Shown here piece after piece: positions 1-64,000 of a stretch of DNA of 64,000 bases. This DNA is from Streptomyces sp. MST-110588 (lineage in GTDB: Bacteria; Actinomycetota; Actinomycetes; Streptomycetales; Streptomycetaceae), in NCBI RefSeq assembly GCF_022695595.1, contig NZ_CP074380.1, positions 4,042,001 through 4,106,000 on the forward strand, read 5' to 3'. How positions within the stretch are numbered: position 1 is the stretch's first letter; every line of letters starts with the position of its first letter. A program made the translations under genes and the position numbers. The notes beneath the pieces were generated by a model that saw nothing but the letters and a program-made list of their open reading frames with translations, was not told the DNA's origin and ran no database searches.

Positions 1-540
1 GGAGGGGGACTGGGGGAGGTGCTCGTGGAAGTTAGAGATTGGGAGGTTAGGCGGCCGATGGGGTCCCACTTGTGGATGAGGGGGAGGGTGTCGGTGAGGT
101 GGCGGGTGGTTTCTCTGCCGATGGCGTCGTGGTCGAAGGTGAGTGGGTGGCCGGAGGCCGACATGTGGGTGCGGTTGCCGGCGGGGTCGTACGCGTAGGT
201 GGTGACGAGGCCCGCGGCTTTCTTCTCGGCGAGGTGGCTGAGGGGGTATAGGTGGTGGCCTGGCCCAGCGCGTCAGTGCGCGTGGTGAGTCGGCCCGCCG
301 CGTCGTGGATGTAGGCGAGGACGCGGTCGTCGAAGTCGGCCTCGGAGCTCAGGCGTCCGGCGCCGTCGTACGCGTAGTTCCAGGTCAGGCCCTGGGGATT
401 GGTGACCTGAGTGATGCGCAGCTCGGTGTCGTGGCTGAAGGTGTGGCGGGTGCCGTCCGGGTCGGTGCGAGCCGCGAGCAGCTCGAAGTGGGTGTATGTG
501 AAGCGGGTGGTCTGGTTTAGGGCTGGGCTAGGGCGCGCTG
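1..540 (-). pseudogene. Rhs repeat fragment, frameshifted and open at the window edge
   Basis: Read on the minus strand from about 535 downwards, this encodes YD/Rhs repeat units (for example LTWNYAYDGAGRL, then VTTYAYDPAGNRTH). They closely match the repeat region of the intact Rhs gene at 10251-5572, roughly the part encoded at 6870-7560. Around position 245 the match jumps to another frame and several repeat units present in the intact gene are missing. It is therefore an internally deleted, frameshifted copy rather than a working gene. There is no start codon in context. The left end is cut by the window, so more of the relic may lie outside. Confidence 0.8.
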
Positions 541-581
541 GGTGGGGCGGACGTTGTCATGTTTGACAAAGTCGATGCGAA

Positions 582-968
582 TCAACGATTACGAAAAGGC
601 GCGTACCAGTCTCTGGGTAGTCCTTGGATCCTGGAGATCTCGCCCAGTGTGTCGTTGATCAGTGCAAACGTCTTGAACGTCAACGGGTAGTAGATGGTGA
701 ACATTGCGTGTTCTTTCGTGGTGATTGTAAGTCTGCTGTTTTCCGGGTCGGCGATTGACAGGGTGGCCAGAAACCCGGAGCTCTCGTCTTGGAGCACCGA
801 GACGGGGGACTTTTGCGCAGTGGCAGTGACGGACATTCGCCACAAGGTGGTCCAAGAGCCGTCGAGATTCCTATATAAGTCTCCCCAAACAGTCTTACGG
901 ATCGATGATGCAGTGTATTGAGGCGGTTCCTCACTGGGCCCTTCTACGGGGTGATGGATGCCAGCCAT
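582..968 (-). CDS. Hypothetical protein, possible orphan immunity protein
   Basis: A 128-residue soluble protein with no signal peptide and no membrane segment that I can see. I do not recognise the family. The ATG at 968 is preceded by AGGAGATGAA, a good ribosome binding site, so translation is plausible. Codon use is less GC-biased than in the flanking core genes, as is common for immunity genes of polymorphic toxin loci. It lies between Rhs fragments (1-540 and the toxin relic 1994-2600) on the same strand. From that position I infer an orphan immunity protein left after its toxin was lost. Nothing in the residues themselves proves this. Confidence 0.55.
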   Translation of the reverse strand: MAGIHHPVEGPSEEPPQYTASSIRKTVWGDLYRNLDGSWTTLWRMSVTATAQKSPVSVLQDESSGFLATLSIADPENSRLTITTKEHAMFTIYYPLTFKTFALINDTLGEISRIQGLPRDWYAPFRNR

Positions 969-1543
969 TTCATCTCCTGATTGAGTTTACCGAAAAAAAC
1001 CTGAATGGAATATCGTCTTTCCGGGAACCCCTTCTCCTGCTTCGCGCACTGTTATCAGGCCGAGCCGGCGGCTTTCAGCTCTTGAAAATATGCTCGGCGT
1101 GTCGGCGGGAAGTGCCATGTCAGGGACATAGCTTCTTCCGTAGTCCCTCGCTACGCATCGGTCATCCCGGGTAGTAGAAGTGGCGCTTCTCGCCGACCTG
1201 CTGGTATCACTGCACTTCGCGTCACGCAGAATCCAGCGCTCTAGGGCTGTGCTGCATGGGAGTGAGGCTCAGCGCGTTCGGGGCGTTGGTATATTCGGCG
1301 ATCACGCGCGTGCCTTTGGGTGATTCGCACTGATAACGCCATCCGTAAAATCCAGGGCTGTTGCAATAACCATAAGCCCACCACCGCCGAGGACCCGGCT
1401 CCCTGTCGCCTCGGCTCGTCCCTGCACCCGACTCTGGCTCGGGCTCACGAGGATTCGCCTTCGCCGTTGGTCGGTCGACGGTTGCTCGTGTAGCTCGCCA
1501 ACTGGCTGGGCGCATCCAGTGCATGTTGCCTCCTGGAGGTCGA
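969..1543. other. Non-coding/degenerate stretch in Rhs relic region
   Basis: No convincing gene. Minus-strand reading shows only broken frames. A possible remnant at 1222-1400 contains aromatic-rich residues but has no ribosome binding site and runs antisense to nothing recognisable. The stretch does contain a 45-base sequence repeated downstream of the intact immunity gene (separate entry, 1417-1462). Confidence 0.4.
1417..1462 (-). repeat. Module-flanking repeat, copy A
   Basis: About 45 bases, starting cgtccctgcacccgactctg, reappear with a few mismatches and one 6-base insertion at 5222-5270. Both copies sit just downstream (minus strand) of a toxin-immunity pair, after the immunity stop codons at 1544 and 5288. 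This suggests a homology patch used, or left, when Rhs tips were duplicated or exchanged. Confidence 0.65.
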
Positions 1544-1972
1544 CTACCTGAAGTCGTGGGCTTCGATTTCCGACATGCCCATGGGCTCAAATACGGGAAT
1601 TATGCGACGTAGGTACCAGCTGAAGTCGCAGAACTGGGAGCCTTCTATGTTCTTACGATTCACGGTGATGTTCAGCGATGCGGACTGTCGTCCGGGGTGG
1701 AAAAGAAAGTCGCCTCCGTGGCGATGGCCGTCCAGTAGGACGGTGATGCCAAAAGTGGTGTGTTGGGCGTCGGCTCCTTTGGCCATTTCGATTACCTGCT
1801 GAACATGTGTGTAGTCAACTCGGACCCATTTGAACATTTGGGCCGAGTCTACGACGTACGCCACCTTTCCCTCGTAATGAAGTGACATGCCGGCAACACG
1901 GAACCGCTCCAACGTGGCGGCCGTGTCGAGCGGAGTGATGAAATTGAAATCGATGTCGGCGCTTCGGGACAC
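1544..1972 (-). CDS. Putative immunity protein of relic Rhs toxin
   Basis: A 142-residue protein starting MSRSADIDFNFITPLD. It is soluble with mixed alpha/beta character and no recognised family. It begins 21 bases after the stop of the Rhs toxin tip at 1994, the usual spacing of an Rhs-CT and its immunity gene. The intact pair at 5572/5554 shows the same order and spacing. The inferred role is to bind and neutralise the PD-(D/E)xK-like nuclease tip. The frame is intact although the toxin is broken, which fits retention of protection against sister cells that still carry the toxin. The assignment rests on position, not on residue motifs. Confidence 0.6.
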   Translation of the reverse strand: MSRSADIDFNFITPLDTAATLERFRVAGMSLHYEGKVAYVVDSAQMFKWVRVDYTHVQQVIEMAKGADAQHTTFGITVLLDGHRHGGDFLFHPGRQSASLNITVNRKNIEGSQFCDFSWYLRRIIPVFEPMGMSEIEAHDFR

Positions 1973-1993
1973 GGTGCATCCTCAGGTCTCGGC

Positions 1994-2600
1994 TTACATG
2001 GGTATGACATCCCACAGGATGCCTTTTCTGGCAAGCCAGTTGCTAATTTGTGCGGGTATCTCCTTCTCGGGAATGGCCATGTAGTCGATGTCTTTTCCCA
2101 CTGCTATTACTGACTTCTGACCCTCGGTCGAGAAGAAAAGACCTTACGCGTGCGCTTCGGGCTTTCGATTATGTTTTGCCAGAAGTCTCCCGGCTTCGCC
2201 TCGTACCAGGTCTCGCGTCCCGTTGCGGGGTGGATGAAAGCGCCATCGAATTGGCGCTCCATTTGCGAGAATTCGCCTACCCCGCGCAAGTGATTCACGA
2301 GGTGTTCCTCGTAAGCTTCTCCGTACTCCTGGGCGATGCGCCCACCGCTCTTGCGCTCACACGCAGAGAGTGCAAGCGGGTCTACCTGTTTATGCGGGCA
2401 GGCTACATAGCTGCTGACGTTTGGTGCGGGGGCGAGCGGAGAGGGTCGTTCGACAGGTCTCGCCCGGCTTCGGCCGCATAATAGCGTTGCAGATTGTAGC
2501 GAAGTTGAGTCTCAAAATCGAAGTACTGCCCCGAAAACCGCAGCGGCGTATACGCCATCGCGTTCCCGTTCCACGCCGACGTGCACACCGTCGGCTCGGT
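1994..2600 (-). pseudogene. Frameshifted Rhs C-terminal toxin tip (nuclease-like)
   Basis: Minus-strand homology to the Rhs core begins near 2600 (TSAWNGNAMAYTPLRF, then GQYFDFETQLRYNLQRYY), equivalent to the core end of the intact Rhs. A frameshift near 2440 moves to a frame reading YVACPHKQVDPLALSAC, the degraded DPLGL junction. A new C-terminal domain follows with RQFDGAFIHPATGRETWYEAK. The D...E-x-K pattern suggests a PD-(D/E)xK restriction-endonuclease-like toxin. A second frameshift at about 2145 (TTTTCTTCTC) restores the tail, ending KGILWDVIPM at the stop 1994-1996. With two frameshifts and no N-terminal delivery part, this is an inactive orphan tip unless it recombines onto the intact Rhs. 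Confidence 0.75.
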
Positions 2601-2730
2601 GCTGTGTGTTCCGATCGGGCGAGTAAGGAGCACTTCATGCGCCCTGCCCCCCTACATCACGCAACCATGCGTCGGAGAGGGGCCAGATCAGTTTTCCTGT
2701 TAACGGCGAGTTTCGCCACGCGTTAATTCC

Positions 2731-2753
2731 CGCTCCTTAGCCAGGAAGGAGCG
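2731..2753. terminator. Hairpin between relic toxin and upstream gene
   Basis: CGCTCCTT (2731-2738) pairs with AAGGAGCG (2746-2753) across a 7-base loop. It lies in the 270-base gap downstream of the minus-strand gene ending at 2910. There is no long T tract, so it is a weak terminator candidate. The rest of the gap shows nothing recognisable. Confidence 0.4.
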
Positions 2754-2909
2754 TAAAAGCGTTCAGAGGAAAGGACTCGACTGGTCACATCTGCGTCGAT
2801 ATGGTGAGGCACTTCGCGATCGCCACAACCCTCCTTTGTCGATAGTATCCTGGAATTGCGCGTCGCTAAGGCTCCATGCCGAGAAATCTAGCTACGTGAC
2901 TCCGACGGT

Positions 2910-3383
2910 CTAGGTGGCTAGCTTTTCGGGTTTCTGCCGGAATTCGTGCACAACAACCCAGTACTCGTCGTCTTCTACGGAAATGGCGCAGATGCGTCGA
3001 CCATCCCCAGATACAGCGACAAGAGAGGGGTCCCCTTTGTGACTAGCCAGACGTGTCGCTAGGTCAAGGCCAGCCACTGGGTCCTTGACGAGGTACCACC
3101 CAACGTCGGCGGCGCATACTGCGGGTCCGCAAATGATGACTTCATCGTTTGCACTATAAAGCCGATTGCGTTGAGACTGTTCTCTCCAGTGAAGGTCCAA
3201 CTGACTCAACGCATCGGCGAGTGCCCGGCTGACGGACGCCGTGGGCTCGGCGTCCATGCTGTTTACGATCTGCAACGCCTTAGTTGGGTCGGGCAGCGAT
3301 CGGTTACATGATTCGTTGAGGACACGCATTCCTGCTGCGGAAATAGCGGCGCGCCATTTTGTTATGACTTCCTCAGTGGTCAT
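2910..3383 (-). CDS. Hypothetical protein
   Basis: A 157-residue soluble protein starting MTTEEVITKWRAAISAAGM. I chose the ATG at 3383 because CGAAAGGAACC lies just upstream; the longer TTG-started reading has no such site. It has an acidic central region, no signal peptide and no membrane helix. I do not recognise the family. The lower GC and the setting inside the Rhs relic array, between a degenerate transposase and a toxin relic, suggest cargo of the toxin locus, perhaps another orphan immunity gene. Confidence 0.6.
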   Translation of the reverse strand: MTTEEVITKWRAAISAAGMRVLNESCNRSLPDPTKALQIVNSMDAEPTASVSRALADALSQLDLHWREQSQRNRLYSANDEVIICGPAVCAADVGWYLVKDPVAGLDLATRLASHKGDPSLVAVSGDGRRICAISVEDDEYWVVVHEFRQKPEKLAT

Positions 3384-3616
3384 CGGTTCCTTTCGCAAGC
3401 TTGCATATCATGGTTAACATGAGTCTCAGCCGTGCACATCTCGTTCCTTGTAGCGCGTTCCTATGCCGGGGGAATTAGCCCGGCCGAAATTGACGCCGGC
3501 ACGTGATTCGACGTCTTTTGGCGGGTCTTCGAACTTGAGCGGTGCGTCTTGTCGGGCGCACTGACTGTTCGTCACACCGAGTGATATGCGCGGCGGGAGG
3601 GGCCCTGGACGCAGGG

Positions 3617-3681
3617 AGCCCGTGGCCCTGAGTGATCATTTCTGTTCTCTACGCAGAAGGATCATTGGGGAGCCACGGGCT
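3617..3681. repeat. Inverted repeat upstream of transposase relic
   Basis: AGCCCGTGGC (3617-3626) and GCCACGGGCT (3672-3681) are a perfect 10-base inverted pair. They enclose about 45 bases that contain two copies of GATCATT. The right arm runs into the TTG start of the transposase. It could be an RNA hairpin limiting transposase expression or a remnant of the element end. The remaining gap 3384-3616 shows nothing recognisable. Confidence 0.5.
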
Positions 3682-5003
3682 TGGTCAACGATGCGAGGTT
3701 GCTGCTCGGCCTCGACGGGGTGTCTGTCGTGCGAGTCGAGTCGCTGGCCGACCGGACGCGACGGGTGCGCCTGATCACGGCGGACGATGCGGCGCGGGCC
3801 TGCCCGTCCTGCGGGATCTTGGCCTCCGGGTGAAGGGGCCGGCAGTGACCTGGCCGCGTGATCTGCCCTCGGCGAACGGGGGCTGGGGTTCTTCTGGCAC
3901 AAGCGCCGCTGGTGGTGCCGCGAGCCGACGTGCCCGAGGAAGTCGTTGACCGAGAGCATCGCCCAGAGACCGGCCGGTGCGCGGATCATTGTCCGGCTGC
4001 GCCAGGCAGCCGGACACCGGGTACGGGAGGCAGGCTCCACGGTCATCCAGGCCGCCCGTGACCTGCATCTGTCCTGGCCGACGGTGATGGCCGCCTTCCG
4101 TACAACGGCGCGCGAGGTGGTCGACGCCCCGCTGCCCGAGGTGACGGTGCTGAGCATCGACGAGGCCCGCCGGGGCAAGACGAGGTGAGAGCAGGATCCC
4201 GGCAGCGGCAAGTGGCGTCCGACCCGGGATCGGTGGCACACCGGGTTCGTCGCCGCGGCCGGCCGCGGCGGGCTGCTCGGCCAGGTCGAGGGCCGCACCG
4301 TCGCCGACGTCCTGGCCTGGCTGTCCACCACACCGCTGACCTGGCGAAAAAGGATCCGCCACGTTGCCATCGACATGTCGCCACCTACCGTGCCGCGATC
4401 CGCACCGGCCTGCCCGACGCCACCGTCGTGGTCGACCACTTCCACGTCGTCCAACTCGCCAACAAGATGCTCTCCATGGTCCGTGGCCACACCACCGCCG
4501 AGATGCGCGGACGCCGCGGACGCGCCAGCGACCCGGAGTGGAAGGCGAGGCGGCGTCTGCTGCGAAACCGCGAGGGCCTCACCGACGAGCAGTTCACCAC
4601 CATGTGGAACCCGCTGCCGGCCGAAGGGAAGATCGGCCGCACCCTGCTGACCGCGCGGATCGCCAAGGAGTCCCTGTGCAACCTCCTCGTACTGGCCCGC
4701 ACCGGCGCCAACCGCCACCGCATCGGCCACGCCCGGCGGAAGTTCCTGACCTGGTGCGCAGGCGCCGACACTCCCGAGGCCCGCCAGCTCGCCACCCGTG
4801 GACCGCTGGTGGACCGAGATCGCAGCATTCATCGACACCGGCCACATCAACGCCAAGAGCGAAGGGACCAACCGTGTGAGCAAGCTCGTCGCCCGCGCCG
4901 CCTTCGGGTTCCGCAACGCCGACAGCCAACGCCTGCGCACACGGTGCGTCACCATCCGCCGAGCCCGCGGGCGCCTCCGCACCGCTCAACTTCGAAGGCC
5001 TGG
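3681..5003 (+). pseudogene. Degenerate ISL3-family transposase
   Basis: Pieces of one transposase lie in successive frames. The start LVNDARLLLGLDGVSV leads to a zinc-binding CPSC. Then come ESIAQRPAGARIIVRLR and the helix-turn-helix-like VIQAARDLHLSWPTVMAAFR (3946-4188). Next is the DDE-type core ATVVVDHFHVVQLANKMLS (about 4425-4480). Last are WWTEIAAFIDTGHINAKSEG and NRVSKLVARAAFGFRNAD (4800-4925). At least four frame changes (near 3832, 3940, 4188-4355 and 4795) make it non-functional. Order and motifs fit the ISL3 group (IS1096/IS1165-like) common in Streptomyces. The 3' end runs directly into an Rhs fragment, and no right terminal inverted repeat is visible. Confidence 0.85.
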
Positions 5004-5110
5004 CTTGTTCGGTGAGGGTGGGGCCGTCCCAGGTGAAGTGCGTGGATCGGAGGTGATGGTGCCGTCGGGAGTGAGGCGGTGTTTGGCGGTGCGGCGACCG
5101 AGAGGGCGGA
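5004..5110 (-). pseudogene. Short Rhs fragment
   Basis: About 105 bases on the minus strand match the intact Rhs gene near 6330-6432, encoding STHFTWDGPTLTEQ and the residues before it. The piece abuts the transposase relic at about 5003. In the intact gene it would lie some 240 bases upstream of the core end that is now found at 2600. The IS and gene 3383-2910 therefore separate two parts of what was probably one truncated Rhs copy. Confidence 0.75.
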
Positions 5111-5221
5111 AGGCAACGCGATATTCGCAATCATCACGTCCAACACGACCATCAACTGCGCGAGTGCGCTAACGACCAGCCCCCTTCACCGCTGAGAGGC
5201 CGGCCCCTCGCCCCGCCGACC

Positions 5222-5270
5222 CGTCCCTCCACCCGACTCTGGCTAGGGCTCTGGCTCATGAGGATCCGCC
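5222..5270 (-). repeat. Module-flanking repeat, copy B
   Basis: An imperfect copy of the sequence at 1417-1462 (shared core cacccgactctggct). It is placed directly downstream of the intact immunity gene that ends at 5288. Confidence 0.65.
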
Positions 5271-5287
5271 CCCGCCATGGTCAACAG

Positions 5288-5554
5288 TCAGTGGTCACTT
5301 GCCGAGCCGCCGTGCCATTGGTCATCGTCGTCCGGCCTCGGCTCCCAATCGATAACCCAGCGCGCCTCTTCGAAAAACTGCTGCAGGGATGCGAAGTCCT
5401 CGACCCACTCATCACCGCCTTCGTGCGTGAAGTCGGGGTCGGCGGCAGTGAGGACGAGGAAGCTGGGCGGGTCGTCAAGTAGCTCCTGGATCTTCACGTA
5501 CTTGCCCTGATCGTCTCCCGCAGAGATTCTTCCCAAGGTGTTGATTTTGATCAC
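5288..5554 (-). CDS. Putative immunity protein for the intact Rhs toxin
   Basis: An 88-residue, strongly acidic protein (starts MIKINTLGRISAGDDQ, ends rich in D/E) with no membrane segment. Its GTG start at 5554 lies 17 bases after the Rhs stop at 5572, the classic toxin-immunity arrangement, so the two are almost certainly co-transcribed. The high acidity fits an inhibitor that covers a basic, nucleic-acid-binding toxin surface. The family is not recognised. The role is inferred from position, size and charge. Confidence 0.65.
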   Translation of the reverse strand: MIKINTLGRISAGDDQGKYVKIQELLDDPPSFLVLTAADPDFTHEGGDEWVEDFASLQQFFEEARWVIDWEPRPDDDDQWHGGSASDH

Positions 5555-5571
5555 GCTGCGCTCTTTCTAGT

Positions 5572-8500
5572 CTAGTAGTCGGTCAGGGGAACGTGATTGT
5601 TTACGAACGCCTTCTTGGCCTGGCCGTTCTCGTATATCTCGAAATGGACATGAGGGACGTGCGGCCAGTGCCCGCCCGCCAGGGAGTCCCGGTCTATTCT
5701 GAACTGCCGCAACCCGTCGGCGCTTCGGAAGACCCACGTGTTCTTTCCAAGCTCTCTATACCCTTCTCCGAGGAAATCCGCACCTGCCTTCAGTGCTTCG
5801 TTAAATGGCATTGGGTGATCGCTGACTATGCTGCCTTTCCCTGCTCTGGTCTCGGCTACTGCGGGCGGCTCACAAGGAGACAGGCCCAGTGGGTCTATCC
5901 ACGCGTGGGGATTAGTTACGTAGGAAAGGTTATTATCGTCCGGAGCGAGGCCCAGGGGGTCGGCGCTGATGTACCGAGATGTGAATGCGTCATAGTGACG
6001 ATAGAAGTTATAGTGCAACTGTGTCTCCGGGTCGAAATATTGACCCGGAAAGCGGAGGGGCGTATAGGCTGTGGCGTCTGCATTCCAAGAAGTGCATCCC
6101 CAGAGGGTGGTTGTATTTCTCCAGACAAGTTCTCCCGAACTGGACACCAACTCCGTCGGAGTTCCCACCAAGTCCGTGACGATGCCGAAGAAACGCTCGT
6201 CGATGACCTCTTGTGGCGCGGAGGGCAGGCCGGACGTGGAGAGCTTTCGTTCGGTTTGGGTTAGGGGGGTTAGGTCCTGGTGGTCCCAGGTGAGGGTGAG
6301 GGATTGGGGGGAGCCTGGGGTGGTGGTGGATTGTTCGGTGAGGGTGGGGCCGTCCCAGGTGAAGTGGGTGGATTCGAGGGTGGTGGTGCGGTCGGGGGTG
6401 AGGCGGTGTTTGGCGGTGCGGCGGCCTAGGGGGTCGTAGGTGTAGTGCCAGATAGTGCCGTCGGGGGTGGTGACGGTGGTGAGGCGGTCCTCGGGGTTCC
6501 AGGTGTAGTGCCAGGTGTCTGGTTTGCGGGAGAGGCGGGTTTTTTGGCGGAGGGTTACTCGGCCGAGGGCGTCGTGTTCGTAGCGGATGGAGCCGGCGCG
6601 GGTGATGCGGGTGCCGGTGTAGGTGCGGGGGCCTTGGGCGGCGGGGTCGGGGTGGTTGGTGGGCCAGGTGGCGTGGGTTTGGTTGCCTGCGTCGTCGTAG
6701 GCGTAGGTCTCGGCCCAGTTGGCGGCGTTGACGGCGGTGACGCGGCCTGCGCGGTCGAGGTCGAAGGTGCGGTGGCCTCGGGTGGAGTCGTCGATGGCGG
6801 TGAGGTTGCCGTCGGGGCGGTAGGTGTAGGTGCGGGAGAGGAGGGGAGCCGCCTCCGGTGAGGTGGTCGCGGAGGTGAGGGATTGGGAGGTTAGGCGGCC
6901 GGTGGGGTCCCACTGATGGGTGAGGGTGAGGGTGTCGGGGAGGTGACGGGTGGTTTCTCTGCCGGTGGGGTCGTGTTCGAAGGTGAGGGTGCGGCCGGAG
7001 GCGGTGAGGGTGGTGCGGTTGCCGGCGGCGTCGTAGGTGTAGGTGGTGGTGGCGCCGGTGGGCGTGGTGCGGGACGTGCGGCGGCCGAGGGCGTCGTAGG
7101 TGAGGGACAGCGTGCGGCCGTTGACGGTTTCGGTGAGGACGCGGCCGAGGGCGTCGCGGGTGTAGGTGAGGGTCGCGTCGGGGTTGCTGGTGCGGAGGAG
7201 ACGGCCTGCGGGGTCGTAGGAGTAGGTGGTGATATGGCCGGCGGCGTCCTTGGTGGTGATGTTGCCGAGGATGTCGCGGGTGTAGGTGGTGACCTGGCTG
7301 AGGGCGTCGGTGCGGGTGGTGAGTTGGCCGGCCGGGTCGTGGGTGTAGGTCAGGACGCGGTTGTCGAAGTCGGTCTCGGAGGTCAGGCGGCCCGCGGCGT
7401 CGTAGGCGTAGTCCCAGGTCAGGCCCTGGGGGTTGGTGACCTGGGTGAGGCGTAGTTCGGTGTCGTGGGTGAAGGTGTGGCGGACGCCGTCGGGGGTGGT
7501 GCGGGCGGTGAGGGTGTCGAAGTGGGTGTATTCGAAGTGGGTGGTCTGGTTGAGGGCGTCGGTGTGGGTGGTGCGGTTGCCCTCGCCGTCGTAGGTCCAG
7601 TGCTCGGTGGCGCCGGTCGGGTCGGTGCGGGTGGCGAGGTGGCCTTCGACGGTCCAGGTGAAGTGGGTGGTGGCGCCGAGGGGGTCGGTGACGGAGGTGA
7701 CGCGGCCGAAGCGGTCGCGGCGGTAGTGGGTGGTCGCGCCGAGGGGGTCGGTGACGGTCAGGGGGAGGCCGGCCGGGTCGCAGTGGATGCGGGTGGTGGC
7801 GCCGAGGGCGTCCGTGACGGCGGATATGTGGCCGCGGCGGTCGTAGGTGTAGGTGGTGGTGGCGCCGGCGGGGTCGGTGATCGAGGTGCGGTTGCCGCGG
7901 GCGTCGTACGTCTGGTGCCAGGTGGTGCCGTCGGGGCCGGTGGTGGTGACCGGGTTGCCGTGGTCGTCGTAGGTGGTGGTGGAGTGGCGGCCGTCGGGGA
8001 GGGTGATGCGGGTGGGGCGGCCGACGGGGTCGTATTCGATACGGGTGGTGCGGCCGAGGGGGTCTGTGGTGGACAGGACGCGGTCGTAGCGGTCGCGTTC
8101 GGTGCGGGTGGTGGCGCCGGTCGGGTCGGTCTCCGCGACGACGTTGAGGCGGTCGTCGACCAGGTAGCGGGTGGGCTGGTCGTGGGAGTCGTACTGGAGG
8201 GTGGTGCGCAGGCCGGTTTCCGGGTCCCGCTCTCCGTAGACGAAACGTGAGCGCAGGTGGCCGGCGGCGCCGGTCTGGAAGGTGCAGCGGTCCTGGTCGT
8301 CGTACTCGAAGGTGAAGTGGCTGTCGTTGGTGTCGGTCCAGGACGTCATACGGCCTTCGGCGTCATAGCCGAAGCGCAGCGGGAGGCCGGAGGAGTTGGT
8401 GACGGCGGCGAGGTTGCCGGCCTCGTCGTATCCGTACGTCATCAGGAGCTGGTCGCCGCCGTCGGGGGCGGCGCCCGCCAGGTGGAGGGCGGTGATGCGG

Positions 8501-10251
8501 CCGGCCTCGGCGGTGAGGAGGAGGCGGTAGCCGGCGCTGTGGGTGATGGCGGTCGGGGTGCCGTGCTCGTCGTGGTCGAAGGTGATGTGGTGGCCGCGCC
8601 GGTCGGTGATCTCGTCCAGGAGGGCGAGGTCCTCGTCGTACGTGCTGAAGAACCAGCGGGTTCCGGTCGAGGGGTCGGTGACGATGTAGTCGCCCTCGGG
8701 GGTCTGCTCCAGGGGGCGCGGAGTGCCGTCCAGGGGTACGGTCGGAACGCCGACGGCCGGGTGCGGGTAGGCCAGGATCTGCCCCTGCTCACCGACCAGC
8801 AGGACGCCCTCGGCGTCGATCTCCAGGCGCTGGTCGGCGGTGCTCGACCAGGTGGGGCCGAACCAGCGGCCCGCGCGGTAGGCCGACTCGAAGGTACGGG
8901 AGAACGCCAGCGGCAGGCTGCCGGGGAGCTGGATATCGGTCTGCGGCAGGATCATCCGGCCGGTGCCGATGTCCACCGGCTCGCGGCGCAGGACCTTGCA
9001 GTTGAATTCGCGGGCGAGGTTACGGGCGGCGTCCGCGGTCCGTTTCATCGCGCCGCGTGCGGCGCCCTTGACCGTACTCTTGGCACCCGCTTTGGCGGCG
9101 GCCTTGGCGAATCCGCCCGCGCCCTTGCCGCCGAACAGGTTGCCGATCAAGTTACCCGTCGCGTCCGCCGGGTCGCTGCCCCAGCCGGAGCCCAGCAGGG
9201 CCTTGGGCAGGCGCTCGGGGTGAAGGGCCATGCCGCCCAGCCCCATGAGGGTGGTGGAGACGTTGCTGAAGTACTGGAAGGGGTGGGAGATGTTGTACGG
9301 GTCCAGGGGGAAGAGGGTGCGGGCGAACTTCAGCGTCTCGGCGCCGGACTTGACCAGGCCGCCGCCGAAGTGCATGAGGTGGAGGCTGCCTGCCGCCATC
9401 CCGTCGACGCCGTCCAGCACCAGCCGGTCGGTGAACTTCGGTTCCGTGGGGGCGTGGACCAGCGCCAGCGTGATCGCGTGCTGCGCCTTCTCGGCGGCTG
9501 CGTCGCGCTGGCTGCGGGCGTGCTTGAGGATGTCCCGGGCCGCCTCGCGGTCCTCCTTGCCCGGGTCCTCGAAAGGGCCGGGTTTCTGTGGCTTCGAACC
9601 CGGGTCGGCGTTCTTCTCCACGGCGGCGTTGTAGGCGTCGACCCTGGAGTTGTACGCGCTGATGTGGGAGTTGTACGCCTCGATCGCGTTCTTGGTCGTG
9701 TTCTCGGCCTTCTGGTACTTGTCGATGGCCGCTCTTGCCTGGCGCTGGGCCCAGGCGACCGTGTCCGCGTACGCGTCGAGCGCGTCGCCGGCCGCCTCGC
9801 AGGCGTCGGCCGCGTGCATCCACTGCTTGGGATGGGCGTCGAACTCCTCGTGGAAGCTGTCGGCCGCCTTGCCCTTCCAGCCACCGGTGTCCAGCTTGCG
9901 CAAGCCCTGGCCCACGCCGTCGAGGGCGGTGAAGAAGTCCTTGAGGTGTGAGGCCGACTCGTTGATCTTTGCGGGGTCGCCGTGGATCAACTGCTTCGGG
10001 TCGTCGGTCTCGCCGAGCTGCCGCTCCCCCACCTTCGCGCCCAAGGTGTCGGCGATGTCGTCACCGGCGGTACGGACCTGGTCGGCCACGCCTTCCGCGC
10101 CGGCCTTCTCCAGCGCGTCGGCCGCCTTGTCGGTGGCGAATTCGACGGCCTCGCCCGCCGTCTCCTTGACGTCGTCGATGACCTCGCCGGCCTTTTCGGC
10201 GACCGAATCGATGCCGTCCTTGATGCCCCCGACGATCTCTCCGAAGCCCAT
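5572..10251 (-). CDS. Rhs-repeat polymorphic toxin with WXG-type N-terminus
   Basis: A 1559-residue secreted toxin. I start it at ATG 10251 because this overlaps the previous stop (TGATG); upstream in-frame sequence is low-complexity Arg/Gly. Residues 1-75 are amphipathic helices. Residues 95-220 form a helical WXG-like domain with GGWKGKAADSF near 123, typical of type VII secretion targeting. A pre-repeat domain (DUF6531-like, VDIGTGRMILPQTD) lies near 420-490. YD/Rhs repeats fill about 560-1400, and the core ends YTPLRFPGQYFDPETQLHYN near 1395. After DPLGLSPC (about 1458) the last 100 residues are the variable toxin tip. Its PHVPHVHFE and RQFRIDRDSL motifs suggest a small nuclease/RNase-like domain, but the class is not certain. 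It is the last gene before the immunity gene in a coupled operon. Confidence 0.9.
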   Translation of the reverse strand: MGFGEIVGGIKDGIDSVAEKAGEVIDDVKETAGEAVEFATDKAADALEKAGAEGVADQVRTAGDDIADTLGAKVGERQLGETDDPKQLIHGDPAKINESASHLKDFFTALDGVGQGLRKLDTGGWKGKAADSFHEEFDAHPKQWMHAADACEAAGDALDAYADTVAWAQRQARAAIDKYQKAENTTKNAIEAYNSHISAYNSRVDAYNAAVEKNADPGSKPQKPGPFEDPGKEDREAARDILKHARSQRDAAAEKAQHAITLALVHAPTEPKFTDRLVLDGVDGMAAGSLHLMHFGGGLVKSGAETLKFARTLFPLDPYNISHPFQYFSNVSTTLMGLGGMALHPERLPKALLGSGWGSDPADATGNLIGNLFGGKGAGGFAKAAAKAGAKSTVKGAARGAMKRTADAARNLAREFNCKVLRREPVDIGTGRMILPQTDIQLPGSLPLAFSRTFESAYRAGRWFGPTWSSTADQRLEIDAEGVLLVGEQGQILAYPHPAVGVPTVPLDGTPRPLEQTPEGDYIVTDPSTGTRWFFSTYDEDLALLDEITDRRGHHITFDHDEHGTPTAITHSAGYRLLLTAEAGRITALHLAGAAPDGGDQLLMTYGYDEAGNLAAVTNSSGLPLRFGYDAEGRMTSWTDTNDSHFTFEYDDQDRCTFQTGAAGHLRSRFVYGERDPETGLRTTLQYDSHDQPTRYLVDDRLNVVAETDPTGATTRTERDRYDRVLSTTDPLGRTTRIEYDPVGRPTRITLPDGRHSTTTYDDHGNPVTTTGPDGTTWHQTYDARGNRTSITDPAGATTTYTYDRRGHISAVTDALGATTRIHCDPAGLPLTVTDPLGATTHYRRDRFGRVTSVTDPLGATTHFTWTVEGHLATRTDPTGATEHWTYDGEGNRTTHTDALNQTTHFEYTHFDTLTARTTPDGVRHTFTHDTELRLTQVTNPQGLTWDYAYDAAGRLTSETDFDNRVLTYTHDPAGQLTTRTDALSQVTTYTRDILGNITTKDAAGHITTYSYDPAGRLLRTSNPDATLTYTRDALGRVLTETVNGRTLSLTYDALGRRTSRTTPTGATTTYTYDAAGNRTTLTASGRTLTFEHDPTGRETTRHLPDTLTLTHQWDPTGRLTSQSLTSATTSPEAAPLLSRTYTYRPDGNLTAIDDSTRGHRTFDLDRAGRVTAVNAANWAETYAYDDAGNQTHATWPTNHPDPAAQGPRTYTGTRITRAGSIRYEHDALGRVTLRQKTRLSRKPDTWHYTWNPEDRLTTVTTPDGTIWHYTYDPLGRRTAKHRLTPDRTTTLESTHFTWDGPTLTEQSTTTPGSPQSLTLTWDHQDLTPLTQTERKLSTSGLPSAPQEVIDERFFGIVTDLVGTPTELVSSSGELVWRNTTTLWGCTSWNADATAYTPLRFPGQYFDPETQLHYNFYRHYDAFTSRYISADPLGLAPDDNNLSYVTNPHAWIDPLGLSPCEPPAVAETRAGKGSIVSDHPMPFNEALKAGADFLGEGYRELGKNTWVFRSADGLRQFRIDRDSLAGGHWPHVPHVHFEIYENGQAKKAFVNNHVPLTDY

Positions 10252-10886
10252 CAGCCCTTGCCCCCGTGCTCGTCCCCGCCCTTGCCCCCGTCTTTGTCCG
10301 GCTTTTCCTGGACCGGCCCCAACGCCTTGTAATCGGCGAGATCGTGGTCGGAACGACCGAGCCAGGTCGAGGTTTCGGCGTCGTCCTGTAGCTGGCCCCA
10401 CGCGTCTTTCACGCGCTCGTGTGCCTGGAGGCTCTCGGCCGACCGGGGGTTCCAGTCCGCGTCTCTGAATTGGTTGAACGGGTTGTCCGATCCGATCTCG
10501 CCCCAGGTCATGTCCTTGAGCTCGTCCGAAGTCCGTGTGGGGTCGCCCATGCCCGCGTTGACCACGGTCTTGAGCGTGCTGGATATGTACTGCTCCTGCT
10601 CGTGGTAAAGCCCGACGGAAAGGTCGAGGCGGCGGGCCAACTCGTTGGCCTCGTGCATCAAGGTGCGCACGCCCCAGTTCCAGCGGTCACAGAAGGACTT
10701 GAAGGTCTCGGCCAGTCCGGGGTGGCCCGCCTCCATTCCGGACAGGGATAGCTTGTCGAAACCGTGGCCCAACTGGGCGTCGATGTCGAAGCCCAGTTCT
10801 TTCAGTTCCGAGATCGTGTTGTTGATCCCTTTGCTGACCTGCCGAAGTGCTTCCGGGTTGAGTTCGTACCCGTCGCCCGAGCTCAC
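10251..10886 (-). CDS. WXG100-like helical protein of the Rhs operon
   Basis: A 211-residue protein. The GTG start at 10886 overlaps the previous stop (GTGA), and its own TGA overlaps the Rhs ATG, so the three genes are translationally coupled. Residues 1-130 are predicted helical, with a heptad-like pattern and a W-containing segment (FCDRWNWGVRTLMHEANELA), as in ESX/WXG100-type partners. The C-terminus is Gly/Lys/Asp-rich and probably disordered. By analogy with other actinobacterial Rhs loci it probably pairs with the N-terminal WXG-like domain of the toxin for export by a type VII system. No secretion ATPase is in the window. A family-level call only. Confidence 0.65.
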   Translation of the reverse strand: MSSGDGYELNPEALRQVSKGINNTISELKELGFDIDAQLGHGFDKLSLSGMEAGHPGLAETFKSFCDRWNWGVRTLMHEANELARRLDLSVGLYHEQEQYISSTLKTVVNAGMGDPTRTSDELKDMTWGEIGSDNPFNQFRDADWNPRSAESLQAHERVKDAWGQLQDDAETSTWLGRSDHDLADYKALGPVQEKPDKDGGKGGDEHGGKG

Positions 10887-11290
10887 GAGCGGCCCCCGTT
10901 CTCGTCTCCGTTCTCGTGCCGGTCCAGTGCGGCGGCCTCCGGGACTATGCCCTTGAGCGGCGGGAAGACCATGCCGTGCTCGCTCCCGGCATCCAGGGCC
11001 ACACCGGTCGGGCCCTCGATGGCGGGGATCACCACGTCCAGGAGCCGGGCGCCCCTGACGGTCACGTACTCCCAGGAGGCACCGGGTGCGAGGCCCTTCC
11101 CGGCGGCATACCGCATGAGTGCGTCCTCGTCGGAAAAGGCGAGGAGCCAGCGGATTCCGTTCCACTCGGCGGACATGAGGCTGTCGTCGGCGAGCGGGAC
11201 CAGAACGGGGGTCCGCCGGAATTCTCCGATCATCGCGGCCGGGTTTCCGTTGCCTGCGCGCATGCCGGCGATCTCGTCCGCCAATGCCAT
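10883..11290 (-). CDS. SseB-family protein
   Basis: A 135-residue protein starting MALADEIAGMRAGNGNP. The pattern EFRRTPVLVPL, then WNGIRWLLAFSDEDALMRYA and a later DVVIPAIEGPTGVALD, fits the SseB N-terminal domain found beside actinobacterial WXG/Rhs genes. It has no signal peptide or membrane helix. It is the first gene of the operon SseB / WXG-like / Rhs / immunity, with a GTGA overlap to the next gene. Its function in such loci is unproven; a chaperone or adaptor role for loading the toxin is an inference. Confidence 0.7.
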   Translation of the reverse strand: MALADEIAGMRAGNGNPAAMIGEFRRTPVLVPLADDSLMSAEWNGIRWLLAFSDEDALMRYAAGKGLAPGASWEYVTVRGARLLDVVIPAIEGPTGVALDAGSEHGMVFPPLKGIVPEAAALDRHENGDENGGRS

Positions 11291-11503
11291 GTCATCCGCC
11301 CCCTGGTCGGTACTTCGCCGTACGGGTCCGTACGGATCCCCCTGAGCCCGTACGGGAACTGTGTGTGCAAAGGCCGTGCTACGGCTCCGGTGTCTCTTCC
11401 GTCGCCCGCATCACCCTGGCACAGGGGACTGACAGTGGGGGGCCGGCGGTTGCATAACCGGCCGACCTGTTTGTTTTTGAAAATTGGACAGCGGAAAAGC
11501 CAA

Positions 11504-11536
11504 CGGCCGTGGCGAGCTTGGGCTCGGCCACGGCCG
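11504..11536 (-). terminator. Terminator downstream of the vWA gene
   Basis: CGGCCGTGGC (11504-11513) pairs with GCCACGGCCG (11527-11536). Read on the minus strand it is followed by TTGGCTTTTCC. It lies between the vWA stop (11560) and the SseB start (11290). The rest of this 270-base gap must hold the promoter of the SseB-Rhs operon, but I see no clear consensus. Confidence 0.6.
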
Positions 11537-11559
11537 GGGGTGAGGGGTGAGGTCGGGAG

Positions 11560-12783
11560 TCAGTTATTGAGGATGCCGGCGGTGCGGGCTTCGGTGAGCC
11601 ACTCGGGGAATTCGATCATCAGTTGCTGGTAGAGCTCGGAGTCGGCGAGGGCGCGGGGGTCGCGGCCGGCGTGGAAGAAACCGGCGTTGTCGACGACGCG
11701 CTTTTCGGGGACGGCGAGGTCGTCGAGTTTGCGCAGGAAGTCGAAGCCCTTGGCGTCGGGGTCGCCGAAGCCGACGAACTGCCAGAAGATGGGGAGTTTC
11801 GCGGCCTCGCAGAGGGCCTTTTCGGCGGCGGGCCTGGAGGTGGGGGCGCCGTCGGTCTGGAAGATGACGAAGGCGGGGTCGGTGGCGCCGGACTTCTCGT
11901 AGTGCTCGACCACGGCGTTGATGGCCCAGTGGTAGTTCGTACGGCCCATGTGGCCCAGGCCCGCGTGCAACTCCTCGATGCGGCCCTCGTAGTTGGTCAG
12001 GTCCAGGTCGGCGGTGCCGTCGACGTCGGTGGAGAAGAAGATGACGGGGACGGTGCCGTCGTCGTCCAGGTTGGCGGAGAGGCCGAGGGCCTGCTCGGCG
12101 AGATGCTGGACGGTGCCGTCCTTGTAGTAGTTGCGCATGGAGCCGGAGCGGTCCAGGACCAGGTAGACGGCGGCGCGCTGGGTGGCCAGGCCGCGCTTCT
12201 CCAGGGTGACGGCGGCGGCCTTGTAGAGGCTGACGAGGCCGGGGGCCTGCTTCTCGACCTTCTCGGCCTTGGTGAGGGAGACGGGGGAGAGGGGGGAGAG
12301 CGAGGTGGGCTGCGGCTCGGGGTCGGCCTCCGCCTGCGGTTCGGCCTCCGCCCGCAGTTCGGGCTCCGCCTTCGGTTCAGGCTGCACCTTCGGCTCGGGG
12401 ACCACCTGCGGTTCGGGCTGCGCCTTCGGCTCAAGGGCCGCCTCCGGCTCGGTTTCGGGCTTCGAATCCGGGGTGGGGGTGTCGAAGGCTTGGGTCACGA
12501 GGTCGGAGGCCGGGGAAGTCGCCGGCTCTTCGGGCTGGGAGGCGGTGGAGTGGTGGGGCGGAGTGCTCTGGGAGGGGAGGGTGGGGGCCGGCGGGTCGGC
12601 CGGTGCGCTGCGGGCGGCGGGGAGGCCGGATTCGCGGTCCTTCGTCTTGGCGCCGGCTTCCTCGCGGGCTTCCGGAATGGCTGCCGAGCCCGGCGCCTTC
12701 ACGCCGTCCGGTGCCGCGTCCGGTTCCTCGCGGGTCTCCTTTGAGCGGCCGAAAGCGTTGCGCAGCAGACTCCGAATGCCCAT
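11560..12783 (-). CDS. TerF-like von Willebrand factor A domain protein
   Basis: A 407-residue protein started at ATG 12783 (MGIRSLLRNAFGR), with AGAGAGG upstream. Residues 20-190 are disordered and end in a Pro/Glu repeat tract (PEPKAQPEPQ-type units, about 125-190). The C-terminal half is a vWA domain. It has the MIDAS motif DRSGS near residue 210, a conserved T in FQTDGAPT, and the FWQFVGFG and GFFHAGRDP segments seen in vWA-TerF proteins of tellurium-resistance and stress modules. It probably binds a divalent metal and a protein partner in the cytoplasm. It is monocistronic here, but relatives of its usual partners TerD and TerB occur at 50.4-51.6 kb. Confidence 0.85.
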   Translation of the reverse strand: MGIRSLLRNAFGRSKETREEPDAAPDGVKAPGSAAIPEAREEAGAKTKDRESGLPAARSAPADPPAPTLPSQSTPPHHSTASQPEEPATSPASDLVTQAFDTPTPDSKPETEPEAALEPKAQPEPQVVPEPKVQPEPKAEPELRAEAEPQAEADPEPQPTSLSPLSPVSLTKAEKVEKQAPGLVSLYKAAAVTLEKRGLATQRAAVYLVLDRSGSMRNYYKDGTVQHLAEQALGLSANLDDDGTVPVIFFSTDVDGTADLDLTNYEGRIEELHAGLGHMGRTNYHWAINAVVEHYEKSGATDPAFVIFQTDGAPTSRPAAEKALCEAAKLPIFWQFVGFGDPDAKGFDFLRKLDDLAVPEKRVVDNAGFFHAGRDPRALADSELYQQLMIEFPEWLTEARTAGILNN

Positions 12784-13211
12784 CGGCGAACCTCTCTTGC
12801 GTGTGGTGGTTGCGGTGCGGCGTATGTCCGTGACAGCGACATGTCCCTGACCAGACCGGACACGTAAGGGTAGCGGCCGGACCCGGCCGGATCGTGGGAC
12901 GACCCCGCGCGTCGTGGCGCGTGCCGTGGCGGGGCCGTACAGAGGTGGAGGAGGGGGTGCGGCTGAGTCGTACCTGCGCAACCGCATACATTTACCGTCC
13001 GGACGGGTCCGCCGCCATCAGGTGTGCCGGTCACAAACGGACACGAAGTGGAAACGGGACGGCAAGAGGTTGGTAAGAAGTATGGCGATCAGTTATCCGG
13101 GCCCCGAACGTCCCCGTCTTCGCCGGTGACCATTGGCCTTAGCCGCCGTTGTCCCTCACGGCGGCCGAAAACGAAAACAACCCTCGTACGGGTGACGGGA
13201 GAAGTGGGCGC
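12784..13211. other. Divergent intergenic region, vWA gene / esterase
   Basis: 428 bases between two divergent start codons. It must carry both promoters. I find no riboswitch, clear dyad or small ORF with a ribosome binding site that I would defend. Confidence 0.5.
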
Positions 13212-14513
13212 ATGGGACTGACCAGTCAGTCACTTGAAATCACGGTAGGCGCACTGGCCGTGGCCTGCGTCGTTCTTACGGTGTGGCTGTGGCCGCGGCT
13301 GTCGCGGCGGGGGGTCATCCCTGTCCTGGGGAGGCTCGGCTCCATCCTCGTCACCCAGGTTGCCATCATCTGTTCGCTCGCCCTGGCCGTGAACAACAAC
13401 TTCGAGTTCTACGGCACCTGGGACGAGTTGCTGGGCAACAACGAGAAGGCGCCGGTCGCGGTCAGCGAGGGCGGCGGTGGTCAGTACGCCGACGTCGGCA
13501 GCATCAAGGGCGGCGGGCTGGTGCAGCCGGCCGGTCCGCAGGGCCTGGACCGGGTGACGGGTCTGCCGAAGGGGGCCCCCGAGAAGGCCGGCAAGATGGA
13601 GTCGGTACGGATACTCGGGCGCCGCAGCCGCGCCATCAACCCCGCCTTCGTCTATCTCCCCCCGCAGTACTTCCAGAAGGCGTACAAGCGGCAGCGGTTC
13701 CCCGTCATGGTCGTCATCAGCGGCTACCCGGGCGGCATCATGAACCTCGCCGAGCACCTCCAGATCCCGCAGAACGCGGGCCGGCTGATCGCCCAGGGCC
13801 GGATGCAGCCGACCATCCTGGTGATGCTCCGGCCGACGATCGCGCCGCCGCGCGACACCGAGTGCGTGGACGTACCGGACGGGCCGAAGGCCGAGACGTT
13901 CTTCACCAAGGACCTGCCGGACGCCTTGAAGTCCACCTACCGCGTGGGCCACGACCCCAGCGCGTGGGGTGCTTTCGGCTACTCCTCGGGGGGCACCTGC
14001 TCCCTCGAACTGGCGATGCGCAACCCGAAGGTCTATACCTCCGCCGTCTCGCTGTCCGGCGACTACCGCGTCAAGAACGACCTGGCCACCGGCAGCCTCT
14101 TCGGCGACAGCCCGGCCGAGGCCCAGCGCCAGCGCGAGCACGACCTGCTGTGGCGGCTGAAGAACCTGCCCATGCCGCGGATCTCCGCGCTGGTGACCAG
14201 CAGCCGCGAGGGCGAGCCGAACTATGGCGACACCATGAAGTTCATCCATGCCGCCAAGCCCCCGATGACCGTCGACTCGATCATCCTGCCCAGGGGCAGC
14301 CACCAGTTCTCCACCTGGAACCGCGAGATCGTGCCCGCCCTGGAGTGGCAGAGCCAGCAGCTCATCTACCCGCAGGACGTGGAGCCGCTGCACCCCAAGC
14401 CGAAGACCGGGTCGCTGCCGCCGGCCGAGGGTGACGCGAAGGACAAGGCCAAGGACGAGCCGAAGGACAAGCCGAAGGGCAAGTCGGTGGTCGCGGAGCC
14501 GTCGGAGCACTGA
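13212..14513 (+). CDS. Membrane-anchored alpha/beta-hydrolase (esterase D / antigen 85-like)
   Basis: A 433-residue protein started at ATG 13212 (MGLTSQSLEITVGALAVA). Two hydrophobic helices (about 9-28 and 42-60) anchor it in the membrane and place the enzyme outside. A tail ending in Lys/Asp/Pro repeats closes the protein. The catalytic domain has the nucleophile elbow GYSSG (Ser near 258) and a late conserved His in GSHQFSTWN near 362. These match the esterase family that includes FrmB-type S-formylglutathione hydrolases and mycolyltransferase-like proteins. The substrate is unknown. It is monocistronic, with divergent promoters upstream. Confidence 0.8.
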   Translation: MGLTSQSLEITVGALAVACVVLTVWLWPRLSRRGVIPVLGRLGSILVTQVAIICSLALAVNNNFEFYGTWDELLGNNEKAPVAVSEGGGGQYADVGSIKGGGLVQPAGPQGLDRVTGLPKGAPEKAGKMESVRILGRRSRAINPAFVYLPPQYFQKAYKRQRFPVMVVISGYPGGIMNLAEHLQIPQNAGRLIAQGRMQPTILVMLRPTIAPPRDTECVDVPDGPKAETFFTKDLPDALKSTYRVGHDPSAWGAFGYSSGGTCSLELAMRNPKVYTSAVSLSGDYRVKNDLATGSLFGDSPAEAQRQREHDLLWRLKNLPMPRISALVTSSREGEPNYGDTMKFIHAAKPPMTVDSIILPRGSHQFSTWNREIVPALEWQSQQLIYPQDVEPLHPKPKTGSLPPAEGDAKDKAKDEPKDKPKGKSVVAEPSEH

Positions 14514-14842
14514 GGCGCGGATTCCTCACGCGGATCCCTTCCCGCGGATTCCTTCCCGCGGATACCTTCAGGCGGATTTCTTCACAGCGGAAGCGCCGTA
14601 CGATCCGGGGCGCCGCGCACGGGTACGTCCCGTGCGGGGTACCTCCCGGCCGTACGGCGCTTCCGTGCGTACGGGACGTGAGCCACCACTGACCACACGC
14701 GTCACACCCCGCCGACCGCCGGTCGCCGGACGTCGGTTGCCGTACGCGCCGCTGACCACGGTGTTCCCCCACGCGGCGAGCCGCCGTCCGGGCGCCGTCC
14801 GGGAGCTGACAAGCGGCGGTACGAACTGCCACAGTTGCGGGC
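14514..14842. other. Intergenic region with degenerate short repeats
   Basis: About 330 bases between the esterase and marR. The first 75 bases contain repeated GCGGATTCCTTC-like units (about 14516-14590), of unknown meaning. The rest shows no gene. The right end carries the small dyad listed separately. Confidence 0.5.
14824..14836. promoter_or_regulatory. Possible MarR autoregulatory dyad
   Basis: AACTG-CCA-CAGTT forms a 5-base inverted repeat ending seven bases before the marR ATG. MarR proteins commonly bind such dyads at their own promoter. It is short, and its binding is inferred. Confidence 0.3.
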
Positions 14843-15397
14843 ATGAACCCCTCCTCCCCCTCCCGCCGGCCGCGGACCGCCGCGCACGCGGCGTCCGAGG
14901 TCGTCGAGTTGCTGGAGGTGCTGTGGGAGCGGGGCCGGGCGGCGGCCCCGCCCGCACCGGTGCCGTCCGCGCAGCTCAGGGTCCTGTACGTGCTGGAGCG
15001 CGCCGAGGGCATCAATCTGCGGGCCCTGGGCCAGGCCCTGGGCGCCGCGCCCTCCTCGGTCAGCCGGCTGTGCGACCGGCTGGAGGCCGCCGGATACGTG
15101 GCCCGCCGGCACAGCCCCCTCAGCGGGCGGGAGGTCGATCTGCGGCTGACCGGGGCGGGCCGGGCGTACCTGGCCGAGCTGCGGGCCCGCCGCGAGGACG
15201 TCCTGCTGACGGCGATCGCGGCGATGGCTCCGGAGGAGCGTGCGGCGCTGGTGGGCGGGCTCTCCGGCTTCCGGCAGGCGTCCGAGGGGCTGCTGCCGCG
15301 CCCGCGCCGTACGGTCGGACCGCGCCCGCGCCGTACGGTCGGCAGTGCGATCAGCACGCAGGAGCACCACCCGAAGCGACAGGGCGGCGATCAGTAG
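14843..15397 (+). CDS. MarR-family transcriptional regulator
   Basis: A 184-residue DNA-binding protein. The winged helix covers about residues 45-135, with recognition-helix sequence LRALGQALGAAPSSVSRLCDRLEAAGY and wing SGREVDLRLT, typical of MarR proteins. The last 25 residues are an unusual basic tail made of two RPRRTVG repeats. There is no divergent target gene, so its regulon is unclear. Autoregulation is possible through the dyad just upstream. Ligand unknown. Confidence 0.85.
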   Translation: MNPSSPSRRPRTAAHAASEVVELLEVLWERGRAAAPPAPVPSAQLRVLYVLERAEGINLRALGQALGAAPSSVSRLCDRLEAAGYVARRHSPLSGREVDLRLTGAGRAYLAELRARREDVLLTAIAAMAPEERAALVGGLSGFRQASEGLLPRPRRTVGPRPRRTVGSAISTQEHHPKRQGGDQ

Positions 15398-15561
15398 GCC
15401 TAGAGCGGCACGACTGGGGTACTGGGGGAAGCTGAGTCTGGATAATATTTGCCGCTCGGCAACTGTTGTGTGATGTTGGCGGTCGGGCCGGCGACACGGC
15501 CTCCGGACCAGCAGCATGCTTCCGCCGGCGACGGCGGGAGCCGAAGCGGAAAGGGCATGGG

Positions 15562-16446
15562 TTGACGAGCAGCGATACCGCCGTACGGGACCGCCTCACG
15601 CGAGCCCTGCGGGAGCGGGCCGATGACATCGCCGACCGCTGGGTCCAACTCCAGTGGGAACAGGCCGTGGTGGACGACGGCGTCGAGGAGAGCGAGCTGC
15701 GCGAAGAGGCGGACGCGCTCGTCGACGCGGTACGGGCCGGGCTGGAAAGCGCCATACCGGTCTACCGGGTGGTGCAGGAGCACCAGGAACTGCGACGCTC
15801 GGTGATCGATCTGTCACTGCGCCGGGCGCGCGCCGGCGCGTCCCCCTCGGCGACCTCCATGGCCGTGCTGTCCTTGAAGGAAGCCTTGTTGGAGGTGGTA
15901 CGGGCCGAGGTGCAGGATGCCACGGAGCTGTACCACAGCGCGCTTCTGGTCAACCGGCTGCTGGACGCGGCGGGCGCGCTGTGTTTTGAGACGTTCGTGG
16001 ACGGCCGCGAGGAGATCATCCGGCGGCAGAGCAGGCAGTTGCTGGAGCTGTCCACGCCGGTGGTACGGCTGTGGCGCCAGGTGCTCGCGGTGCCGCTGAT
16101 CGGCACGCTGGACACCGCCCGTACGCAGGTGGTGATGGAGAACCTGCTCCAGGCGATCCAGGACCACGAGGCGCTGGTGACCATCATCGACATCACCGGT
16201 GTGCCGACGGTGGACACCGCCGTCGCCCAGCACCTGATGCACACCGTCAACGCCGTACGGCTCATGGGCGCCGACTGTGTGATCAGCGGCATCCGGCCGC
16301 CGATCGCGCAGACCATCGCACAGCTCGGCATCGACCTGTCCACGATCCTGACCCGGGCCACCCTCGCCGACGCACTGGGTACGGCGATCAAGCTGATCGA
16401 CCGGCCCGCCCGCCAGGCCGACTCGTTCACCCCGGCGGCACCATGA
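15562..16446 (+). CDS. rsbR: RsbR-type STAS-domain protein
   Basis: A 294-residue protein. I choose the TTG at 15562 because GGAAAGGG lies seven bases upstream; an ATG at 15466 would add 32 low-complexity residues. Residues 10-150 are a helical sensor domain like the non-haem-globin N-terminus of RsbR proteins. Residues 170-285 are a STAS domain (VPLIGTLDTARTQVVMENLL, then IIDITGVPTVDTAVAQHLM with the phosphorylatable Thr/Ser region). It is expected to form a stressosome-like complex with RsbS and to release RsbT on stress. The stop overlaps the rsbS ATG (ATGA). Confidence 0.85.
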   Translation: MTSSDTAVRDRLTRALRERADDIADRWVQLQWEQAVVDDGVEESELREEADALVDAVRAGLESAIPVYRVVQEHQELRRSVIDLSLRRARAGASPSATSMAVLSLKEALLEVVRAEVQDATELYHSALLVNRLLDAAGALCFETFVDGREEIIRRQSRQLLELSTPVVRLWRQVLAVPLIGTLDTARTQVVMENLLQAIQDHEALVTIIDITGVPTVDTAVAQHLMHTVNAVRLMGADCVISGIRPPIAQTIAQLGIDLSTILTRATLADALGTAIKLIDRPARQADSFTPAAP

Positions 16447-16886
16447 ACGGATCACAGCCCGCGACCGGCGTCCCGATCCTGCGGCTCGGGGACGTCCTGG
16501 TGACCGGCCTGCTCAATGAGCTGGACGACAAGACCGCGGTCGCCTTCACGGACGAACTCACCCGGCGCATCACCTCCGACGAGGCGCGCGGGGTGCTGAT
16601 CGATGTCTCCCGGCTGGAGATCATCGACTCGTTCGTCGCCCGGACGCTGATGGAACTCAGTACGGTGGCGCGGCTGTTGGGCGCCCGGGTGATCGTGGCC
16701 GGCGTACGTCCACCGGTGGCGATCACCCTCGTGGAGCTGGGCATCCAACTGACCGGGGTGGAGACGGCGCTCAACGCGGAGCAGGGGATGGCCGCGCTGG
16801 GCTGGTACCGGACGACGGCCGGGCAGCGGGAGGGCGAGCGGTGGGACGGCGATCGGTGGGACGGCGAGCAGAGGGAAGGGGCGTGA
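16443..16886 (+). CDS. rsbS: RsbS-type STAS-domain antagonist
   Basis: A 147-residue protein that is essentially one STAS domain (ILRLGDVLVTGLLNELDD...). The motif VSRLEIIDSFVARTLMELS contains the serine that RsbT-type kinases phosphorylate in RsbS. The last 20 residues are a hydrophilic repeat (RWDGDRWDGEQ). It starts by ATGA overlap with rsbR and is followed one base later by the rsbT GTG, so the three are coupled. Inferred role: it holds the RsbT-like kinase until phosphorylated. Confidence 0.85.
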   Translation: MNGSQPATGVPILRLGDVLVTGLLNELDDKTAVAFTDELTRRITSDEARGVLIDVSRLEIIDSFVARTLMELSTVARLLGARVIVAGVRPPVAITLVELGIQLTGVETALNAEQGMAALGWYRTTAGQREGERWDGDRWDGEQREGA

Positions 16887-16887
16887 G

Positions 16888-17574
16888 GTGAAGCTGTCCG
16901 GTGAACGTTCCGCGTCGTCTCCGCCTGCCCTTACGCCCCAGTCCTCCCTTACAACTCGGTCCTCCCTTACGTCCCAGTCTCCGCTCACGTCGCCTCAGCC
17001 TGCCCTGACGTCCGCGCCGGGGCGGCCGGCCCCTGTGGTCCCGGGTCCGGCTCGACCCTCGGCGTCCGCTCCGTCTTCACCATCTTCGTCCCCTTCTCCC
17101 CCTTCACCCTCTTCGTCCTCGGCTTCGTCGAGTACGGCAGAGTCATCCCTTTCTTCGGAGGCGACCGATCCGTCCGCGTCGGTCGAGAGCTACCCCGTCC
17201 GTACGGAAGAGGACCTGCTGGCCGTACGCCACGCCGTGCGCGCGGCCACCGTGGAGGCCGGGTTCGGGCTCGTGGACCAGACCAGGGTCGTCACCGCCGC
17301 CAGCGAGCTGGCCCGTAACGCCTATATCCACGGCGGCGGCGGACACCTGTCCATCGAGCGGCTGCACAGGGCGGGGCGCTCGGGGCTGCGGCTGACCGTA
17401 CGGGACGAGGGGCCGGGCATCCCCGACCTGGAGGCCGCCCTGGAGGACGGTTTCACCACCGGCGCCGGGCTCGGCCACGGCCTCGGCGGCGCCCGGCGGC
17501 TCATGGACGAATTCGAGGTCCGCTCCTCGCCCGGCGGCACGACGGTGAGCGTCACCCGGTGGACCAGACAGTGA
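16888..17574 (+). CDS. rsbT: RsbT-type serine kinase with Ser/Pro-rich N-terminal extension
   Basis: A 228-residue protein. Residues about 100-228 are a GHKL ATPase/kinase domain: N-box ELARNAYIHGGG near 139, G1 box DEGPGIPD near 172, glycine-rich lid GAGLGHGLGGARRL. This is as in RsbT/anti-sigma kinases that phosphorylate STAS proteins. Residues 8-95 are a low-complexity Ser/Pro/Thr tract absent from ordinary RsbT (about 135 residues). The GTG at 16888 is two bases after the rsbS stop. A later start would remove the tract, but no better ribosome binding site is visible. It overlaps the next gene by 16 bases. Confidence 0.8.
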   Translation: MKLSGERSASSPPALTPQSSLTTRSSLTSQSPLTSPQPALTSAPGRPAPVVPGPARPSASAPSSPSSSPSPPSPSSSSASSSTAESSLSSEATDPSASVESYPVRTEEDLLAVRHAVRAATVEAGFGLVDQTRVVTAASELARNAYIHGGGGHLSIERLHRAGRSGLRLTVRDEGPGIPDLEAALEDGFTTGAGLGHGLGGARRLMDEFEVRSSPGGTTVSVTRWTRQ

Positions 17575-18773
17575 CAAAAGCACCGACCGTGCAGATACGC
17601 GTCGACCACGACAGCGCCGTACGGCTGGCCGCCGCCGCGGCCAGGGTCGTCGCGGTCGGCTGCGGGCTGCCCGGAGCACTGCCCGACCACGCCGCCGTGC
17701 TCGCCTCCGAGCTGGCCGGCAACCTCGACAAGCACGCCGAGGACGGCACCGTCTACCTCCAGCCGCTGCCGCTCGGCGGTGGCATGGAGATCCTGGCCGT
17801 GGACCGCGGACCGGGGATGGCCGAGCCCGAACGCTGCCTGGCCGACGGCTTCACCACCACCGGCACGCTCGGCGCCGGGCTCGGCGCGGTCAAGCGGATG
17901 GCCACCGAGTTCGTGCTGCGCAGCAGCGTGCCGGGCGGCACCCTCGCCTGTGCCCGGCTCGCGCCGCCCGGTGCGCCGGGGGCAGCCCGGCAGAGTGTGG
18001 GGTCGGTGTGCCTGCCGGTGGAGGGCGAGGACCGCTGTGGTGACGCCTGCGCGGTAGTGGAGACCGAGACGGGGACCGGGGCCGTCGTCCGTACGGCCGT
18101 GATCATCGACGGGCTGGGGCACGGCGACGCGGCGGCCGAGGCGGCCCAGGCCGCGCTGCGCTGTTTCCACGCCGGTCCGGACCGGCCGCTGCCCGACCTC
18201 TTCGCGGCCATGAACCGCGCCCTGCGCCGGACCCGGGGCGCGGCCGTCGGCGTGCTGCGGCTGACGGCCGGCGGCCGGGCCGAGCACTGTGCGGTCGGCA
18301 ACACCCGTACGGTGGTGCTGGACCATGTCGACATCCGCCACAAGCTGGCCGCCCAGCCCGGGGTCGTGGGGTGGAACATGCCGGTCCCGCAGGTCGAGGT
18401 CCTTTCGCTGCCGCCGGGGGCCACCGCCGTACTGCACACCGACGGCATAGACCACCGCTGGGACCGCACCGGTGATCCGTTCCTGCTGCGGCTGCCGCCG
18501 CCGCTGCTCGCCGCCGCGCTCGCCCACGGACACCGCCGGGTACGTGACGACGCCACCGCCCTGACCCTGCGCGCCCCGGCTGCCTACCGCGCGCCGGCCG
18601 CCCCGCGGGTGCCCGGACGGCGCCGGGCGACCGATCAAGGGATCTCTGATCGGGGGATGTCCGATCGGGAGGTACCTGGGCAGGCGGCGCCCGGCACCCC
18701 GTACGCCCCGTACAGCCCGGACGGGGCATACGGAAGGCCGGGCCGCTCGACCGCTCGACCCGGCTGTGAGTGA
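17559..18773 (+). CDS. ATP-binding / PP2C-type SpoIIE phosphatase fusion
   Basis: A 404-residue protein with two domains. Residues 10-140 form a GHKL ATPase with N-box ELAGNLDKHAED, DRGPGMAEPE and lid GTLGAGLGAVKRM. Residues 160-340 form a SpoIIE/RsbX-like phosphatase (VIIDGLGHGDAAAEA, late VLHTDGIDHRW). The C-terminal 60 residues are disordered. In the RsbRST pathway this fusion should reset the system by dephosphorylating RsbR/RsbS, and may also act as a kinase. The order rsbR-rsbS-rsbT-this gene is standard in Streptomyces. The GTG start lies within the end of rsbT, so the genes are coupled. Confidence 0.85.
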   Translation: MDQTVTKAPTVQIRVDHDSAVRLAAAAARVVAVGCGLPGALPDHAAVLASELAGNLDKHAEDGTVYLQPLPLGGGMEILAVDRGPGMAEPERCLADGFTTTGTLGAGLGAVKRMATEFVLRSSVPGGTLACARLAPPGAPGAARQSVGSVCLPVEGEDRCGDACAVVETETGTGAVVRTAVIIDGLGHGDAAAEAAQAALRCFHAGPDRPLPDLFAAMNRALRRTRGAAVGVLRLTAGGRAEHCAVGNTRTVVLDHVDIRHKLAAQPGVVGWNMPVPQVEVLSLPPGATAVLHTDGIDHRWDRTGDPFLLRLPPPLLAAALAHGHRRVRDDATALTLRAPAAYRAPAAPRVPGRRRATDQGISDRGMSDREVPGQAAPGTPYAPYSPDGAYGRPGRSTARPGCE

Positions 18774-18828
18774 CCGGCCCGCTGTCCCCCACGTGAGGCG
18801 ACGATTCCGTTCGTGAGGCGATGATCCT

Positions 18829-20133
18829 GTGAGACCGACCCGAGCCGACCACAGCCCGGCCGAGCACCCTCCGGCCGAGCACCCCCCGGCCGCGTACCCC
18901 CGGGCCGGGCAGACCTCGGCCCGGCACAGCAGTCTTCCGGCGCTGCGCGACTGGCTGCGCACCCTCGTGCGGCAGTACGGGCTCGCCGCCGAGCCGCGGG
19001 CGCGCCTGGTGCTGTCGGTGGTCGCGGTGGCCCGCGAGGAGCTGTCGGCCGGCCGCCCCGTCACCGTGTCCGCCGCTCCGGAAGCCGCTGCGGACGGCTC
19101 CCGGCCCGCCTTGGTGGTGAGTCTGAGCGCCCGGCCGCCGCAGGTGCTTTCCTTCGGCGGACTGCCGCTGCCGGCCGAACAGGCGCCCGACGGTTCGGCG
19201 GTCTGGCGGGTGCCGCTCGGCCCCGCCGCCTCCGCGGCCGAGGGCCGGGGGTCGTACGCGGACGACCTGGAGGAGGAACTGCTGGCGCTCGTCGCCCGCT
19301 GCGACACCCTCGCCGCCGAACACCGCCGCCTCAAGCACGAGCTGGCCGAGACCAACAGCGGGGTCCTGGCGCTCTACGTACAACTGGAGGAGCGCGACGA
19401 GCGGCTGCGCAATGCGCACGGCCAGACGCTGCGCGAGCTGGAGGACGCGCTGCGCCCCGCGCCCATCGAGGTGGACGGCCTGGAGACGGCGGTCCATTAC
19501 GCGCCGGCCGGCACCGACGCCCCCACCGGCGGGGACCTGTACGACTGGTTCACGCTGCCCGACGGCACGGTCCACATCACCGTCGTCGACGCCCTGGGCC
19601 ACGGCGTGCGGAGCACCCGCAGTGCGCTCGACGTCACCCACGCCGTCCGTACGCTCGCCCTCGAAGGGCACCCGCTGGAGTCGATCGTCGCCCGTACCGA
19701 CGAGATCCTGCTGCCCTACGACCCGGAGCTGATGGCCACCGTCCAGCTCGCCCGCATCGACCCGCGCACCGGCGACCTCCGGCTGGCCAACGGGAGCCAT
19801 CCGCCGGCGCTGCTGCTGCGGGCCGACGGGTCGCCGGAGTTCCTGGAGGTGCGCGGGCGCGGCGTCGGGTATCCGATGGCCGGCAGCGACCGCATTCTGC
19901 ACACCGCCCTGGGCGCGGAGGACCTGCTGGTCCTGTACACCGACGGTCTCACCGAGAGCCGGCGCGACCCCAGGGAGGGCGAACACCGGCTGGTGGAGGC
20001 GGTACGGGCGCACGCCGGCCGGCCCATCGGGGAGATCCCCGGCGCCGTCGCGCAGGACATGCACACGGTCATCCTGCACGCCGACGACACCCTCGCCCTC
20101 GCCGTACGGCTGAGCGGGACCGCCGGCTCGTAG
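18829..20133 (+). CDS. RsbU-type PP2C phosphatase
   Basis: A 434-residue protein. The N-terminal 25 residues repeat AEHPPAEHPPA. A GHKL-like region without clear catalytic motifs (25-135) is followed by a coiled coil (about 143-205, EEELLALVARCDTLAAEHRR). A SpoIIE phosphatase domain fills 215-430, with metal-binding DALGHG and LYTDGLTESR motifs. It probably dephosphorylates the STAS antagonist of an anti-sigma factor and gives the output of the upstream RsbRST module. It follows the previous gene by 55 bases, which contain the direct repeat CGTGAGGCGA(C/T)GAT(T/C)C. Coiled coils of this kind often link RsbU proteins to RsbT. Confidence 0.85.
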   Translation: MRPTRADHSPAEHPPAEHPPAAYPRAGQTSARHSSLPALRDWLRTLVRQYGLAAEPRARLVLSVVAVAREELSAGRPVTVSAAPEAAADGSRPALVVSLSARPPQVLSFGGLPLPAEQAPDGSAVWRVPLGPAASAAEGRGSYADDLEEELLALVARCDTLAAEHRRLKHELAETNSGVLALYVQLEERDERLRNAHGQTLRELEDALRPAPIEVDGLETAVHYAPAGTDAPTGGDLYDWFTLPDGTVHITVVDALGHGVRSTRSALDVTHAVRTLALEGHPLESIVARTDEILLPYDPELMATVQLARIDPRTGDLRLANGSHPPALLLRADGSPEFLEVRGRGVGYPMAGSDRILHTALGAEDLLVLYTDGLTESRRDPREGEHRLVEAVRAHAGRPIGEIPGAVAQDMHTVILHADDTLALAVRLSGTAGS

Positions 20134-20165
20134 GTCGGCTGCTCAGGTGACCCGGGCCGGTCCCG

Positions 20166-21158
20166 TCACTCGGTCAGCGCGTCGAGCCGCTTGCGCGCCG
20201 CGCGCAGCGACCGGCCGCGCCAGTGCGCCTCCGACCACGGGTCCGGGGCGCTCAGCCGCTCCTGGAACGTGCGCAACGTCCAGCGGTCGGCGGTCAGTTC
20301 GGGGTCCTCCAGCTCCTCGCGGCTGATCGGCGTGGCCACCGGGGCGCCCGGCCTGGCCCGTACGCAATAGGGGGCGACGGCCGTCTGCGCATAGGCGTTG
20401 CGCTGGACGTCCAGGTAGATCCGTCCCTCACGGGCCGCCTTGCGGACCTCCGTGGTGAGCCGGTCGGGGTGGCGCCGGGCCAGCAGACCGGCGGCGGCGT
20501 GCGCGAAGTCGCGTACGGAGTCGAACGCGGCCTTGGCGTCGAGCGGGGTGATCACGTGCAGACCGCGCGAGCCGGTGGTCATCAGCCGGGCGGGCAGCTT
20601 GAGTTCGTCCCACAGTTCGCACACCTGGCGGGCCGCCCACCGTACGTCGTCGAAGGACGCACCGCCGTCCGGGGGCGGGTCGAGGTCGACGACGAGGAGG
20701 TCGGGGTGGTCGGGCCGGTCCGCGCGGGAGAGCCAGCGGTGCTGGGTCACGGACGCCTGGTCCGCCAGGTAGACCAGGGTCGCGGCGTCGTCGCACAGCA
20801 CATGCGTGACCTTGCCGCCCTCCTTGGCCTGTACGGAGCGCCGCACCCAGCCGGGGAAGTGGTCGGGCGCGTTCTTCTGCATCAGCGGGCGGAGCGGGTG
20901 GCCGTCGTCGCCGATGCCGTCCGGGTAGCGCTCCATCATCAGCGGCCGGCCGCGCAGCCGGGGGACCGCGCGTCCGGCGACGGACCGGTAGTGCACGGCC
21001 AGCTCGCCCTTGGTGATGCCGTCGTCGGGGAAGAGGATCTTGTCGGGACGGCTGACGGTGACCGTACGCCGCCCCGCCCTGATCACCCGGCCGCCGCCCC
21101 TGCCGCTCCCGCCGGAACCCGTACCTGCGCTCCCGCCCGTACCCGTGTCTGTGCTCAT
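20166..21158 (-). CDS. ligD: LigD-type DNA polymerase/primase domain protein
   Basis: A 330-residue protein that contains only the polymerase domain of bacterial NHEJ ligase D. It is an archaeo-eukaryotic primase fold with the acidic metal site in VVDLDPPPDG near residue 154, the start VTVSRPDKILFPDDGITKGEL, and SRGLHVITPLD near 190. I use ATG 21158. Residues 1-25 are a Ser/Thr/Gly repeat (TDTGTGGSAGTG). No ligase or nuclease domain and no ku gene are present here, so it is a stand-alone polymerase that would act with Ku and LigD components encoded elsewhere. Convergent with the RsbU-type gene. Confidence 0.85.
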   Translation of the reverse strand: MSTDTGTGGSAGTGSGGSGRGGGRVIRAGRRTVTVSRPDKILFPDDGITKGELAVHYRSVAGRAVPRLRGRPLMMERYPDGIGDDGHPLRPLMQKNAPDHFPGWVRRSVQAKEGGKVTHVLCDDAATLVYLADQASVTQHRWLSRADRPDHPDLLVVDLDPPPDGGASFDDVRWAARQVCELWDELKLPARLMTTGSRGLHVITPLDAKAAFDSVRDFAHAAAGLLARRHPDRLTTEVRKAAREGRIYLDVQRNAYAQTAVAPYCVRARPGAPVATPISREELEDPELTADRWTLRTFQERLSAPDPWSEAHWRGRSLRAARKRLDALTE

Positions 21159-21477
21159 GCGCCGTCCCGTCCCGTGCCGCGTCCCCGTCCCGTGGATCTG
21201 CTCCAGCCGCTCCGCCGTACGTCGTCCCGGCGGGCCCGCCTCCGGCGTCACCGCCGCCCCTGCCGCCGCTCACATCGGGGACGGGTAACCGCCCGCGCCG
21301 CACGGCAAACCCGCCACCGCCGCCCCGTTGGCACGGCACCGGTTCGGCGGGGGGCCGTAAGAGTTGCTTCCGTGGCACCGCCCTTCGGCCTGCCGCGTCC
21401 GGCCCCGCACCCGTGCTTACGATCCTTTCTGCCTTCGTCGAAAAGGGTGGGTCGCAAGGGTGAGAGGAAGTGCCACG

Positions 21478-22419
21478 ATGAGAGCCGTAGCAGTCACCGC
21501 GTTCGGCGAAGAGCCCCAGCTCATGGACGTGCCGCAGCCCGAGGCGGGGCCGGGCGAGGTCCTGGTGCGGATGGCCGTCGCCGGGCTGAACCCCGTCGAC
21601 TGGCGCATCGCCGACGGCATGCTGAAGGACGCCGGGCCGCAGTCCTTCCCGATGGTGCTGGGCACGGACGGGGCCGGTGAGGTGGTCGCGGTGGGCACCG
21701 GCGTACGGCGCTTCACGGTGGGGGACGCGGTGTTCGGGCGGTTTTGGCGGCCGGCCAAGGGCGGCGGGTCGTACGCGGATCTCGCCGTGGCGGGCGAGAA
21801 GGACGTCGCGCAGGCGCCGCGCAGCGTCACGTACGCCACCTCCGCCGCCGTCCCCACCGCCGGCACCAGCGCCTACAACCTGATCGAGGAGACCCGGGCG
21901 GGCGAGGGCAAGCGGGTCCTGGTCGTCGGCGCGACGGGCGGCGTGGGCACCTTCGCCACCCAGCTCGCGGCCGGCCGGGGCGCCGAGGTGCTCGCCACCG
22001 CGCGGACCACCAAGGCGGACCTGATGCGGAACCTGGGCTCCGCCGCGACGGTCGACCACACCGCGGGCCCGGTCGCCGAGCAGGTGCTGGCGGCGCACCC
22101 GGAGGGGGTGGACATCCTCATCGACCTGGTCAGCGGCCCGGAGGAGTTCGGGGCGATGACCCGGGCCGTACGGGACGGGGGCACCGCCGTCTCCACCACC
22201 GGCGCCGCCGACGCGGACGCCCTGACCGAGCAGAACCTGCGCGGCTTCAACTTCCACAACCGGCCCTCGCCGCAACTGCTGGAGATCCTGGCCGGTCAGC
22301 TCGACGCGGGACGGCTGACGGTGCTGGTCGGCAGCGAGGTGGCGCTGGAGGAGGCGCCGGAGGCGCTCCAGCTCAGCCGTACGGGCCGGGCGCGCGGCAA
22401 GACGGTCATCGCGCTCTGA
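21478..22419 (+). CDS. NAD(P)H-dependent quinone oxidoreductase-like MDR protein
   Basis: A 313-residue zinc-free medium-chain dehydrogenase. It starts at ATG 21478 with GAGAGGAAG upstream. The N-terminal GroES-like domain reads GEVLVRMAVAGLNPVDWRIADG. The Rossmann fold has VLVVGATGGVGTFATQLA near 148, and the end is ARGKTVIAL. The lack of zinc-ligand cysteines and the sequence pattern fit the quinone oxidoreductase (Qor/ZTA1) branch. Substrate unknown. Convergent with the CDF gene; the 76-base gap between them is a run of gtgggccggcgcc-type repeats. Confidence 0.85.
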   Translation: MRAVAVTAFGEEPQLMDVPQPEAGPGEVLVRMAVAGLNPVDWRIADGMLKDAGPQSFPMVLGTDGAGEVVAVGTGVRRFTVGDAVFGRFWRPAKGGGSYADLAVAGEKDVAQAPRSVTYATSAAVPTAGTSAYNLIEETRAGEGKRVLVVGATGGVGTFATQLAAGRGAEVLATARTTKADLMRNLGSAATVDHTAGPVAEQVLAAHPEGVDILIDLVSGPEEFGAMTRAVRDGGTAVSTTGAADADALTEQNLRGFNFHNRPSPQLLEILAGQLDAGRLTVLVGSEVALEEAPEALQLSRTGRARGKTVIAL

Positions 22420-22495
22420 GCACGGCGCGCGCCTCGGCCGGCGCCCGTGGGTTGGTGTCCGTGGGCCGGCGCCCGTGGGCCGGTGCCGGTGTGGG

Positions 22496-23662
22496 TCAGT
22501 GCCGGTGTGGGGCGGCCCGGTGGACGGGCCCGTGGGGAGCCTCGCAGTAGGTGTGGGTGGGGGCGGCTTCCGTGGGGGCGGGGCCGGCCGCTATGTGGAG
22601 GAGTTCGCCGTCGGCGGGACGTTCGTTGAGGTGGTCGACCTGGAGCGTGGCGTGGGTGATGCCGTACCGGTCGCTCAGCAGGCGCTGGAGGTCGCGGCGT
22701 ACTGCGTGGCAGTCACCGGCCGGGGCGACCAGGACGTGCGCGGAGAGGGCCGGCTCGCCGGAGGTGATCTCCCAGATGTGGAGGTCGTGCACCTCGACCA
22801 CCGCGTCGCTGGCGACCAGGCGGTCCCCCAGCGCGTCCGGGTCCAGTCCGGCGGGGGCCGCCTCCATGAAGATCCGGCCGGAGTCGCGGACCAGACCCAG
22901 GCCGGCCCGCAGCATCAGGGCGACGACGACCAGGGTGGCGATGGCGTCGGCCTGGACGAAGCCGGTGGTCAGTACGATCGCGCCGGAGACGGCGGTGGCG
23001 ATGAAGCCGAAGAGGTCGGTGAGGATGTGCTGGTAGGCACCCTCGACGTTGAGGCTGGAGCGGTTGGCGCGGGAGAGGCACCAGGCGGCGACCAGGTTGA
23101 CCAGGACTCCGGTGAGCGCGGTCACCAGGACCGGGCCGCCGTTGATCTCGGGCGGTGAGAGCAGCCGGGCGACGGCCTCGTACGCCAGCCACAGGGAGAG
23201 CACCAGCAGGGTGATGCCGTTGGCCTGGGCGGAGAGGATCTCGGCGCGCTTGAGTCCGTAGGTGTAGCCGCCGCGCGCGGGGCGGGCCGCCAGCCGCATC
23301 GCGACCAGGGCCAGCACGATCGAGGCCGCGTCGGTGAGCATATGGGCGGCGTCCGAGATCAGCGCGAGCGAACCGGACAGGAAGCCGATGACGACCTCGA
23401 CGGCCATGTAGGCGGTGATCAGGACGAGGGCGGCGCGCAGCCAGCGGCGGTCGGCGTCGGCGGAGATGCCGTGGGAGTGGCCACCGGGCCCGTGGGAGTG
23501 GCCGTGGGAGCCGTGCGCATGGCCGCCGTGCGCGTGGCCGCCGTGACCACCGGGGGAGTGGTCGCCGCGCCCGGTCGTGCGGGCGCCGGGGCCGCTGTGG
23601 GCGTGGTCACCGCGGCTGCCGTGGTCGTCGTGCCGTGGTCCGTCGTGCGCGTGCTCGGGCAT
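22496..23662 (-). CDS. Cation diffusion facilitator (CzcD/ZitB-like metal exporter)
   Basis: A 388-residue membrane protein started at ATG 23662 with AGGAAGGAG upstream. Residues 1-65 are very rich in His/Gly/Asp (repeats of HGGHAHG type) and probably bind metal. Six membrane helices follow (about 70-280). Helix 2 has ALISDAAHMLTDAASI and helix 5 the region LTDLFGFIATA; these supply the His/Asp metal site of zinc CDF proteins. The cytoplasmic C-terminal domain ends in another His-rich patch. It should export Zn(II), perhaps also Co(II) or Cd(II), in exchange for protons. Confidence 0.9.
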   Translation of the reverse strand: MPEHAHDGPRHDDHGSRGDHAHSGPGARTTGRGDHSPGGHGGHAHGGHAHGSHGHSHGPGGHSHGISADADRRWLRAALVLITAYMAVEVVIGFLSGSLALISDAAHMLTDAASIVLALVAMRLAARPARGGYTYGLKRAEILSAQANGITLLVLSLWLAYEAVARLLSPPEINGGPVLVTALTGVLVNLVAAWCLSRANRSSLNVEGAYQHILTDLFGFIATAVSGAIVLTTGFVQADAIATLVVVALMLRAGLGLVRDSGRIFMEAAPAGLDPDALGDRLVASDAVVEVHDLHIWEITSGEPALSAHVLVAPAGDCHAVRRDLQRLLSDRYGITHATLQVDHLNERPADGELLHIAAGPAPTEAAPTHTYCEAPHGPVHRAAPHRH

Positions 23663-23956
23663 CGCGCGCTCCTTCCTGAGCCGTCCGACAGGGCGTACAC
23701 ACGTCCGTGCGCGCCTCCATGACAAGGCCGTGCGGAAGGAAGCAAAGCGCACTTCGGCAAAAGATCCAAAGGCTGCACCGGTGACCGTTGTCATTACCGT
23801 CGGAGGGCGCGTTTCCGCAGGTGAGAGAGGTGGGGGGAGAAGAGCTCCGGAGTAGGTGGCCGGTGCAATCAGGTGCCGTCCGGCTCTTGATAAGTCAGGG
23901 TTCCAACGACGATCTTGGTGGTGCCGTTGGCCCCGACCGCACACCGAAGGAGCGTC

Positions 23957-25204
23957 TTGCCCGCCACACCAGCAGCCCCGGACATACTGTCGCCCGCGTT
24001 CGCCGCGGACCCGTACAGCGCCTACCGCGTCCTGCGCGAGCACTACCCGCTGCTCCACCACCAGCCCACCGGGAGCTACCTCCTCTCGCGGTACGAGGAC
24101 GTCGAGCGGGCCTTCAAGGACCCGGCGTTCACCACGGACAACTACGACTGGCAGCTCGAACCCGTACACGGCCGCACCATCCTCCAGATGAGCGGCCGGG
24201 AGCACTCCGTACGCCGCGCGCTGGTCGCCCCGGCCTTCCGCGGCACGGCGCTCCAGGAGTCCTTCCTGCCCGTCATCGAGCGCAACGCCCGCGAGCTGAT
24301 CGACGGCTTCCGCGACGCGGGCAGCGCGGACCTGGTCGCGGACTTCGCCACCCGCTTCCCGGTGAACGTCATCGTCGACATGCTCGGCCTGGACCAGCGC
24401 GACCACGACCGCTTCCACCGCTGGTACACCGCGATCATCGCCTTCCTGGGCAATCTCTCCCAGGACCCGGAGGTGACCGCGGCCGGGCTGCGCACCCGGC
24501 AGGAGTTCGCCGACCACCTGCTGCCGGTCATCCGCGAGCGCCGCCGCAACCCGGGCGAGGACCTGCTGTCCACGCTGTGCGCGGCCGAGGTCGACGGCAC
24601 GACGATGAGCGACGAGGACGTCAAGGCGTTCTGCAGCCTGCTGCTGACCGCGGGCGGTGAGACGACCGACAAGGCGATCTCCAGCCTCTTCCACCATCTG
24701 CTGCGCCACCCCGAGCAGCTCGCGGCGGTGCGCGCGGACCGTACGCTGATCGCCCGGGCCTTCGCGGAGACCCTGCGCTACACCCCGCCGGTACAGATGA
24801 TCATGCGGCAGGTGAGCGAGGACGTGGAGATCGCCGGCGGCACGGTCCCGGCGGGCGCCACCGTCACCTGCCTCATCGGGTCGGCGGGGCGCGACGAGCG
24901 GCGCTACGCCGACCCCGACACCTTCGACCTCTTCCGTACGGACCTGTCGGCCACCACCGCCTTCTCGGCCGCCGCCGACCACCTCTCCTTCGCGCTGGGC
25001 CGCCACTTCTGCGTGGGCGCGCTGCTGGCGAAGGCCGAGGTGGAGGTCGGCGTGGGGCAGTTGCTGGACGCGCTGCCCGACGCCGCGCTCGCGGACGGCT
25101 TCACGGCGCGCGAGCAGGGGGTGTTCACCCGCGGCCTGGAGAGCCTGCCGGTCCGTTTCACCCCGGCCGGCCGGACACCGGCCCCGGTCACGCCTGCCGG
25201 GTAG
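23957..25204 (+). CDS. Cytochrome P450
   Basis: A 415-residue soluble P450. The I-helix is LLTAGGETTDKAI with the acid-alcohol pair, the ExxR motif is ETLRY, and the haem loop is FALGRHFCVG with Cys near 352. I choose TTG 23957 because GAAGGAG lies just upstream; in-frame TTG/GTG codons at 23915-23921 are alternatives. It overlaps by 17 bases, tail to tail, with the P450 of the conservon. P450 genes of the CYP154 type often sit next to CYP157 genes in Streptomyces conservons, so a CYP154-like partner is plausible but not proven here. It needs a ferredoxin from elsewhere. Confidence 0.9.
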   Translation: MPATPAAPDILSPAFAADPYSAYRVLREHYPLLHHQPTGSYLLSRYEDVERAFKDPAFTTDNYDWQLEPVHGRTILQMSGREHSVRRALVAPAFRGTALQESFLPVIERNARELIDGFRDAGSADLVADFATRFPVNVIVDMLGLDQRDHDRFHRWYTAIIAFLGNLSQDPEVTAAGLRTRQEFADHLLPVIRERRRNPGEDLLSTLCAAEVDGTTMSDEDVKAFCSLLLTAGGETTDKAISSLFHHLLRHPEQLAAVRADRTLIARAFAETLRYTPPVQMIMRQVSEDVEIAGGTVPAGATVTCLIGSAGRDERRYADPDTFDLFRTDLSATTAFSAAADHLSFALGRHFCVGALLAKAEVEVGVGQLLDALPDAALADGFTAREQGVFTRGLESLPVRFTPAGRTPAPVTPAG

Positions 25205-26621
25205 CCGGATCCACGGGGTACGAGGCGGGCTGCCCGACGGGGTACCCGCCTCCGGGCCGTCCCGTCCCGAACGCCGCCGCGGGCACCTCCACCGGCGTCT
25301 GCACGGGTGTGAACTCCACCGGCAGGCCGGTCAGCCCGCGCATCCACAGCGAGGGGTGCCACACCAGCTCCTCGGCGGGCACCGCCAGCATCACGTCCGG
25401 CAGCCGGTCCAGCAGCACCTCCACCGCCGCCCTGGCGATCACCTCGGCGATCTCCGGCGCCGGGTACGGGCAGGAGTGCTCGCCGTGGCTGAAGGACATA
25501 TGGGCCTGGTTGCCCTCGGCCTCCGAGTCGAAGCCGGGCCGCACCATCGGATCGGTGTTGGCGGCGGCCAGGCCCAGGACGAGCAGGTCACCGGCGCGGA
25601 TACGGCGCCCGCCGAGCTGGGTGTCGCGCACCGCCCAGCGTCCGATGAAGTTCTGGGTGGGGGTGTCCTGCCACAGCACCTCGTTCAGCGCCTGGCCGAC
25701 GCTGCGCCGTCCGCCGGACAGGCTGAGTGCGAACCGGTCGTCGGTCAGCATCAGCCGCAGGGTGTTGCCGATCCAGTTGGCGGTGGGCTGCTGGGCGGCG
25801 GCCATCACCACCAGCAGGTCGATGACGACCTGCTCCTCGGTCAGGCCCGAGTGGTGCGCCAGCAGCCGCGAGGGCACGTCCGGGCCCGGCCGGGAGCGCT
25901 TGGCGCGCACCAGCCGCGCCATCCGGTCCGCGACCCGCTGGTGCGCCTCGATCGCGCCGGGGCCCACGTCCAGCGACTCGGCGATGTCCCGTACGAGGCC
26001 GGGCACCTCGCTGTCCGGGAAGCCGAACAGCTCGGCGACCACCAGCAGCGGGATGCGTGTGGTGTAGTCCGCCACCAGGTCCGCCTCGCCGGTCCCGGCG
26101 AACGCGTCGATCAGGGTGTCGGCCACCCGCTCACAGGTCTGCCGCAGCTCGAACTGGTCCACCGCCATCAGGGAGTCGCTGATCGCCCCGGCCCGCCGCC
26201 GGTGCTCGGGGCCCTCGGCGAACATCACGGAGGGCTGGTGGCCGACGAACGGCAGCAGCGGCCAGTCCTCGGGGATCTGCGGCCAGGCGTGCCAGCGGCG
26301 CGAATCACGGGCGAACAGCTCGGAGTTGGAGGTGACCTGGTGCACCTCCCGGTAGCCCAGGACGAACCAGGCCGGTACGTCCCCGTCCAGGAGGATCGGC
26401 GCGACCGTCCCGTACCGCTGCCGCATCTCCCGGTACAGCCGGGCCGGATCGCCGCTGAGCCCCTCGCCGTACATCGGTACGGGACCGTCGGTCACCGGCA
26501 GCAGGCTGCCCGGCGCTGCTGAGAGGGGATGGCCGTTCGCCGGCCCGGGGCCGCCCGCGTGAGCGGGGCAGCCGGGCCCGGCGGGCGGGGCGGCGGCGGT
26601 CTGGTGGTGCTCCTGGGTCAC
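25188..26621 (-). CDS. cvnE: Conservon P450 (CvnE), CYP157-like without ExxR
   Basis: A 477-residue P450-fold protein and the last gene of the conservon; its start overlaps the cvnD stop. The haem loop is FSHGEHSCPYP, with the cysteine ligand near 384. The K-helix reads NEVLWQD, so the normally invariant ExxR arginine is a tryptophan. The I-helix reads MAAAQQPTANW, without the usual acid next to Thr. Loss of ExxR is a known trait of the CYP157 family of Streptomyces conservons. The N-terminal 40 residues and the C-terminus are Pro/Ala-rich. A catalytic role is uncertain; it may bind a ligand or act with the neighbouring P450. Confidence 0.85.
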   Translation of the reverse strand: MTQEHHQTAAAPPAGPGCPAHAGGPGPANGHPLSAAPGSLLPVTDGPVPMYGEGLSGDPARLYREMRQRYGTVAPILLDGDVPAWFVLGYREVHQVTSNSELFARDSRRWHAWPQIPEDWPLLPFVGHQPSVMFAEGPEHRRRAGAISDSLMAVDQFELRQTCERVADTLIDAFAGTGEADLVADYTTRIPLLVVAELFGFPDSEVPGLVRDIAESLDVGPGAIEAHQRVADRMARLVRAKRSRPGPDVPSRLLAHHSGLTEEQVVIDLLVVMAAAQQPTANWIGNTLRLMLTDDRFALSLSGGRRSVGQALNEVLWQDTPTQNFIGRWAVRDTQLGGRRIRAGDLLVLGLAAANTDPMVRPGFDSEAEGNQAHMSFSHGEHSCPYPAPEIAEVIARAAVEVLLDRLPDVMLAVPAEELVWHPSLWMRGLTGLPVEFTPVQTPVEVPAAAFGTGRPGGGYPVGQPASYPVDPATRQA

Positions 26622-27343
26622 GGCGTGGCTTCCTCGGTCTCCCGGGCGGACAGGGCGTAGAGGTGGTTGACCAAGGCGATCAGTACGGCCTTGCAGGAGT
26701 CGCGGTCACGCGCGTCGCAGTCGATCAGCGGCACGTCCGGGTCCAGGTCGAGCGCCTCGCGCACCTGCTCCAGGCTGTGCTGCGGCCCGCCGAAGTCGTT
26801 GCGGGCGACGACGAACGGCATCCCGTGCGCCTCCAGCCGGTCGATGGCGTACCAGGAGTCGTCCAGGCGCCGGGTGTCCACCAGGACCACCGCGCCCAGC
26901 GTTCCGGAGAACAGCCGGTCCCACAGGAACCAGAAACGTTCCTGCCCCGGTGCGCCGAACAGGTAGAGCACATTGCGCTCGTTGATGCTGATCCGGCCGA
27001 AGTCGAAGGCGACGGTGGTGGTGGACTTGCCCTCCACCCCGGACGGGTCGTCCACGCCCACGCCCGCCCGCGTCATCGTCTCCTCGGTGTTCAGCGGGCG
27101 GATCTCGCTCACGGACCGGACCATCGTCGTCTTGCCGACGCCGAACCCGCCGACGATGACGATCTTCAGCCCGTTCTCGGCGGAGTCGTGCAGCGGCACC
27201 CGTACGGCATCCTGCCCGGCCGGATCGGCCGGACCAGCCGTGGCAATCGGTTCGACCGGTTCGACCGGTTCGACCGGTGCAGCCGGACCGGCCGTACGGG
27301 TCCCGGTCCCGGCCCGGGGCAGCTCAGAGGCGGTGGAGTGCAT
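26618..27343 (-). CDS. cvnD: Conservon GTPase CvnD
   Basis: A 241-residue Ras-like GTPase. The P-loop is GGFGVGKTT near residue 66. G3 is found in YLFGAPGQERFWFLWDRL; the DxxG equivalent is FGAPG. The residues DTRRLDDSWYAIDRLE follow. Residues 20-55 are a Pro/Val/Glu repeat (VEPVEPVEPI) likely to be flexible. CvnD acts with the sensor-like CvnA, roadblock CvnB and CvnC as a membrane-associated, eukaryotic-like G-protein switch that tunes development or antibiotic production. It overlaps cvnC by 20 bases and cvnE by four. Confidence 0.92.
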   Translation of the reverse strand: MHSTASELPRAGTGTRTAGPAAPVEPVEPVEPIATAGPADPAGQDAVRVPLHDSAENGLKIVIVGGFGVGKTTMVRSVSEIRPLNTEETMTRAGVGVDDPSGVEGKSTTTVAFDFGRISINERNVLYLFGAPGQERFWFLWDRLFSGTLGAVVLVDTRRLDDSWYAIDRLEAHGMPFVVARNDFGGPQHSLEQVREALDLDPDVPLIDCDARDRDSCKAVLIALVNHLYALSARETEEATP

Positions 27344-27686
27344 CGAGCACCTCCTTCAGCAGATCGGCGCCGGGCAACTGGTGGTCCCGGGCGGCCGTAC
27401 GGGGATGGCGGGCGGTGATCCGGCCCGTGTCGAGCAGGTCGGACAGCAGGATGCGCACCACGCCGACCGGCAGCTTCAGCGCGGCGGAGATCTCCACGAC
27501 CGACAGCGGGTGCTCGCACATCCGCAGGATGCGGACGTGCTCGGACTGCATGCCGGGCGTCGGGGCGCTCTCGCTGACGATCAGGGTGACCAGGTCGAAG
27601 ACCTCGGCGTCCACGGCCCGGCTGCGCCCGCCGGTGACGGTGTAGAGCCGGTCCGGGTCCTCGTCGGGACCCAGCCGCCGTGTCAT
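27324..27686 (-). CDS. cvnC: Conservon protein CvnC (DUF742)
   Basis: A 120-residue protein of the DUF742 family. It starts MTRRLGPDEDPDRLYTVTGG, has the Cvn-type motif PLSVVEISAALKLPVGVVRI (winged-helix-like) near 68-88, and ends ARDHQLPGADLLKEVLDALH. It overlaps both cvnB (four bases) and cvnD (20 bases). It is the standard third member of the conservon, where it links the CvnA/CvnB part to the GTPase. It has no membrane segment. Confidence 0.92.
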   Translation of the reverse strand: MTRRLGPDEDPDRLYTVTGGRSRAVDAEVFDLVTLIVSESAPTPGMQSEHVRILRMCEHPLSVVEISAALKLPVGVVRILLSDLLDTGRITARHPRTAARDHQLPGADLLKEVLDALHRL

Positions 27687-28111
27687 GCCGAGCGCTCCCG
27701 TCGGCCGGGCTCCCCGCTCTCGCGCGGCTCGGCGCTGAGGTACTCGCCGATCTGCTCCACCAGCTCGTTCATGTTGAAGCCGATCAGGCCGACATCGGCG
27801 TCCTCGACGGCCACCAGCGCCAGGTGGGCGCCGTGCCCGGCCTCCACGATGAACAGGATGCCGCCGTGGAACTCGGTCATCGCCTGCCGTACGCCGCCGG
27901 TGCCGTCCCCGAACTCCACGGACGCGCCGTGCGAGAGGCTCTGGATGCCCGAGGCGATGGCGGCGAGCTGGTCGGCCTGGTCGACGGTCATGCCGGGCGT
28001 GTGGCAGAGCTTGAGGCCGTCGCGGGAGAGCACCAGCGCGTGCCGGGCGCCGGGTGTCTTCTGGAGCAGGTTCTCCAGCATCCATTCGAGGCTGTTGTCG
28101 GTGGTGTTCAT
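27683..28111 (-). CDS. cvnB: Conservon roadblock/LC7 protein CvnB
   Basis: A 142-residue roadblock/LC7-domain protein. It starts MNTTDNSLEWMLENLLQKTP and contains the conserved segments HALVLSRDGLKLCHTPGM and DQADQLAAIASGIQSLS. Its ATG overlaps the cvnA stop (ATGA) and its stop overlaps cvnC. MglB-like roadblock proteins regulate small GTPases; here the partner is CvnD. The C-terminal 20 residues are charged and probably disordered. Confidence 0.92.
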   Translation of the reverse strand: MNTTDNSLEWMLENLLQKTPGARHALVLSRDGLKLCHTPGMTVDQADQLAAIASGIQSLSHGASVEFGDGTGGVRQAMTEFHGGILFIVEAGHGAHLALVAVEDADVGLIGFNMNELVEQIGEYLSAEPRESGEPGRRERSA

Positions 28112-29745
28112 CTGGTGTCTTCCTCCGGGGGCGCGGGAGAGGGGTCGTGCGCAGCGGCGGGGGAGCCGGTGCGGGTGCCGTCGGCGGGACCGCCGTCCGG
28201 GGGCGGGCCGCCGGGGGCGGCTGCGCCGTGGACGGCCTGGCCCTGGACGGCCTGACGGAAGGCACGGAACCGGGCCGCCGACTCCTCGCGGGAGCGGGCC
28301 GGGCGCGGTGCGGCGGCGGGCGGCTGGGCGGGGGCGGGCGCCGAGGCCAGGGTCTGCCCGCGGCGCCGCCTGGGCAGCCCGCTCGGGGCGACCTCGGGGG
28401 CGGGGCGGCGGCGCTGGGCCAAGGGGGGCGGCGGAATCCGGGGGTCCGGGTCGGCCGGGGTGTCCGGGACGGTCGGGACGATCGGAGCGGGTGAGGCGGC
28501 CGAAGGGGTCGTACTCGTCGTGGTGAGCGGGGCGGCGGGTGCGGGCGGGGTGCGGCCCGGCAGGTGCAGTTGCCGGGTGTCCTGGTCCTGCACCTGGACC
28601 CGTTCCCCCTGCACCTGCCCCTGCTCCTGCGCCTGCTCCGGCGCCCGGCCCTTCGGCGGCGCCTGCGTGACGAGCTGCTGCGGAATCAGTACGACGACCC
28701 CGGTGCCGCCCCGCGCCGAGGGCCGGAAGGACACCGACAGCCCGTGCTTGCGGGCCAGACAGCCCACCACGGCCAGGCCCAGCCGCGTACCGGAGAGCGA
28801 CATCAGGTCCAGCGAACGGGCCGTCACCGCCTGCTGGGCGCGGCGCAGCGCGGTCTCGCTCATCACCAGCCCGCTGTCCTCGACGGTGACGACCACCCCC
28901 GCCTGCGCCTCCTCCACGTACACATGGACCGGGGAGGACGGCGGCGAGAAGGAGGTCGCGTTGTCCATGATCTCGGCGAGCGCGTGCATGATGCCCTCGG
29001 CCGCGTGCCCGGCGACCGCGAGGGTGCTGCTGTTGTGCAGCCGCACCCGCCGGTAGGCGCTGATCCGCCCCATCGCGCCGCGCAGGATGCTCTCCATCGC
29101 GATCGGCTTGTTCCAGCGCCGCCCGGACCGGGCTCCGGTCAGTACGGCGATGCTGTCCGCCAGCCGGCCGGCCTGGGCCGTGGTGTGGTCCAGCTTCAGC
29201 AGGTCCCCGAGCACTTCCTCGCCGTGCCGGTGCTGCATCTCCCGCAGGTCCGCGAGCATGCTGGTGGCCAGCGCCTGGACGCGGCCGGCGGCGTTGGCGC
29301 ACGCCGACATCGCGGCGGCCCGCATCCGCTCGCTGCGGCCGACCTCCTCCGCCAGGGTCCGTACGATCCGCTGGTGGGAGGGGACCGAGGGCGTCGGGGT
29401 GCGGCCGAGCGAGGTGTCCACCGACGCGCCGTCCCGCAGCTTGGCGACCAGCTCGGGCAGCGTCTGATCGGCCAGCTTGTCGGCCTCGGCCTCCATGGCG
29501 CGGGCCCGCTCGCGGTGGTGCCCGGCGGACCGCAGGCCGTACACCGCGACCGTCACCGCCACGCTCATCAGGACGGCCGTCGCGCCACCGCCCCAGGCCA
29601 GCGCGGTCCGTACGCCCGTGGGCGCCGCGAGGACGGCCCACAGACACAGGCCCCCGGTCACCACCAGCGCGGCCGGAAGGGCGAGCAGCGCCGCGCCCAG
29701 AGGCGGGCGCGGTGCCTGTGGACGGGTGGATATCTGTGCTGACAT
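28108..29745 (-). CDS. cvnA: Conservon sensor histidine kinase-like protein CvnA
   Basis: A 545-residue membrane protein started at ATG 29745 (GAGGA eight bases upstream). Two membrane helices lie near 17-75. A long helical signalling region with LADQTLPELVAKLRDG and a DHHP-like segment (LGDLLKLDHTTAQAGRL) occupies about 90-220. The GHKL ATP-binding domain covers about 240-360, with N-box ALAEIMDNATSF, EDSGLVMSE and RLGLAVVGCLARKHG. The last 190 residues are a Pro/Gln/Ala-rich disordered tail. CvnA heads the operon, senses an unknown cue and controls the CvnB-CvnC-CvnD switch. The order cvnA-B-C-D-P450 matches the rar-type conservon. Confidence 0.92.
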   Translation of the reverse strand: MSAQISTRPQAPRPPLGAALLALPAALVVTGGLCLWAVLAAPTGVRTALAWGGGATAVLMSVAVTVAVYGLRSAGHHRERARAMEAEADKLADQTLPELVAKLRDGASVDTSLGRTPTPSVPSHQRIVRTLAEEVGRSERMRAAAMSACANAAGRVQALATSMLADLREMQHRHGEEVLGDLLKLDHTTAQAGRLADSIAVLTGARSGRRWNKPIAMESILRGAMGRISAYRRVRLHNSSTLAVAGHAAEGIMHALAEIMDNATSFSPPSSPVHVYVEEAQAGVVVTVEDSGLVMSETALRRAQQAVTARSLDLMSLSGTRLGLAVVGCLARKHGLSVSFRPSARGGTGVVVLIPQQLVTQAPPKGRAPEQAQEQGQVQGERVQVQDQDTRQLHLPGRTPPAPAAPLTTTSTTPSAASPAPIVPTVPDTPADPDPRIPPPPLAQRRRPAPEVAPSGLPRRRRGQTLASAPAPAQPPAAAPRPARSREESAARFRAFRQAVQGQAVHGAAAPGGPPPDGGPADGTRTGSPAAAHDPSPAPPEEDTR

Positions 29746-30123
29746 CAAACGGGTCCTCGTGAGCGGTGGCGGCGTACGGGCCGTGCGGTGCGCTGGCACA
29801 GCGGAAAGCGAAGATCGTCCAGCACCCTATCGGCTCCCCGGCGCGCGGCAACTTCCGTCCCGTCCGGCCGGGTTGTTAACAGGCGTAACAGAGCTGTCAC
29901 GCCGTCAGGGGAGGCCGTGTGCCGGTGGTCGGTGAACCGGGTGCCGATGGCCCGTAAAAGTGCCGAAGGTCCTTTGGACGGGGGCCGGTCGGGGGAACAA
30001 GAGCCACAGGGGACGCAGAGGACGCAGAGGTTACGGGGGACGCGCGGTAGGCGGAGGGGACAGCGCAGGCAGAGGCCACAGGGATCAGGACATCACCACG
30101 AGATCACGTCACCACGTCCCACG
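29746..30123. other. Intergenic region upstream of cvnA
   Basis: 378 bases that include the conservon promoter. A 30-base stretch near 30000 repeats GGACGCAGA. I see no gene with a ribosome binding site and no recognisable operator. Confidence 0.45.
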
Positions 30124-30255
30124 TCACAGGGGACCGTGGTGGCGCCGGGCGCTGCGCCGGTTGGCCTCGCGCACCTTGGCCACCAGCTCCGCGCGGCGCT
30201 TCTCGACCTGTGCCGTCCGCTCGTCCTTCTCCTCGGGCGGTGGCTTCTCGGTCAT
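30124..30255 (-). CDS. Small charged protein (43 aa), paralogue of 37939-38079
   Basis: A 43-residue ORF starting MTEKPPPEEKDERTAQ. It is highly charged and probably one helix. Its second half, EKRRAELVAKVREANRRS, closely matches RREELAAKVREANRLS in the small gene at 37939-38079, although the flanks differ. Conservation of this motif at two places argues that both are real genes. The function is unknown. Its ATG overlaps the stop of a tiny upstream ORF (ATGA), as the second paralogue overlaps its own upstream partner. Confidence 0.65.
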   Translation of the reverse strand: MTEKPPPEEKDERTAQVEKRRAELVAKVREANRRSARRHHGPL

Positions 30256-30320
30256 GCCACGCACCGCCCCGGAGCCGTGCCCGGCCGGCCCGGCCGCTCC
30301 AGCCAGCTCGCCGTACCCAT
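30252..30320 (-). CDS. Possible tiny ORF coupled to the 43-aa gene
   Basis: A 22-residue reading starting MGTASWLERPGRP and ending GRCVA. It has GGGAGG ten bases before the ATG at 30320 and an ATGA overlap with the following gene. The arrangement copies the 38183-38076 / 38079-37939 pair, whose first member ends RGCHA. It is weak on its own and reported because of that parallel. Confidence 0.25.
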   Translation of the reverse strand: MGTASWLERPGRPGTAPGRCVA

Positions 30321-30565
30321 GGTGCTCATGCCTCCCGCCGCGGTTCCGCCTTACAAGCCTTACGGGTCTTACAAGCCTTACGGGCCTCATGGACGAGCAT
30401 CCGGGAGCAATGCGCCGATTACCAGGGGTAATTGCACTCGGTACGGCAGGCGAAAGGATCCGGCGGCGAATCCGGGCCGTACGGGAGCCGGGCGGCGGCG
30501 GGCCCACGGCCGTCGGAAAGGCGTCCGGTGGGCATGCCCGGGGCAAAGAACCCGGCCCGCTGTTT
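30321..30565. other. Intergenic stretch with an 18-base tandem repeat
   Basis: No gene seen. 30350-30384 holds two tandem copies of CTTACAAGCCTTACGGG(T). The remainder is upstream sequence of the tiny gene pair and downstream sequence of the damaged acetyltransferase. Confidence 0.5.
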
Positions 30566-31128
30566 TCAGGGTGTGAGGTGCGGGCCGTCGTACAGGACGC
30601 GCTGGAACAAAACGTGGTCACGCCAGGCGCCATTGATGTGGAGGTAGTTTCTGGCCGTGCCGATGCATTCGAAGTCATTCTTCTGCAGTACGCGCTGAGA
30701 GGCGGCATTGTGCCGCAGCGTGCCCGCTTCGACGCGGGGCAGGCCGAACCGTTCCCGGGCCAGGTGGCACACCAGGTGTACGGCGGCGGTGGCCAGACCC
30801 CGGCCCGCGCCCGCGCCCGTGCCCGTATCCGTGGACGTGCCTGCGCCTGTGCCCGTGTCCGTGCTGGGAGCGGGACTGCCGGACGCCGGGCGGGTGGTGA
30901 GCACCCACGGCATCATCCGCCCCGCCCACCGCTGCGCCAACTGCTCGCGCAGCCGCGCCGCCTGGCCCTCCGGCGGGTGGAACTCGGCGTCGCGGTGCGG
31001 ATCCCAAGGACGCAGACGTTCCCGGCTGCGCAGGTAGCTGTCGCACAGCGACCCGGCGTCCTCCTGCGTGACGGGGCGCAGGAGGACGCCGTCGATGACG
31101 ACCTCAAGTCGAACAGTGCCGGCGCGTC
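30566..31128 (-). pseudogene. GNAT acetyltransferase with its middle replaced by low-complexity sequence
   Basis: On the minus strand the frame reads VIDGVLLRPVTQEDAGSLCD, then SRERLRPWDPHRDAEFHPPE and RMMPWVLTTRP. It next gives about 30 residues of Ser/Thr/Gly repeats (TDTGTGAG). After that it resumes RGLATAAVHLVCHLARERFG, NAASQRVLQKNDFECIGTAR and WRDHVLFQRVL. Those are the two ends of a RimJ/RimL-type GNAT N-acetyltransferase. The missing centre should hold beta-strands 3-4 and the start of the acetyl-CoA loop. No in-frame ATG or GTG lies at the expected start. I regard it as inactivated by a replacement, not as a new active enzyme. Confidence 0.65.
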
Positions 31129-31652
31129 CAGTGCCCCGGCTGCGTCGGCGGCACCCACCGCACTTCCACCGGAAGTTCGCGGCACGGCGCGCGGTTGGCC
31201 GCCTCCTCGGTCTCCTTGCCGTACGGAGCGGGCGGCGCGGCGTGGACTGCGGCGCAGTACGTATCCGTGGCTCTCGCCGCCGGACGTGATGCCGTCGTGC
31301 GGCGGCATCAGTGCCGTACGGACGTCGGCGGCGCCGACCCGCGTCCGTACGTCGCCCTGCGGGTCGTCACCGTGACGGGCGCCGTCCGGTCCCGCGGCAT
31401 GGTCCAGGACGGACCGCGTCCCGCCGGTCCTGTAGAGGCTGTCGGCGCCTTGGAGGGGAGCGGCCGTCCGCTCCGGGCCCCACCGAGGCCGGTGTTGCGT
31501 CGGGACGGTCTGCCGAGGAAGGAGTAGCCGGACCTGCCGGACCCCTCACCCCACTCGTACTGCATGAAGACCGGACCCTCGAATTCCGGGCAGCGGTCCT
31601 CGTCCACATCCGGCCCGCCGAGCCGGCCCGCCGCCGGTCCCGCGGCCGTGGT
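31129..31652. other. Unresolved region between tsaD and the GNAT relic
   Basis: About 520 bases without a gene I can defend. A 99-residue minus-strand reading (31607-31308, starting VDEDRCPEFEGPVFMQYEWG) follows tsaD at close distance. Its second half is Arg/Thr/Pro-rich and looks like chance coding, and its start has no clear ribosome binding site. A second reading ending VEVRWVPPTQPGHWTRRH stops near 31110 but has no start. The stretch may be decayed genes. Confidence 0.4.
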
Positions 31653-32798
31653 TCAGCTCCGACCGGAGCCGCACGGGCCGGGATTCCGCGCCGCGACCGG
31701 GTGCAGCGCGGCGTACTCCAAAGGCGCCGACGGGTCGACGGAGACGTCCAGCGGCGCCGGCTCGGCCCCGGCGCGTACGAGGAGGTCGCCCACGGCGGCG
31801 ATCATCGCGCCGTTGTCCGTGCACAGCCGCAGCGGCGGTACCCGCAGCTCGATCCCGGCCGCCGCGCAGCGCTCGTGCGCCAGCGCCCGTACCCGGGAGT
31901 TGGCGGCCACCCCGCCGACCACCACCAGCGTCCGTACGCCGTACTCGGCGCAGGCGGCCACGGCCTTGCGGGTCAGCACGTCGGCGATCGCCTCCTGGAG
32001 CGAGGCGGCGCCGTCGGGGACCGGCAGTTCCCGGCCGGCGGCCCGGTGCCGCTCGGCCCAGCGGGCCGCCGCCGTCTTCAGCCCGGAGAAGGAGAAGTCG
32101 TACATATGGGTATAGGCAGGGGTGTGGGAACGGGAGGGGGCGGGAGAGTGGGCGTCCGGGGTCCGGCGTGGGCCGCCGGCGGTCAGCGGGCGCGGGAAGG
32201 CCACGGCGTACGGATCGCCCGCGCGCGCCGCCCGGTCCACGGCCGGGCCGCCGGGGTAGGGCAGCCCGAAGACCCGGGCGACCTTGTCGAAACACTCGCC
32301 GGCCGCGTCGTCCAGTGTGTCGCCGAGGTGGGTGATCGGGTCGCGGGCCAGGTCGCGGACCAGGAGGAGCGAGGTGTGCCCGCCGGAGACGATCAGCACC
32401 ACGCACGGGTTCGGCAGCGGGCCGTGTTCGAGGGTGTCGGCGGCGACGTGTCCGGCGAGGTGGTGCACCCCGTACAGCGGCACGCCCAGCGCGTACGCCA
32501 GGCCCTTGGCACCGGCCAGCCCCACCTGGAGTGCGCCGGAGAGCCCGGGGCCGGTGGTCACCGCGACCGCCCCGATGTCGGCCGCCCGCAGTCCGGCGTC
32601 CGCCAGCGCCCGGCGGACGACCGGCGTCAGCGCGTGGACGTGCGCGCGGGCCGCGATCTCGGGGACCACCCCGCCGTACCGCGCGTGCTCCTCCATGCTC
32701 GACGCCAGCGCGTGCCCGAGCAGCCGGCCGTCCCGGACCAGGCCGGCGCCCGTCTCGTCACAGGACGACTCGATCCCCAGCACCACGGGTGAACTCAC
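31653..32798 (-). CDS. tsaD: tRNA N6-adenosine threonylcarbamoyltransferase TsaD
   Basis: A 381-residue Kae1/TsaD protein. The GTG at 32798 is supported by GGGGAGG upstream. It begins [17 protein letters not shown] (ASKHA phosphate loop). It has the metal ligands in [13 protein letters not shown] near 106-118, [12 protein letters not shown] near 131, and [17 protein letters not shown] near 335. It transfers the threonylcarbamoyl group from TC-AMP to A37 of ANN-decoding tRNAs. Between TAGGPRR and [12 protein letters not shown] there is a short Pro/Ser/His insertion. Usual neighbours tsaB, tsaE and rimI are not here, so it may be a second copy. Confidence 0.9.
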
Positions 32799-32838
32799 CG
32801 GACCTCCCCTTCTTGCCCTTCTTGCATACGGACCGCAA

Positions 32839-32855
32839 TTGCAATCTATAAGCAA
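32839..32855. promoter_or_regulatory. AT-rich dyad in the tsaD upstream region
   Basis: TTGC-AATCTATAA-GCAA is a 4-base dyad inside an unusually AT-rich 25 bases that also contain the palindrome GCAATTGC (32835-32842). It lies about 40-57 bases upstream of the tsaD start, so it could hold the promoter and a repressor site. The protein is unknown. Confidence 0.35.
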
Positions 32856-32996
32856 CAAGTGTCCCGCAGCGCTCCACGCGGCTCCCCGGAGGGCGCGTCC
32901 GGCGCCCCGGTCAGTAAAGTTTCGGCTCCCGCCCGTCCACTCCTCCTTCCGCTCTTCCTTCCACCCGTCCCGCTCTCCCGCCCGAGGTACCCGGCA

Positions 32997-34412
32997 GTGA
33001 CCCCCGCCCCACCCGCCGCACGGCATCCGGATCCACAGCCACCGGATCCGCCGTACGCACCGGAGCCCGTGACGGTCGTGGGCATCGGCGCCGACGGCTG
33101 GGACGGCCTGCCCGACGCCTCACGGCAGGCGCTGCGCCGCGCCGAGGTCCTGATCGGCGGTCCGCGCCAGCTCGACCTGCTGCCTGCCGACTGCGCCGGC
33201 GAGCGCCTCCCCTGGCCCTCCCCGCTGCGCCCCGCCGTGCCCCGCCTGCTCGCCGCCCACGCCGGCCGCCGGGTGTGCGTCCTGGCCAGCGGCGACCCGA
33301 TGTTCTACGGCATCGGCCGCACCCTCACCGAAGCCCTGACCCCACAGACCGCCCCGCAGACCTCCCCACAGTCCGTCCCGCAGCCCGGCATCCCGGCGGA
33401 GGCCCCCACCGTCCCCACCGTCCCCCTCCGCGTCCTCCCCCACCCCTCCTCCGTCTCCTACGCCTGCGCCCGGCTCGGCTGGCCGCTGGAGGACACCGAG
33501 GTCCTGACCCTCGTCGGCCGGCCCACCGCGGGCCTGGCCGCGGCCCTGCACCACGGCCGCCGGCTGCTGGTCCTGTCCGCCGGTGCAGCGACGCCCGCCG
33601 AGGTCGCCGCCCTGCTGCGCGAACGCGGCTTCGGCCCGACCCGTATGCGCGTACTGGAACAGCTCGGCAGCGCCCGCGAGCGACAGCACGAGGGCACCGC
33701 GGACACCTGGCCGCACCCGCCCGCCGACCCGCTCAACGTGATCGCCCTGGACTGCGTCCGCGCCCCGGACGCGCTCCGCCTCTCCCTCACACCGGGCCTG
33801 CCCGACACCGCGTACGAGCACGACGGCCAGCTCACCAAGCGCCACGTACGGGCCGCCACACTGGCCGCGCTGGCGCCCGCGCCCGGCGAACTGCTGTGGG
33901 ACATCGGCGGCGGCTCCGGTTCGATCGGCATCGAGTGGATGCGTGTCCACCGCACCTGCCGCGCCGTCGCCGTCGAACGCGACCCCGTACGCGCCGAACG
34001 CATCACCCGCAACGCCCACACCCTCGGCGTCCCCGCCCTCCGCGTCGTCACCGGCCGGGCCCCCGCCGCCCTGGCCGAACTCCCCACTCCCGACGCGGTG
34101 TTCATCGGCGGCGGCCTGACCGCACCGGGCCTGCTGGAAGCCTGCTGGGCGGCGCTCCCGCCCGGCGGCCGGCTGGTCGCCAACACCGTGACGCTGGAGT
34201 CCGAGGCACTGCTGGCCGACTGGTACCGGCGGCACGGCGGCGACCTCGTACGGCTGGCGGTCGCCCAGGCCGTACCCGTCGGCGGCTTCACCGGCTGGCG
34301 CCAGGCCATGCCGGTAACCCAGTGGTCCGTACAGAAACCGCCCCCCGACCAGGCCCCAAGCCCCAACCCGTCCCCTGCCCCCACCCCTGCCCTCCCCGGA
34401 GAATCCCCATGA
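32997..34412 (+). CDS. cobL: Precorrin-6Y C5,15-methyltransferase (decarboxylating) CobL
   Basis: A 471-residue fusion of CbiE and CbiT. The N-terminal tetrapyrrole methylase (about 20-275) has [31 protein letters not shown] and [18 protein letters not shown] short Pro/Gln-rich insertion lies near 115-135. The C-terminal SAM domain (285-440) has [15 protein letters not shown] near 300. It methylates C-5 and C-15 and decarboxylates the C-12 acetate of the corrin ring. I use GTG 32997 with GAGG upstream. The stop overlaps the cobM ATG (ATGA), so the two are coupled. Confidence 0.92.
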
Positions 34413-35169
34413 CCGTCTACTTCATCGGGGCGGGCCCCGGCGCCGCCGACCTGATCACGGTGCGCGGCGCCCGCACCCTGGCCGCCTGCGAGGTGTGCCT
34501 GTACGCGGGCAGCCTGGTCCCCGCGACCTGCTCGCCGAATGCCCGCCCGGCGCCCGCCTGGTCGACACCGCCCACCTCAACCTCGACCAGATCACCGAGG
34601 AACTGGTCCGGGCCCACGAGCAGGGCAAGGACGTGGCCCGGCTGCACTCCGGCGACCCTTCCGTCTTCAGCGCCGTCGCCGAACAGATGCGCCGCCTGGA
34701 CGCGGCGGGCATCCCGTACGAGACCGTCCCCGGCGTACCGGCCTTCGCCGCCGCCGCGGCGGCCCTGGGCCGCGAACTGACCGTCCCCACCGTCGGCCAG
34801 ACCGTCATCCTCACCCGCATCGCCCAGCAGGCCACCCCCATGCCGCCCGGCGAGGACCTGGCCACCCTGGGCCGCAGCGGCGCCCTGCTGGTCCTCCACC
34901 TCGCCGTCCGCTACGCCGACCGCGTCGTCACCGAACTCCTGCCCCACTACGGCCCGGACTGCCCGGCCGCCGTCGTCGCCATGGCCTCCCGCCCCGACGA
35001 ACTCGTCCTGCGCGGCACCCTCGCCGACATCGCCGGCCAGGTGAAGTCCGCCGGTATCACCCGCACCGCCGTCATCCTCGTGGGCCGCACCCTCGCCGCC
35101 GCCCAGTTCCCCGACAGCCACCTGTACTCCACCATCCGCGAACGCCCGCACCCGCCGTGCGGCGGCTGA
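34409..35169 (+). pseudogene. cobM: Precorrin-4 C11-methyltransferase CobM, frameshifted
   Basis: The ATG at 34409 overlaps the cobL stop and begins [20 protein letters not shown], a CobM/CbiF start. At the C run 34519-34522 the reading leaves frame. The rest continues one frame away as [36 protein letters not shown] and [19 protein letters not shown] to the stop at 35169. Restoring one C would give [14 protein letters not shown] and an ordinary protein of about 254 residues. It is either a sequencing error in a homopolymer or a real lesion. C-11 methylation of precorrin-4 is required for the ring contraction path, and neighbouring cob genes are intact, which favours an error. Confidence 0.85.
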
Positions 35170-35258
35170 CGCGACCGTCAGGGGACGAGCCGACAGCTCG
35201 AACGGGGCCGGCCGCACCCGCCGAAGCCGGCTGATCCAGGCCGGATAGCGTGGCGGGC

Positions 35259-35819
35259 ATGACAACGGAGGAAGCAGGGTCACCAGTTGCTGCTGGGGTG
35301 CTCTGTCCTGGCTGTGGTGGCCACGAGGTGCCCACCGTCACGGCGGCGCGCGTCAGCAAGGGGGCCGTACGCAAGAACCTGGCGAGCCGGCTGGAGAAGG
35401 GGCCGGACAAGACCGGCGACGGCTGTCTGCACTTCATCGAGGGCATGGTCATGACCGCCGCCGCGATCGCCTTCGCCGTCTGGGGGAAGGGCGAGGGCAA
35501 GCCGCTGTATCTGTACGGCGGCGCGGCACTGGCGGTGCTGTGCTTCTTCGGCACGATCGCCGTCGTACGCGGCGAGAAACGGGAGAAGGAAGCCGCGGCG
35601 GCGGGCGAGCCGCGGGCCGACGAGCTCTACCGGCCGGCGCGGTACTGCCATGGCTGCGACCGGGTGTTCTGCCCCGACGGCACGCCGTGGCAGGGCCTGC
35701 TGACCCCGGAACAGTTCAAGAAAATGGTGTGGACCGAGGCCGGCTACGCCTCCCACCTCGGCAGCTCCGACAAGGCGAAGACGGCCGAGGTGCCGCCGTG
35801 GACGCTGCCGGGCCGGTGA
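35259..35819 (+). CDS. Zinc-ribbon membrane protein, unknown function
   Basis: A 186-residue protein. An N-terminal CPGCGG and a later YCHGCDRVFCPDG form cysteine pairs typical of zinc ribbons. They flank two hydrophobic helices (about 65-83 and 88-107). A charged linker KREKEAAAAGE follows. I start at ATG 35259; a GTG three codons upstream is equally possible, and neither has a strong ribosome binding site. It looks like the zinc-ribbon plus transmembrane proteins frequent in Streptomyces. It sits alone between cobM and cbiD, and no link to cobalamin is evident. Confidence 0.75.
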   Translation: MTTEEAGSPVAAGVLCPGCGGHEVPTVTAARVSKGAVRKNLASRLEKGPDKTGDGCLHFIEGMVMTAAAIAFAVWGKGEGKPLYLYGGAALAVLCFFGTIAVVRGEKREKEAAAAGEPRADELYRPARYCHGCDRVFCPDGTPWQGLLTPEQFKKMVWTEAGYASHLGSSDKAKTAEVPPWTLPGR

Positions 35820-35864
35820 GCCGGTGAGCCGGCCGGCGAGCGGCTGCGGACGCTGCTCGCCGGA

Positions 35865-37106
35865 TCACCGCCCCGCCGGCCCCAGGGCGTCCGCGCGGCC
35901 CACGATCGTGCCCGCGCGGTCGATGCAGATGATGTCGACCGCGACCGGGGCACCGCGCAGGACGCCCAGGGCCTCGGTACGGGCGGCGGTGGCGACCAGG
36001 TCGCCGAGGGGGACACCGGCGGCGGTGCAGAGCTGGAGGGCGGCCAGGCCCGTGTTGGCCTCGGTGACCGCCTTCGCCAGGGACTCCTCCGCGCCGCCGC
36101 GCCGGGCCAGTTCCGCCAGGAAGCCCTTGTCGACCTGTGAGCGGGAGGAGTGCAGGTCCAGGTGGCCGGCGGCCAGTTTGGAGAGCTTGGCGAAGCCGCC
36201 GCAGACGGTCAGGCGGGGTACGGGGTGGCGGCGGATGTACTTCAGTACGGCGCCCGCGAAGTCGCCCATGTCCAGCAGCGCGTCCTCCGGCAGGCCGTGC
36301 ACCGCGACCGCGGTCTTCTCGGACGTGGCACCCGTACAGCCCGCGACGTGCGTACGGCCCGCCGCGCGCGCCACGTCCACGCCGCGCCGGATCGAGTCGA
36401 TCCACGCCGAGCAGGAGTACGGCACGACGATGCCGGTCGTCCCGAGGATCGACAGCCCGCCGAGGATGCCCAGGCGCGGGTTCCACGTGCTGCGGGCGAT
36501 CTCCTCGCCGTGGTCGACGGAGAGGGTGATCTCCACGTCACCGCTGCCGCCGTGCCGGGCGGCGACCAGCGCGATGTGCTCGCGCATCATCTGACGCGGT
36601 ACGGGGTTGACGGCCGGCTCGCCGACATCCAGCGGCAGGCCGGGCCGGGTGACCGTACCGACGCCGGGCCCGGCGCGGAAGACCACGCCGGAGCCGGCCG
36701 GCAGCGTCCGTACGGTGGCGCGGATGATCGCGCCGTGGGTCACGTCGGGGTCGTCGCCGGCGTCCTTGACGACCGCGGCCATGGCGGAGCGGTCCGGGGC
36801 CTGACCTTGGTCCGGCACCGATCCCGGTCCCGTCCCCGTCCCCGGTCCCAACTCCAGCGACTCGTCGGCGAGGGCGAAGGCCGGGGTCTGTCCCTTCGGC
36901 AGGGTGATCGTCACCGGGTCCGGGAACTCGCCGGTCAGCAGGGCCGTGTACGCGGCGGTGGTGGCCGCCGTCGCACAGGCCCCGGTCGTCCACCCGTGCC
37001 GCAGCCCGGTGTGCGCGAGCTGCGCGCTGCGCCCTCCGGCTGCTGCCCCGGCCCCCGTACCGCCGCCGGCGCCCGTTCCCGTACTGTTCGTGTCCGTCTC
37101 AGCCAT
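35865..37106 (-). CDS. cbiD: Cobalt-precorrin-5B C1-methyltransferase CbiD
   Basis: A 413-residue CbiD. Typical signatures are LRHGWTTGACATAATTAAY near 36, LPKGQTPAF, the phosphate-loop-like LGILGGLSILGTTGIV near 226 and YIRRHPVPRLTVCGGFAKLS. It methylates C-1 of the corrin ring using SAM. The N-terminal 30 residues are a Thr/Gly/Ala repeat. Its ATG lies only 17 bases from the divergent cobK ATG. CbiD belongs to the anaerobic scheme but here replaces the aerobic CobF, as in several actinobacteria that otherwise use aerobic-type enzymes. Confidence 0.92.
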   Translation of the reverse strand: MAETDTNSTGTGAGGGTGAGAAAGGRSAQLAHTGLRHGWTTGACATAATTAAYTALLTGEFPDPVTITLPKGQTPAFALADESLELGPGTGTGPGSVPDQGQAPDRSAMAAVVKDAGDDPDVTHGAIIRATVRTLPAGSGVVFRAGPGVGTVTRPGLPLDVGEPAVNPVPRQMMREHIALVAARHGGSGDVEITLSVDHGEEIARSTWNPRLGILGGLSILGTTGIVVPYSCSAWIDSIRRGVDVARAAGRTHVAGCTGATSEKTAVAVHGLPEDALLDMGDFAGAVLKYIRRHPVPRLTVCGGFAKLSKLAAGHLDLHSSRSQVDKGFLAELARRGGAEESLAKAVTEANTGLAALQLCTAAGVPLGDLVATAARTEALGVLRGAPVAVDIICIDRAGTIVGRADALGPAGR

Positions 37107-37123
37107 GAAGGAACCCGTAACCG

Positions 37124-37906
37124 ATGAGCCCGCGCCCGCACGTGCTGATCCTCGGCGGCACCACGGAAGCCCGCCGCCTCGCCGCCGCCCTGACCGCAGA
37201 CCGGCCGTCCGCGCCGCACCCCGGGCCGCCGCTGCGCGTCACCAGCTCGCTGGCCGGCCGGGTCGCCGAGCCGCGGCTGCCCGCCGGAGACGTACGCATC
37301 GGAGGCTTCGGAGGCCCCGAGGGCCTCGCCCGCTGGCTGCGCGAGCACGCGGTGGACGCGCTCATCGACGCCACCCATCCTTTCGCCGGCACGATCAGTT
37401 TCCACGCGGCGCAGGCCGCCGCCACCGCCCATGTTCCCCTGCTCGCCCTCCGTCGGCCCGGGTGGGTACCGGAGCCCGGCGACGACTGGCACCCGGTCGG
37501 CTCACTCGACGAGGCCGCGGCGGCCCTCCCCGCACTCGGCGAACGCGTCTTCCTGACCACCGGCCGCCTGGGCCTGTCCGCCTTCGCCCACGCCGGCCTG
37601 GCCGCCCTCTGGTTCCTCGTACGCTCCGTGGACGCCCCCGAGCCGCCGCACCCGGCCCGTATGGAGGTGCTGCTCGACCGTGGCCCCTTCACCCTCGACG
37701 GCGAACGCGACCTGCTGCGCCGCCACCGCGTCGACGTCCTGGTGACCAAGGACAGCGGCGGCGCGGCGACCGCCCCCAAGCTCACCGCCGCCCGCGAGGC
37801 CGGCATCCCGGTCGTCGTCGTCCGCCGCCCGCCCACCCCGGCGGGCGTTCCGGTGGCCACGACGTGGGAGGCGGCGGCCACGTGGGTACGGGACACGGCC
37901 GGCTGA
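37124..37906 (+). CDS. cobK: Precorrin-6A reductase CobK
   Basis: A 260-residue CobK/CbiJ. It starts MSPRPHVLILGGTTEARRLA (nucleotide-binding loop), has VDALIDATHPFAGTISFHA near 80-100, RVFLTTGRLGL near 142, and LVTKDSGGAATAPKLTAARE near 205. It uses NADPH to reduce the macrocycle before CobL acts. AAGGAA, nine bases upstream, serves as ribosome binding site and lies inside the 17-base gap to divergent cbiD. Its promoter must therefore overlap cbiD coding sequence. Confidence 0.92.
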   Translation: MSPRPHVLILGGTTEARRLAAALTADRPSAPHPGPPLRVTSSLAGRVAEPRLPAGDVRIGGFGGPEGLARWLREHAVDALIDATHPFAGTISFHAAQAAATAHVPLLALRRPGWVPEPGDDWHPVGSLDEAAAALPALGERVFLTTGRLGLSAFAHAGLAALWFLVRSVDAPEPPHPARMEVLLDRGPFTLDGERDLLRRHRVDVLVTKDSGGAATAPKLTAAREAGIPVVVVRRPPTPAGVPVATTWEAAATWVRDTAG

Positions 37907-37938
37907 CCGCGCCGGCCCCTCGACCGCCCCCTCGGCCT

Positions 37939-38079
37939 TCAGAACGGGCGGTTGACGCTCAGCCGATTGGCCTCCCGCACCTTCGCCGCGAGCTCCTCGC
38001 GCCGCCGCGCTTCCTCATCCGTACGCTCCTGGCCGGCCGCCCCCTCCGGCTCCTCGGGCCGGTCCTCCTCCTCGCTCAC
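37939..38079 (-). CDS. Small charged protein (46 aa), paralogue of 30124-30255
   Basis: A 46-residue ORF with a GTG start at 38079 that overlaps the upstream stop (GTGA). It starts MSEEEDRPEEPEGAAGQ and its core RREELAAKVREANRLS is nearly identical to part of the 43-residue ORF at 30124-30255. It is acidic in the first half and basic-amphipathic in the second, and helical. The function is unknown. Coupling to the preceding 35-residue gene and recurrence of the motif support it as a real gene. Confidence 0.65.
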   Translation of the reverse strand: MSEEEDRPEEPEGAAGQERTDEEARRREELAAKVREANRLSVNRPF

Positions 38080-38183
38080 GCGTGACACCCGCGCAACACC
38101 GCCGCGAGCCGCCGCAATTCATCACACGCCGCCTCGGCGTCCCAGATCTTCTTCGATGCCACGCTCTGCTCCCTCGACGTCAT
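38076..38183 (-). CDS. Small protein (35 aa) coupled to the next small gene
   Basis: A 35-residue ORF from ATG 38183 with AGAGGGA eight bases upstream. It reads MTSREQSVASKKIWDAEAAC and ends LRRLAAVLRGCHA. It contains two cysteines, is amphipathic helical, and has no signal peptide. The stop overlaps the GTG of the next gene. The two form a tiny operon preceded by the dyad at 38229-38267. Function unknown. Confidence 0.55.
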   Translation of the reverse strand: MTSREQSVASKKIWDAEAACDELRRLAAVLRGCHA

Positions 38184-38228
38184 CGCTCGTGTCCCTCTTT
38201 CCCGTCTTTCCCGAACCAACCCACAACT

Positions 38229-38267
38229 ACCTTGAGTAGTCTTAGAGTTACCCTCCGGCGTCAAGGT
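38229..38267 (-). promoter_or_regulatory. Dyad-containing promoter candidate of the small gene pair
   Basis: ACCTTGA (38229-38235) and TCAAGGT (38261-38267) are inverted repeats 25 bases apart. Read on the minus strand, TTGACG lies 20 bases from TACTCA, a long spacer of the kind used by MerR-type activators. It is 46 bases upstream of the 35-aa gene start. A speculative call based on spacing only. Confidence 0.35.
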
Positions 38268-38438
38268 GTAGCGGTGGAGGTGACTCGAACTGCGTGGAGT
38301 CCGCCGGCAATGTGCCCGGCAGGATCCCGTAGGGGACAGCAAGGACCCGTACGGTCCCGTTGTGGTGTTTCCGGCCGTCGGGTGGGCGGAGTTCACAGCT
38401 GTGGTGAGGGGGAGCTGCTGACCGGCTCCTCCGGGTGA

Positions 38439-38476
38439 AAAGGCGGCTCCTCCAGGGGAGTTGAGGAGCCGCCTTT
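38439..38476. terminator. Strong bidirectional-type hairpin after cobIJ
   Basis: AAAGGCGGCTCCTC (38439-38452) pairs perfectly with GAGGAGCCGCCTTT (38463-38476) around a 10-base loop, with A and T ends on both strands. It lies 15 bases past the cobIJ stop at 38491 and ends the cobG-cobH-cobIJ transcript. Confidence 0.85.
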
Positions 38477-38490
38477 CCGTGCGGCGTCGG

Positions 38491-40008
38491 CTACTTCTCC
38501 GGGTAGCGGCGGGGTGTCCAGACGGTCGGCCGGCCGGCGGGGTCCGGGCCGCGGCGTACGGACCGGGTCTGGGAGGAGCCGATCAGCAGGATCGTGCGCA
38601 TGTCGACCTCGGAGGGGTCCAGGTCCGCGAGGCGGACGGTGCGTACGGATTCCTGCGGGCCGCCGACGTCGCGGGCCAGGACGACCGGGGTGTCGGGGGC
38701 CCGGTGGTCCAGGAGGAGGTCGCGGGCCTTGCCCACCTGCCACGTACGGCTGCGGGAGCCGGGGTTGTACAGGGCCAGGGCCAGATCGGCGCAGGCGGCG
38801 GCGCGCAGGCGTTCCGCGATGACGTCCCAGGGCTTGAGGCGGTCGGAGAGGGAGATGACCGCGTAGTCGTGGCCGAGGGGCGCGCCGGCCCGGGCCGCGG
38901 CGGCGTTGGCGGCGGTGACGCCGGGCAGGACGCGTACGGGAACGTCCCGGTACGTGTCCTGGGCGGCGACCTCCAGGACGGCGGTGGCCATGGCGAAGAC
39001 GCCGGGGTCGCCGCCGGAGACCACGGCCACCCGACGGCCGCGCCGGGCCAGGTCCAGGGCCAGTTCGGCGCGTTCGGACTCGACCTTGTTGTCGGAGGCG
39101 TGGCGTGCCTGGCCGGGGCGTACGGGAACGCGGTCGAGGTAGGTGGTGTAGCCGACCAGATCGGTGGCGCGGGCCAGAGCGCCGCGGGATTCCGGGGTGA
39201 GCCAGAGCGGACCGGCCGGGCCGGTGCCCACGACGACGACCTCGCCGTGCGCGGGCGCGGGCGGCGGGGTGGCGATGCGGCTGGGGACCACGGCGACCGA
39301 GAAGTACGGGACGGAGTCGGGGGAGACCTCCGCGAGCGGCGCGGTGCGCTCACCGGCCATGGTGGCGCGTTCGACGTAGTGGGCCTCGGGCAGCCGCCCG
39401 GAGGTCTCCAGCGCCTGCCGTACGGCCGGGTAGGTACGGCCGAGCTTCATGACGACGGCGGCGTCGGTGGCGGCCAGCCGGGCCGTCAGCTCCTCCTGGG
39501 GGAGGGTGCCGGGCAGGATCGTCAGCACCTCGTCCGCCTCGACCAGCGGCTTGCCCAGGCGGGCCGCGGCGGCGCTGACCGAGGTGACGCCGGGGACGAC
39601 CTCGGTCTCGTAGCGGTCGGCCAGACGCTGGTGCATGTGCTGGTAGGAGCCGTAGAACAGCGGGTCGCCCTCGGCGAGTACGGCGACGGTGCGCCCCGCG
39701 TCCAGGTGCGCGGCGAGCCGGGCCGCCGCCTGTTCGTAGAACTCCTCCAGCGCGCCCCGGTAGCCGCCGGGGTGGTCGGTGGTCTCGGTGGTGACCGGGT
39801 AGACCAGCGCCTCCTCGATGTGGTCGGGGCGGATGTGCCGCTCGGCGATGGAGCGGGCGATCGAGCGTCCGTGCCGGGCGCTGTGGTACGCCACGACATC
39901 GGCCGCGGCGATGACCTCCACGGCCCGCAGGGTCATCAGGGACGGGTCGCCGGGGCCCAGCCCCACCCCGTACAGGCGGCCGGCGGGCCGCTGCTGCTGC
40001 GCGCTCAC
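38491..40008 (-). CDS. cobIJ: CobIJ fusion: precorrin-2 C20- and precorrin-3B C17-methyltransferase
   Basis: A 505-residue bifunctional enzyme with two tetrapyrrole methylase domains. CobI (about 10-245) has [20 protein letters not shown] and [19 protein letters not shown]. CobJ (about 255-485) has [35 protein letters not shown] and [19 protein letters not shown]. It adds the C-20 methyl group and then performs the C-17 methylation with ring contraction. Such fusions are common in actinobacteria. The GTG at 40008 overlaps the cobH stop (GTGA). Confidence 0.92.
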
Positions 40009-40661
40009 TCTTCCTCGCTCGCTATCGCGTTGATCGCGGCGGCGGCCATGGCGCTGCCGCCGCGCCGTCCGCGTATCACCAGGTGCTCAAGGCCCAGTGC
40101 GGGCCCGTGTTCGGCCAGCGCGTCCTTGGACTCGGCGGCGCCGATGAAGCCCACCGGTACGCCGATGACCGCGGCCGGACGCGGCGCGCCCTGCGCGATC
40201 ATCTCCAGGAGGCGGAACAGGGCGGTGGGCGCGTTGCCGACGGCCACCACCGCGCCTTCCATACGGTCGCGCCACAGCTCCAGGGCGGCGGCGCTGCGCG
40301 TGGTCCCCATCCGGGCGGCCAGCGCGGGCACCGACGGGTCGGCGAGGGTGCACAGGACGTCGTTGCCGGCGGGCAGCCGCTTGCGGGTGACGCCGCTGGC
40401 GACCATGTTCGCGTCGCACAGGATCGGCGCGCCGGCCCGCAGCGCCTTGCGGGCGCGGGCCACCACCTCGGGGGAGTAGGCCAGGTCGCGTACGAGGTCG
40501 GTCATCCCGCAGGCGTGGATCATCCGGACCGCTACCCGGCTGACGTCGTCGGGCAGACCCGCGAGGTCGGCCTCGGCGCGGATGGTGGCAAAGGACTGGC
40601 GGTAGATCGCCGCCCCGTCCTTCTCGTAGTCGAACACTGTGCCCTCGTTGCCTTCGTTCAT
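40005..40661 (-). CDS. cobH: Precorrin-8X methylmutase CobH
   Basis: A 218-residue CobH/CbiC from ATG 40661. It has [19 protein letters not shown] near 18, [16 protein letters not shown] [11 protein letters not shown] with the catalytic His near 48, and [20 protein letters not shown]. It also has [19 protein letters not shown] and the end [16 protein letters not shown]. It moves the methyl group from C-11 to C-12 to form hydrogenobyrinate. It is coupled on both sides: ATGA overlap with cobG and GTGA with cobIJ. Confidence 0.93.
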
Positions 40662-42049
40662 GTTGTCGCGCGGGTCGAAGCGCGGGTCGCTGCGCGTGCC
40701 GTTGTCACGGCATCGGCGAGTTCTGCGGGAGTGGTGGGGGTGGTGGGGCCGGTGGTCACCGGGTCGTCGAGTCCTCGTACGGACACCCGGTAGCCGTCGC
40801 CGGTGGCCAGGACGTCGACCCACTGCCCGTGAGGGTGGCCGCAGCGGCGTTCGCACCCCGACCAGTACACCGGGAGCCCGCCGCCCTCCGTACGGGCCGC
40901 CGCCGCGTCGGCCCGTACGTCGGACCGGGACTTGGCGCACCCGGGGCGGCCCGTGCAGGCACCCACCCCGTACCAGGGGGACGCCGGATCGGTGACCAGT
41001 CCGGCCGAGGCCAGCTCCCGCAGCCGTGGGGCGGCGTCCTCGCGCGACAGCCCGGGAAGGACCACGCCGCGCCAGGGTGTCACACGCAGTTCGCCGGACC
41101 CGTGCCGGGCGGCGGTCGCGGCCAGCAGCCGTGCCTGCGCGGCCGTCAGCCGGCCGAGGGGGGCCAGGACGGACAGGGCGGCGGTGCGGTGGCGGCTGTC
41201 CGGGCCGTCGGGGGCCTCGATGATGCCGGGGGCCGGGCCGCCGGGCGGGGGCGTGGGCCGTACGCCGCGTGCGCCCAAGGCCGCGTCGATCCCGTTCGCG
41301 GTCAAGCCGGCCGCCACCGTACGTGCGCTCAGCGCATGCTCCGCGGGCAGTTCGCGCACCCGCCACGCGCCGGTTCCGCTGTCCCATACGGCCTTGAGGA
41401 AGGCGAGGGCGGTGTGCAGGGCGGCCCGTGGCGCATCCGCGCCCGCCACCCGTACGACCTGGTGGTCCGCGTCCGCGCTCCCGGCCCACAGCTCCGCGCT
41501 CCCGGCCCCCGCTGCGACCAAGGTCACATCGGCGCCGAGCGCGGCCACATCGCCCCGCCCGTCGTCCAGCGCGAACAGGAAGCGCCCGGACAGTGCCGCG
41601 GCCTTCGGGGTCGCGCACAGAAGGGTGTCCAGCTCACGCGCCCATACGTGGACGTCCGCCGAGCCCCGCCCGTCCAGTCCGGCCAGCGGCGAGACCAGGA
41701 CATTGCGGACCCGCTCGTGCTGCTCCGAGGGCAGCAGGCCGGCGCCCCGCAGCAGTTCCGCCAGTTCGCTGCCGCAGCCGTCGCCGAGTCCGCGCAGCTC
41801 CACGTTGCCCCGGGAGGTGATCGACAGCCGGGCGTCACCGAGCCGGTCCGCGGCATCGGCCAGCACCGCGACCTGACACGCCGTCAGCATGCCGCCCGGC
41901 AGCCGGAGTCGGGCCAGGAAGCCGTCGTCCGCCGGATGCAGCCGCAGCGCGCCGGGGCAGGCGTCACCCCGGTCGCGAATGACCGTTTCGTCCCGCGGTG
42001 CGGGCGCTTGTTCGGACAGCGGAGGGCGGGGGGACATGGCGGCGAGCAT
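40658..42049 (-). CDS. cobG: Precorrin-3B synthase CobG
   Basis: A 463-residue sirohaem/4Fe-4S protein of the nitrite/sulfite reductase fold. It has two ferredoxin-like halves ([20 protein letters not shown] and [29 protein letters not shown]). The cluster cysteines are in [17 protein letters not shown] and [10 protein letters not shown]. CobG is the oxygen-dependent hydroxylase/lactonase of the aerobic pathway. I choose ATG 42049, with GGGGA upstream; ATG 42037 is an alternative without a good site. It heads the minus-strand cobG-cobH-cobIJ operon and diverges from the cobN riboswitch region. Confidence 0.9.
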
Positions 42050-42099
42050 ACCGACGTCCCCGCAGGGTGGACCGCCCCGTACCGGACCGGCAGCCCTTA

Positions 42100-42236
42100 C
42101 TATGCAGGTCGGTGGGTCACACGGCCCGCCGGACGCCGCTGACGGCGCCAAGGGAGGAAGCCCGGTGAGAATCCGGCGCGGTCCCGCCACTGTGAACCCG
42201 GCCACCCCCGGGTGAGCCAGGAACTCCCGCCGTCTC
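42100..42236 (+). promoter_or_regulatory. Cobalamin riboswitch upstream of cobN
   Basis: The conserved B12-riboswitch core is visible: GGGAGGAAGCCCGGTGAGAA followed by TCCGGCGCGGTCCCGCCACTG (42152-42193), then the B12 box AGCCAGGAAC at 42215-42224. It ends about 45 bases before the cobN ATG, near its ribosome binding site. Adenosylcobalamin binding should therefore block cobN translation or extension. The exact ends are estimated. Its promoter must lie between here and the divergent cobG start. Confidence 0.93.
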
Positions 42237-42280
42237 TTTCACCGCCCGGGGCGCGGACCCCGAGGAAGGGCCCACGCCGC

Positions 42281-45200
42281 ATGATCCTGCTGCTGTCGAC
42301 GTCCGACACCGACCTGCTCAGCGCCCGCGCGGCCGGCGGCCCCGTGCCGTACCGGCTCGCCAACCCCGCCCGCCTGGACCTCCAAGAGCTGCCCGCACTG
42401 CTGGACGGCACCGACCTGGTCGTCGTACGCCTCCTCGGCGGCATCCGCGCCTGGCAGGAGGGGCTGGACCAGCTCCTCGCCCAGGACCGGCCGGTGGTCG
42501 TCCTCACCGGTGAACAGGCGCCCGACGCCCAGCTCATGGAGGCGTCGACCGTCCCCATCGGCACCGCGGCCGAGGCGCACGCCTACCTCGCGCACGGCGG
42601 CCCCGCCAACCTCGAACAGCTCGCCCGCTTCCTGTCGGACACCGTGCTGCTGACCGGCCACGGCTTCGAGCCGCCGGCGCCCGCCCCCACCTGGGGCGCC
42701 CTCCGCCACGACCCCACGCCCGGCGTGCACGTCGCGGCCGACGCCCCGCTCGTCGCGGTGCTCTACTACCGCGCCCACCACATGAGCGGCAACACCGGCT
42801 TCGTCACCGCGCTGTGCGAGCAGATCGAGCGGGCCGGCGGCCGGCCGCTGCCGCTGTTCGTCGCCTCGCTGCGGGCCCCCGAGCCCGAGCTGATCGAGGC
42901 GCTGCGGCCCGCCGACGCCATCGTCACCACCGTCCTCGCCGCCGGCGGCACCAAGCCCGCCGAGGCGTCGGCCGGCGGCGACGACGAGTCCTGGGACGCG
43001 GGCGCGCTGGCCGCCCTGGACGTACCGATCCTCCAGGCCCTGTGCCTGACCGGGCCGCGCAGCGCCTGGGAGGAGAACGACGAGGGGCTCTCGCCGCTGG
43101 ACGCCGCCAGCCAGATCGCGGTGCCCGAGTTCGACGGCCGGCTGATCACCGTCCCGTTCTCCTTCAAGGAGACAGACGAGGACGGCCTGCCGGTGTACGT
43201 CGCCGACCCCGAGCGCGCCGCCCGGGTCGCCGGGATCGCTGTACGCCATGCCCGGCTGCGCCACATCGCGCCCGCCGACAAGCGCCTGGCGCTGGTGCTG
43301 TCCGCCTACCCGACCAAGCACTCGCGGATCGGCAACGCGGTGGGCCTGGACACCCCGGCCAGCGCCGTCGCCCTGCTGCGGCGGCTGCGCGAGGAGGGGT
43401 ACGACTTCGGGCCGCGGACCGGCGAGGAGGCCGTACCGGGCCTGGAGTCCGGGAACGGTGACGAGCTGATCTACGCGCTCATCGATGCGGGCGGCCACGA
43501 CCAGGAGTGGCTGACCGAGGAACAGCTCGCCCGCAACCCGGTCCGTATCCCGGCCGCCGACTACCGGCGCTGGTACGCCACCCTCCCGCAGGAGCTGCGT
43601 GAGCAGGTCGAGGAGCACTGGGGCCCGCCGCCCGGCGAGATGTTCGTGGACCGCAGCCGAAACCCCGAGGGCGACATCGTGCTGGCGGCGCTGCGCCGCG
43701 GCAACCTGCTCATCCTCATCCAGCCGCCGCGCGGCTTCGGCGAGAACCCCATCGCGATCTACCACGACCCGGACCTGCCGCCCTCCCACCACTACCTGGC
43801 CGCCTACCGCTGGATCGCCGCCCCCCAGGAGGACGGCGGCTTCGGCGCCGACGCCATGGTGCACCTGGGCAAGCACGGCAACCTGGAGTGGCTGCCCGGC
43901 AAGAACGCCGGCCTGTCCGCCGCCTGCGGCCCGGACGCGGCCCTCGGCGACCTGCCGCTGATCTACCCCTTCCTGGTCAACGACCCGGGCGAGGGCACCC
44001 AGGCCAAGCGCCGGGTGCACGCCACGCTCGTGGACCACCTCGTCCCGCCGATGGCCCGCGCCGAGTCCTACGGCGACATCGCGCGCCTGGAACAGCTCCT
44101 GGACGAGTACGCGGCGATCTCCGCCATGGACCCGGCCAAGCTGCCCGCCATCCGCGCCCAGATCTGGACCCTGATCCAGGCCGCCAAGCTCGACCACGAC
44201 CTCGGCCTTCAGGACCGGCCGGACGACGACGGCTTCGATGACTTCCTGCTGCACGTCGACGGCTGGCTGTGCGAGGTCAAGGACGCCCAGATCCGCGACG
44301 GCCTGCACGTCCTGGGCGGCGCCCCCGAAGGCGAGGCGCGCGTCAACCTGGTCCTGGCGATCCTGCGTGCCCGCCAGATCTGGGGCGGCACCTCCTCCCT
44401 GCCGGGCCTGCGCGAGGCGCTGGGCCTGGACGAGTCCGCGGCCACCCGTACCGCCGCCGACGACACCGAGGAGCGGGCCCGCGCCCTCGTCCAGGCGATG
44501 GACGACGCGAGCTGGGACCTCGCCGCGATCGAGAAGGTCACCGCCGGCCTGCCGGAGGACCGGCGCGAGCCGGTCGCCGCCATCCTCGGCTTCGCGGCCC
44601 GCGAGGTCGTCCCCCGCCTCGCCGCCACCACCGACGAGATCGACCACGCCGTGCACGCCCTGCGCGGCGGCTTCGTCCCGGCCGGCCCCTCCGGCTCCCC
44701 GCTGCGCGGCCTGGTCAACGTGCTGCCGACGGGCCGCAACTTCTACTCCGTCGACCCCAAGGCCGTCCCGAGCAAGCTCGCCTGGGAGACCGGGCAGGCG
44801 CTGGCGGACTCGCTGCTGGAGCGCTACCGCACCGACAACGGCGACTGGCCGACATCGGTCGGGCTCTCCCTGTGGGGCACCAGCGCGATGCGCACCTCCG
44901 GTGACGACGTGGCCGAGGCGCTGGCCCTGCTGGGCATCCGCCCCGTATGGGACGACGCCTCCCGCCGGGTCACGGGCCTGGAACCCATCCCGCACCAGGA
45001 GCTGGGCCGCCCGCGCATCGACGTCACCCTGCGCATCTCCGGCTTCTTCCGCGACGCCTTCCCGCACGTCATCGGCCTCCTGGACGACGCCGTACGGCTC
45101 GCCGCCTCCCTGGACGAGCCCGCCGACGTCAACCACGTACGGGCCCACGCGCAGGCCGACCTGGCCGCGCACGGCGACGAGCGGCGCGCCACCACCCGCA

Positions 45201-45928
45201 TCTTCGGCTCCCGCCCCGGTACGTACGGCGCGGGCCTGCTCCAGCTCATCGACAGCCGCGACTGGCGCACCGACGCCGACCTCGCCGAGGTCTACACGGT
45301 CTGGGGCGGCTTCGCCTACGGCCGCGGCCTGGACGGCTGCCCGGCCCGCGAGGAGATGGAGACCGCCTACAAGCGCATCGCGGTCGCGGCCAAGAACACC
45401 GACACCCGCGAGCACGACATCGCGGACTCCGACGACTACTTCCAGTACCACGGCGGGATGGTCGCCACCGTACGGGCGCTGAAGGGCACCGCCCCCGAGG
45501 CGTACATCGGGGACTCGACCCGCCCGGAGACGGTCCGTACCCGCACGCTGGTCGAGGAGACCTCCCGCGTCTTCCGCGCCCGGGTCGTCAACCCCCGCTG
45601 GATCGAGGCGATGCGCCGCCACGGCTACAAGGGCGCCTTCGAACTCGCCGCGACGGTGGACTACCTGTTCGGGTACGACGCGACGACCGGCGTCGTCGCC
45701 GACTGGATGTACGACAAGCTCGCCCAGACCTACGTCCTGGACCCGGAGAACCGTGCCTTCCTCCAGGAGGCGAACCCCTGGGCGCTGCACGGCATCGCCG
45801 AACGGCTGCTGGAGGCCGAATCCCGCGGCATGTGGGCCGAGCCCGACGCGCGGACGCTCGCCGAGCTGCGCCAGGCGTTCCTGGAGACCGAGGGCGACCT
45901 GGAGGGCGGCGCGGACGGCGAGAGCTGA
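42281..45928 (+). CDS. cobN: Aerobic cobaltochelatase subunit CobN
   Basis: A 1215-residue CobN, the large H-like subunit of the ATP-dependent cobaltochelatase (with CobS/CobT or ChlI/D-like subunits). It inserts Co(II) into hydrogenobyrinate diamide. Signatures include VLYYRAHHMSGNTGFVTALC near 160, LVLSAYPTKHSRIGNAVGLD near 340, HLGKHGNLEWLPGKNAGLS near 525 and FQYHGGMVATVRALKG near 1055. Length matches the family. I use ATG 42281 with AGGAAGGG upstream. It is controlled by the B12 riboswitch just upstream. Confidence 0.95.
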   Translation: MILLLSTSDTDLLSARAAGGPVPYRLANPARLDLQELPALLDGTDLVVVRLLGGIRAWQEGLDQLLAQDRPVVVLTGEQAPDAQLMEASTVPIGTAAEAHAYLAHGGPANLEQLARFLSDTVLLTGHGFEPPAPAPTWGALRHDPTPGVHVAADAPLVAVLYYRAHHMSGNTGFVTALCEQIERAGGRPLPLFVASLRAPEPELIEALRPADAIVTTVLAAGGTKPAEASAGGDDESWDAGALAALDVPILQALCLTGPRSAWEENDEGLSPLDAASQIAVPEFDGRLITVPFSFKETDEDGLPVYVADPERAARVAGIAVRHARLRHIAPADKRLALVLSAYPTKHSRIGNAVGLDTPASAVALLRRLREEGYDFGPRTGEEAVPGLESGNGDELIYALIDAGGHDQEWLTEEQLARNPVRIPAADYRRWYATLPQELREQVEEHWGPPPGEMFVDRSRNPEGDIVLAALRRGNLLILIQPPRGFGENPIAIYHDPDLPPSHHYLAAYRWIAAPQEDGGFGADAMVHLGKHGNLEWLPGKNAGLSAACGPDAALGDLPLIYPFLVNDPGEGTQAKRRVHATLVDHLVPPMARAESYGDIARLEQLLDEYAAISAMDPAKLPAIRAQIWTLIQAAKLDHDLGLQDRPDDDGFDDFLLHVDGWLCEVKDAQIRDGLHVLGGAPEGEARVNLVLAILRARQIWGGTSSLPGLREALGLDESAATRTAADDTEERARALVQAMDDASWDLAAIEKVTAGLPEDRREPVAAILGFAAREVVPRLAATTDEIDHAVHALRGGFVPAGPSGSPLRGLVNVLPTGRNFYSVDPKAVPSKLAWETGQALADSLLERYRTDNGDWPTSVGLSLWGTSAMRTSGDDVAEALALLGIRPVWDDASRRVTGLEPIPHQELGRPRIDVTLRISGFFRDAFPHVIGLLDDAVRLAASLDEPADVNHVRAHAQADLAAHGDERRATTRIFGSRPGTYGAGLLQLIDSRDWRTDADLAEVYTVWGGFAYGRGLDGCPAREEMETAYKRIAVAAKNTDTREHDIADSDDYFQYHGGMVATVRALKGTAPEAYIGDSTRPETVRTRTLVEETSRVFRARVVNPRWIEAMRRHGYKGAFELAATVDYLFGYDATTGVVADWMYDKLAQTYVLDPENRAFLQEANPWALHGIAERLLEAESRGMWAEPDARTLAELRQAFLETEGDLEGGADGES

Positions 45929-46161
45929 GTGCCGGCAGGTGAGTGTCTGGTGGAGGGGGCCCCGGTAGCCGGGTGAGGCCGGTTCGCTGCCCTGTGCCCC
46001 GCAGGTCACGGGTTGCGCAGGGGCGACCGGCCGGTCCGCGCCGTAGTGGCTTTGGCGGTATTTGACGCTGTACGGCGCCCGGGGGCCCTCCGATGGTGGT
46101 ACGGCGCCTCCGGGCGCCCCGTCAGCAGCGCTGGCACACCGAGTGAGAGGACGTACCGCCC
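45929..46161. other. Intergenic region cobN / I66-like gene
   Basis: 233 bases without a gene or clear hairpin with a T tract. It contains the presumed promoter of the following gene, whose ribosome binding site GAGAGGAC lies before ATG 46162. Confidence 0.4.
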
Positions 46162-46605
46162 ATGGCTCCCGTCCCGGTAAAACCCGGCATCTACAAGATC
46201 CACGCGCACATCATCGGTCCGACCTCCCTGGTGACGGCCACCGAGTACGCCACCAAGCACGGCGCTCCCGTCATCACCGACCGCCTCAACCCGCTGCCCA
46301 TCGAGCAGGAATGGGTCATCCGCCCCCTGGAGAACGTGCCTGGCGCGCCGTACGTGATCCACCTCGCCCATCAGGAGGGCGCGGGCATCGTGGTCCACGA
46401 GGACAAGCTCTACGTCAACACCGTGCAGTCCTCGGAATGGGCGAAGTTCACTTTCGAGAAGGTCCTCGGCGGACTCAAGATCCTCTCGGAGAAGGGCCTG
46501 GCCTGGCGCTCCGGTCACCGGGGCGCACAGATCGTACTGAGCGCGCCGACGCCGGACTTCCAGGAGACGTGGACCCTGGAGTTCGTGCGGCCGATCGGCG
46601 AGTAG
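46162..46605 (+). CDS. I66-like serine protease inhibitor / beta-trefoil protein
   Basis: A 147-residue protein with no signal peptide, starting MAPVPVKPGIYKIHAHIIGP. The spacing of hydrophobic and aromatic residues (EQEWVIRPLENVPGAPYVIH, then KLYVNTVQSSEW and ETWTLEFVRPIGE) suggests a beta-trefoil like the I66 family of serine protease inhibitors. This assignment rests on the GIYKI opening and W-x-(I/L) repeats and should be treated as moderate. It is monocistronic and its cellular target is unknown. Confidence 0.55.
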   Translation: MAPVPVKPGIYKIHAHIIGPTSLVTATEYATKHGAPVITDRLNPLPIEQEWVIRPLENVPGAPYVIHLAHQEGAGIVVHEDKLYVNTVQSSEWAKFTFEKVLGGLKILSEKGLAWRSGHRGAQIVLSAPTPDFQETWTLEFVRPIGE

Positions 46606-46639
46606 CGCGCGGCCGTGCGGGCGTCCGGGCCATGCGGGT

Positions 46640-46661
46640 GTCCGGGCCGTGTGGCCCGGAC
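46640..46661. terminator. Hairpin between convergent genes
   Basis: GTCCGGGCC-GTGT-GGCCCGGAC is a perfect 9-base stem between two convergent genes. It has no T tract and is terminator-like for Streptomyces. Confidence 0.55.
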
Positions 46662-46701
46662 GCTTCTGCTCCGCGTGGCCTGGACGCCTCCGCCCGCGTG
46701 C

Positions 46702-48426
46702 TCAGTTCGGCAGCGGGAAGTCCGGCCCCACCGTCAGGGTCACCACGCCCGGCGCCGCCCCCGCTGCCCCGGCCGTCCCGGTGGCCTTGGTACCCGGGAA
46801 GCGGGACGCCAGCACCTCGGCCTGGGCCTTGAGCGCGGCGGGAGCGCCGACCTCGGTCCTGGTGACGTTCGCGGGAGCGTTGCCGGTGGCCACGACCGTG
46901 AAGCCCAGCCTGCGCACCTGCTCGGCCGCCTTGGCCCCCACGCCCGTACGGCCCGTCCCGTTCAGGACCCGGACCTTCACCGAGCGGGCGGTGATCGGGT
47001 TCTTGGACGCCTCGGCCAGCTTCTTCTTGTCCACCTCGCGGTCGTGCGCCAGGTCGCTGAACAACTGGCCGGCCTGTGGGTACTGCCAGATCACATTGGC
47101 CTTGTCGGTGGGGACGTCGGCCTCGCGTGAGTAGTTCGGCACGGTCAGGAAAGTCAGCCGGTTGCTGGGGATGTCCTTGACGGTGGAGGCGAGTTCGGAC
47201 AGCGGCTTGACGCCCGCCAGGTCCTTGTCGGTGGTCAGCGACTTGGTCGCCGAGTCCAGGAACCCGTACAGCGCGGTCGGGCTGGAGAGCTTGGACTGGG
47301 CCTTCTCCCCGAGGGCCTTCATGAACTCCTGCTGCCGCCCGATGCGCCCGAGGTCGGAGCCGTCACCGACGCTGTAGCGGGTACGGACGTAGCCCAGCGC
47401 CTTCTCGTCGGTGACGTTCTGGCAGCCGGCGTCCATGTCCAGGTGCGCCTTCTTGTCGTGGATGGCGTGCTTGGGACAGACCTCGATGCCGCCCAGCGCG
47501 TTGACCATGCCCTTGAAGCCCTGGAAGTCCACCGAGACGAAGTGGTCGATGCGCAGCCCGGTGTTCTTCTCCACGGTCTTGATGGTGCAGGCCGCGGCGT
47601 TGGCGATGTCGCCGCTCTCACCGCCGATGGAGAACGCCTCGTTTATCTTGAAGTGGTGCGGCTTGGACATGACGCCCTTGCCCTTGTCGCACGCCGGGAT
47701 AGGCACCCAGGAGTCACGGGGGAAGGACACGGCGGTGGCCCACTCGCGGTTGGCGGCGATGTGCAGCACCATCAGCGTGTCCGACTGCATGGTCTCCAGG
47801 TTCTTGCCGTACTTGGCGTTGGCGCCCGCACGGCTGTCGGAGCCGACCACGAGGATGTTCTTGGACCCGGGGCTGAGGTTGGCGGGCCGGTCGCCGCCGA
47901 GCCGGCTGCCGACGTCCGCGCCGTGGATGTTGCTGTCCAAGTGCTGGTAGACCCAGGCGCCGACGCCCGCGGTGACCAGCAGGAGTACGCCGATGACACC
48001 GCCGGTCCAGGCCAGGATGCGCCCGCGCCGGGTCATCCGTGCCTTGCCGGCCTTCCGGGATCCGCCGGCCCGGTGGCCCTGGCCGGACGGCCGGCCCCGG
48101 TTGGCGGTGCGGGCCGCGGCGCGTGAGGAGGGCGGTCCGGAGCGGCCGGCTTCCGCGGCGCCCGTACGGCCGTGGTGCGCCGCGCTCGTACGGCCGCGGT
48201 CCGGTGAGGCCGTACGACCGTGCCCGGAGGAGTCCGTACGTCCGTGACCGGAGGAGTCCGTACGTCCGTAGCCGGACGGTTCCGTACGACCGTGGTCCGC
48301 CGGGTTCGTGCGGCCGGGGCCCGCGCCACCTGTGCGGCCGGCTCCCGGAGCGCTCGTACGGTCCGGGCCCGCGGCGCCCTTGCGCCGGCCGGAAGTGCCC
48401 CGCCGGGGCCTGTCCCTGTCATGCAC
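46702..48426 (-). CDS. LytR-CpsA-Psr (LCP) cell-wall ligase
   Basis: A 574-residue LCP protein; the GTG start at 48426 has AGAAGGA upstream. Residues 1-125 are a repeat-rich cytoplasmic tail (GRTDSSGHGRTDSSGHGRT type). One membrane helix follows near 137-160. The LCP catalytic domain (about 190-345) has ILVVGSDSRAGANAKYG, QSDTLMVLHIA, SFPRDSWV and YVRTRYSVGDGSDLGRIGRQ, the Arg/Asp residues that bind polyprenyl pyrophosphate. A LytR C-terminal domain covers about 470-565. It attaches glycopolymers to peptidoglycan outside the membrane. A BlaI-type operator lies 170 bases upstream. Confidence 0.92.
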   Translation of the reverse strand: MHDRDRPRRGTSGRRKGAAGPDRTSAPGAGRTGGAGPGRTNPADHGRTEPSGYGRTDSSGHGRTDSSGHGRTASPDRGRTSAAHHGRTGAAEAGRSGPPSSRAAARTANRGRPSGQGHRAGGSRKAGKARMTRRGRILAWTGGVIGVLLLVTAGVGAWVYQHLDSNIHGADVGSRLGGDRPANLSPGSKNILVVGSDSRAGANAKYGKNLETMQSDTLMVLHIAANREWATAVSFPRDSWVPIPACDKGKGVMSKPHHFKINEAFSIGGESGDIANAAACTIKTVEKNTGLRIDHFVSVDFQGFKGMVNALGGIEVCPKHAIHDKKAHLDMDAGCQNVTDEKALGYVRTRYSVGDGSDLGRIGRQQEFMKALGEKAQSKLSSPTALYGFLDSATKSLTTDKDLAGVKPLSELASTVKDIPSNRLTFLTVPNYSREADVPTDKANVIWQYPQAGQLFSDLAHDREVDKKKLAEASKNPITARSVKVRVLNGTGRTGVGAKAAEQVRRLGFTVVATGNAPANVTRTEVGAPAALKAQAEVLASRFPGTKATGTAGAAGAAPGVVTLTVGPDFPLPN

Positions 48427-48596
48427 GCCAATGGTCCTTCTGGTGCGTCAGATGCCCGCGTTCGGCAGGACGAGCATGCGGTCGGAGCCGTAGCGGACTC
48501 ACGGCGGACGGGTGGCGCGGCGCGGCGTGCGCACTCGTCCCCATCTCCCCCTCCCGACGCGCCCGTTGCGGACGTTCAGGGCACTCTACAGCCAAC

Positions 48597-48614
48597 TTCT
48601 ACATACCTGTAGAA
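48597..48614. promoter_or_regulatory. BlaI-type operator upstream of the LCP gene
   Basis: TTCTACA-TACC-TGTAGAA is a perfect 7-base dyad of 18 bases. It has the same TACA-N4-TGTA core as the sites at 50336 and 51651. On the minus strand, TAGAGT just downstream (RC of 48585-48590) could be a -10, with the dyad over the -35 region. The regulator is very probably the BlaI encoded at 49684-50238. The rest of the gap 48427-48733 is without a recognisable gene. Confidence 0.75.
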
Positions 48615-48733
48615 ACCTACTGTGACGGGACGGATACAGCATCGCCGTCATCGGGCCGCGGTGCGGACTCCCGCGTACGGACGCCTCGGGCCGCGGCACA
48701 GCGGACACAGTGCACCACACGCGGTGCGAAGTG

Positions 48734-49672
48734 TCACAGTGGCGTCGCGGTTTTCAGCACCAGGAAGAGCGCGACCGCCGCGTTGAGCGAGGACAGCGCG
48801 GAGGCGGCGGTACCGGCCGCGGCCACCAGCGCGGCGAACCCGGCCGGGGTCAGCGCCGGCGGCCAGCTCCGGGCGGGCGGCACCGGGGCGAGCAGCGCCG
48901 CCACCCGGCGCGGCACCGGCCCCGGCCCGGGCGCCGCGAAGTGCGCCAACTCCGGTGTCACGGCGGGCCGGGAGACCAGCGCCGCCTTGCCGACGGCGCG
49001 CGCGGTCAGCCGTCGGTCGCCGACCGCCCGGGCCGCCTCCTCATCCGCCCAGCGCTCCGTACTGAAGGCGACCGCCGAACGCAGCGGAAGCAGCAGCGGA
49101 TTCAGACATCCGGCCAGCCGTACGGTCAGCAGGAAGCGGTGGTGGCGGCCCGTCAGGTGGGCCCGCTCGTGTGCGAACAACGCCCGCCGCTCGTCCGCGT
49201 CCAGGGTCCGCAGCATGCCGCGCGAGACGGCTATCCGGCCGGGTCTGCCGGGCACGGCGTAGGCGTACGGGGCGTCGTCCGGCAGTACCGCCACGTCCGA
49301 GCGGTGCGGCAGGACGTCCAGGGCACGGTGCGTACGGGCCCGTACGCGGTAGTGGCGGCGCAGCTCGCCCGCACAGGTCACCAGGGCGGCGGTGAGGGCG
49401 ACGATGCCGGCCGTACCGGCGGTCTCGACGTAGGGGACGGCGGCCCGTACCTCCGGGTCCGACCAACTGTCGGGCAGTGGGTTGCCCGGCAACTGGGCCG
49501 TGCCCACGACCACCAGCAGCCCCAGGCACAGCGTGCTGCACACGGCCAGGACGGCTGCCAGCACGGTCAGCAGCCGGGTGGTGCCGCGCGGGTGGAGGTG
49601 CTGGCCGGCGAGGCGGGCGATGGGCAGCGCGGTCAGGGGCAGGACGAGCGGCAGGAAGACGAAGACGCCCAC
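48734..49672 (-). CDS. M56-family (BlaR1-like) membrane metalloprotease
   Basis: A 312-residue membrane protein with hydrophobic helices near 1-20, 35-60, 85-103 and at the C-terminus. The zinc motif is HERAH, in LFAHERAHLTGRHH, near 168, followed by the ERWADEEAARAVGD helix that supplies the third ligand. It lacks the beta-lactam sensor domain of BlaR1, so its signal is unknown. It lies 11 bases after blaI in the same direction. The pair should form a proteolytic switch: the protease is activated by envelope stress and inactivates the repressor. Confidence 0.88.
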   Translation of the reverse strand: MGVFVFLPLVLPLTALPIARLAGQHLHPRGTTRLLTVLAAVLAVCSTLCLGLLVVVGTAQLPGNPLPDSWSDPEVRAAVPYVETAGTAGIVALTAALVTCAGELRRHYRVRARTHRALDVLPHRSDVAVLPDDAPYAYAVPGRPGRIAVSRGMLRTLDADERRALFAHERAHLTGRHHRFLLTVRLAGCLNPLLLPLRSAVAFSTERWADEEAARAVGDRRLTARAVGKAALVSRPAVTPELAHFAAPGPGPVPRRVAALLAPVPPARSWPPALTPAGFAALVAAAGTAASALSSLNAAVALFLVLKTATPL

Positions 49673-49683
49673 GGATCAGTACC

Positions 49684-50238
49684 TCAGTCCTCGCGGCCGG
49701 GGGCGTGCGCCGGCGCTTCGGTCCTGGCGCGTCCGGTGTCTTCGTCGCCTCTGGCGTCCCCGGCGTCTGCGGCGTCCCTCACGTCCCCGGCGTTCGTGGC
49801 GTCCCTCACGTCCCCGGCGTTCGTGGCGTCCCTCACGTCCCCGGCGTCCGATGCGCGCTCCAGCAGGGAGCGCAGCAGTTGCTCGTCGTGCTCGGAGAGC
49901 GCCGAGACGAAGCTGGTCAGTACGGCGTCCCGGTCCGTCTCGCTGTCCAGTACGCGCCGCATCCGCAGGGCGGCGAGCCCGGCCTCGTCGGCGGCGGGCG
50001 TCCACACGTACGAGCGACCGTCCCGCTCGCGGGTCACGGCCTTCTTCGCCCGGAGGCGGGAGAGGATCGTCATGACCGTGGTGTACGCCAGGTCGCCGCC
50101 GAGGCGCTGCTGCACCCACGCGGCGGTGGCCGGGCCGGGGGACTGGTGCAGCGCGGCCAGCACCTGGGCCTCCAGTTCGCCCTGACCGCGCCGTCGCACG
50201 CCGTCGCGGCCGGCTCCGCCGAAAGCGTCTTCGCCCAT
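49684..50238 (-). CDS. blaI: BlaI/MecI-family repressor
   Basis: A 184-residue repressor. The winged helix (about 18-95) reads QGELEAQVLAALHQSPGPAT, then GDLAYTTVMTILSRLRAKKA and RERDGRSYVWTP, typical of Penicillinase_R proteins. The dimerisation helices follow to about 128. The last 55 residues are unusual: a 9-residue repeat DATNAGDVR encoded by a 27-base tandem repeat. It should bind the TACA-N4-TGTA operators at 50336, 48597 and 51651, including its own divergent promoter with terD. Confidence 0.88.
   Translation of the reverse strand: MGEDAFGGAGRDGVRRRGQGELEAQVLAALHQSPGPATAAWVQQRLGGDLAYTTVMTILSRLRAKKAVTRERDGRSYVWTPAADEAGLAALRMRRVLDSETDRDAVLTSFVSALSEHDEQLLRSLLERASDAGDVRDATNAGDVRDATNAGDVRDAADAGDARGDEDTGRARTEAPAHAPGRED
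49772..49852. repeat. 27-base tandem repeat inside blaI
   Basis: Three near-perfect copies starting at 49772, 49799 and 49826 (GCGTCCCTCACGTCCCCGGC...). The length is a multiple of three, so copy-number change would keep frame and only lengthen the BlaI tail. Confidence 0.85.
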
Positions 50239-50335
50239 GCCGTCGCCTCCCAGCGAGCTCCGCGCTCCGTGCGGCCGGAGCGTCGGGGCATTTTACTGAG
50301 CCGGCCGGGAACACGGGGCGGCTCTCGTTCGTATC

Positions 50336-50353
50336 TTCTACAACGCTGTAGAT
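50336..50353. promoter_or_regulatory. BlaI-type operator, blaI / terD divergent promoter
   Basis: TTCTACA-ACGC-TGTAGAT, one mismatch from a perfect dyad. It is 77 bases before the terD ATG and 98 bases before the blaI ATG. On the plus strand the right arm contains TAGATT, a likely terD -10, so bound BlaI would block the polymerase. The sequence TGTAGATTTTG is repeated at the terB site. Confidence 0.8.
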
Positions 50354-50429
50354 TTTGTGGTCCGCCACACATGGCACGCACCGCGAACAGTGCAACGCAC
50401 GTATATCACCCAACACCGGGAGGAAACCC

Positions 50430-51005
50430 ATGGGAGTCACGCTGGCCAAGGGCGGCAACGTCTCGCTGTCGAAGGAGGCGCCCGGCCTGACCGCCGTCAC
50501 CGTCGGCCTCGGCTGGGACGTCCGTACGACCACGGGCGCCGACTACGACCTCGACGCCAGCGCGCTGCTCTGCAACGGCTCCGGCAAGGTCGCCTCGGAC
50601 CAACACTTCGTCTTCTACAACAACCTCACCAGCCCCGACGGCTCGGTGCAGCACACCGGCGACAACCTGACCGGTGAGGGCGAGGGGGACGACGAGACGA
50701 TCAACGTGACGCTCAGCGGCGTACCGGCCGAGATCGAGAAGATCGTCTTCCCGGTGTCGATCCACGACGCCGAGAGCCGCGGCCAGAGCTTCGGCCAGGT
50801 CCGCAACGCCTACATCCGTGTGGTCAACCAGGCGGACGGCAAGGAGCTGGCGCGCTACGACCTGAGCGAGGACGCCTCGACCGAGACCGCGATGGTCTTC
50901 GGTGAGCTGTACCGCAACGGCGGGGAGTGGAAGTTCCGGGCGGTGGGCCAGGGGTACGCCTCCGGGCTGGCGGGCATCGCGTCCGACTACGGAGTCAACG
51001 TCTGA
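50430..51005 (+). CDS. terD: TerD-family calcium-binding stress protein
   Basis: A 191-residue TerD protein starting [20 protein letters not shown], preceded by GGGAGGAAA. The Ca-binding motifs are [12 protein letters not shown] near 38 and [14 protein letters not shown], and the end reads [13 protein letters not shown] as in the family. TerD proteins act with TerB and vWA proteins at the membrane in stress and tellurite responses, and Streptomyces has many copies affecting development. It is single here, controlled through the operator at 50336-50353. Confidence 0.95.
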
Positions 51006-51015
51006 CGGAACGGCT

Positions 51016-51053
51016 GGGCGGGGGCCCGTCCCTTGGGGGGCGGGCCCCCGCCC
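51016..51053. terminator. Terminator between convergent terD and terB
   Basis: GGGCGGGGGCCCG (51016-51028) pairs perfectly with CGGGCCCCCGCCC (51041-51053). It is ten bases after the terD stop. The GC stem without a T run is usual for Streptomyces. Confidence 0.75.
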
Positions 51054-51148
51054 ATGCCGTCTGTTCGCGTGCCCTCGCCTTGGCGTGCCCTCCCCTTACA
51101 GGGGCCGCCGGCCGCCGGCTACCGCTCAGCGGCCGGTTCCGCCCCCTC

Positions 51149-51604
51149 TCACAGGTCGAACTCGGCCGGCGTGATGTCCAGCGCGTAGCAGACCTCGCGG
51201 ACGACGGCCTGCTCGGTCTTGTCGAAGTCCCCGTCGGCGCCGCCGATGACGATGCCGATCTGGATGACGGCACGCGCCTCGACCGGCTTCTTCTTCACCT
51301 TGCCGATGTCCTGCATCACGCTGACCTTGCCGAAGTCGAAGTCGGCGGTCAGCTTGTCCAGGTACGCGTCGAAGCGGCGCCGCAGATCGTCCGCGGGGAA
51401 GTTCTGGAGCACCTCGTTGGTGGCGATGAGCTGGGCCACGCGCTGGCGCTCGGAGGGGTCCACGGAGCCGTCGGCGGCGGCCACCAGGGCGCACATCGCC
51501 ATGCTCGCGTCCCGGAAGGCGCCGCTCTTGAGGTCGTTCTTCTTCGCGATGAGCTGCGACTGCATCGTCTGGGCGGAATCCTTGATCCGGTCCCACAGAG
51601 CCAT
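51149..51604 (-). CDS. terB: TerB-family tellurite-resistance protein
   Basis: A 151-residue helical TerB protein. It starts MALWDRIKDSAQTMQSQLIA at ATG 51604 with AAGGAG upstream. The acidic helix pairs ALVAAADGSVDPSERQRVAQ and IGGADGDFDKTEQAVVREVC are the metal-binding TerB motifs. TerB partners TerD-type proteins in membrane-associated stress complexes. Forty-seven bases upstream lies the BlaI-type operator, so it should be co-regulated with terD though transcribed in the opposite direction. Confidence 0.93.
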   Translation of the reverse strand: MALWDRIKDSAQTMQSQLIAKKNDLKSGAFRDASMAMCALVAAADGSVDPSERQRVAQLIATNEVLQNFPADDLRRRFDAYLDKLTADFDFGKVSVMQDIGKVKKKPVEARAVIQIGIVIGGADGDFDKTEQAVVREVCYALDITPAEFDL

Positions 51605-51650
51605 GTGGATCTCCTTGTCGTTCCCGCAGTGCGAGTAATGCAGAAGCAAA

Positions 51651-51668
51651 ATCTACAGGCTTGTAGAA
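51651..51668. promoter_or_regulatory. BlaI-type operator upstream of terB
   Basis: ATCTACA-GGCT-TGTAGAA, a one-mismatch dyad. On the minus strand the right half reads TGTAGATTTTG, identical to the terD site. TAGATT is a plausible -10, so repressor and polymerase would compete. Confidence 0.8.
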
Positions 51669-51927
51669 CTTCCTCGTAATCGCCCCTCCTGCCAAACCGT
51701 CTTCTCCGCGCGGTACGGGGCCGGCGGACCGCCGGAACCGGGTCGGTGCGACGGGGCACCGGGCCGGTGCGCGGCGAGTAAGGTGAAACCGACGGAGGCG
51801 CTCCCGTGCGCCGGCGACCAGGCCGGCCTCGTCTCCGGAAAACGACGACACCGGGCGATCCGTGCCCGGGGCAGGGCCGCGACATGACCGCAACAGCCTG
51901 CCGCGTCCGTACAGGGAGTGAACGGCG

Positions 51928-52203
51928 GTGACCTTCGCCCGTCCGCTGCCCTCGTCCGGACTGGCCGAGATCCGTATCGTCGCCGCCACCTCCGAGGTGG
52001 CCCGGCAGGTCGCCGAGGCGCTGCGCCGCCGCTTCGCAGGCGAGGACGCGCTCGGCTGTCCGGCGCACTCCGACGGCAGTGGCACCGTCCTGTATCTGAC
52101 GGTCGACACGATGCGCGAGCACGGCCGGCCCGGACCCGTCCGGCCGCGGCGTACCCCCAGCGACCCGGACACCGGACACGCGCACCCGGACAACTCCGGC
52201 TGA
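51928..52203 (+). CDS. Hypothetical protein
   Basis: A 91-residue protein starting at GTG 51928 (MTFARPLPSSGLAEIRIVAA), with a GGGA site about ten bases upstream. The first 65 residues show an alternating beta/alpha pattern (IRIVAATSEVARQVAEALRRRF, then TVLYLTVD). The end is basic and Pro-rich. It resembles small conserved Streptomyces proteins of unknown function; I cannot name the family. It stands alone. Confidence 0.65.
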   Translation: MTFARPLPSSGLAEIRIVAATSEVARQVAEALRRRFAGEDALGCPAHSDGSGTVLYLTVDTMREHGRPGPVRPRRTPSDPDTGHAHPDNSG

Positions 52204-52550
52204 CCGGGTGGGTGAGCGGCGCGGATACGGCCGGGTGCCGGGTGGCGCCCCGCCGCAGCGGGAGTACGACGGGACGTCACCTGCCTTCTCCATCACGCCT
52301 ACGGACCTACGGGCCAGGGGTTGATGGGCCCAGCGGTTCATGTGGGTTATGGGCTTATGAACCCGACGCGAACACAGCAGGCGAGGGACGGCAGTACGCC
52401 GTCCCTCGCCTGTTCCCCCGTCCGGTGCGGTCCGGCCCCCCAGCCCCCAGCCCCCCGGCTCGGCCCGGCCCGCACCCCGTGCTCCCCCTGCCTTCCCGCC
52501 CCCTTACCGGCTTACCTGACCGGCCTCACCTGACCGGCCTCACCGGGCCG
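52204..52550. other. Intergenic region between convergent genes
   Basis: 347 bases without a gene. It contains the strong hairpin at 52378-52412; the rest is C-rich sequence with repeated CCCCCAGCC and CCTGACCGGCCTCACC units near 52440-52545. Confidence 0.6.
52378..52412. terminator. Strong hairpin terminator
   Basis: CAGGCGAGGGACGGC (52378-52392) and GCCGTCCCTCGCCTG (52398-52412) form a perfect 15-base stem with loop AGTAC, followed by TTCCCCC on the plus strand. Confidence 0.85.
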
Positions 52551-53948
52551 TCAGCGCAGCCGCAGCGCCGTACGGATCGTCCTGAAGAGGTCCGTCTGGT
52601 CGGTGACCCCCAGCACGCGGAACGCCTGCGGCCCCTGAGCCGCGATCCGCACCTCGGTACCCGTGTGCTCCTGCGACTGACCAGGCGTGTTGGTCGAGTA
52701 GTTGACCTTCAGCCGGCTGCCCTCGTTGGTGACGAGCGTGGAGGACAGGCCGGGCGGGTTGGCCTCCAGCGGCACGATCTGGCTGGAGTGGCCGTGGTCG
52801 GCGGTGGTGACCACCAGCGTGTCCGGGTGCTTGGCGGCGTAGTCGCGGGCCACCTTCACCGCACGGTCGAACGCCGCGGTCTCACCGATCTGCCCGCAGG
52901 GGTCGGCCGCGTGGTCCTGCTTGTCGATCGAGGCGCCCTCGATCTGGAGGAAGAAGCCCTTGTCCGAGCCCTTGCCGCCGTGGCCCTTGGAGGACCGCGC
53001 CCGCTGCTTGTCCTCCAGCAGCGCGATCGCCTTCTTGGCCTGCTCGTCCAGCGCCGGGGTGCCGGCGGGCCGCTTGGAGTTGGAGGTGGTGCAGCGCTGC
53101 GGGTCGGTGCCGCCGACTGCGGCCGGCTTCCCGGTCCACTCCACCGGCACGTTGCCCGGCGCGAAGAGCCCCAGCACCGGTTTGCCGCCCTTGACGCTCT
53201 TGACGCCCTTCAGGCCCTTGGCGTCCGTGACGACCTGGTAGCCGAGCTTGCTTGCCTGCTGGAGCACCGTCATGCCCTTGTACCGGCCCTCGGTGATCTT
53301 CTGGTCGAAGCGCTGCTTGCCGCCGCCCAGCAGTACGTCCACCTTGTGGTTGACGCTCTGCTCGGCGATCGAACCCGGTCCGCCCTTGCCGATCGTGTCC
53401 ACGGCGCACTTGGCCATGTCGGCCGGGCCCTGGCAGCTACGGTCGGTGGCGTGCGAGGCGAGCACGGCCGGGGTGGCGTCGGTGAGTTCGGCGGTGGTGA
53501 CGGATCCGGTGGCGTAACCGTTCTTCTGGGCCAGCTCAAGGATCGTCGGCAGCGCCTTGTTGGTACCCGGCGTCTTGGAGATCCGGCCGTTGACCGTCTT
53601 GTGGCCGGTGGCCCAGCCGCTGCCGCTGGCCGCCGAGTCGGTGACGTAGTCCGGCTTGCCCTTCTCATCGACCGAGTACGTCGTGTACGCGCCGGTCATC
53701 GGGAGCCTGTCCATGTTCAGCCGGCCCGCGGCACCCACGGTGTAGTCCCGCGCGAGGGTGATCTCCGAGTCGCCCATGCCGTCACCGATCAGCAGGATGA
53801 CGTTCTTGGCCGGGCCGCCCTTGACCGCGTGCTCCACCTGCTCCTGCGTGCCGAACGCGGAGGCTCCGGCGGGCACGGCCACGGCCGTGGCGAGCACCAC
53901 GGTGGCGCAGGCTATGACGTGGCGGCGGGACAGGCGCACTCTTCGCAT
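52551..53948 (-). CDS. phoA: Secreted alkaline phosphatase (PhoA type)
   Basis: A 465-residue enzyme from ATG 53948 with GAGGAG upstream. A signal peptide (about 1-31) with RRVRLSRRHVIACATVVLAT could use Tat or Sec. Metal/active-site motifs are NVILLIGDGMGDSEIT near 46, DSAASGSGWATGHKT with the nucleophilic Ser near 103, DKQDHAADPCGQIGE and TTADHGHSSQI. These are as in the E. coli-type alkaline phosphatases that use two zinc and one magnesium ions. It releases phosphate outside the cell. A PHO box lies 53 bases upstream, so PhoR-PhoP induction is expected. Confidence 0.93.
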   Translation of the reverse strand: MRRVRLSRRHVIACATVVLATAVAVPAGASAFGTQEQVEHAVKGGPAKNVILLIGDGMGDSEITLARDYTVGAAGRLNMDRLPMTGAYTTYSVDEKGKPDYVTDSAASGSGWATGHKTVNGRISKTPGTNKALPTILELAQKNGYATGSVTTAELTDATPAVLASHATDRSCQGPADMAKCAVDTIGKGGPGSIAEQSVNHKVDVLLGGGKQRFDQKITEGRYKGMTVLQQASKLGYQVVTDAKGLKGVKSVKGGKPVLGLFAPGNVPVEWTGKPAAVGGTDPQRCTTSNSKRPAGTPALDEQAKKAIALLEDKQRARSSKGHGGKGSDKGFFLQIEGASIDKQDHAADPCGQIGETAAFDRAVKVARDYAAKHPDTLVVTTADHGHSSQIVPLEANPPGLSSTLVTNEGSRLKVNYSTNTPGQSQEHTGTEVRIAAQGPQAFRVLGVTDQTDLFRTIRTALRLR

Positions 53949-54000
53949 GGGGAACTCCTCTTTCGTACGGCCGGGTGCCGACGCCGCGAAGCTCACCAGG

Positions 54001-54022
54001 CGGGGGTGAACCAGAGGTGACG
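54001..54022 (-). promoter_or_regulatory. PHO box (PhoP-binding direct repeats)
   Basis: On the minus strand, CGTCACCTCTG followed directly by GTTCACCCCCG gives two 11-base units that match the Streptomyces PhoP direct-repeat consensus (core G(T/G)TCACC). The position 53 bases upstream of the phosphatase start is right for activation under phosphate limitation. Confidence 0.85.
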
Positions 54023-54307
54023 GACGAGCGGACAACAAACCGCTCCTGAGGAACGAGCGCCCCCCAAGGCAAGAACAAACAACCCCCCACACCGAACCCA
54101 CCCACACCTGCCCCCCGAACCCGGCCGCGACTCCTACCCGAACCCGGCCGTGGCTGCGACCCGGGACCCGGCCACGTCTGTCACCCGAAGCCGACCGCGA
54201 CTGCGACCCGGGCCCGGTCCCCTGCCCGCACGGCTTCCCTCCCCGCGCACCGGCCGCCTTCTCCGCACGCCGCCTTCTCCGCACGCCGGCTTCCCCGCCT
54301 GCCCGGC

Positions 54308-54997
54308 CTACCCGAGAATGCCGCGCTCGTACGCCACGGCGACCGCCTCCGCTCGGTCCTTGACCCCCAACTTGCCGTATATATGCGTCAGGTGAGTCTT
54401 CACGGTCGCCTCGCTGACGAACAGCACCGCCGCGATCTCCCGGTTGGACGTGCCCTTGGCCACCAGCCTCAGCACCTCCCGCTCGCGCCCGCTCAACGGC
54501 TGCCGGCCCGGTGACCTGACCCGGGACACCAGCCGGGAGGCAACCGCGGGGGACAGCACCGTACGGCCCTCGGCCGCCGCGCGGACGGCGTTGAACAGTT
54601 CCTCCCGTGGGGTGTCCTTGAGCAGGTAGCCGGTGGCTCCCGCTTCGATGGCGGGCAGGGTGTCGGAGTCGGTGTCGTACGTCGTCAGCACCAGCACCTT
54701 GCAGCGCGGCGCCCGGCGGGCCAGCTCGCCGATCGCGGCCACCCCGCCGCCCCCGGGCATCCGCAGGTCCATCAGCACCACATCGGGATCCAGCCGGACC
54801 GCGAGCGCAACCCCTTCGACCCCGTCCGCAGCCTCGCCCAGCACCGCGAAACCTGGGGAGGAGGCGAACATCCCGCGCAGTCCGTCCCGTACGACGGGAT
54901 GGTCATCGACTATGAGAACGGTGACGGGCGGACCGGGTGGGTCGGGCGGACCGGGCTGATCGACTGGGCCCTGGCCGGCAGGCTCGTACTCAGCCAT
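54308..54997 (-). CDS. NarL/LuxR-family response regulator
   Basis: A 229-residue regulator from ATG 54997. Its receiver domain has TVLIVDDHPVVRDGLRGMFA, the phospho-acceptor Asp in VVLMDLRMPGG near 82, TT in KVLVLTTYD and the Lys in GYLLKDTPREEL. The LuxR-type HTH (about 165-225) has PLSGREREVLRLVAKGTSNR and EATVKTHLTHIYGKLGV. It overlaps the kinase gene by 8 bases. It probably controls the ABC exporter upstream in the same cluster and the operon itself. Confidence 0.93.
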   Translation of the reverse strand: MAEYEPAGQGPVDQPGPPDPPGPPVTVLIVDDHPVVRDGLRGMFASSPGFAVLGEAADGVEGVALAVRLDPDVVLMDLRMPGGGGVAAIGELARRAPRCKVLVLTTYDTDSDTLPAIEAGATGYLLKDTPREELFNAVRAAAEGRTVLSPAVASRLVSRVRSPGRQPLSGREREVLRLVAKGTSNREIAAVLFVSEATVKTHLTHIYGKLGVKDRAEAVAVAYERGILG

Positions 54998-56438
54998 GGC
55001 GCACCAACAACGGTACCCGGGCACAGACCGCCGTCCCCTGCCCCGGCCCGGACTCGACGTCCACCGTCCCGGCGATCCGCTCAGCGCGCGCCCGCATCCC
55101 CCCGATCCCGAAACCGCCGCCCCTCAATCCCCCAGCCCCCGAACCACCGGACCCGAAACCACCGGCCCCGACCCCGCCGCTCCCCAGGCCACCGGCCCCA
55201 ACACCGCCGGCTCCAAGGCAACCGGCCTCAAGGCCGGCCGCCCGCCGACGCGGTGGGGGTGCTGCCGGGTCAAAACCGCGCCCGTCGTCCCGTACGTCCA
55301 ACGTCACTTCCTCTTCCATGTACGAGAGCGTGACACCCACCCGTGACGCGCCGGCGTGCCGGCCCACGTTGGCCAGTGCCTCCTGCGCGATCCGCAGCAG
55401 CGTCGCCTCGACCTCTTCGTGCAGCGGCTCGGGCTCACCGGTGACGGTGAACGCGGCCCGTACGTCCTGGGCCGCCGACCACTCCACCACGGTCTTCTCC
55501 AGCGCGGCCGGCAGCGCGTCGTGCTCCAGGGCGCCCGGCCCCAGGTCCTGCACCGAGCGGCGGGCCTCGCCCAGGCTGTGCCGGGCCAGCTCCGCCGCGC
55601 GCAGGGCGTGCTCCCGGGCGACGGCCGGGTCGGCCTGCTCGGTGGCGGCCTGGAGCTGGGTGATGATGCCGGTGAGCCCTTGCGCGAGGGTGTCGTGGAT
55701 CTCCGCGGCGAGCCGTTGCCGCTCGTCGTTGATCCCCGCCTCCCGGGCCTGCGCGAGGAGTTGGGCCTGTAGTCCGGCATTTTCCGCCATCGCCTGCTCC
55801 AGCCGGGCGTTGGTGCGTTCCAGTTCCTGGATGGTGGCGGCCCTGGCGGCGGCGTGCTCGGCCTCCTGGCCGGTGACATGCTGAAAGAAGAGCACGAGCC
55901 CGGAGTTGACCGTGAACAGCGCGAGAAAGGCGAACCACCCCGTCGCACCGCGCGGCGGCAGCCCGCCGCTCGCCGCGCCCGCCAGGGTCGCGGCGCTGCC
56001 GAGCAGGCCCAGGCGCGCGGCGCGCCGGGAGAGGAACTGGACGGTGTCGACGTAACCGATGGCCGCGTAGACGCCGAAGTACGGGTTGAGCCAGCAGAGC
56101 GCGAAGGCGACGCCGAACCGCAGGACGTAATAGACCTGCCCGAGGAGGTATTCCCGCTCGGAGACCCGGAGCTGCCCGGCGAACGCCTGCTCACCGTCGA
56201 CGGGCTCCCACCCGACCACCCGCCACCACACATGGAGTGCGTACGCGGCCGTCACCAGCGCACCGGCCGCGTACATCTGGCCCCGGCTCATCAACTGGTC
56301 GGCCGAGCGGGCTGCTATGACCGTGGCCATCGTCAGCAGAACGAGCCCGCCCCACCGCTGGAAGCACCGATACCCGCTTCCCTGACCCGCCGTCACCATC
56401 CGGCCGCCGTCCTCGACCGCTCCGCCGTACCCCTCCAC
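54990..56438 (-). CDS. Sensor histidine kinase with Gly-rich insertion in the ATP lid
   Basis: A 482-residue membrane kinase. Five or six hydrophobic helices lie between about 28 and 190. The HisKA_3 motif is RQRLAAEIHDTLAQGLTGII (His near 247). The HATPase domain has EALANVGRHAGASRVGV and DVRDDGRGFDP near 380. Between that G1 box and the G2-like GGFGIGGMRARAERI lies about 45 residues of Gly/Ala/Ser/Leu repeats (LGAGGVGAGGLGSGGVGAGG), an insertion I do not know from other NarX/DesK-type kinases. The protein ends LLVRHG and overlaps the response regulator. Confidence 0.9.
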   Translation of the reverse strand: MEGYGGAVEDGGRMVTAGQGSGYRCFQRWGGLVLLTMATVIAARSADQLMSRGQMYAAGALVTAAYALHVWWRVVGWEPVDGEQAFAGQLRVSEREYLLGQVYYVLRFGVAFALCWLNPYFGVYAAIGYVDTVQFLSRRAARLGLLGSAATLAGAASGGLPPRGATGWFAFLALFTVNSGLVLFFQHVTGQEAEHAAARAATIQELERTNARLEQAMAENAGLQAQLLAQAREAGINDERQRLAAEIHDTLAQGLTGIITQLQAATEQADPAVAREHALRAAELARHSLGEARRSVQDLGPGALEHDALPAALEKTVVEWSAAQDVRAAFTVTGEPEPLHEEVEATLLRIAQEALANVGRHAGASRVGVTLSYMEEEVTLDVRDDGRGFDPAAPPPRRRAAGLEAGCLGAGGVGAGGLGSGGVGAGGFGSGGSGAGGLRGGGFGIGGMRARAERIAGTVDVESGPGQGTAVCARVPLLVRHG

Positions 56439-56525
56439 CCTGCCGCCCCCGCTCGTCTACGACCGGCCTGTGTCCACCGTGGCCCAGCCCCGCCCAGCCC
56501 CGCCCTGTCCAGCTCAGCCCAACCC

Positions 56526-56550
56526 TGTCCTGTCCTGTCCTGTCCTGTCC
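56526..56550. repeat. TGTCC x5 microsatellite
   Basis: Five perfect TGTCC units in the 224-base gap between the permease stop (56663) and the kinase start (56438). The flanking sequence is a C/T-rich run (CCCAGCCC, CTCTCCTCTC). It could affect transcription into the kinase gene through length change. Confidence 0.8.
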
Positions 56551-56662
56551 CGGCATCGTTCCCCTACGAGGCCCCGCCCCCTCTCCTCTCTCCCGCCTCC
56601 CCGCCCCCACTCCTCTCTACCGCCTCCCCAGCCCTGCTACACCCTGGGCTCGCCCGTGCCCA

Positions 56663-57490
56663 CTACTCCCACCGGAACCACCGTGCGGCGGCGCCGATCA
56701 GCAGCGCGGTCCACAGCGCGAGGACGCCCAGGTGCGACCAGTCGGGCCAGTGCCCGCCGGTGGCCTGCGCCATGGCCTGGGACGCGGCTCCAAAGGGCGT
56801 GTACTGCACGATGCGCTGGAGTATCTCCGGCATGGACTGGACCGGCAGCCACAGCCCCGAGGTGAACATCATCGGGAAGAAGGCCGCCGAACCGATGGCC
56901 CCGGCGGCCTTGACCGTACGGGACAGCGCACAGATCACACAGCCGAACGCGAGCGCCCCGAGCATCGTGAGCAGCAGTGTCACGGCGAATCCGACGGGCT
57001 GCTCCGGCAGCCGTACGGCGAAGCCGAGCCGGCCGACGGCCAGGGCGAGGACGACGGAGCCCAGGCAGACGGCGCTGTGCAGCACTATCTGCGCGGTGAG
57101 CAGGACCGCGGGCCGTACGGGCGTGGTGGACATCCGACGCAGTACGCCGCGCTCCCGGTAACCGGCCAGGGTGCCCGGCATGACCTGGAGGCCCGTGATG
57201 ATCACGGCGACGAGCACGGCCACGGCGACGTACAGGTCGATCACGCGGAGACCGCCGTTGGCCGGGTCAGGCTCCCGGAAGGACGGGATCAGCCCGAGGA
57301 TCGTCAGCAGCAGCGCCGGGAAGACCAGGACCCAGAACACCCCGCCCGGCTCCCGGGCGAACAGCCGCGCCTCCGCCTTGAGTACGGCCGCGAAGGGTGA
57401 GACCCGCCCGGGGCCCCGCACCGGCCCCGCGCCGGGTCCGTTCTTCGTCATGACCTTCACGGCCCTCTCATCCATGGCACTCTCCGCCAT
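56663..57490 (-). CDS. ABC-2 type transporter permease
   Basis: A 275-residue membrane protein with six hydrophobic helices and an N-terminal cytoplasmic Gly/Pro segment. The signature GLQVMPGTLAGYRERGVLRRMSTTPV near 108-135 is typical of the ABC-2 family. It starts one base after the ATPase stop and forms the exporter with it. The two-component system downstream suggests a drug- or envelope-stress-induced efflux pump. The substrate is unknown. Confidence 0.9.
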   Translation of the reverse strand: MAESAMDERAVKVMTKNGPGAGPVRGPGRVSPFAAVLKAEARLFAREPGGVFWVLVFPALLLTILGLIPSFREPDPANGGLRVIDLYVAVAVLVAVIITGLQVMPGTLAGYRERGVLRRMSTTPVRPAVLLTAQIVLHSAVCLGSVVLALAVGRLGFAVRLPEQPVGFAVTLLLTMLGALAFGCVICALSRTVKAAGAIGSAAFFPMMFTSGLWLPVQSMPEILQRIVQYTPFGAASQAMAQATGGHWPDWSHLGVLALWTALLIGAAARWFRWE

Positions 57491-57491
57491 C

Positions 57492-58418
57492 TCACGCCTC
57501 CTGAGCGGTCAGATCGAGGAACGCGTCGTCCAAGGTCGCGTCGGTCACCCGCAACTGCCGTGCGGTGATCCGGCGCCGCGCCAGCAGCGATATCACCGCG
57601 TTGACGGTCTCGTCGGTCCCGGTGATGACCACCCGCCCACCGGCCGCCTCGCCGCCCGGCACCCGCTCGCACGCCACGGACGCCGGCCCCGGCAGTGCCG
57701 CCAGTTCCTCCTTGCTCAGCGGCTCCGAGGGGATGAAGGAGATGACGGTCGAACGTGCGGCCCCGGTGATGAGCGCCGCGGGCGCGTCCAGCGCGGCGAT
57801 CCGCCCGCGGTCGATCACCGCGACGCGGTCGCACAGCCGCTGCGCTTCCTCCATGAAGTGCGTGACGAGCAGAACGGTCACCCCGGACGCCCGTATGTCC
57901 TCGATGAGTTCCCAGGTGTCACGGCGGGCCCGCGGGTCCAGGCCGGTGGTCAGCTCGTCCAGGACCACGATCCGGGGACCGCCGATGAGCGCGAGCGCGA
58001 TGAACAGCCGCTGCTTCTGTCCGCCGGAGAGCTTCCCGAAGCGGGCGTCGAGCCGGTCGGTGAGATTGAGCCGTTCGACGAGTATGCGCCAGTCGGCGGG
58101 CCGCGCGTAGAACGCGGCGTACAGCTCCAGTGCTTCGCGGACGGTGAGTTTCTCCTGCAACTCGCTTTCCTGCAACTGCACGCCGAGGATCTGTGTCACC
58201 CGCTCGTGATCGGCGACCGGATCCAGCCCGCCCACCCGTACGACACCCGCGTCCGGGGTCCGCAGCCCCTCGACGCACTCCACGGTGGTTGTCTTTCCCG
58301 CGCCGTTCGGCCCCAGTACACCGAAGATCTCCCCCTCTTCGACACCGAAGGAAACGCCGTCCACGACGGCCCTGCCCCCGTACTCCTTGCGTAGCCCGCT
58401 GACTTCGATGATCGGCAT
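57492..58418 (-). CDS. ABC transporter ATP-binding protein
   Basis: A 308-residue ATPase of the DrrA-like drug-export type. Walker A is GPNGAGKTT near 37, the signature LSGGQKQRL near 130, Walker B is RIVVLDELTTGLDP, and the H-loop is LLVTHFMEEAQRL. The C-terminal 80 residues are a DrrA-type accessory domain. I start at ATG 58418 (MPIIEVSGLRKEYGG); the ribosome binding site is weak. The gene pairs with the permease and the kinase/regulator below. Confidence 0.92.
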   Translation of the reverse strand: MPIIEVSGLRKEYGGRAVVDGVSFGVEEGEIFGVLGPNGAGKTTTVECVEGLRTPDAGVVRVGGLDPVADHERVTQILGVQLQESELQEKLTVREALELYAAFYARPADWRILVERLNLTDRLDARFGKLSGGQKQRLFIALALIGGPRIVVLDELTTGLDPRARRDTWELIEDIRASGVTVLLVTHFMEEAQRLCDRVAVIDRGRIAALDAPAALITGAARSTVISFIPSEPLSKEELAALPGPASVACERVPGGEAAGGRVVITGTDETVNAVISLLARRRITARQLRVTDATLDDAFLDLTAQEA

Positions 58419-58675
58419 GCAACGAGCATCCGCCCGGACCGCACCCGGCCACATCGCCCGATGCGCCTGTCCTTCCATCGGCCGATCGGTTGATGGTGGG
58501 ACAGGCCAGCGGCCCCTTTTCAGCCCGCGCTGCGCCGTCCGAGCGAATTTCCCCCCGACCTCATCGACGCGCGGTCATATCTCCCGCCATTCCGACCCCC
58601 TATACACATCATGAGAAAGCGCCGCAAACCATACAAACCGTTCACCGAACCAGAACATCGCGAAAGGAGCACCCC

Positions 58676-59107
58676 ATGACGACCACCGCCGCGACCGCCG
58701 GATTCTGGTCCGCCCTCCTCGCCGCCTTTCTCAAGGTCCTCGCCTACCTGGGTTTCAAGGCACCTGCCTCCGCCCTCGCCCCCACTCCAGCCACCCCTAC
58801 TCCAGCCGCCCCCTCCTCGGCCTCCACTGCCGGCCCGGCCCCTGCCCCCGGCGCGGCACCTGCCGCCGGCTCGGCTTCCCGTCCCGTACCACCGGACTCC
58901 GGAGCTGCCTGCCTCCTCCCTCACCCCCGCTGCGCCACTCCTGCAGGACCCGCTGCACGCTCCCTGCCGCCGACCATGAAGCAGCGCATCCAGGCCGAAG
59001 CCCACAACGCGGCTCCCGCCACCCGTTCCCTCCTCACCTCCGAGTCGCCCCGCTCCTTCCCCACGGTCGCCGCGCTGCACGGCGAATCGGCCCTCTGTCC
59101 GTCCTGA
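58676..59107 (+). CDS. Ala/Pro-rich protein, unknown
   Basis: A 143-residue protein with GAAAGGAG before ATG 58676. Residues 8-30 form one hydrophobic helix (FWSALLAAFLKVLAYLGF). A 60-residue Ala/Pro/Thr linker and a Ser/Pro-rich tail with three cysteines follow. It could be a secreted or membrane-anchored small protein. I do not recognise the family with certainty. Divergent from the ABC operon with about 260 bases between. The good ribosome binding site is the main support. Confidence 0.55.
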   Translation: MTTTAATAGFWSALLAAFLKVLAYLGFKAPASALAPTPATPTPAAPSSASTAGPAPAPGAAPAAGSASRPVPPDSGAACLLPHPRCATPAGPAARSLPPTMKQRIQAEAHNAAPATRSLLTSESPRSFPTVAALHGESALCPS

Positions 59108-59423
59108 GCAACGGCACTCGCCACCGCATCAAGAACCCCTCAGCGATTCCCCGCTCTCTCCCACGAGCTCCAACTCCCCACCACGCAACGCGCTTTATCA
59201 GCAGTCCGCAGCCGACACAGAACTCTCGCGCTCTACACGGGTACCTGCCGCGCGTGCCGTACGCGCCTTACCACCCTGCGCACCGTACGTGCCGAGCGCG
59301 CCCTGCGACCCTGCCGCGTCTTTGCGGCCCAGGCGCCGTGAACCGGCGTGTAAGCATCCGGAACAATGGAAACGGCTGGGCGCCAGGGACGAAGAGATGA
59401 AGGCGATGCCCTCCTAGGAGCGC
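59108..59423. other. Intergenic region
   Basis: 316 bases with no gene. Repeats of CGTACG(C/T)GCC are seen near 59255-59320. An RBS-like TAGGAG at its right end leads into the ANTAR remnant. Confidence 0.5.
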
Positions 59424-59546
59424 GTGGTGCAGATCACGACCGATACGGTGGAAACCGTGATCGGCGATAAGGCCCAGCTCGTACGCGCGCTACAGGACCG
59501 GCTGATGGTCGAACAGGCCAAGGGGATGGCGCATCGGTGCCAATGA
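59424..59546 (+). pseudogene. Truncated ANTAR-domain remnant
   Basis: Forty codons from GTG 59424 (TAGGAG upstream) read VQITTDTVETVIGDKAQLVR, then ALQDRLMVEQAKGM and AHRCQ before a stop. The segment ALQDRLMVEQAKGM is the first helix of an ANTAR RNA-binding antiterminator domain, but a domain needs about 55 residues and a second helix pair. The rest is missing downstream. It is therefore a broken gene, perhaps tied to the tRNA next to it as an integration hot spot. Confidence 0.55.
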
Positions 59547-59697
59547 CCGGATACCCCGAATATCCCGGGTACCCGGAGTGCCGGACGCCTGAAGTGAAAG
59601 TGGCGCCACCGCCAGGCAGGCAGGCGGCGCGCAATCCGCCGGTCCGGCTTTCTCCTCCGACTGGCCACTCTGAGGGCCCCGGACGCAAGCAAAAAGA

Positions 59698-59716
59698 CCC
59701 AGGTCTCTGACCTGGG
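59698..59716 (-). terminator. Rho-independent terminator of tRNA-Gly
   Basis: On the minus strand, CCCAGGTC-AGA-GACCTGGG is followed by TCTTTTTG. It is ten bases downstream of the tRNA 3' end. The T run makes it a classical terminator. Confidence 0.92.
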
Positions 59717-59725
59717 CCTTTGTAG

Positions 59726-59799
59726 TGGAGCGGGCGACGAGAATCGAACTCGCGCTCTGAGCTTGGGAAGCTCATGTTCTACCATTAAACTACGCCCGC
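59726..59799 (-). tRNA. tRNA-Gly (anticodon TCC)
   Basis: A 74-base cloverleaf with CCA encoded. The acceptor stem is GCGGGCG (59799-59793) pairing with CGCCCGC (59736-59730). The anticodon loop is TTCCCAA with anticodon TCC (Gly, GGA codons), and the T loop is GTTCGATTC. A terminator follows. tRNA genes are common integration sites; no attachment duplicate is visible within the window. Confidence 0.96.
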
Positions 59800-60008
59800 G
59801 CGACACGGCCGCCTGTTGGCGGAGCGTCGTCGGACACTCTACCCCATGTCCCTCCTTGGGTGAATAGCGGTAAGCCGGTGAGGGTGGGACGGGTGCGCGG
59901 TGGGCGGGAGTTGGGCGTACGGTGGGGCGTCGGAGTGCCGCGTACGGAGGCGCCCAGTTCATCCCCTAATGTGGCTTTTGTCGTCCACGCAGTTGGGAGA
60001 GGGACTTG

Positions 60009-60167
60009 ATGGAGCGCACCGTCGTCCGTTGTGCCGAAGGGCACGTGTTCAGCACCGCTTCGTTCCCGATGCAGACCACGGACCGGCTCGGCCCCGGCCG
60101 GCTGCTGCGCTGCCCGCGCTGTGCGCGGCTGCGGCACGCGGTACCGGTGGAGTACGAGAAGCGGTAG
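60009..60167 (+). CDS. Small zinc-ribbon-like protein (52 aa)
   Basis: A 52-residue protein, MERTVVRCAEGHVFSTASFP, with GAGAGGGA seven bases before the ATG. A C-x3-H pair (CAEGH) and RCPRCARL provide four possible zinc ligands. Such short zinc-ribbon proteins occur in many Streptomyces genomes near this position; function unknown. It lies upstream of dcd and is probably its own transcript. Confidence 0.7.
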   Translation: MERTVVRCAEGHVFSTASFPMQTTDRLGPGRLLRCPRCARLRHAVPVEYEKR

Positions 60168-60316
60168 GGAAGCCGGAACGTACGGCCGGGGCGGGATCGA
60201 CGGCCGTACGTGGTGAGCGGTAAGTAAGCGGAAGACGTGGAGAGGGTCCGGTTCCCCGGCGGGGGCCGGGCCCTCTTCGTGCGTGGCGGAACGGCTCGGG
60301 CGCGTATCCTCGACCC

Positions 60317-60892
60317 GTGCTTCTCTCAGACAAGGACATCCGGACCGAGATCGACGCGGGACGGGTCCGCATCGATCCCTATGACGAGTCGATGGTTCAG
60401 CCGTCGAGTATCGATGTGCGCCTCGACCGCTTTTTCCGGGTGTTCGAGAACCACCGGTACCCCCACATCGACCCCGCGGTCGAGCAGCCCGACCTGACCC
60501 GTGAGGTAGTCCCGGAGGGGGACGAGGCGTTCATCCTCCACCCCGGCGAGTTCGTGCTGGCCTCGACGTACGAGGTCATCACGCTGCCCGACGACATCGC
60601 CTCGCGCCTGGAGGGCAAGAGCTCGCTGGGCCGGCTGGGTCTGCTGACGCACTCGACCGCCGGGTTCATCGATCCGGGCTTCAGCGGGCATGTGACCCTG
60701 GAGCTGAGCAATGTCGCCACGCTGCCGATCAAGCTGTGGCCGGGGATGAAGATCGGGCAGTTGTGCATGTTCCGGCTGACCTCGCCGGCCGAGCACCCGT
60801 ACGGCTCCGCGCAGTACGGCTCCCGGTACCAGGGCCAGCGCGGGCCGACGCCCTCGCGGTCGTACATGAACTTCCACCGTACGCAGGTCTGA
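60317..60892 (+). CDS. dcd: dCTP deaminase
   Basis: A 191-residue Dcd from GTG 60317. It begins [20 protein letters not shown]. The catalytic segment is [20 protein letters not shown] near 108 (Ser/Arg and Glu region), followed by [15 protein letters not shown], and the C-terminus is [11 protein letters not shown]. It deaminates dCTP to dUTP for thymidylate synthesis as a homotrimer. Normal length, no oddities. Confidence 0.96.
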
Positions 60893-61041
60893 GCGCGCGG
60901 AAGCCCGGGGCGCAGTGCAGGCTCGGGGTGCAGGGCTCGGGGCGTGGGCGCGGACACCGGCGTCGGTGCGGGCGCGGACGGAGCGTGGGCGTCGGCGCAG
61001 GCTCGGGGATGTCGAGAGATAGCTGAGAGAGACAGAGATAC

Positions 61042-61539
61042 GTGAGTGACGTGCGGGAAAATCTGACGTACGAGCGCTTCGGCGGCGCGATTCGCGAGCT
61101 GGCGCAGATGGTCGCCGACGACGGGTACGAGCCCGACGTCGTGCTGTCGATCGCGCGCGGCGGCGTGTTCGTGGCCGGCGGGCTGGCGTACGCGCTGGAC
61201 TGCAAGAACATCCACCTGGTGAACGTGGAGTTTTATACGGGGGTGGGCGAGACGCTCGAAATGCCCGTCATGCTGGCGCCCGTCCCGAACGCGATCGACT
61301 TCTCGAACAAGAAGGTCCTGATCGCGGACGACGTCGCCGACACGGGCAAGACCCTCAAGCTCGTGCACGACTTCTGCCTCGACGCGGTCGCCGACGTGCG
61401 CTCGGCCGTCATCTATGAGAAGTCGCACAGCCTGGTGAAGTGCGAGTACGTGTGGAAGCGCACGGACGACTGGATCAACTTCCCGTGGAGCGTGGAGCCG
61501 CCGGTCGTGCGGCGTGAGGGCCAGGTCCTCGACGCGTAG
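61042..61539 (+). CDS. Phosphoribosyltransferase domain protein
   Basis: A 165-residue type I PRTase from GTG 61042. The PRPP-binding loop VLIADDVADTGKTLKL is near 92, and DVVLSIARGGVFVAGGLAYA is near 32. The sequence groups with xanthine/hypoxanthine-guanine-like PRTases found beside dcd in actinobacteria. The exact base is uncertain. The 149-base gap after dcd holds GC-rich repeats (GCAGGCTCGGGG). A terminator follows. Confidence 0.85.
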   Translation: MSDVRENLTYERFGGAIRELAQMVADDGYEPDVVLSIARGGVFVAGGLAYALDCKNIHLVNVEFYTGVGETLEMPVMLAPVPNAIDFSNKKVLIADDVADTGKTLKLVHDFCLDAVADVRSAVIYEKSHSLVKCEYVWKRTDDWINFPWSVEPPVVRREGQVLDA

Positions 61540-61555
61540 GCCCCGGCCGCAGTAC

Positions 61556-61599
61556 GGACGCCCCCGGTTCCTTGTCGGAATCGGGGGCGTCCGTCTTTT
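61556..61599 (+). terminator. Strong terminator after the PRTase gene
   Basis: GGACGCCCCCGGTTCC (61556-61571) pairs with GGAATCGGGGGCGTCC (61577-61592), with one G-T wobble, and is followed by GTCTTTTG. It is 16 bases after the stop. Confidence 0.92.
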
Positions 61600-61774
61600 G
61601 TGTTTCTTTTACGCGTATTTTCGGCATCAAGAATCCGGTAAGGACGCGACAAGAAAACTTCCGGCCGCTTTTCCGGTGATCACTCCTTCATAAACTCGGA
61701 GGCCGAACGGCACGGTCGTGCCGTTCCGCGTCGTGCCGTCGGCTGCTCAGGGACGGGAACAGCAAGGGGGACTC

Positions 61775-62104
61775 ATGTCCAAAAACGAGTCGTTAGTTGA
61801 TGCGGCGGCTCTCGGGAAGCTCTCGAAGAGCTTCGAGAGCTATGGGGCGGACCTGGAGAGCTATATCAAGGAATTCCAGGGGAAGACCGGCTCCGAGGTC
61901 ATTCATGACGGATTCGGCGTCCTGACCGAATCCGAAGAGGTCACCTCCGCGTACATCGAGCTGTCCACGGACATGACGCAGACGCTGAACGAACTGCGAC
62001 GCCACCTCGACCAAATGAGCCAGGGGATCCGCCAGGTCCAGCAGAACGCCACGGCGACGGACGAATCCCTGTCGAGCGGCTTCGACCAGGGACGTCACGC
62101 ATGA
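61775..62104 (+). CDS. WXG100/ESX-like small secreted-type protein
   Basis: A 109-residue, almost entirely helical protein. AAGGGGG precedes ATG 61775. It reads MSKNESLVDAAALGKLSKSF and later LRRHLDQMSQGIRQVQQNAT, a helical hairpin like ESX partners, although no strict WXG is seen. Codon 7 is TTA, the bldA-dependent leucine codon, very rare in this window. Its stop overlaps the next gene (ATGA). It probably pairs with that WXG protein for type VII export. Confidence 0.75.
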   Translation: MSKNESLVDAAALGKLSKSFESYGADLESYIKEFQGKTGSEVIHDGFGVLTESEEVTSAYIELSTDMTQTLNELRRHLDQMSQGIRQVQQNATATDESLSSGFDQGRHA

Positions 62105-63195
62105 GCGGAGACGAGTCCGTGGCCGAGCAGGTCTACGAGGCCGGCCTGGAGATCATCAACCCCGGCGGTGACCCGGACACCCTCCGCGCGGCGGCCAAGG
62201 GGTGGCGGGACCTCCACGACAACCTCCAGAGCATGTTCCAGGGCCTGGACGGCGAAGTGCGGCGGACCCTGGATTCCGGATGGCGGGGACCGGCGGCCGA
62301 CGCCTTCGCGAAACACTGGAAAGACCTCAAGGCGGGGATGGACAAAACCCTGCCGCAATTGCCGCAGGCGGCAAAGAGCCTCGACGAGGCGGCGGATGCC
62401 ATCGAGGAGATCAACGACGAGATCCACCAGATCTACCTGGAGATCGGAATATCCATCGGCATTTCGGTGGGACTGTCGTTTCTCACCATGGGCTTCTCGG
62501 CGGCTGCGGGGGCCGCCCGAGCCGCCCAGCTCGCCGCCCGGGCCGCCAAACTCGCCAAAACGCTCGGCACCATCCTGCAGAAGGTCGGCCACGCTTTCAA
62601 AACCATCTCCCGGCTGGCGAAGGAGCACCGCTTCCTGAAGAACGTTCTGGTCAACTGGGCCAGCAACACCGGCGGCACCGTTATCACCAACGCGCTGACC
62701 GGGCAGGAGACCAACCTGTTCGACGCGACCTGGCAGGGCGGGCTCTCCGCGGTCGCCGGTACCGGGCCCGGGCTCATTTTCTCCCGGGGGCTGGCCAAGA
62801 CCCGGCCGCTGGTCGGTGACATAGTGGGCGGCTCCGTTGGGAGTACGGTCGGCGGGCTCGCCGTCGACGGGACGAAGAATCTCGACAACGATTCGTCGAA
62901 CGATGTCAGCGGGAAAAACGTGCTCTGGGACGCAGCGGTCAACGTGGTCGGTGGCGGGCTGGGAGGCGGAGCCGTACACGGTGCGAACAAGCACCTGCCA
63001 CCCGGGCAGGAGGGCCCGCACTTCTCGGTGGAAGGGCCGGCTCAGGGAGCCGTCTACGGCGGTACCGGGGCCATCGGCGCGCCACTGCACGATGTCATTG
63101 TCGGCAAGGACTCGGACGACAAGAAAAGTGAGGACACCGGCGCCAGTGCGGCACAGGCACCGAAGAAGGGATCGGTGAGGGACGTGTTCGGGTGA
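62101..63195 (+). CDS. WXG-domain protein with membrane-active middle, likely T7SS effector
   Basis: A 364-residue protein. The N-terminal helical domain has SGWRGPAADAFAKHW (W-x-G) near 59, as in WXG100/LXG-type proteins. A hydrophobic helix (about 117-140, ISIGISVGLSFLTMGFSAAA) and Gly/Ala-rich amphipathic helices follow. The C-terminal part (235-330) has repeated GGSVGS-TVGG and GGGLGGG stretches like glycine zippers. No classic toxin domain is recognised. It is coupled at both ends (ATGA and GTGA overlaps) to a small helical partner and a membrane protein, an arrangement fitting an effector plus accessory or immunity factors. Confidence 0.75.
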   Translation: MSGDESVAEQVYEAGLEIINPGGDPDTLRAAAKGWRDLHDNLQSMFQGLDGEVRRTLDSGWRGPAADAFAKHWKDLKAGMDKTLPQLPQAAKSLDEAADAIEEINDEIHQIYLEIGISIGISVGLSFLTMGFSAAAGAARAAQLAARAAKLAKTLGTILQKVGHAFKTISRLAKEHRFLKNVLVNWASNTGGTVITNALTGQETNLFDATWQGGLSAVAGTGPGLIFSRGLAKTRPLVGDIVGGSVGSTVGGLAVDGTKNLDNDSSNDVSGKNVLWDAAVNVVGGGLGGGAVHGANKHLPPGQEGPHFSVEGPAQGAVYGGTGAIGAPLHDVIVGKDSDDKKSEDTGASAAQAPKKGSVRDVFG

Positions 63196-64000
63196 GGGAG
63201 CGCGACGCCGGCACCGCCCTGGCTACTGCTGTGGCCTGGGGTGGTGCCGTGGCCTTCATGGTCTGCCTGCTGGTTCGGAAGATCGCGCCGTATCCACGCT
63301 GGGATTTGCTCGGGTGCCTGGCGGTTTCCGCCGTCGCGGTGCTGGCGTGGTGGCGAAAAGCGAGCGGACGTACGAGGAGCAGGCGGACGGTGTTCGCCGG
63401 TCGGGCGACGCGGGCTTCTGCTTGGCCCATACCGGGGGAGCGGGGGATTCTCTGGTGGCCCGGCAGACGCTTTCCGTTTGTTCTCCTCGTCCTGTTGATG
63501 CTGCCCCTGCCGATCGTCATGCTGTACCTGTCGTCAACAGGGAGCTCGCCCCAGGTGGCCGCGATCCTTGCGCACGGCCCGCGTATATCGGATGTGACGG
63601 TCGCTCAGGTTCACCACTCGTACTTCAAGCAGGGCAAGGGTTACAGCTACTACGAGTCCGCGGTCACGGTCATGGTGCCGGTCGGGGACGGTGACGCGGC
63701 CCCCAGCCGGCCCGGGAAAGGAATGCCACGACTCAGGAGCGTCGTGGAATCCTCCACCCGGCCGCACCCAGGTAGCCGGTTCCCGGGCTTGTACGCTCCT
63801 GACCACCTCGCCGCAGGGATCATTCTGGACACTCGCGGCCAACTGCGCTCGCTTCTCGGTGGGCCCGCCGGTCCGCGGGATTTAGTGATGCTGGGCCTTT
63901 GGAGCATCTTGCCTTTGGGCTGCGCCGTATTCGCCTTCCGTAAACGTGCCGCCTCACTTCCCTGGGACGATGTGCCCGGCGACGGTGAGGCCCGAATGCT
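63192..64000 (+). CDS. Membrane protein of the WXG operon (partial, runs off the end)
   Basis: The reading is open from GTG 63192 (GTGA overlap with the previous stop) to the window end, 269 codons so far. Hydrophobic helices are near 8-27, 38-55, 98-118 and 230-250. The loop between helices 3 and 4 (about 120-228) is probably outside the membrane and has no recognised domain. Codon 231 is TTA (63882-63884), again bldA-dependent. Position after a WXG effector suggests an immunity-like or accessory membrane protein; this is inference. The C-terminus is not in the window. Confidence 0.75.
   Translation, partial: MRERDAGTALATAVAWGGAVAFMVCLLVRKIAPYPRWDLLGCLAVSAVAVLAWWRKASGRTRSRRTVFAGRATRASAWPIPGERGILWWPGRRFPFVLLVLLMLPLPIVMLYLSSTGSSPQVAAILAHGPRISDVTVAQVHHSYFKQGKGYSYYESAVTVMVPVGDGDAAPSRPGKGMPRLRSVVESSTRPHPGSRFPGLYAPDHLAAGIILDTRGQLRSLLGGPAGPRDLVMLGLWSILPLGCAVFAFRKRAASLPWDDVPGDGEARM

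Follow-up and report, generated by a model that had tools for sequence, protein, structure and literature searches.

In many Streptomyces, a BlaI-type repressor appears to sit on a shared switch before tellurite-type stress, cell-wall and membrane genes

The window analysed, a stretch of 64,000 nucleotides from Streptomyces sp. MST-110588 (NZ_CP074380.1), contains a locus in which a blaI gene and the gene of a membrane metalloprotease lie among genes for an LCP protein, TerD and TerB, together with three perfect dyads. The features, in order of position, are:

46702..48426, minus strand: LCP (LytR-CpsA-Psr) glycopolymer transferase with a LytR_C domain (PF03816, 152.9 bits; PF13399, 51 bits)
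48598..48613, no strand: perfect dyad TCTACAtaccTGTAGA, facing the LCP gene
48734..49672, minus strand: membrane metalloprotease (M48/M56-like), 312 aa (PF01435, 51.8 bits; PF05569, 16.3 bits)
49684..50238, minus strand: blaI (BlaI-A), Penicillinase_R (BlaI/MecI/CopY) repressor, 184 aa (PF03965, 85.5 bits, cut-off 22.6)
50337..50352, no strand: perfect dyad TCTACAacgcTGTAGA, within the divergent blaI/terD gap
50430..51005, plus strand: terD, TerD-domain protein (PF02342, 293.3 bits)
51149..51604, minus strand: terB, TerB-family protein (PF05099, 99.5 bits)
51652..51667, no strand: perfect dyad TCTACAggctTGTAGA, facing terB, with TAGATT overlapping the dyad edge

The PF03965 score places BlaI-A among the BlaI/MecI/CopY repressors; the protein contains no cysteine and thus lacks the C-terminal Cys-X-Cys of CopY. 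Its nearest solved relative is 2g9w (E 4.6e-8), which we take to be Mycobacterium tuberculosis BlaI (Rv1846c) and in which the DLAYTTVM stretch is identical. The LCP protein has the LytR_cpsA_psr domain characteristic of LCP transferases. Among seven neighbouring proteins scanned, the only Ter families were TerD and TerB, with no TerC, TerA or TerZ, unlike the classical ter operon (terZABCDEF), in which these accompany TerD and TerB.

The protease had been read from the sequence alone as an M56 enzyme, an assignment that did not hold: its M56 score lies below the Pfam cut-off of 31, short of what defines BlaR1/MecR1, and M48 scores instead. All of 27 protease relatives matched PF01435 and 20 of them PF05569 (E up to 0.01), and a profile of these 27 retrieved M48/HtpX chains, and no BlaR1 chain, among solved structures. 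With BlaR1/MecR1 the protein shares an HExxH motif (HERAH at residue 168) and the membrane layout, hydropathy placing about four helices near residues 1-19, 37-55, 84-102 and 288-306; a weaker peak at 179-197 we assign to the protease domain. No Pfam match to a penicillin-binding domain, the sensor of BlaR1/MecR1, was found in its 312 residues.

An exact scan for TCTACA-N4-TGTAGA (0 mismatches) returned exactly the three listed positions in the window, where the core TACA-N4-TGTA occurs three times against 0.03 expected, a count reached in 0 of 100 shuffles. Allowing up to three mismatches gave nine places against 3.9 expected, of which the six with mismatches are regarded as background. The dyads lie 171 bp from the start codon of the LCP gene, 98 and 77 bp from those of blaI and terD, respectively, and 47 bp from that of terB, the site upstream of blaI being positioned as an autoregulatory operator. 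The sequence TGTAGATTTTG is identical in front of terD and terB, TAGATT overlaps the terD-facing edge of dyad 50337-50352, and a TAGAGT -10-like hexamer lies about 10 bp downstream of the LCP-facing dyad. The sequence-only reading had described three matching dyads and no others, their placement before the LCP gene, between blaI and terD and before terB, and a common terD/terB sequence with TAGATT at the dyad, and on all these points it was correct. Their role as putative operators of BlaI-A is supported by comparison between genomes.

That reading had also called the regulon local, which proved too narrow, given the further target families found across the genus and three more perfect sites elsewhere in the genome. 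The 7.9-Mb genome holds six perfect dyads, where composition predicts about 0.025 and the reversed pattern gives 0; those outside the window lie before a second TerD gene, a gene encoding a GlsB-like membrane protein, and another BlaI/protease pair, which is divergent from a PAP2 gene. Up to two mismatches, 41 places were found (one at 1 mismatch, 34 at 2) against 31 for the reversed control, and the 35 extra places were accordingly discarded as background, with the exception of a tandem half at 5793582. A third BlaI paralogue (3403959) was rejected as a regulator, being distant (29% identity); no dyad was seen in its 3.3-kb locus, and none of the genome-wide list falls there.

Across the genus, a survey of 41 genomes with 13 query gene classes comprised 83 sites, 74 of which face one of the classes, mainly TerD, TerB, BlaI, Spo0M, LCP, PAP2/DedA, CNNM and TatA-like genes; nine of the 83 face none, which counts against the regulon reading. 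Restricted to the survey loci that were fetched, the count is 68 of 77 sites facing a class, versus 807 of 5000 positions drawn at random from those loci. Dyad positions are conserved over 17 related loci: 15 of the 16 that have LCP in view carry a dyad separating protease from LCP, all 10 having TerD there carry one within the terD/blaI gap, and 9 of 11 with TerB carry one before TerB; the coupling to TerD, TerB and LCP first read from a single sequence is thereby borne out in relatives. When, as a control with paralogues, Spo0M matches were split by score and place, core Spo0M had a site in 0 of 37 cases and the others, at least four of which are partial matches, in 7 of 23. TerB orthologues alone gave no significant association (site in 13/24 in genomes with BlaI-A, 0/4 in those without; p 0.10).

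The -10-like TAG[AT]TT is an orientation signal. In the survey it overlaps the dyad edge at 14 of 15 TerD-facing and 6 of 7 TerD2-facing sites versus 1 of 17 BlaI-facing sites (20/22 versus 1/17; Fisher 6e-8). At TerB sites it was present in 10 of 12 in the loci fetched by BlaI, where L023 and L191 represent identical DNA, but in the survey at just 3 of 14.

Of the 26 survey genomes that carry BlaI-A, 17 have strict A-type sites, compared with none of the 15 that lack it (Fisher 3e-5); in 29 further genomes the counts were 17 of 19 and 0 of 10, respectively (Fisher 3e-6). These Fisher values overstate independence as the genomes are related by descent. BlaI-A was defined as E <= 1e-41, a cut-off placed at a gap seen in the scores, and its absence in the set of 29 refers to the candidates scored, at most 11 per genome. 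TerD is present in 41/41 survey genomes, at 10-16 matches per genome in 39 of them, and its presence by itself therefore cannot account for the sites. The sites, their locations, their tie to BlaI-A and the target families are shown by comparison of sequences. On the other hand, an A-type dyad is missing from seven of the 26 survey genomes that carry BlaI-A; in G039 a dyad with one mismatch precedes TerD, and the other six have none at 0 or 1 mismatch in the approximately 3-kb BlaI locus. Of the 15 survey genomes that lack BlaI-A, two (G016 and G021) carry a perfect core flanked by different outer bases, and G030 carries an imperfect core. Only half of the BlaI-A loci in the survey (13 of 26) have a dyad within 400 bp of BlaI, as do 14 of 19 further loci.

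As to spacing, in 59 BlaI-fetched loci (196 kb) TACA-Nk-TGTA with k from 0 to 8 occurred 44 times with k=4, once with k=5 and at no other spacing, TACA-N2-TGTA included; the 30 dyads that lie no more than 400 bp ahead of a BlaI-family gene all have k=4 (the two locus sets overlap by one, L191 being L023). TACA-N2-TGTA is the published CopY core, ascribed also to BlaI and MecI (PMC7253601), so that N4, which had been put forward as the established BlaI consensus, is rather the usage of this clade, with the half-sites matching. Ten outlying loci (L210-L219; L210 from the same genus, the other nine from other families) held one N4 dyad and none with N2, too few to conclude.

We regard as likely that these sites mark a genome-wide, BlaI-repressed envelope- or membrane-stress regulon, released by a sensor-less membrane metalloprotease, of which the window would be the control locus. 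A BlaI-A dimer would bind the TCTACA-N4-TGTAGA dyads on or beside core promoters and repress its own blaI-protease operon, the divergent terD, terB and the LCP gene, as well as two remote genes, those of the second TerD and the GlsB-like membrane protein. The protease gene lies just downstream of blaI, and its product is BlaR1-like in layout, without a penicillin-binding domain match. Envelope or membrane damage, perhaps read through a short conserved outside loop at residues 58-84 of the protease, would lead to inactivation of BlaI by the protease and to derepression of the whole set. That BlaI-A binds directly and represses, that the protease cleaves it, and that the signal comes from the envelope or membrane is what we infer.

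The second pair, BlaI-B with its protease, resides in the same genome as the BlaI-A pair and shares its core dyad, the six-base half-site being identical at A and B sites. Both paralogues might therefore bind one operator, making A and B sites a single merged regulon with cross-talk, a reading that we consider unlikely, if not strikingly so. Against it, sites of the B module mostly have G/C outer bases and are often in tandem: a second dyad (1-2 mismatches) lies exactly 19 bp away at 10 of 20 sites of the G/C outer-base class, versus 2 of 63 sites of the other class, only one of them at 19 bp, and 68 of 2000 random positions with a second dyad within 60 bp. The putative recognition helices also differ (LAYTTV or LAYSTV in 10/10 A rows, LARTTV in 6/6 B rows), and none of the 25 genomes that lack BlaI-A carries a strict A-type site.

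A response to beta-lactams or peptidoglycan fragments, in which BlaI would be freed by a wall fragment or a separate penicillin sensor and TerD, TerB and LCP would be secondary wall-repair outputs, we judge distinctly improbable. LCP proteins do act on the wall, in G016 (L045) a class A penicillin-binding protein is what a BlaI relative with its dyad faces, and the BlaI of B. licheniformis is displaced from operator DNA in vitro by a peptidoglycan dipeptide (PMC3305447). The Streptomyces locus resembles BlaR1-BlaI and MecR1-MecI of Staphylococcus and Bacillus in its Penicillinase_R repressor beside a membrane HExxH metalloprotease, its divergent promoter region with a putative autoregulatory operator and its TACA/TGTA half-sites, but differs from them in the N4 rather than N2 spacer, in targets scattered over the genome, in a protease with no penicillin-binding domain match and in target classes without a beta-lactamase. 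The last point refers to the 13 survey classes, most of which are membrane or stress families, and not to a dedicated beta-lactamase search.

Recognition of the sites by a dyad-binding regulator other than BlaI is highly improbable: some BlaI-A genomes have no dyad near blaI, and BlaI binding is here deduced from sequence, but the sites track BlaI-A in two genome samples, sit in the blaI promoter region and have the TACA/TGTA half-sites common to the BlaI family (PMC7253601). Chance palindromes, for which a low background exists (3 reversed-control versus 74 true forward matches in 41 genomes), have against them the shuffles (0.03 expected) and reversed controls of 0 in this genome and in the 29 further ones, and are effectively refuted by conservation at the 17 loci.

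The proposed BlaI-repressed stress regulon has a parallel, which speaks for it, in the sigmaW envelope-stress regulon of Bacillus subtilis. The yceCDEFGH operon of that organism is TerD-related. SigmaW co-regulates spo0M and yceCDEFGH there (PMC3498285). The operon is only a secondary member of the sigmaW regulon and is also under sigmaB and sigmaM. Control lies with an ECF sigma factor in B. subtilis versus a repressor and metalloprotease in Streptomyces. As one joint and tentative proposal, plausible without being probable, the sensor-less BlaI/metalloprotease pair would be the repressor-and-protease counterpart of the sigmaW response, widespread in Streptomyces, with TerD, TerB, accessory Spo0M, TatA-like, CNNM and LCP proteins as one protective unit, and pair B would run a PAP2/DedA membrane-lipid branch, set apart by the outer base pair, the Tyr-to-Arg change in the helix and the tandem 19-bp layout. 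TerD proteins are abundant in the genus and their everyday role is unclear; a common operator links individual TerD copies with a single repressor and with named partners in the envelope and membrane, making their trigger, output and physiological role testable with a single reporter. If true, a BlaI/protease switch best known from beta-lactam resistance would serve general envelope stress.

Among the papers listed by a search of the open literature, weak in that subscription papers fall mostly outside it, none joined a Streptomyces BlaI with TerD, TerB or Spo0M. Going by its title, a report by Sala et al. 2009 is said to describe a multi-gene BlaI (Rv1846c) regulon in M. tuberculosis. We know of no TerD, TerB or Spo0M link of that regulon, which resembles the present one in comprising several genes and in the DLAYTTVM stretch that 2g9w shares with BlaI-A. 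For an S. avermitilis sigma factor, PMC8780764 reports a potential regulon that includes a tellurium resistance protein, a link that counts against the BlaI-regulon reading. BlaI_0696 and BlaI_1845 of Clostridium thermocellum, studied by DAP-seq (PMC8457756), are similar in having small, sharply defined regulons, autoregulation and repeated dyads at one promoter, but their motif consists of inverted GTCTAT repeats 5 nt apart and their targets are mostly blaI/blaR1 operons with a few hypothetical genes.

A whole-window search recovered three perfect TCTACA-N4-TGTAGA dyads, as the sequence-only reading had described, and the window was without any further perfect one. The core TACA-N4-TGTA was expected 0.03 times in the window, and none of 100 shuffles gave three. 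The sites, located by motif search, and the adjacent genes are:

48598, perfect dyad, 171 bp to the LCP start codon
50337, perfect dyad, 98 bp to the blaI start codon and 77 bp to the terD start codon
51652, perfect dyad, 47 bp to the terB start codon
46702-48426, minus strand, LCP gene
48734-49672, minus strand, membrane metalloprotease gene
49684-50238, minus strand, BlaI gene
50430-51005, plus strand, TerD gene
51149-51604, minus strand, TerB gene

The LCP N-terminus (48180-48300) is a low-complexity arm of repeated GRTDSSGH-type units ahead of the TM helix. Adjoining terB is a 91-aa ORF (51928-52203) for which neither Pfam nor NCBIfam gave a match at E 0.001, and a PhoA-type alkaline phosphatase gene (52551-53948) lies near terB, as it also does in the fetched loci L030, L033, L034 and L042.

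The observation of three dyads was confirmed and extended. The 7.9-Mb single-contig genome carries six perfect dyads against none for the reversed control (the dyad pattern reversed, gauging chance matches), with composition alone predicting about 0.025 genome-wide. With up to two mismatches allowed there were 41 places against 31 for the reversed control, only one of the 41 at a single mismatch, so that the perfect set is clear of the background. The three remote perfect dyads are:

L020, 71 bp ahead of a second TerD gene
L019, 167 bp ahead of the gene for a 93-aa PF04226 (GlsB-like) protein
L021, 24 bp ahead of a second BlaI gene, with a second protease next and a PAP2 gene divergent

The genome has ten PF02342 (TerD) matches and, judging by the six site positions, dyads ahead of two. 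The proposed local regulon is thus not borne out; in its place the comparisons below argue for a widespread regulon in the genus, putatively bound by BlaI-A (the blaI product of the window, a Penicillinase_R repressor, and its close relatives) and released by its putative cleavage.

Conservation of the sites before terD and terB, which the sequence-only reading had proposed to check, was examined in 17 Streptomyces loci, including S. rimosus and S. monomycini, retrieved by BlaI protein and not by motif. The dyad was kept in the TerD/BlaI gap in all ten loci with TerD at that place, ahead of TerB in 9/11 loci with TerB (exceptions L036 and L038), and in the protease/LCP gap in 15 of the 16 loci with LCP in view (exception L027); in L031 and L032 the site at LCP is the only one. 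Genus-wide, the 15-mer CTACAnnnnTGTAGA occurred in 28/41 genomes, our own included; forward matches numbered 74, and the reversed control gave 3.

BlaI-A, delimited by score (E <= 1e-41, next match 4.9e-32), was found in 26 of these 41 survey genomes, and TerD in all 41. Strict A-type sites (perfect core with A/T outer bases) were present in 17 of the 26 genomes with BlaI-A (19 counting near variants) and in none of the 15 without (17/26 vs 0/15, Fisher p 3e-5, which genome kinship makes optimistic). Among those 15, the core is perfect in G016 and G021, where the outer bases differ, and imperfect in G030; B-type sites, with mostly G/C outer bases, occur in G009, G021, G022 and G036, all without BlaI-A. 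A class survey added 29 further genomes of the genus, with strict A-type sites in 17/19 with BlaI-A and 0/10 without (p 3e-6, again optimistic given kinship) and none for the reversed control throughout. BlaI-A-level matches were confined to the genus among the matches listed for 296 genomes of the class, the best listed outside being 1.0e-30. Two BlaI-A loci devoid of the dyad share the palindrome ATGGGTGTCAxCACCCAT upstream of blaI (L119:1408-1425 and L121:1390-1407), and G016 has a CCTCTACA-N4-TGTAGAGG dyad that, together with a BlaI relative, faces a class A penicillin-binding protein (L045:672-3283).

Survey sites outside our own genome were fetched with their surrounding loci for gene-class assignment, a site being taken to face any query-class gene within 450 bp (800 bp for LCP), so that one site may face two genes. 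Across the 41 genomes, 74 of 83 core sites faced one or more of the 13 query classes and nine faced none: BlaI 17, TerD 15, TerB 14, BlaI_B (the second BlaI, with its own protease) 9, TerD2 7, Spo0M 7, LCP 6, PAP2 6, DedA 5, CNNM 5, TatA-like 5, a 73-aa protein 4 and GlsB 1. In the fetched loci a class was faced at 68/77 sites against 807/5000 random positions, a control that errs on the conservative side, these loci having been centred on sites. The Spo0M, CNNM, TatA-like, DedA and 73-aa queries were picked for nearness to sites, hence their counts are no independent test; the remaining queries came from our own genome. Family labels are Pfam matches of a single representative per class, the 73-aa protein having none; the DedA matches are weak (29-31% identity), as are three of the four CNNM matches listed (38-44%). 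TatA-like (4) and GlsB (2) genes were seen again in loci retrieved by BlaI. The small Pfam-less protein (73 residues in L066) recurs beside dyads at L066:3237-3458, L074:3101-3343 and L092:5439-5804, directly ahead of an accessory Spo0M in L066 and L092.

Paralogues served as controls. A site lay within 400 bp of 0/37 core Spo0M genes and 7/23 other Spo0M matches (p 6e-4). TerB orthologues had a site in 13/24 cases in BlaI-A genomes and 0/4 in others (p 0.10), and more distant TerB matches in 1/16.

The targets (Ter proteins, Spo0M, LCP, CNNM, TatA-like, PAP2, DedA) point to envelope and membrane protection. B. subtilis sigmaW controls spo0M (core) and yceCDEFGH (secondary) (PMC3498285), independently pairing two target classes seen here. 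Ter genes outside this set may answer to different regulators, since PMC8780764 reports a tellurium resistance protein in the potential regulon of an S. avermitilis sigma factor.

TACA-N4-TGTA had been taken as the established BlaI site, but the published core is TACA-N2-TGTA (PMC7253601), and a B. licheniformis operator oligo contains TTACATATGTAA (PMC3305447). In 59 loci retrieved by BlaI (196 kb), TACA-Nk-TGTA was searched for with every spacer length k between 0 and 8: 44 matches had k=4, a single one had k=5, and the other lengths had none. Thirty of the dyads lay no more than 400 bp upstream of a gene of the BlaI family, each of them with k=4. An N4 spacer thus genuinely sets this operator apart from these published forms. 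In the survey, TAG[AT]TT spans the gene-side dyad edge at 14/15 TerD, 6/7 TerD2, 3/5 TatA-like and 3/14 TerB sites, at only 1/17 BlaI-facing sites and at 0/6 LCP-facing ones; the LCP site of the window has TAGAGT downstream of the dyad. Dyads so placed coincide with or adjoin -10-like elements, which is where a repressor would have to sit; the usual Streptomyces -10 is given as TANNNT in PMC8780764.

A Pfam scan identified PF03965 in the window BlaI, whose nearest solved relative, 2g9w, is identical over the stretch DLAYTTVM. Its C-terminal tail (49771-49850) contains an in-frame 9-residue repeat, in 27-bp units from 49771, 49798 and 49825, not shown by 16 relatives in the alignment A2. The protease, previously labelled M56, proved to match M48 (PF01435), with M56 sub-threshold; it has a HERAH motif and about four TM helices, and the Pfam scan found no penicillin-binding domain in it. 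A profile of 27 relatives matched the solved structures of the M48 peptidase 3c37 (1e-5) and HtpX 3cqb (1.3e-5), as well as an unrelated-looking chain, 3g2m (4e-4); BlaR1 was not among these matches. The TM2-TM3 loop (GTAQLPGNPLPD.WSDPEVR.AVP), predicted outside and strongly conserved among A proteases, could, we speculate, be a sensor.

The second branch has its own features. Sites of BlaI_B modules have mostly G/C outer bases, and B sites face PAP2 and DedA-like genes. The sequence of the putative recognition helix is LARTTV in 6/6 B rows and LAYTTV or LAYSTV in 10/10 A rows. A second dyad (1-2 mismatches) accompanies 10/20 sites with G/C outer bases, in each case 19 bp away, and 2/63 of the other outer-base class; 68 of 2000 random positions had one within 60 bp. 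Ahead of the second BlaI of our own genome, two dyads lie 19 bp apart (L021:7583-7617), and this tandem recurs at other B-type sites of the genus. Related large membrane proteins, by eye FTR1-type iron permease-like, lie beside B-type sites at L049:3169-5478 and L055:3191-5290.
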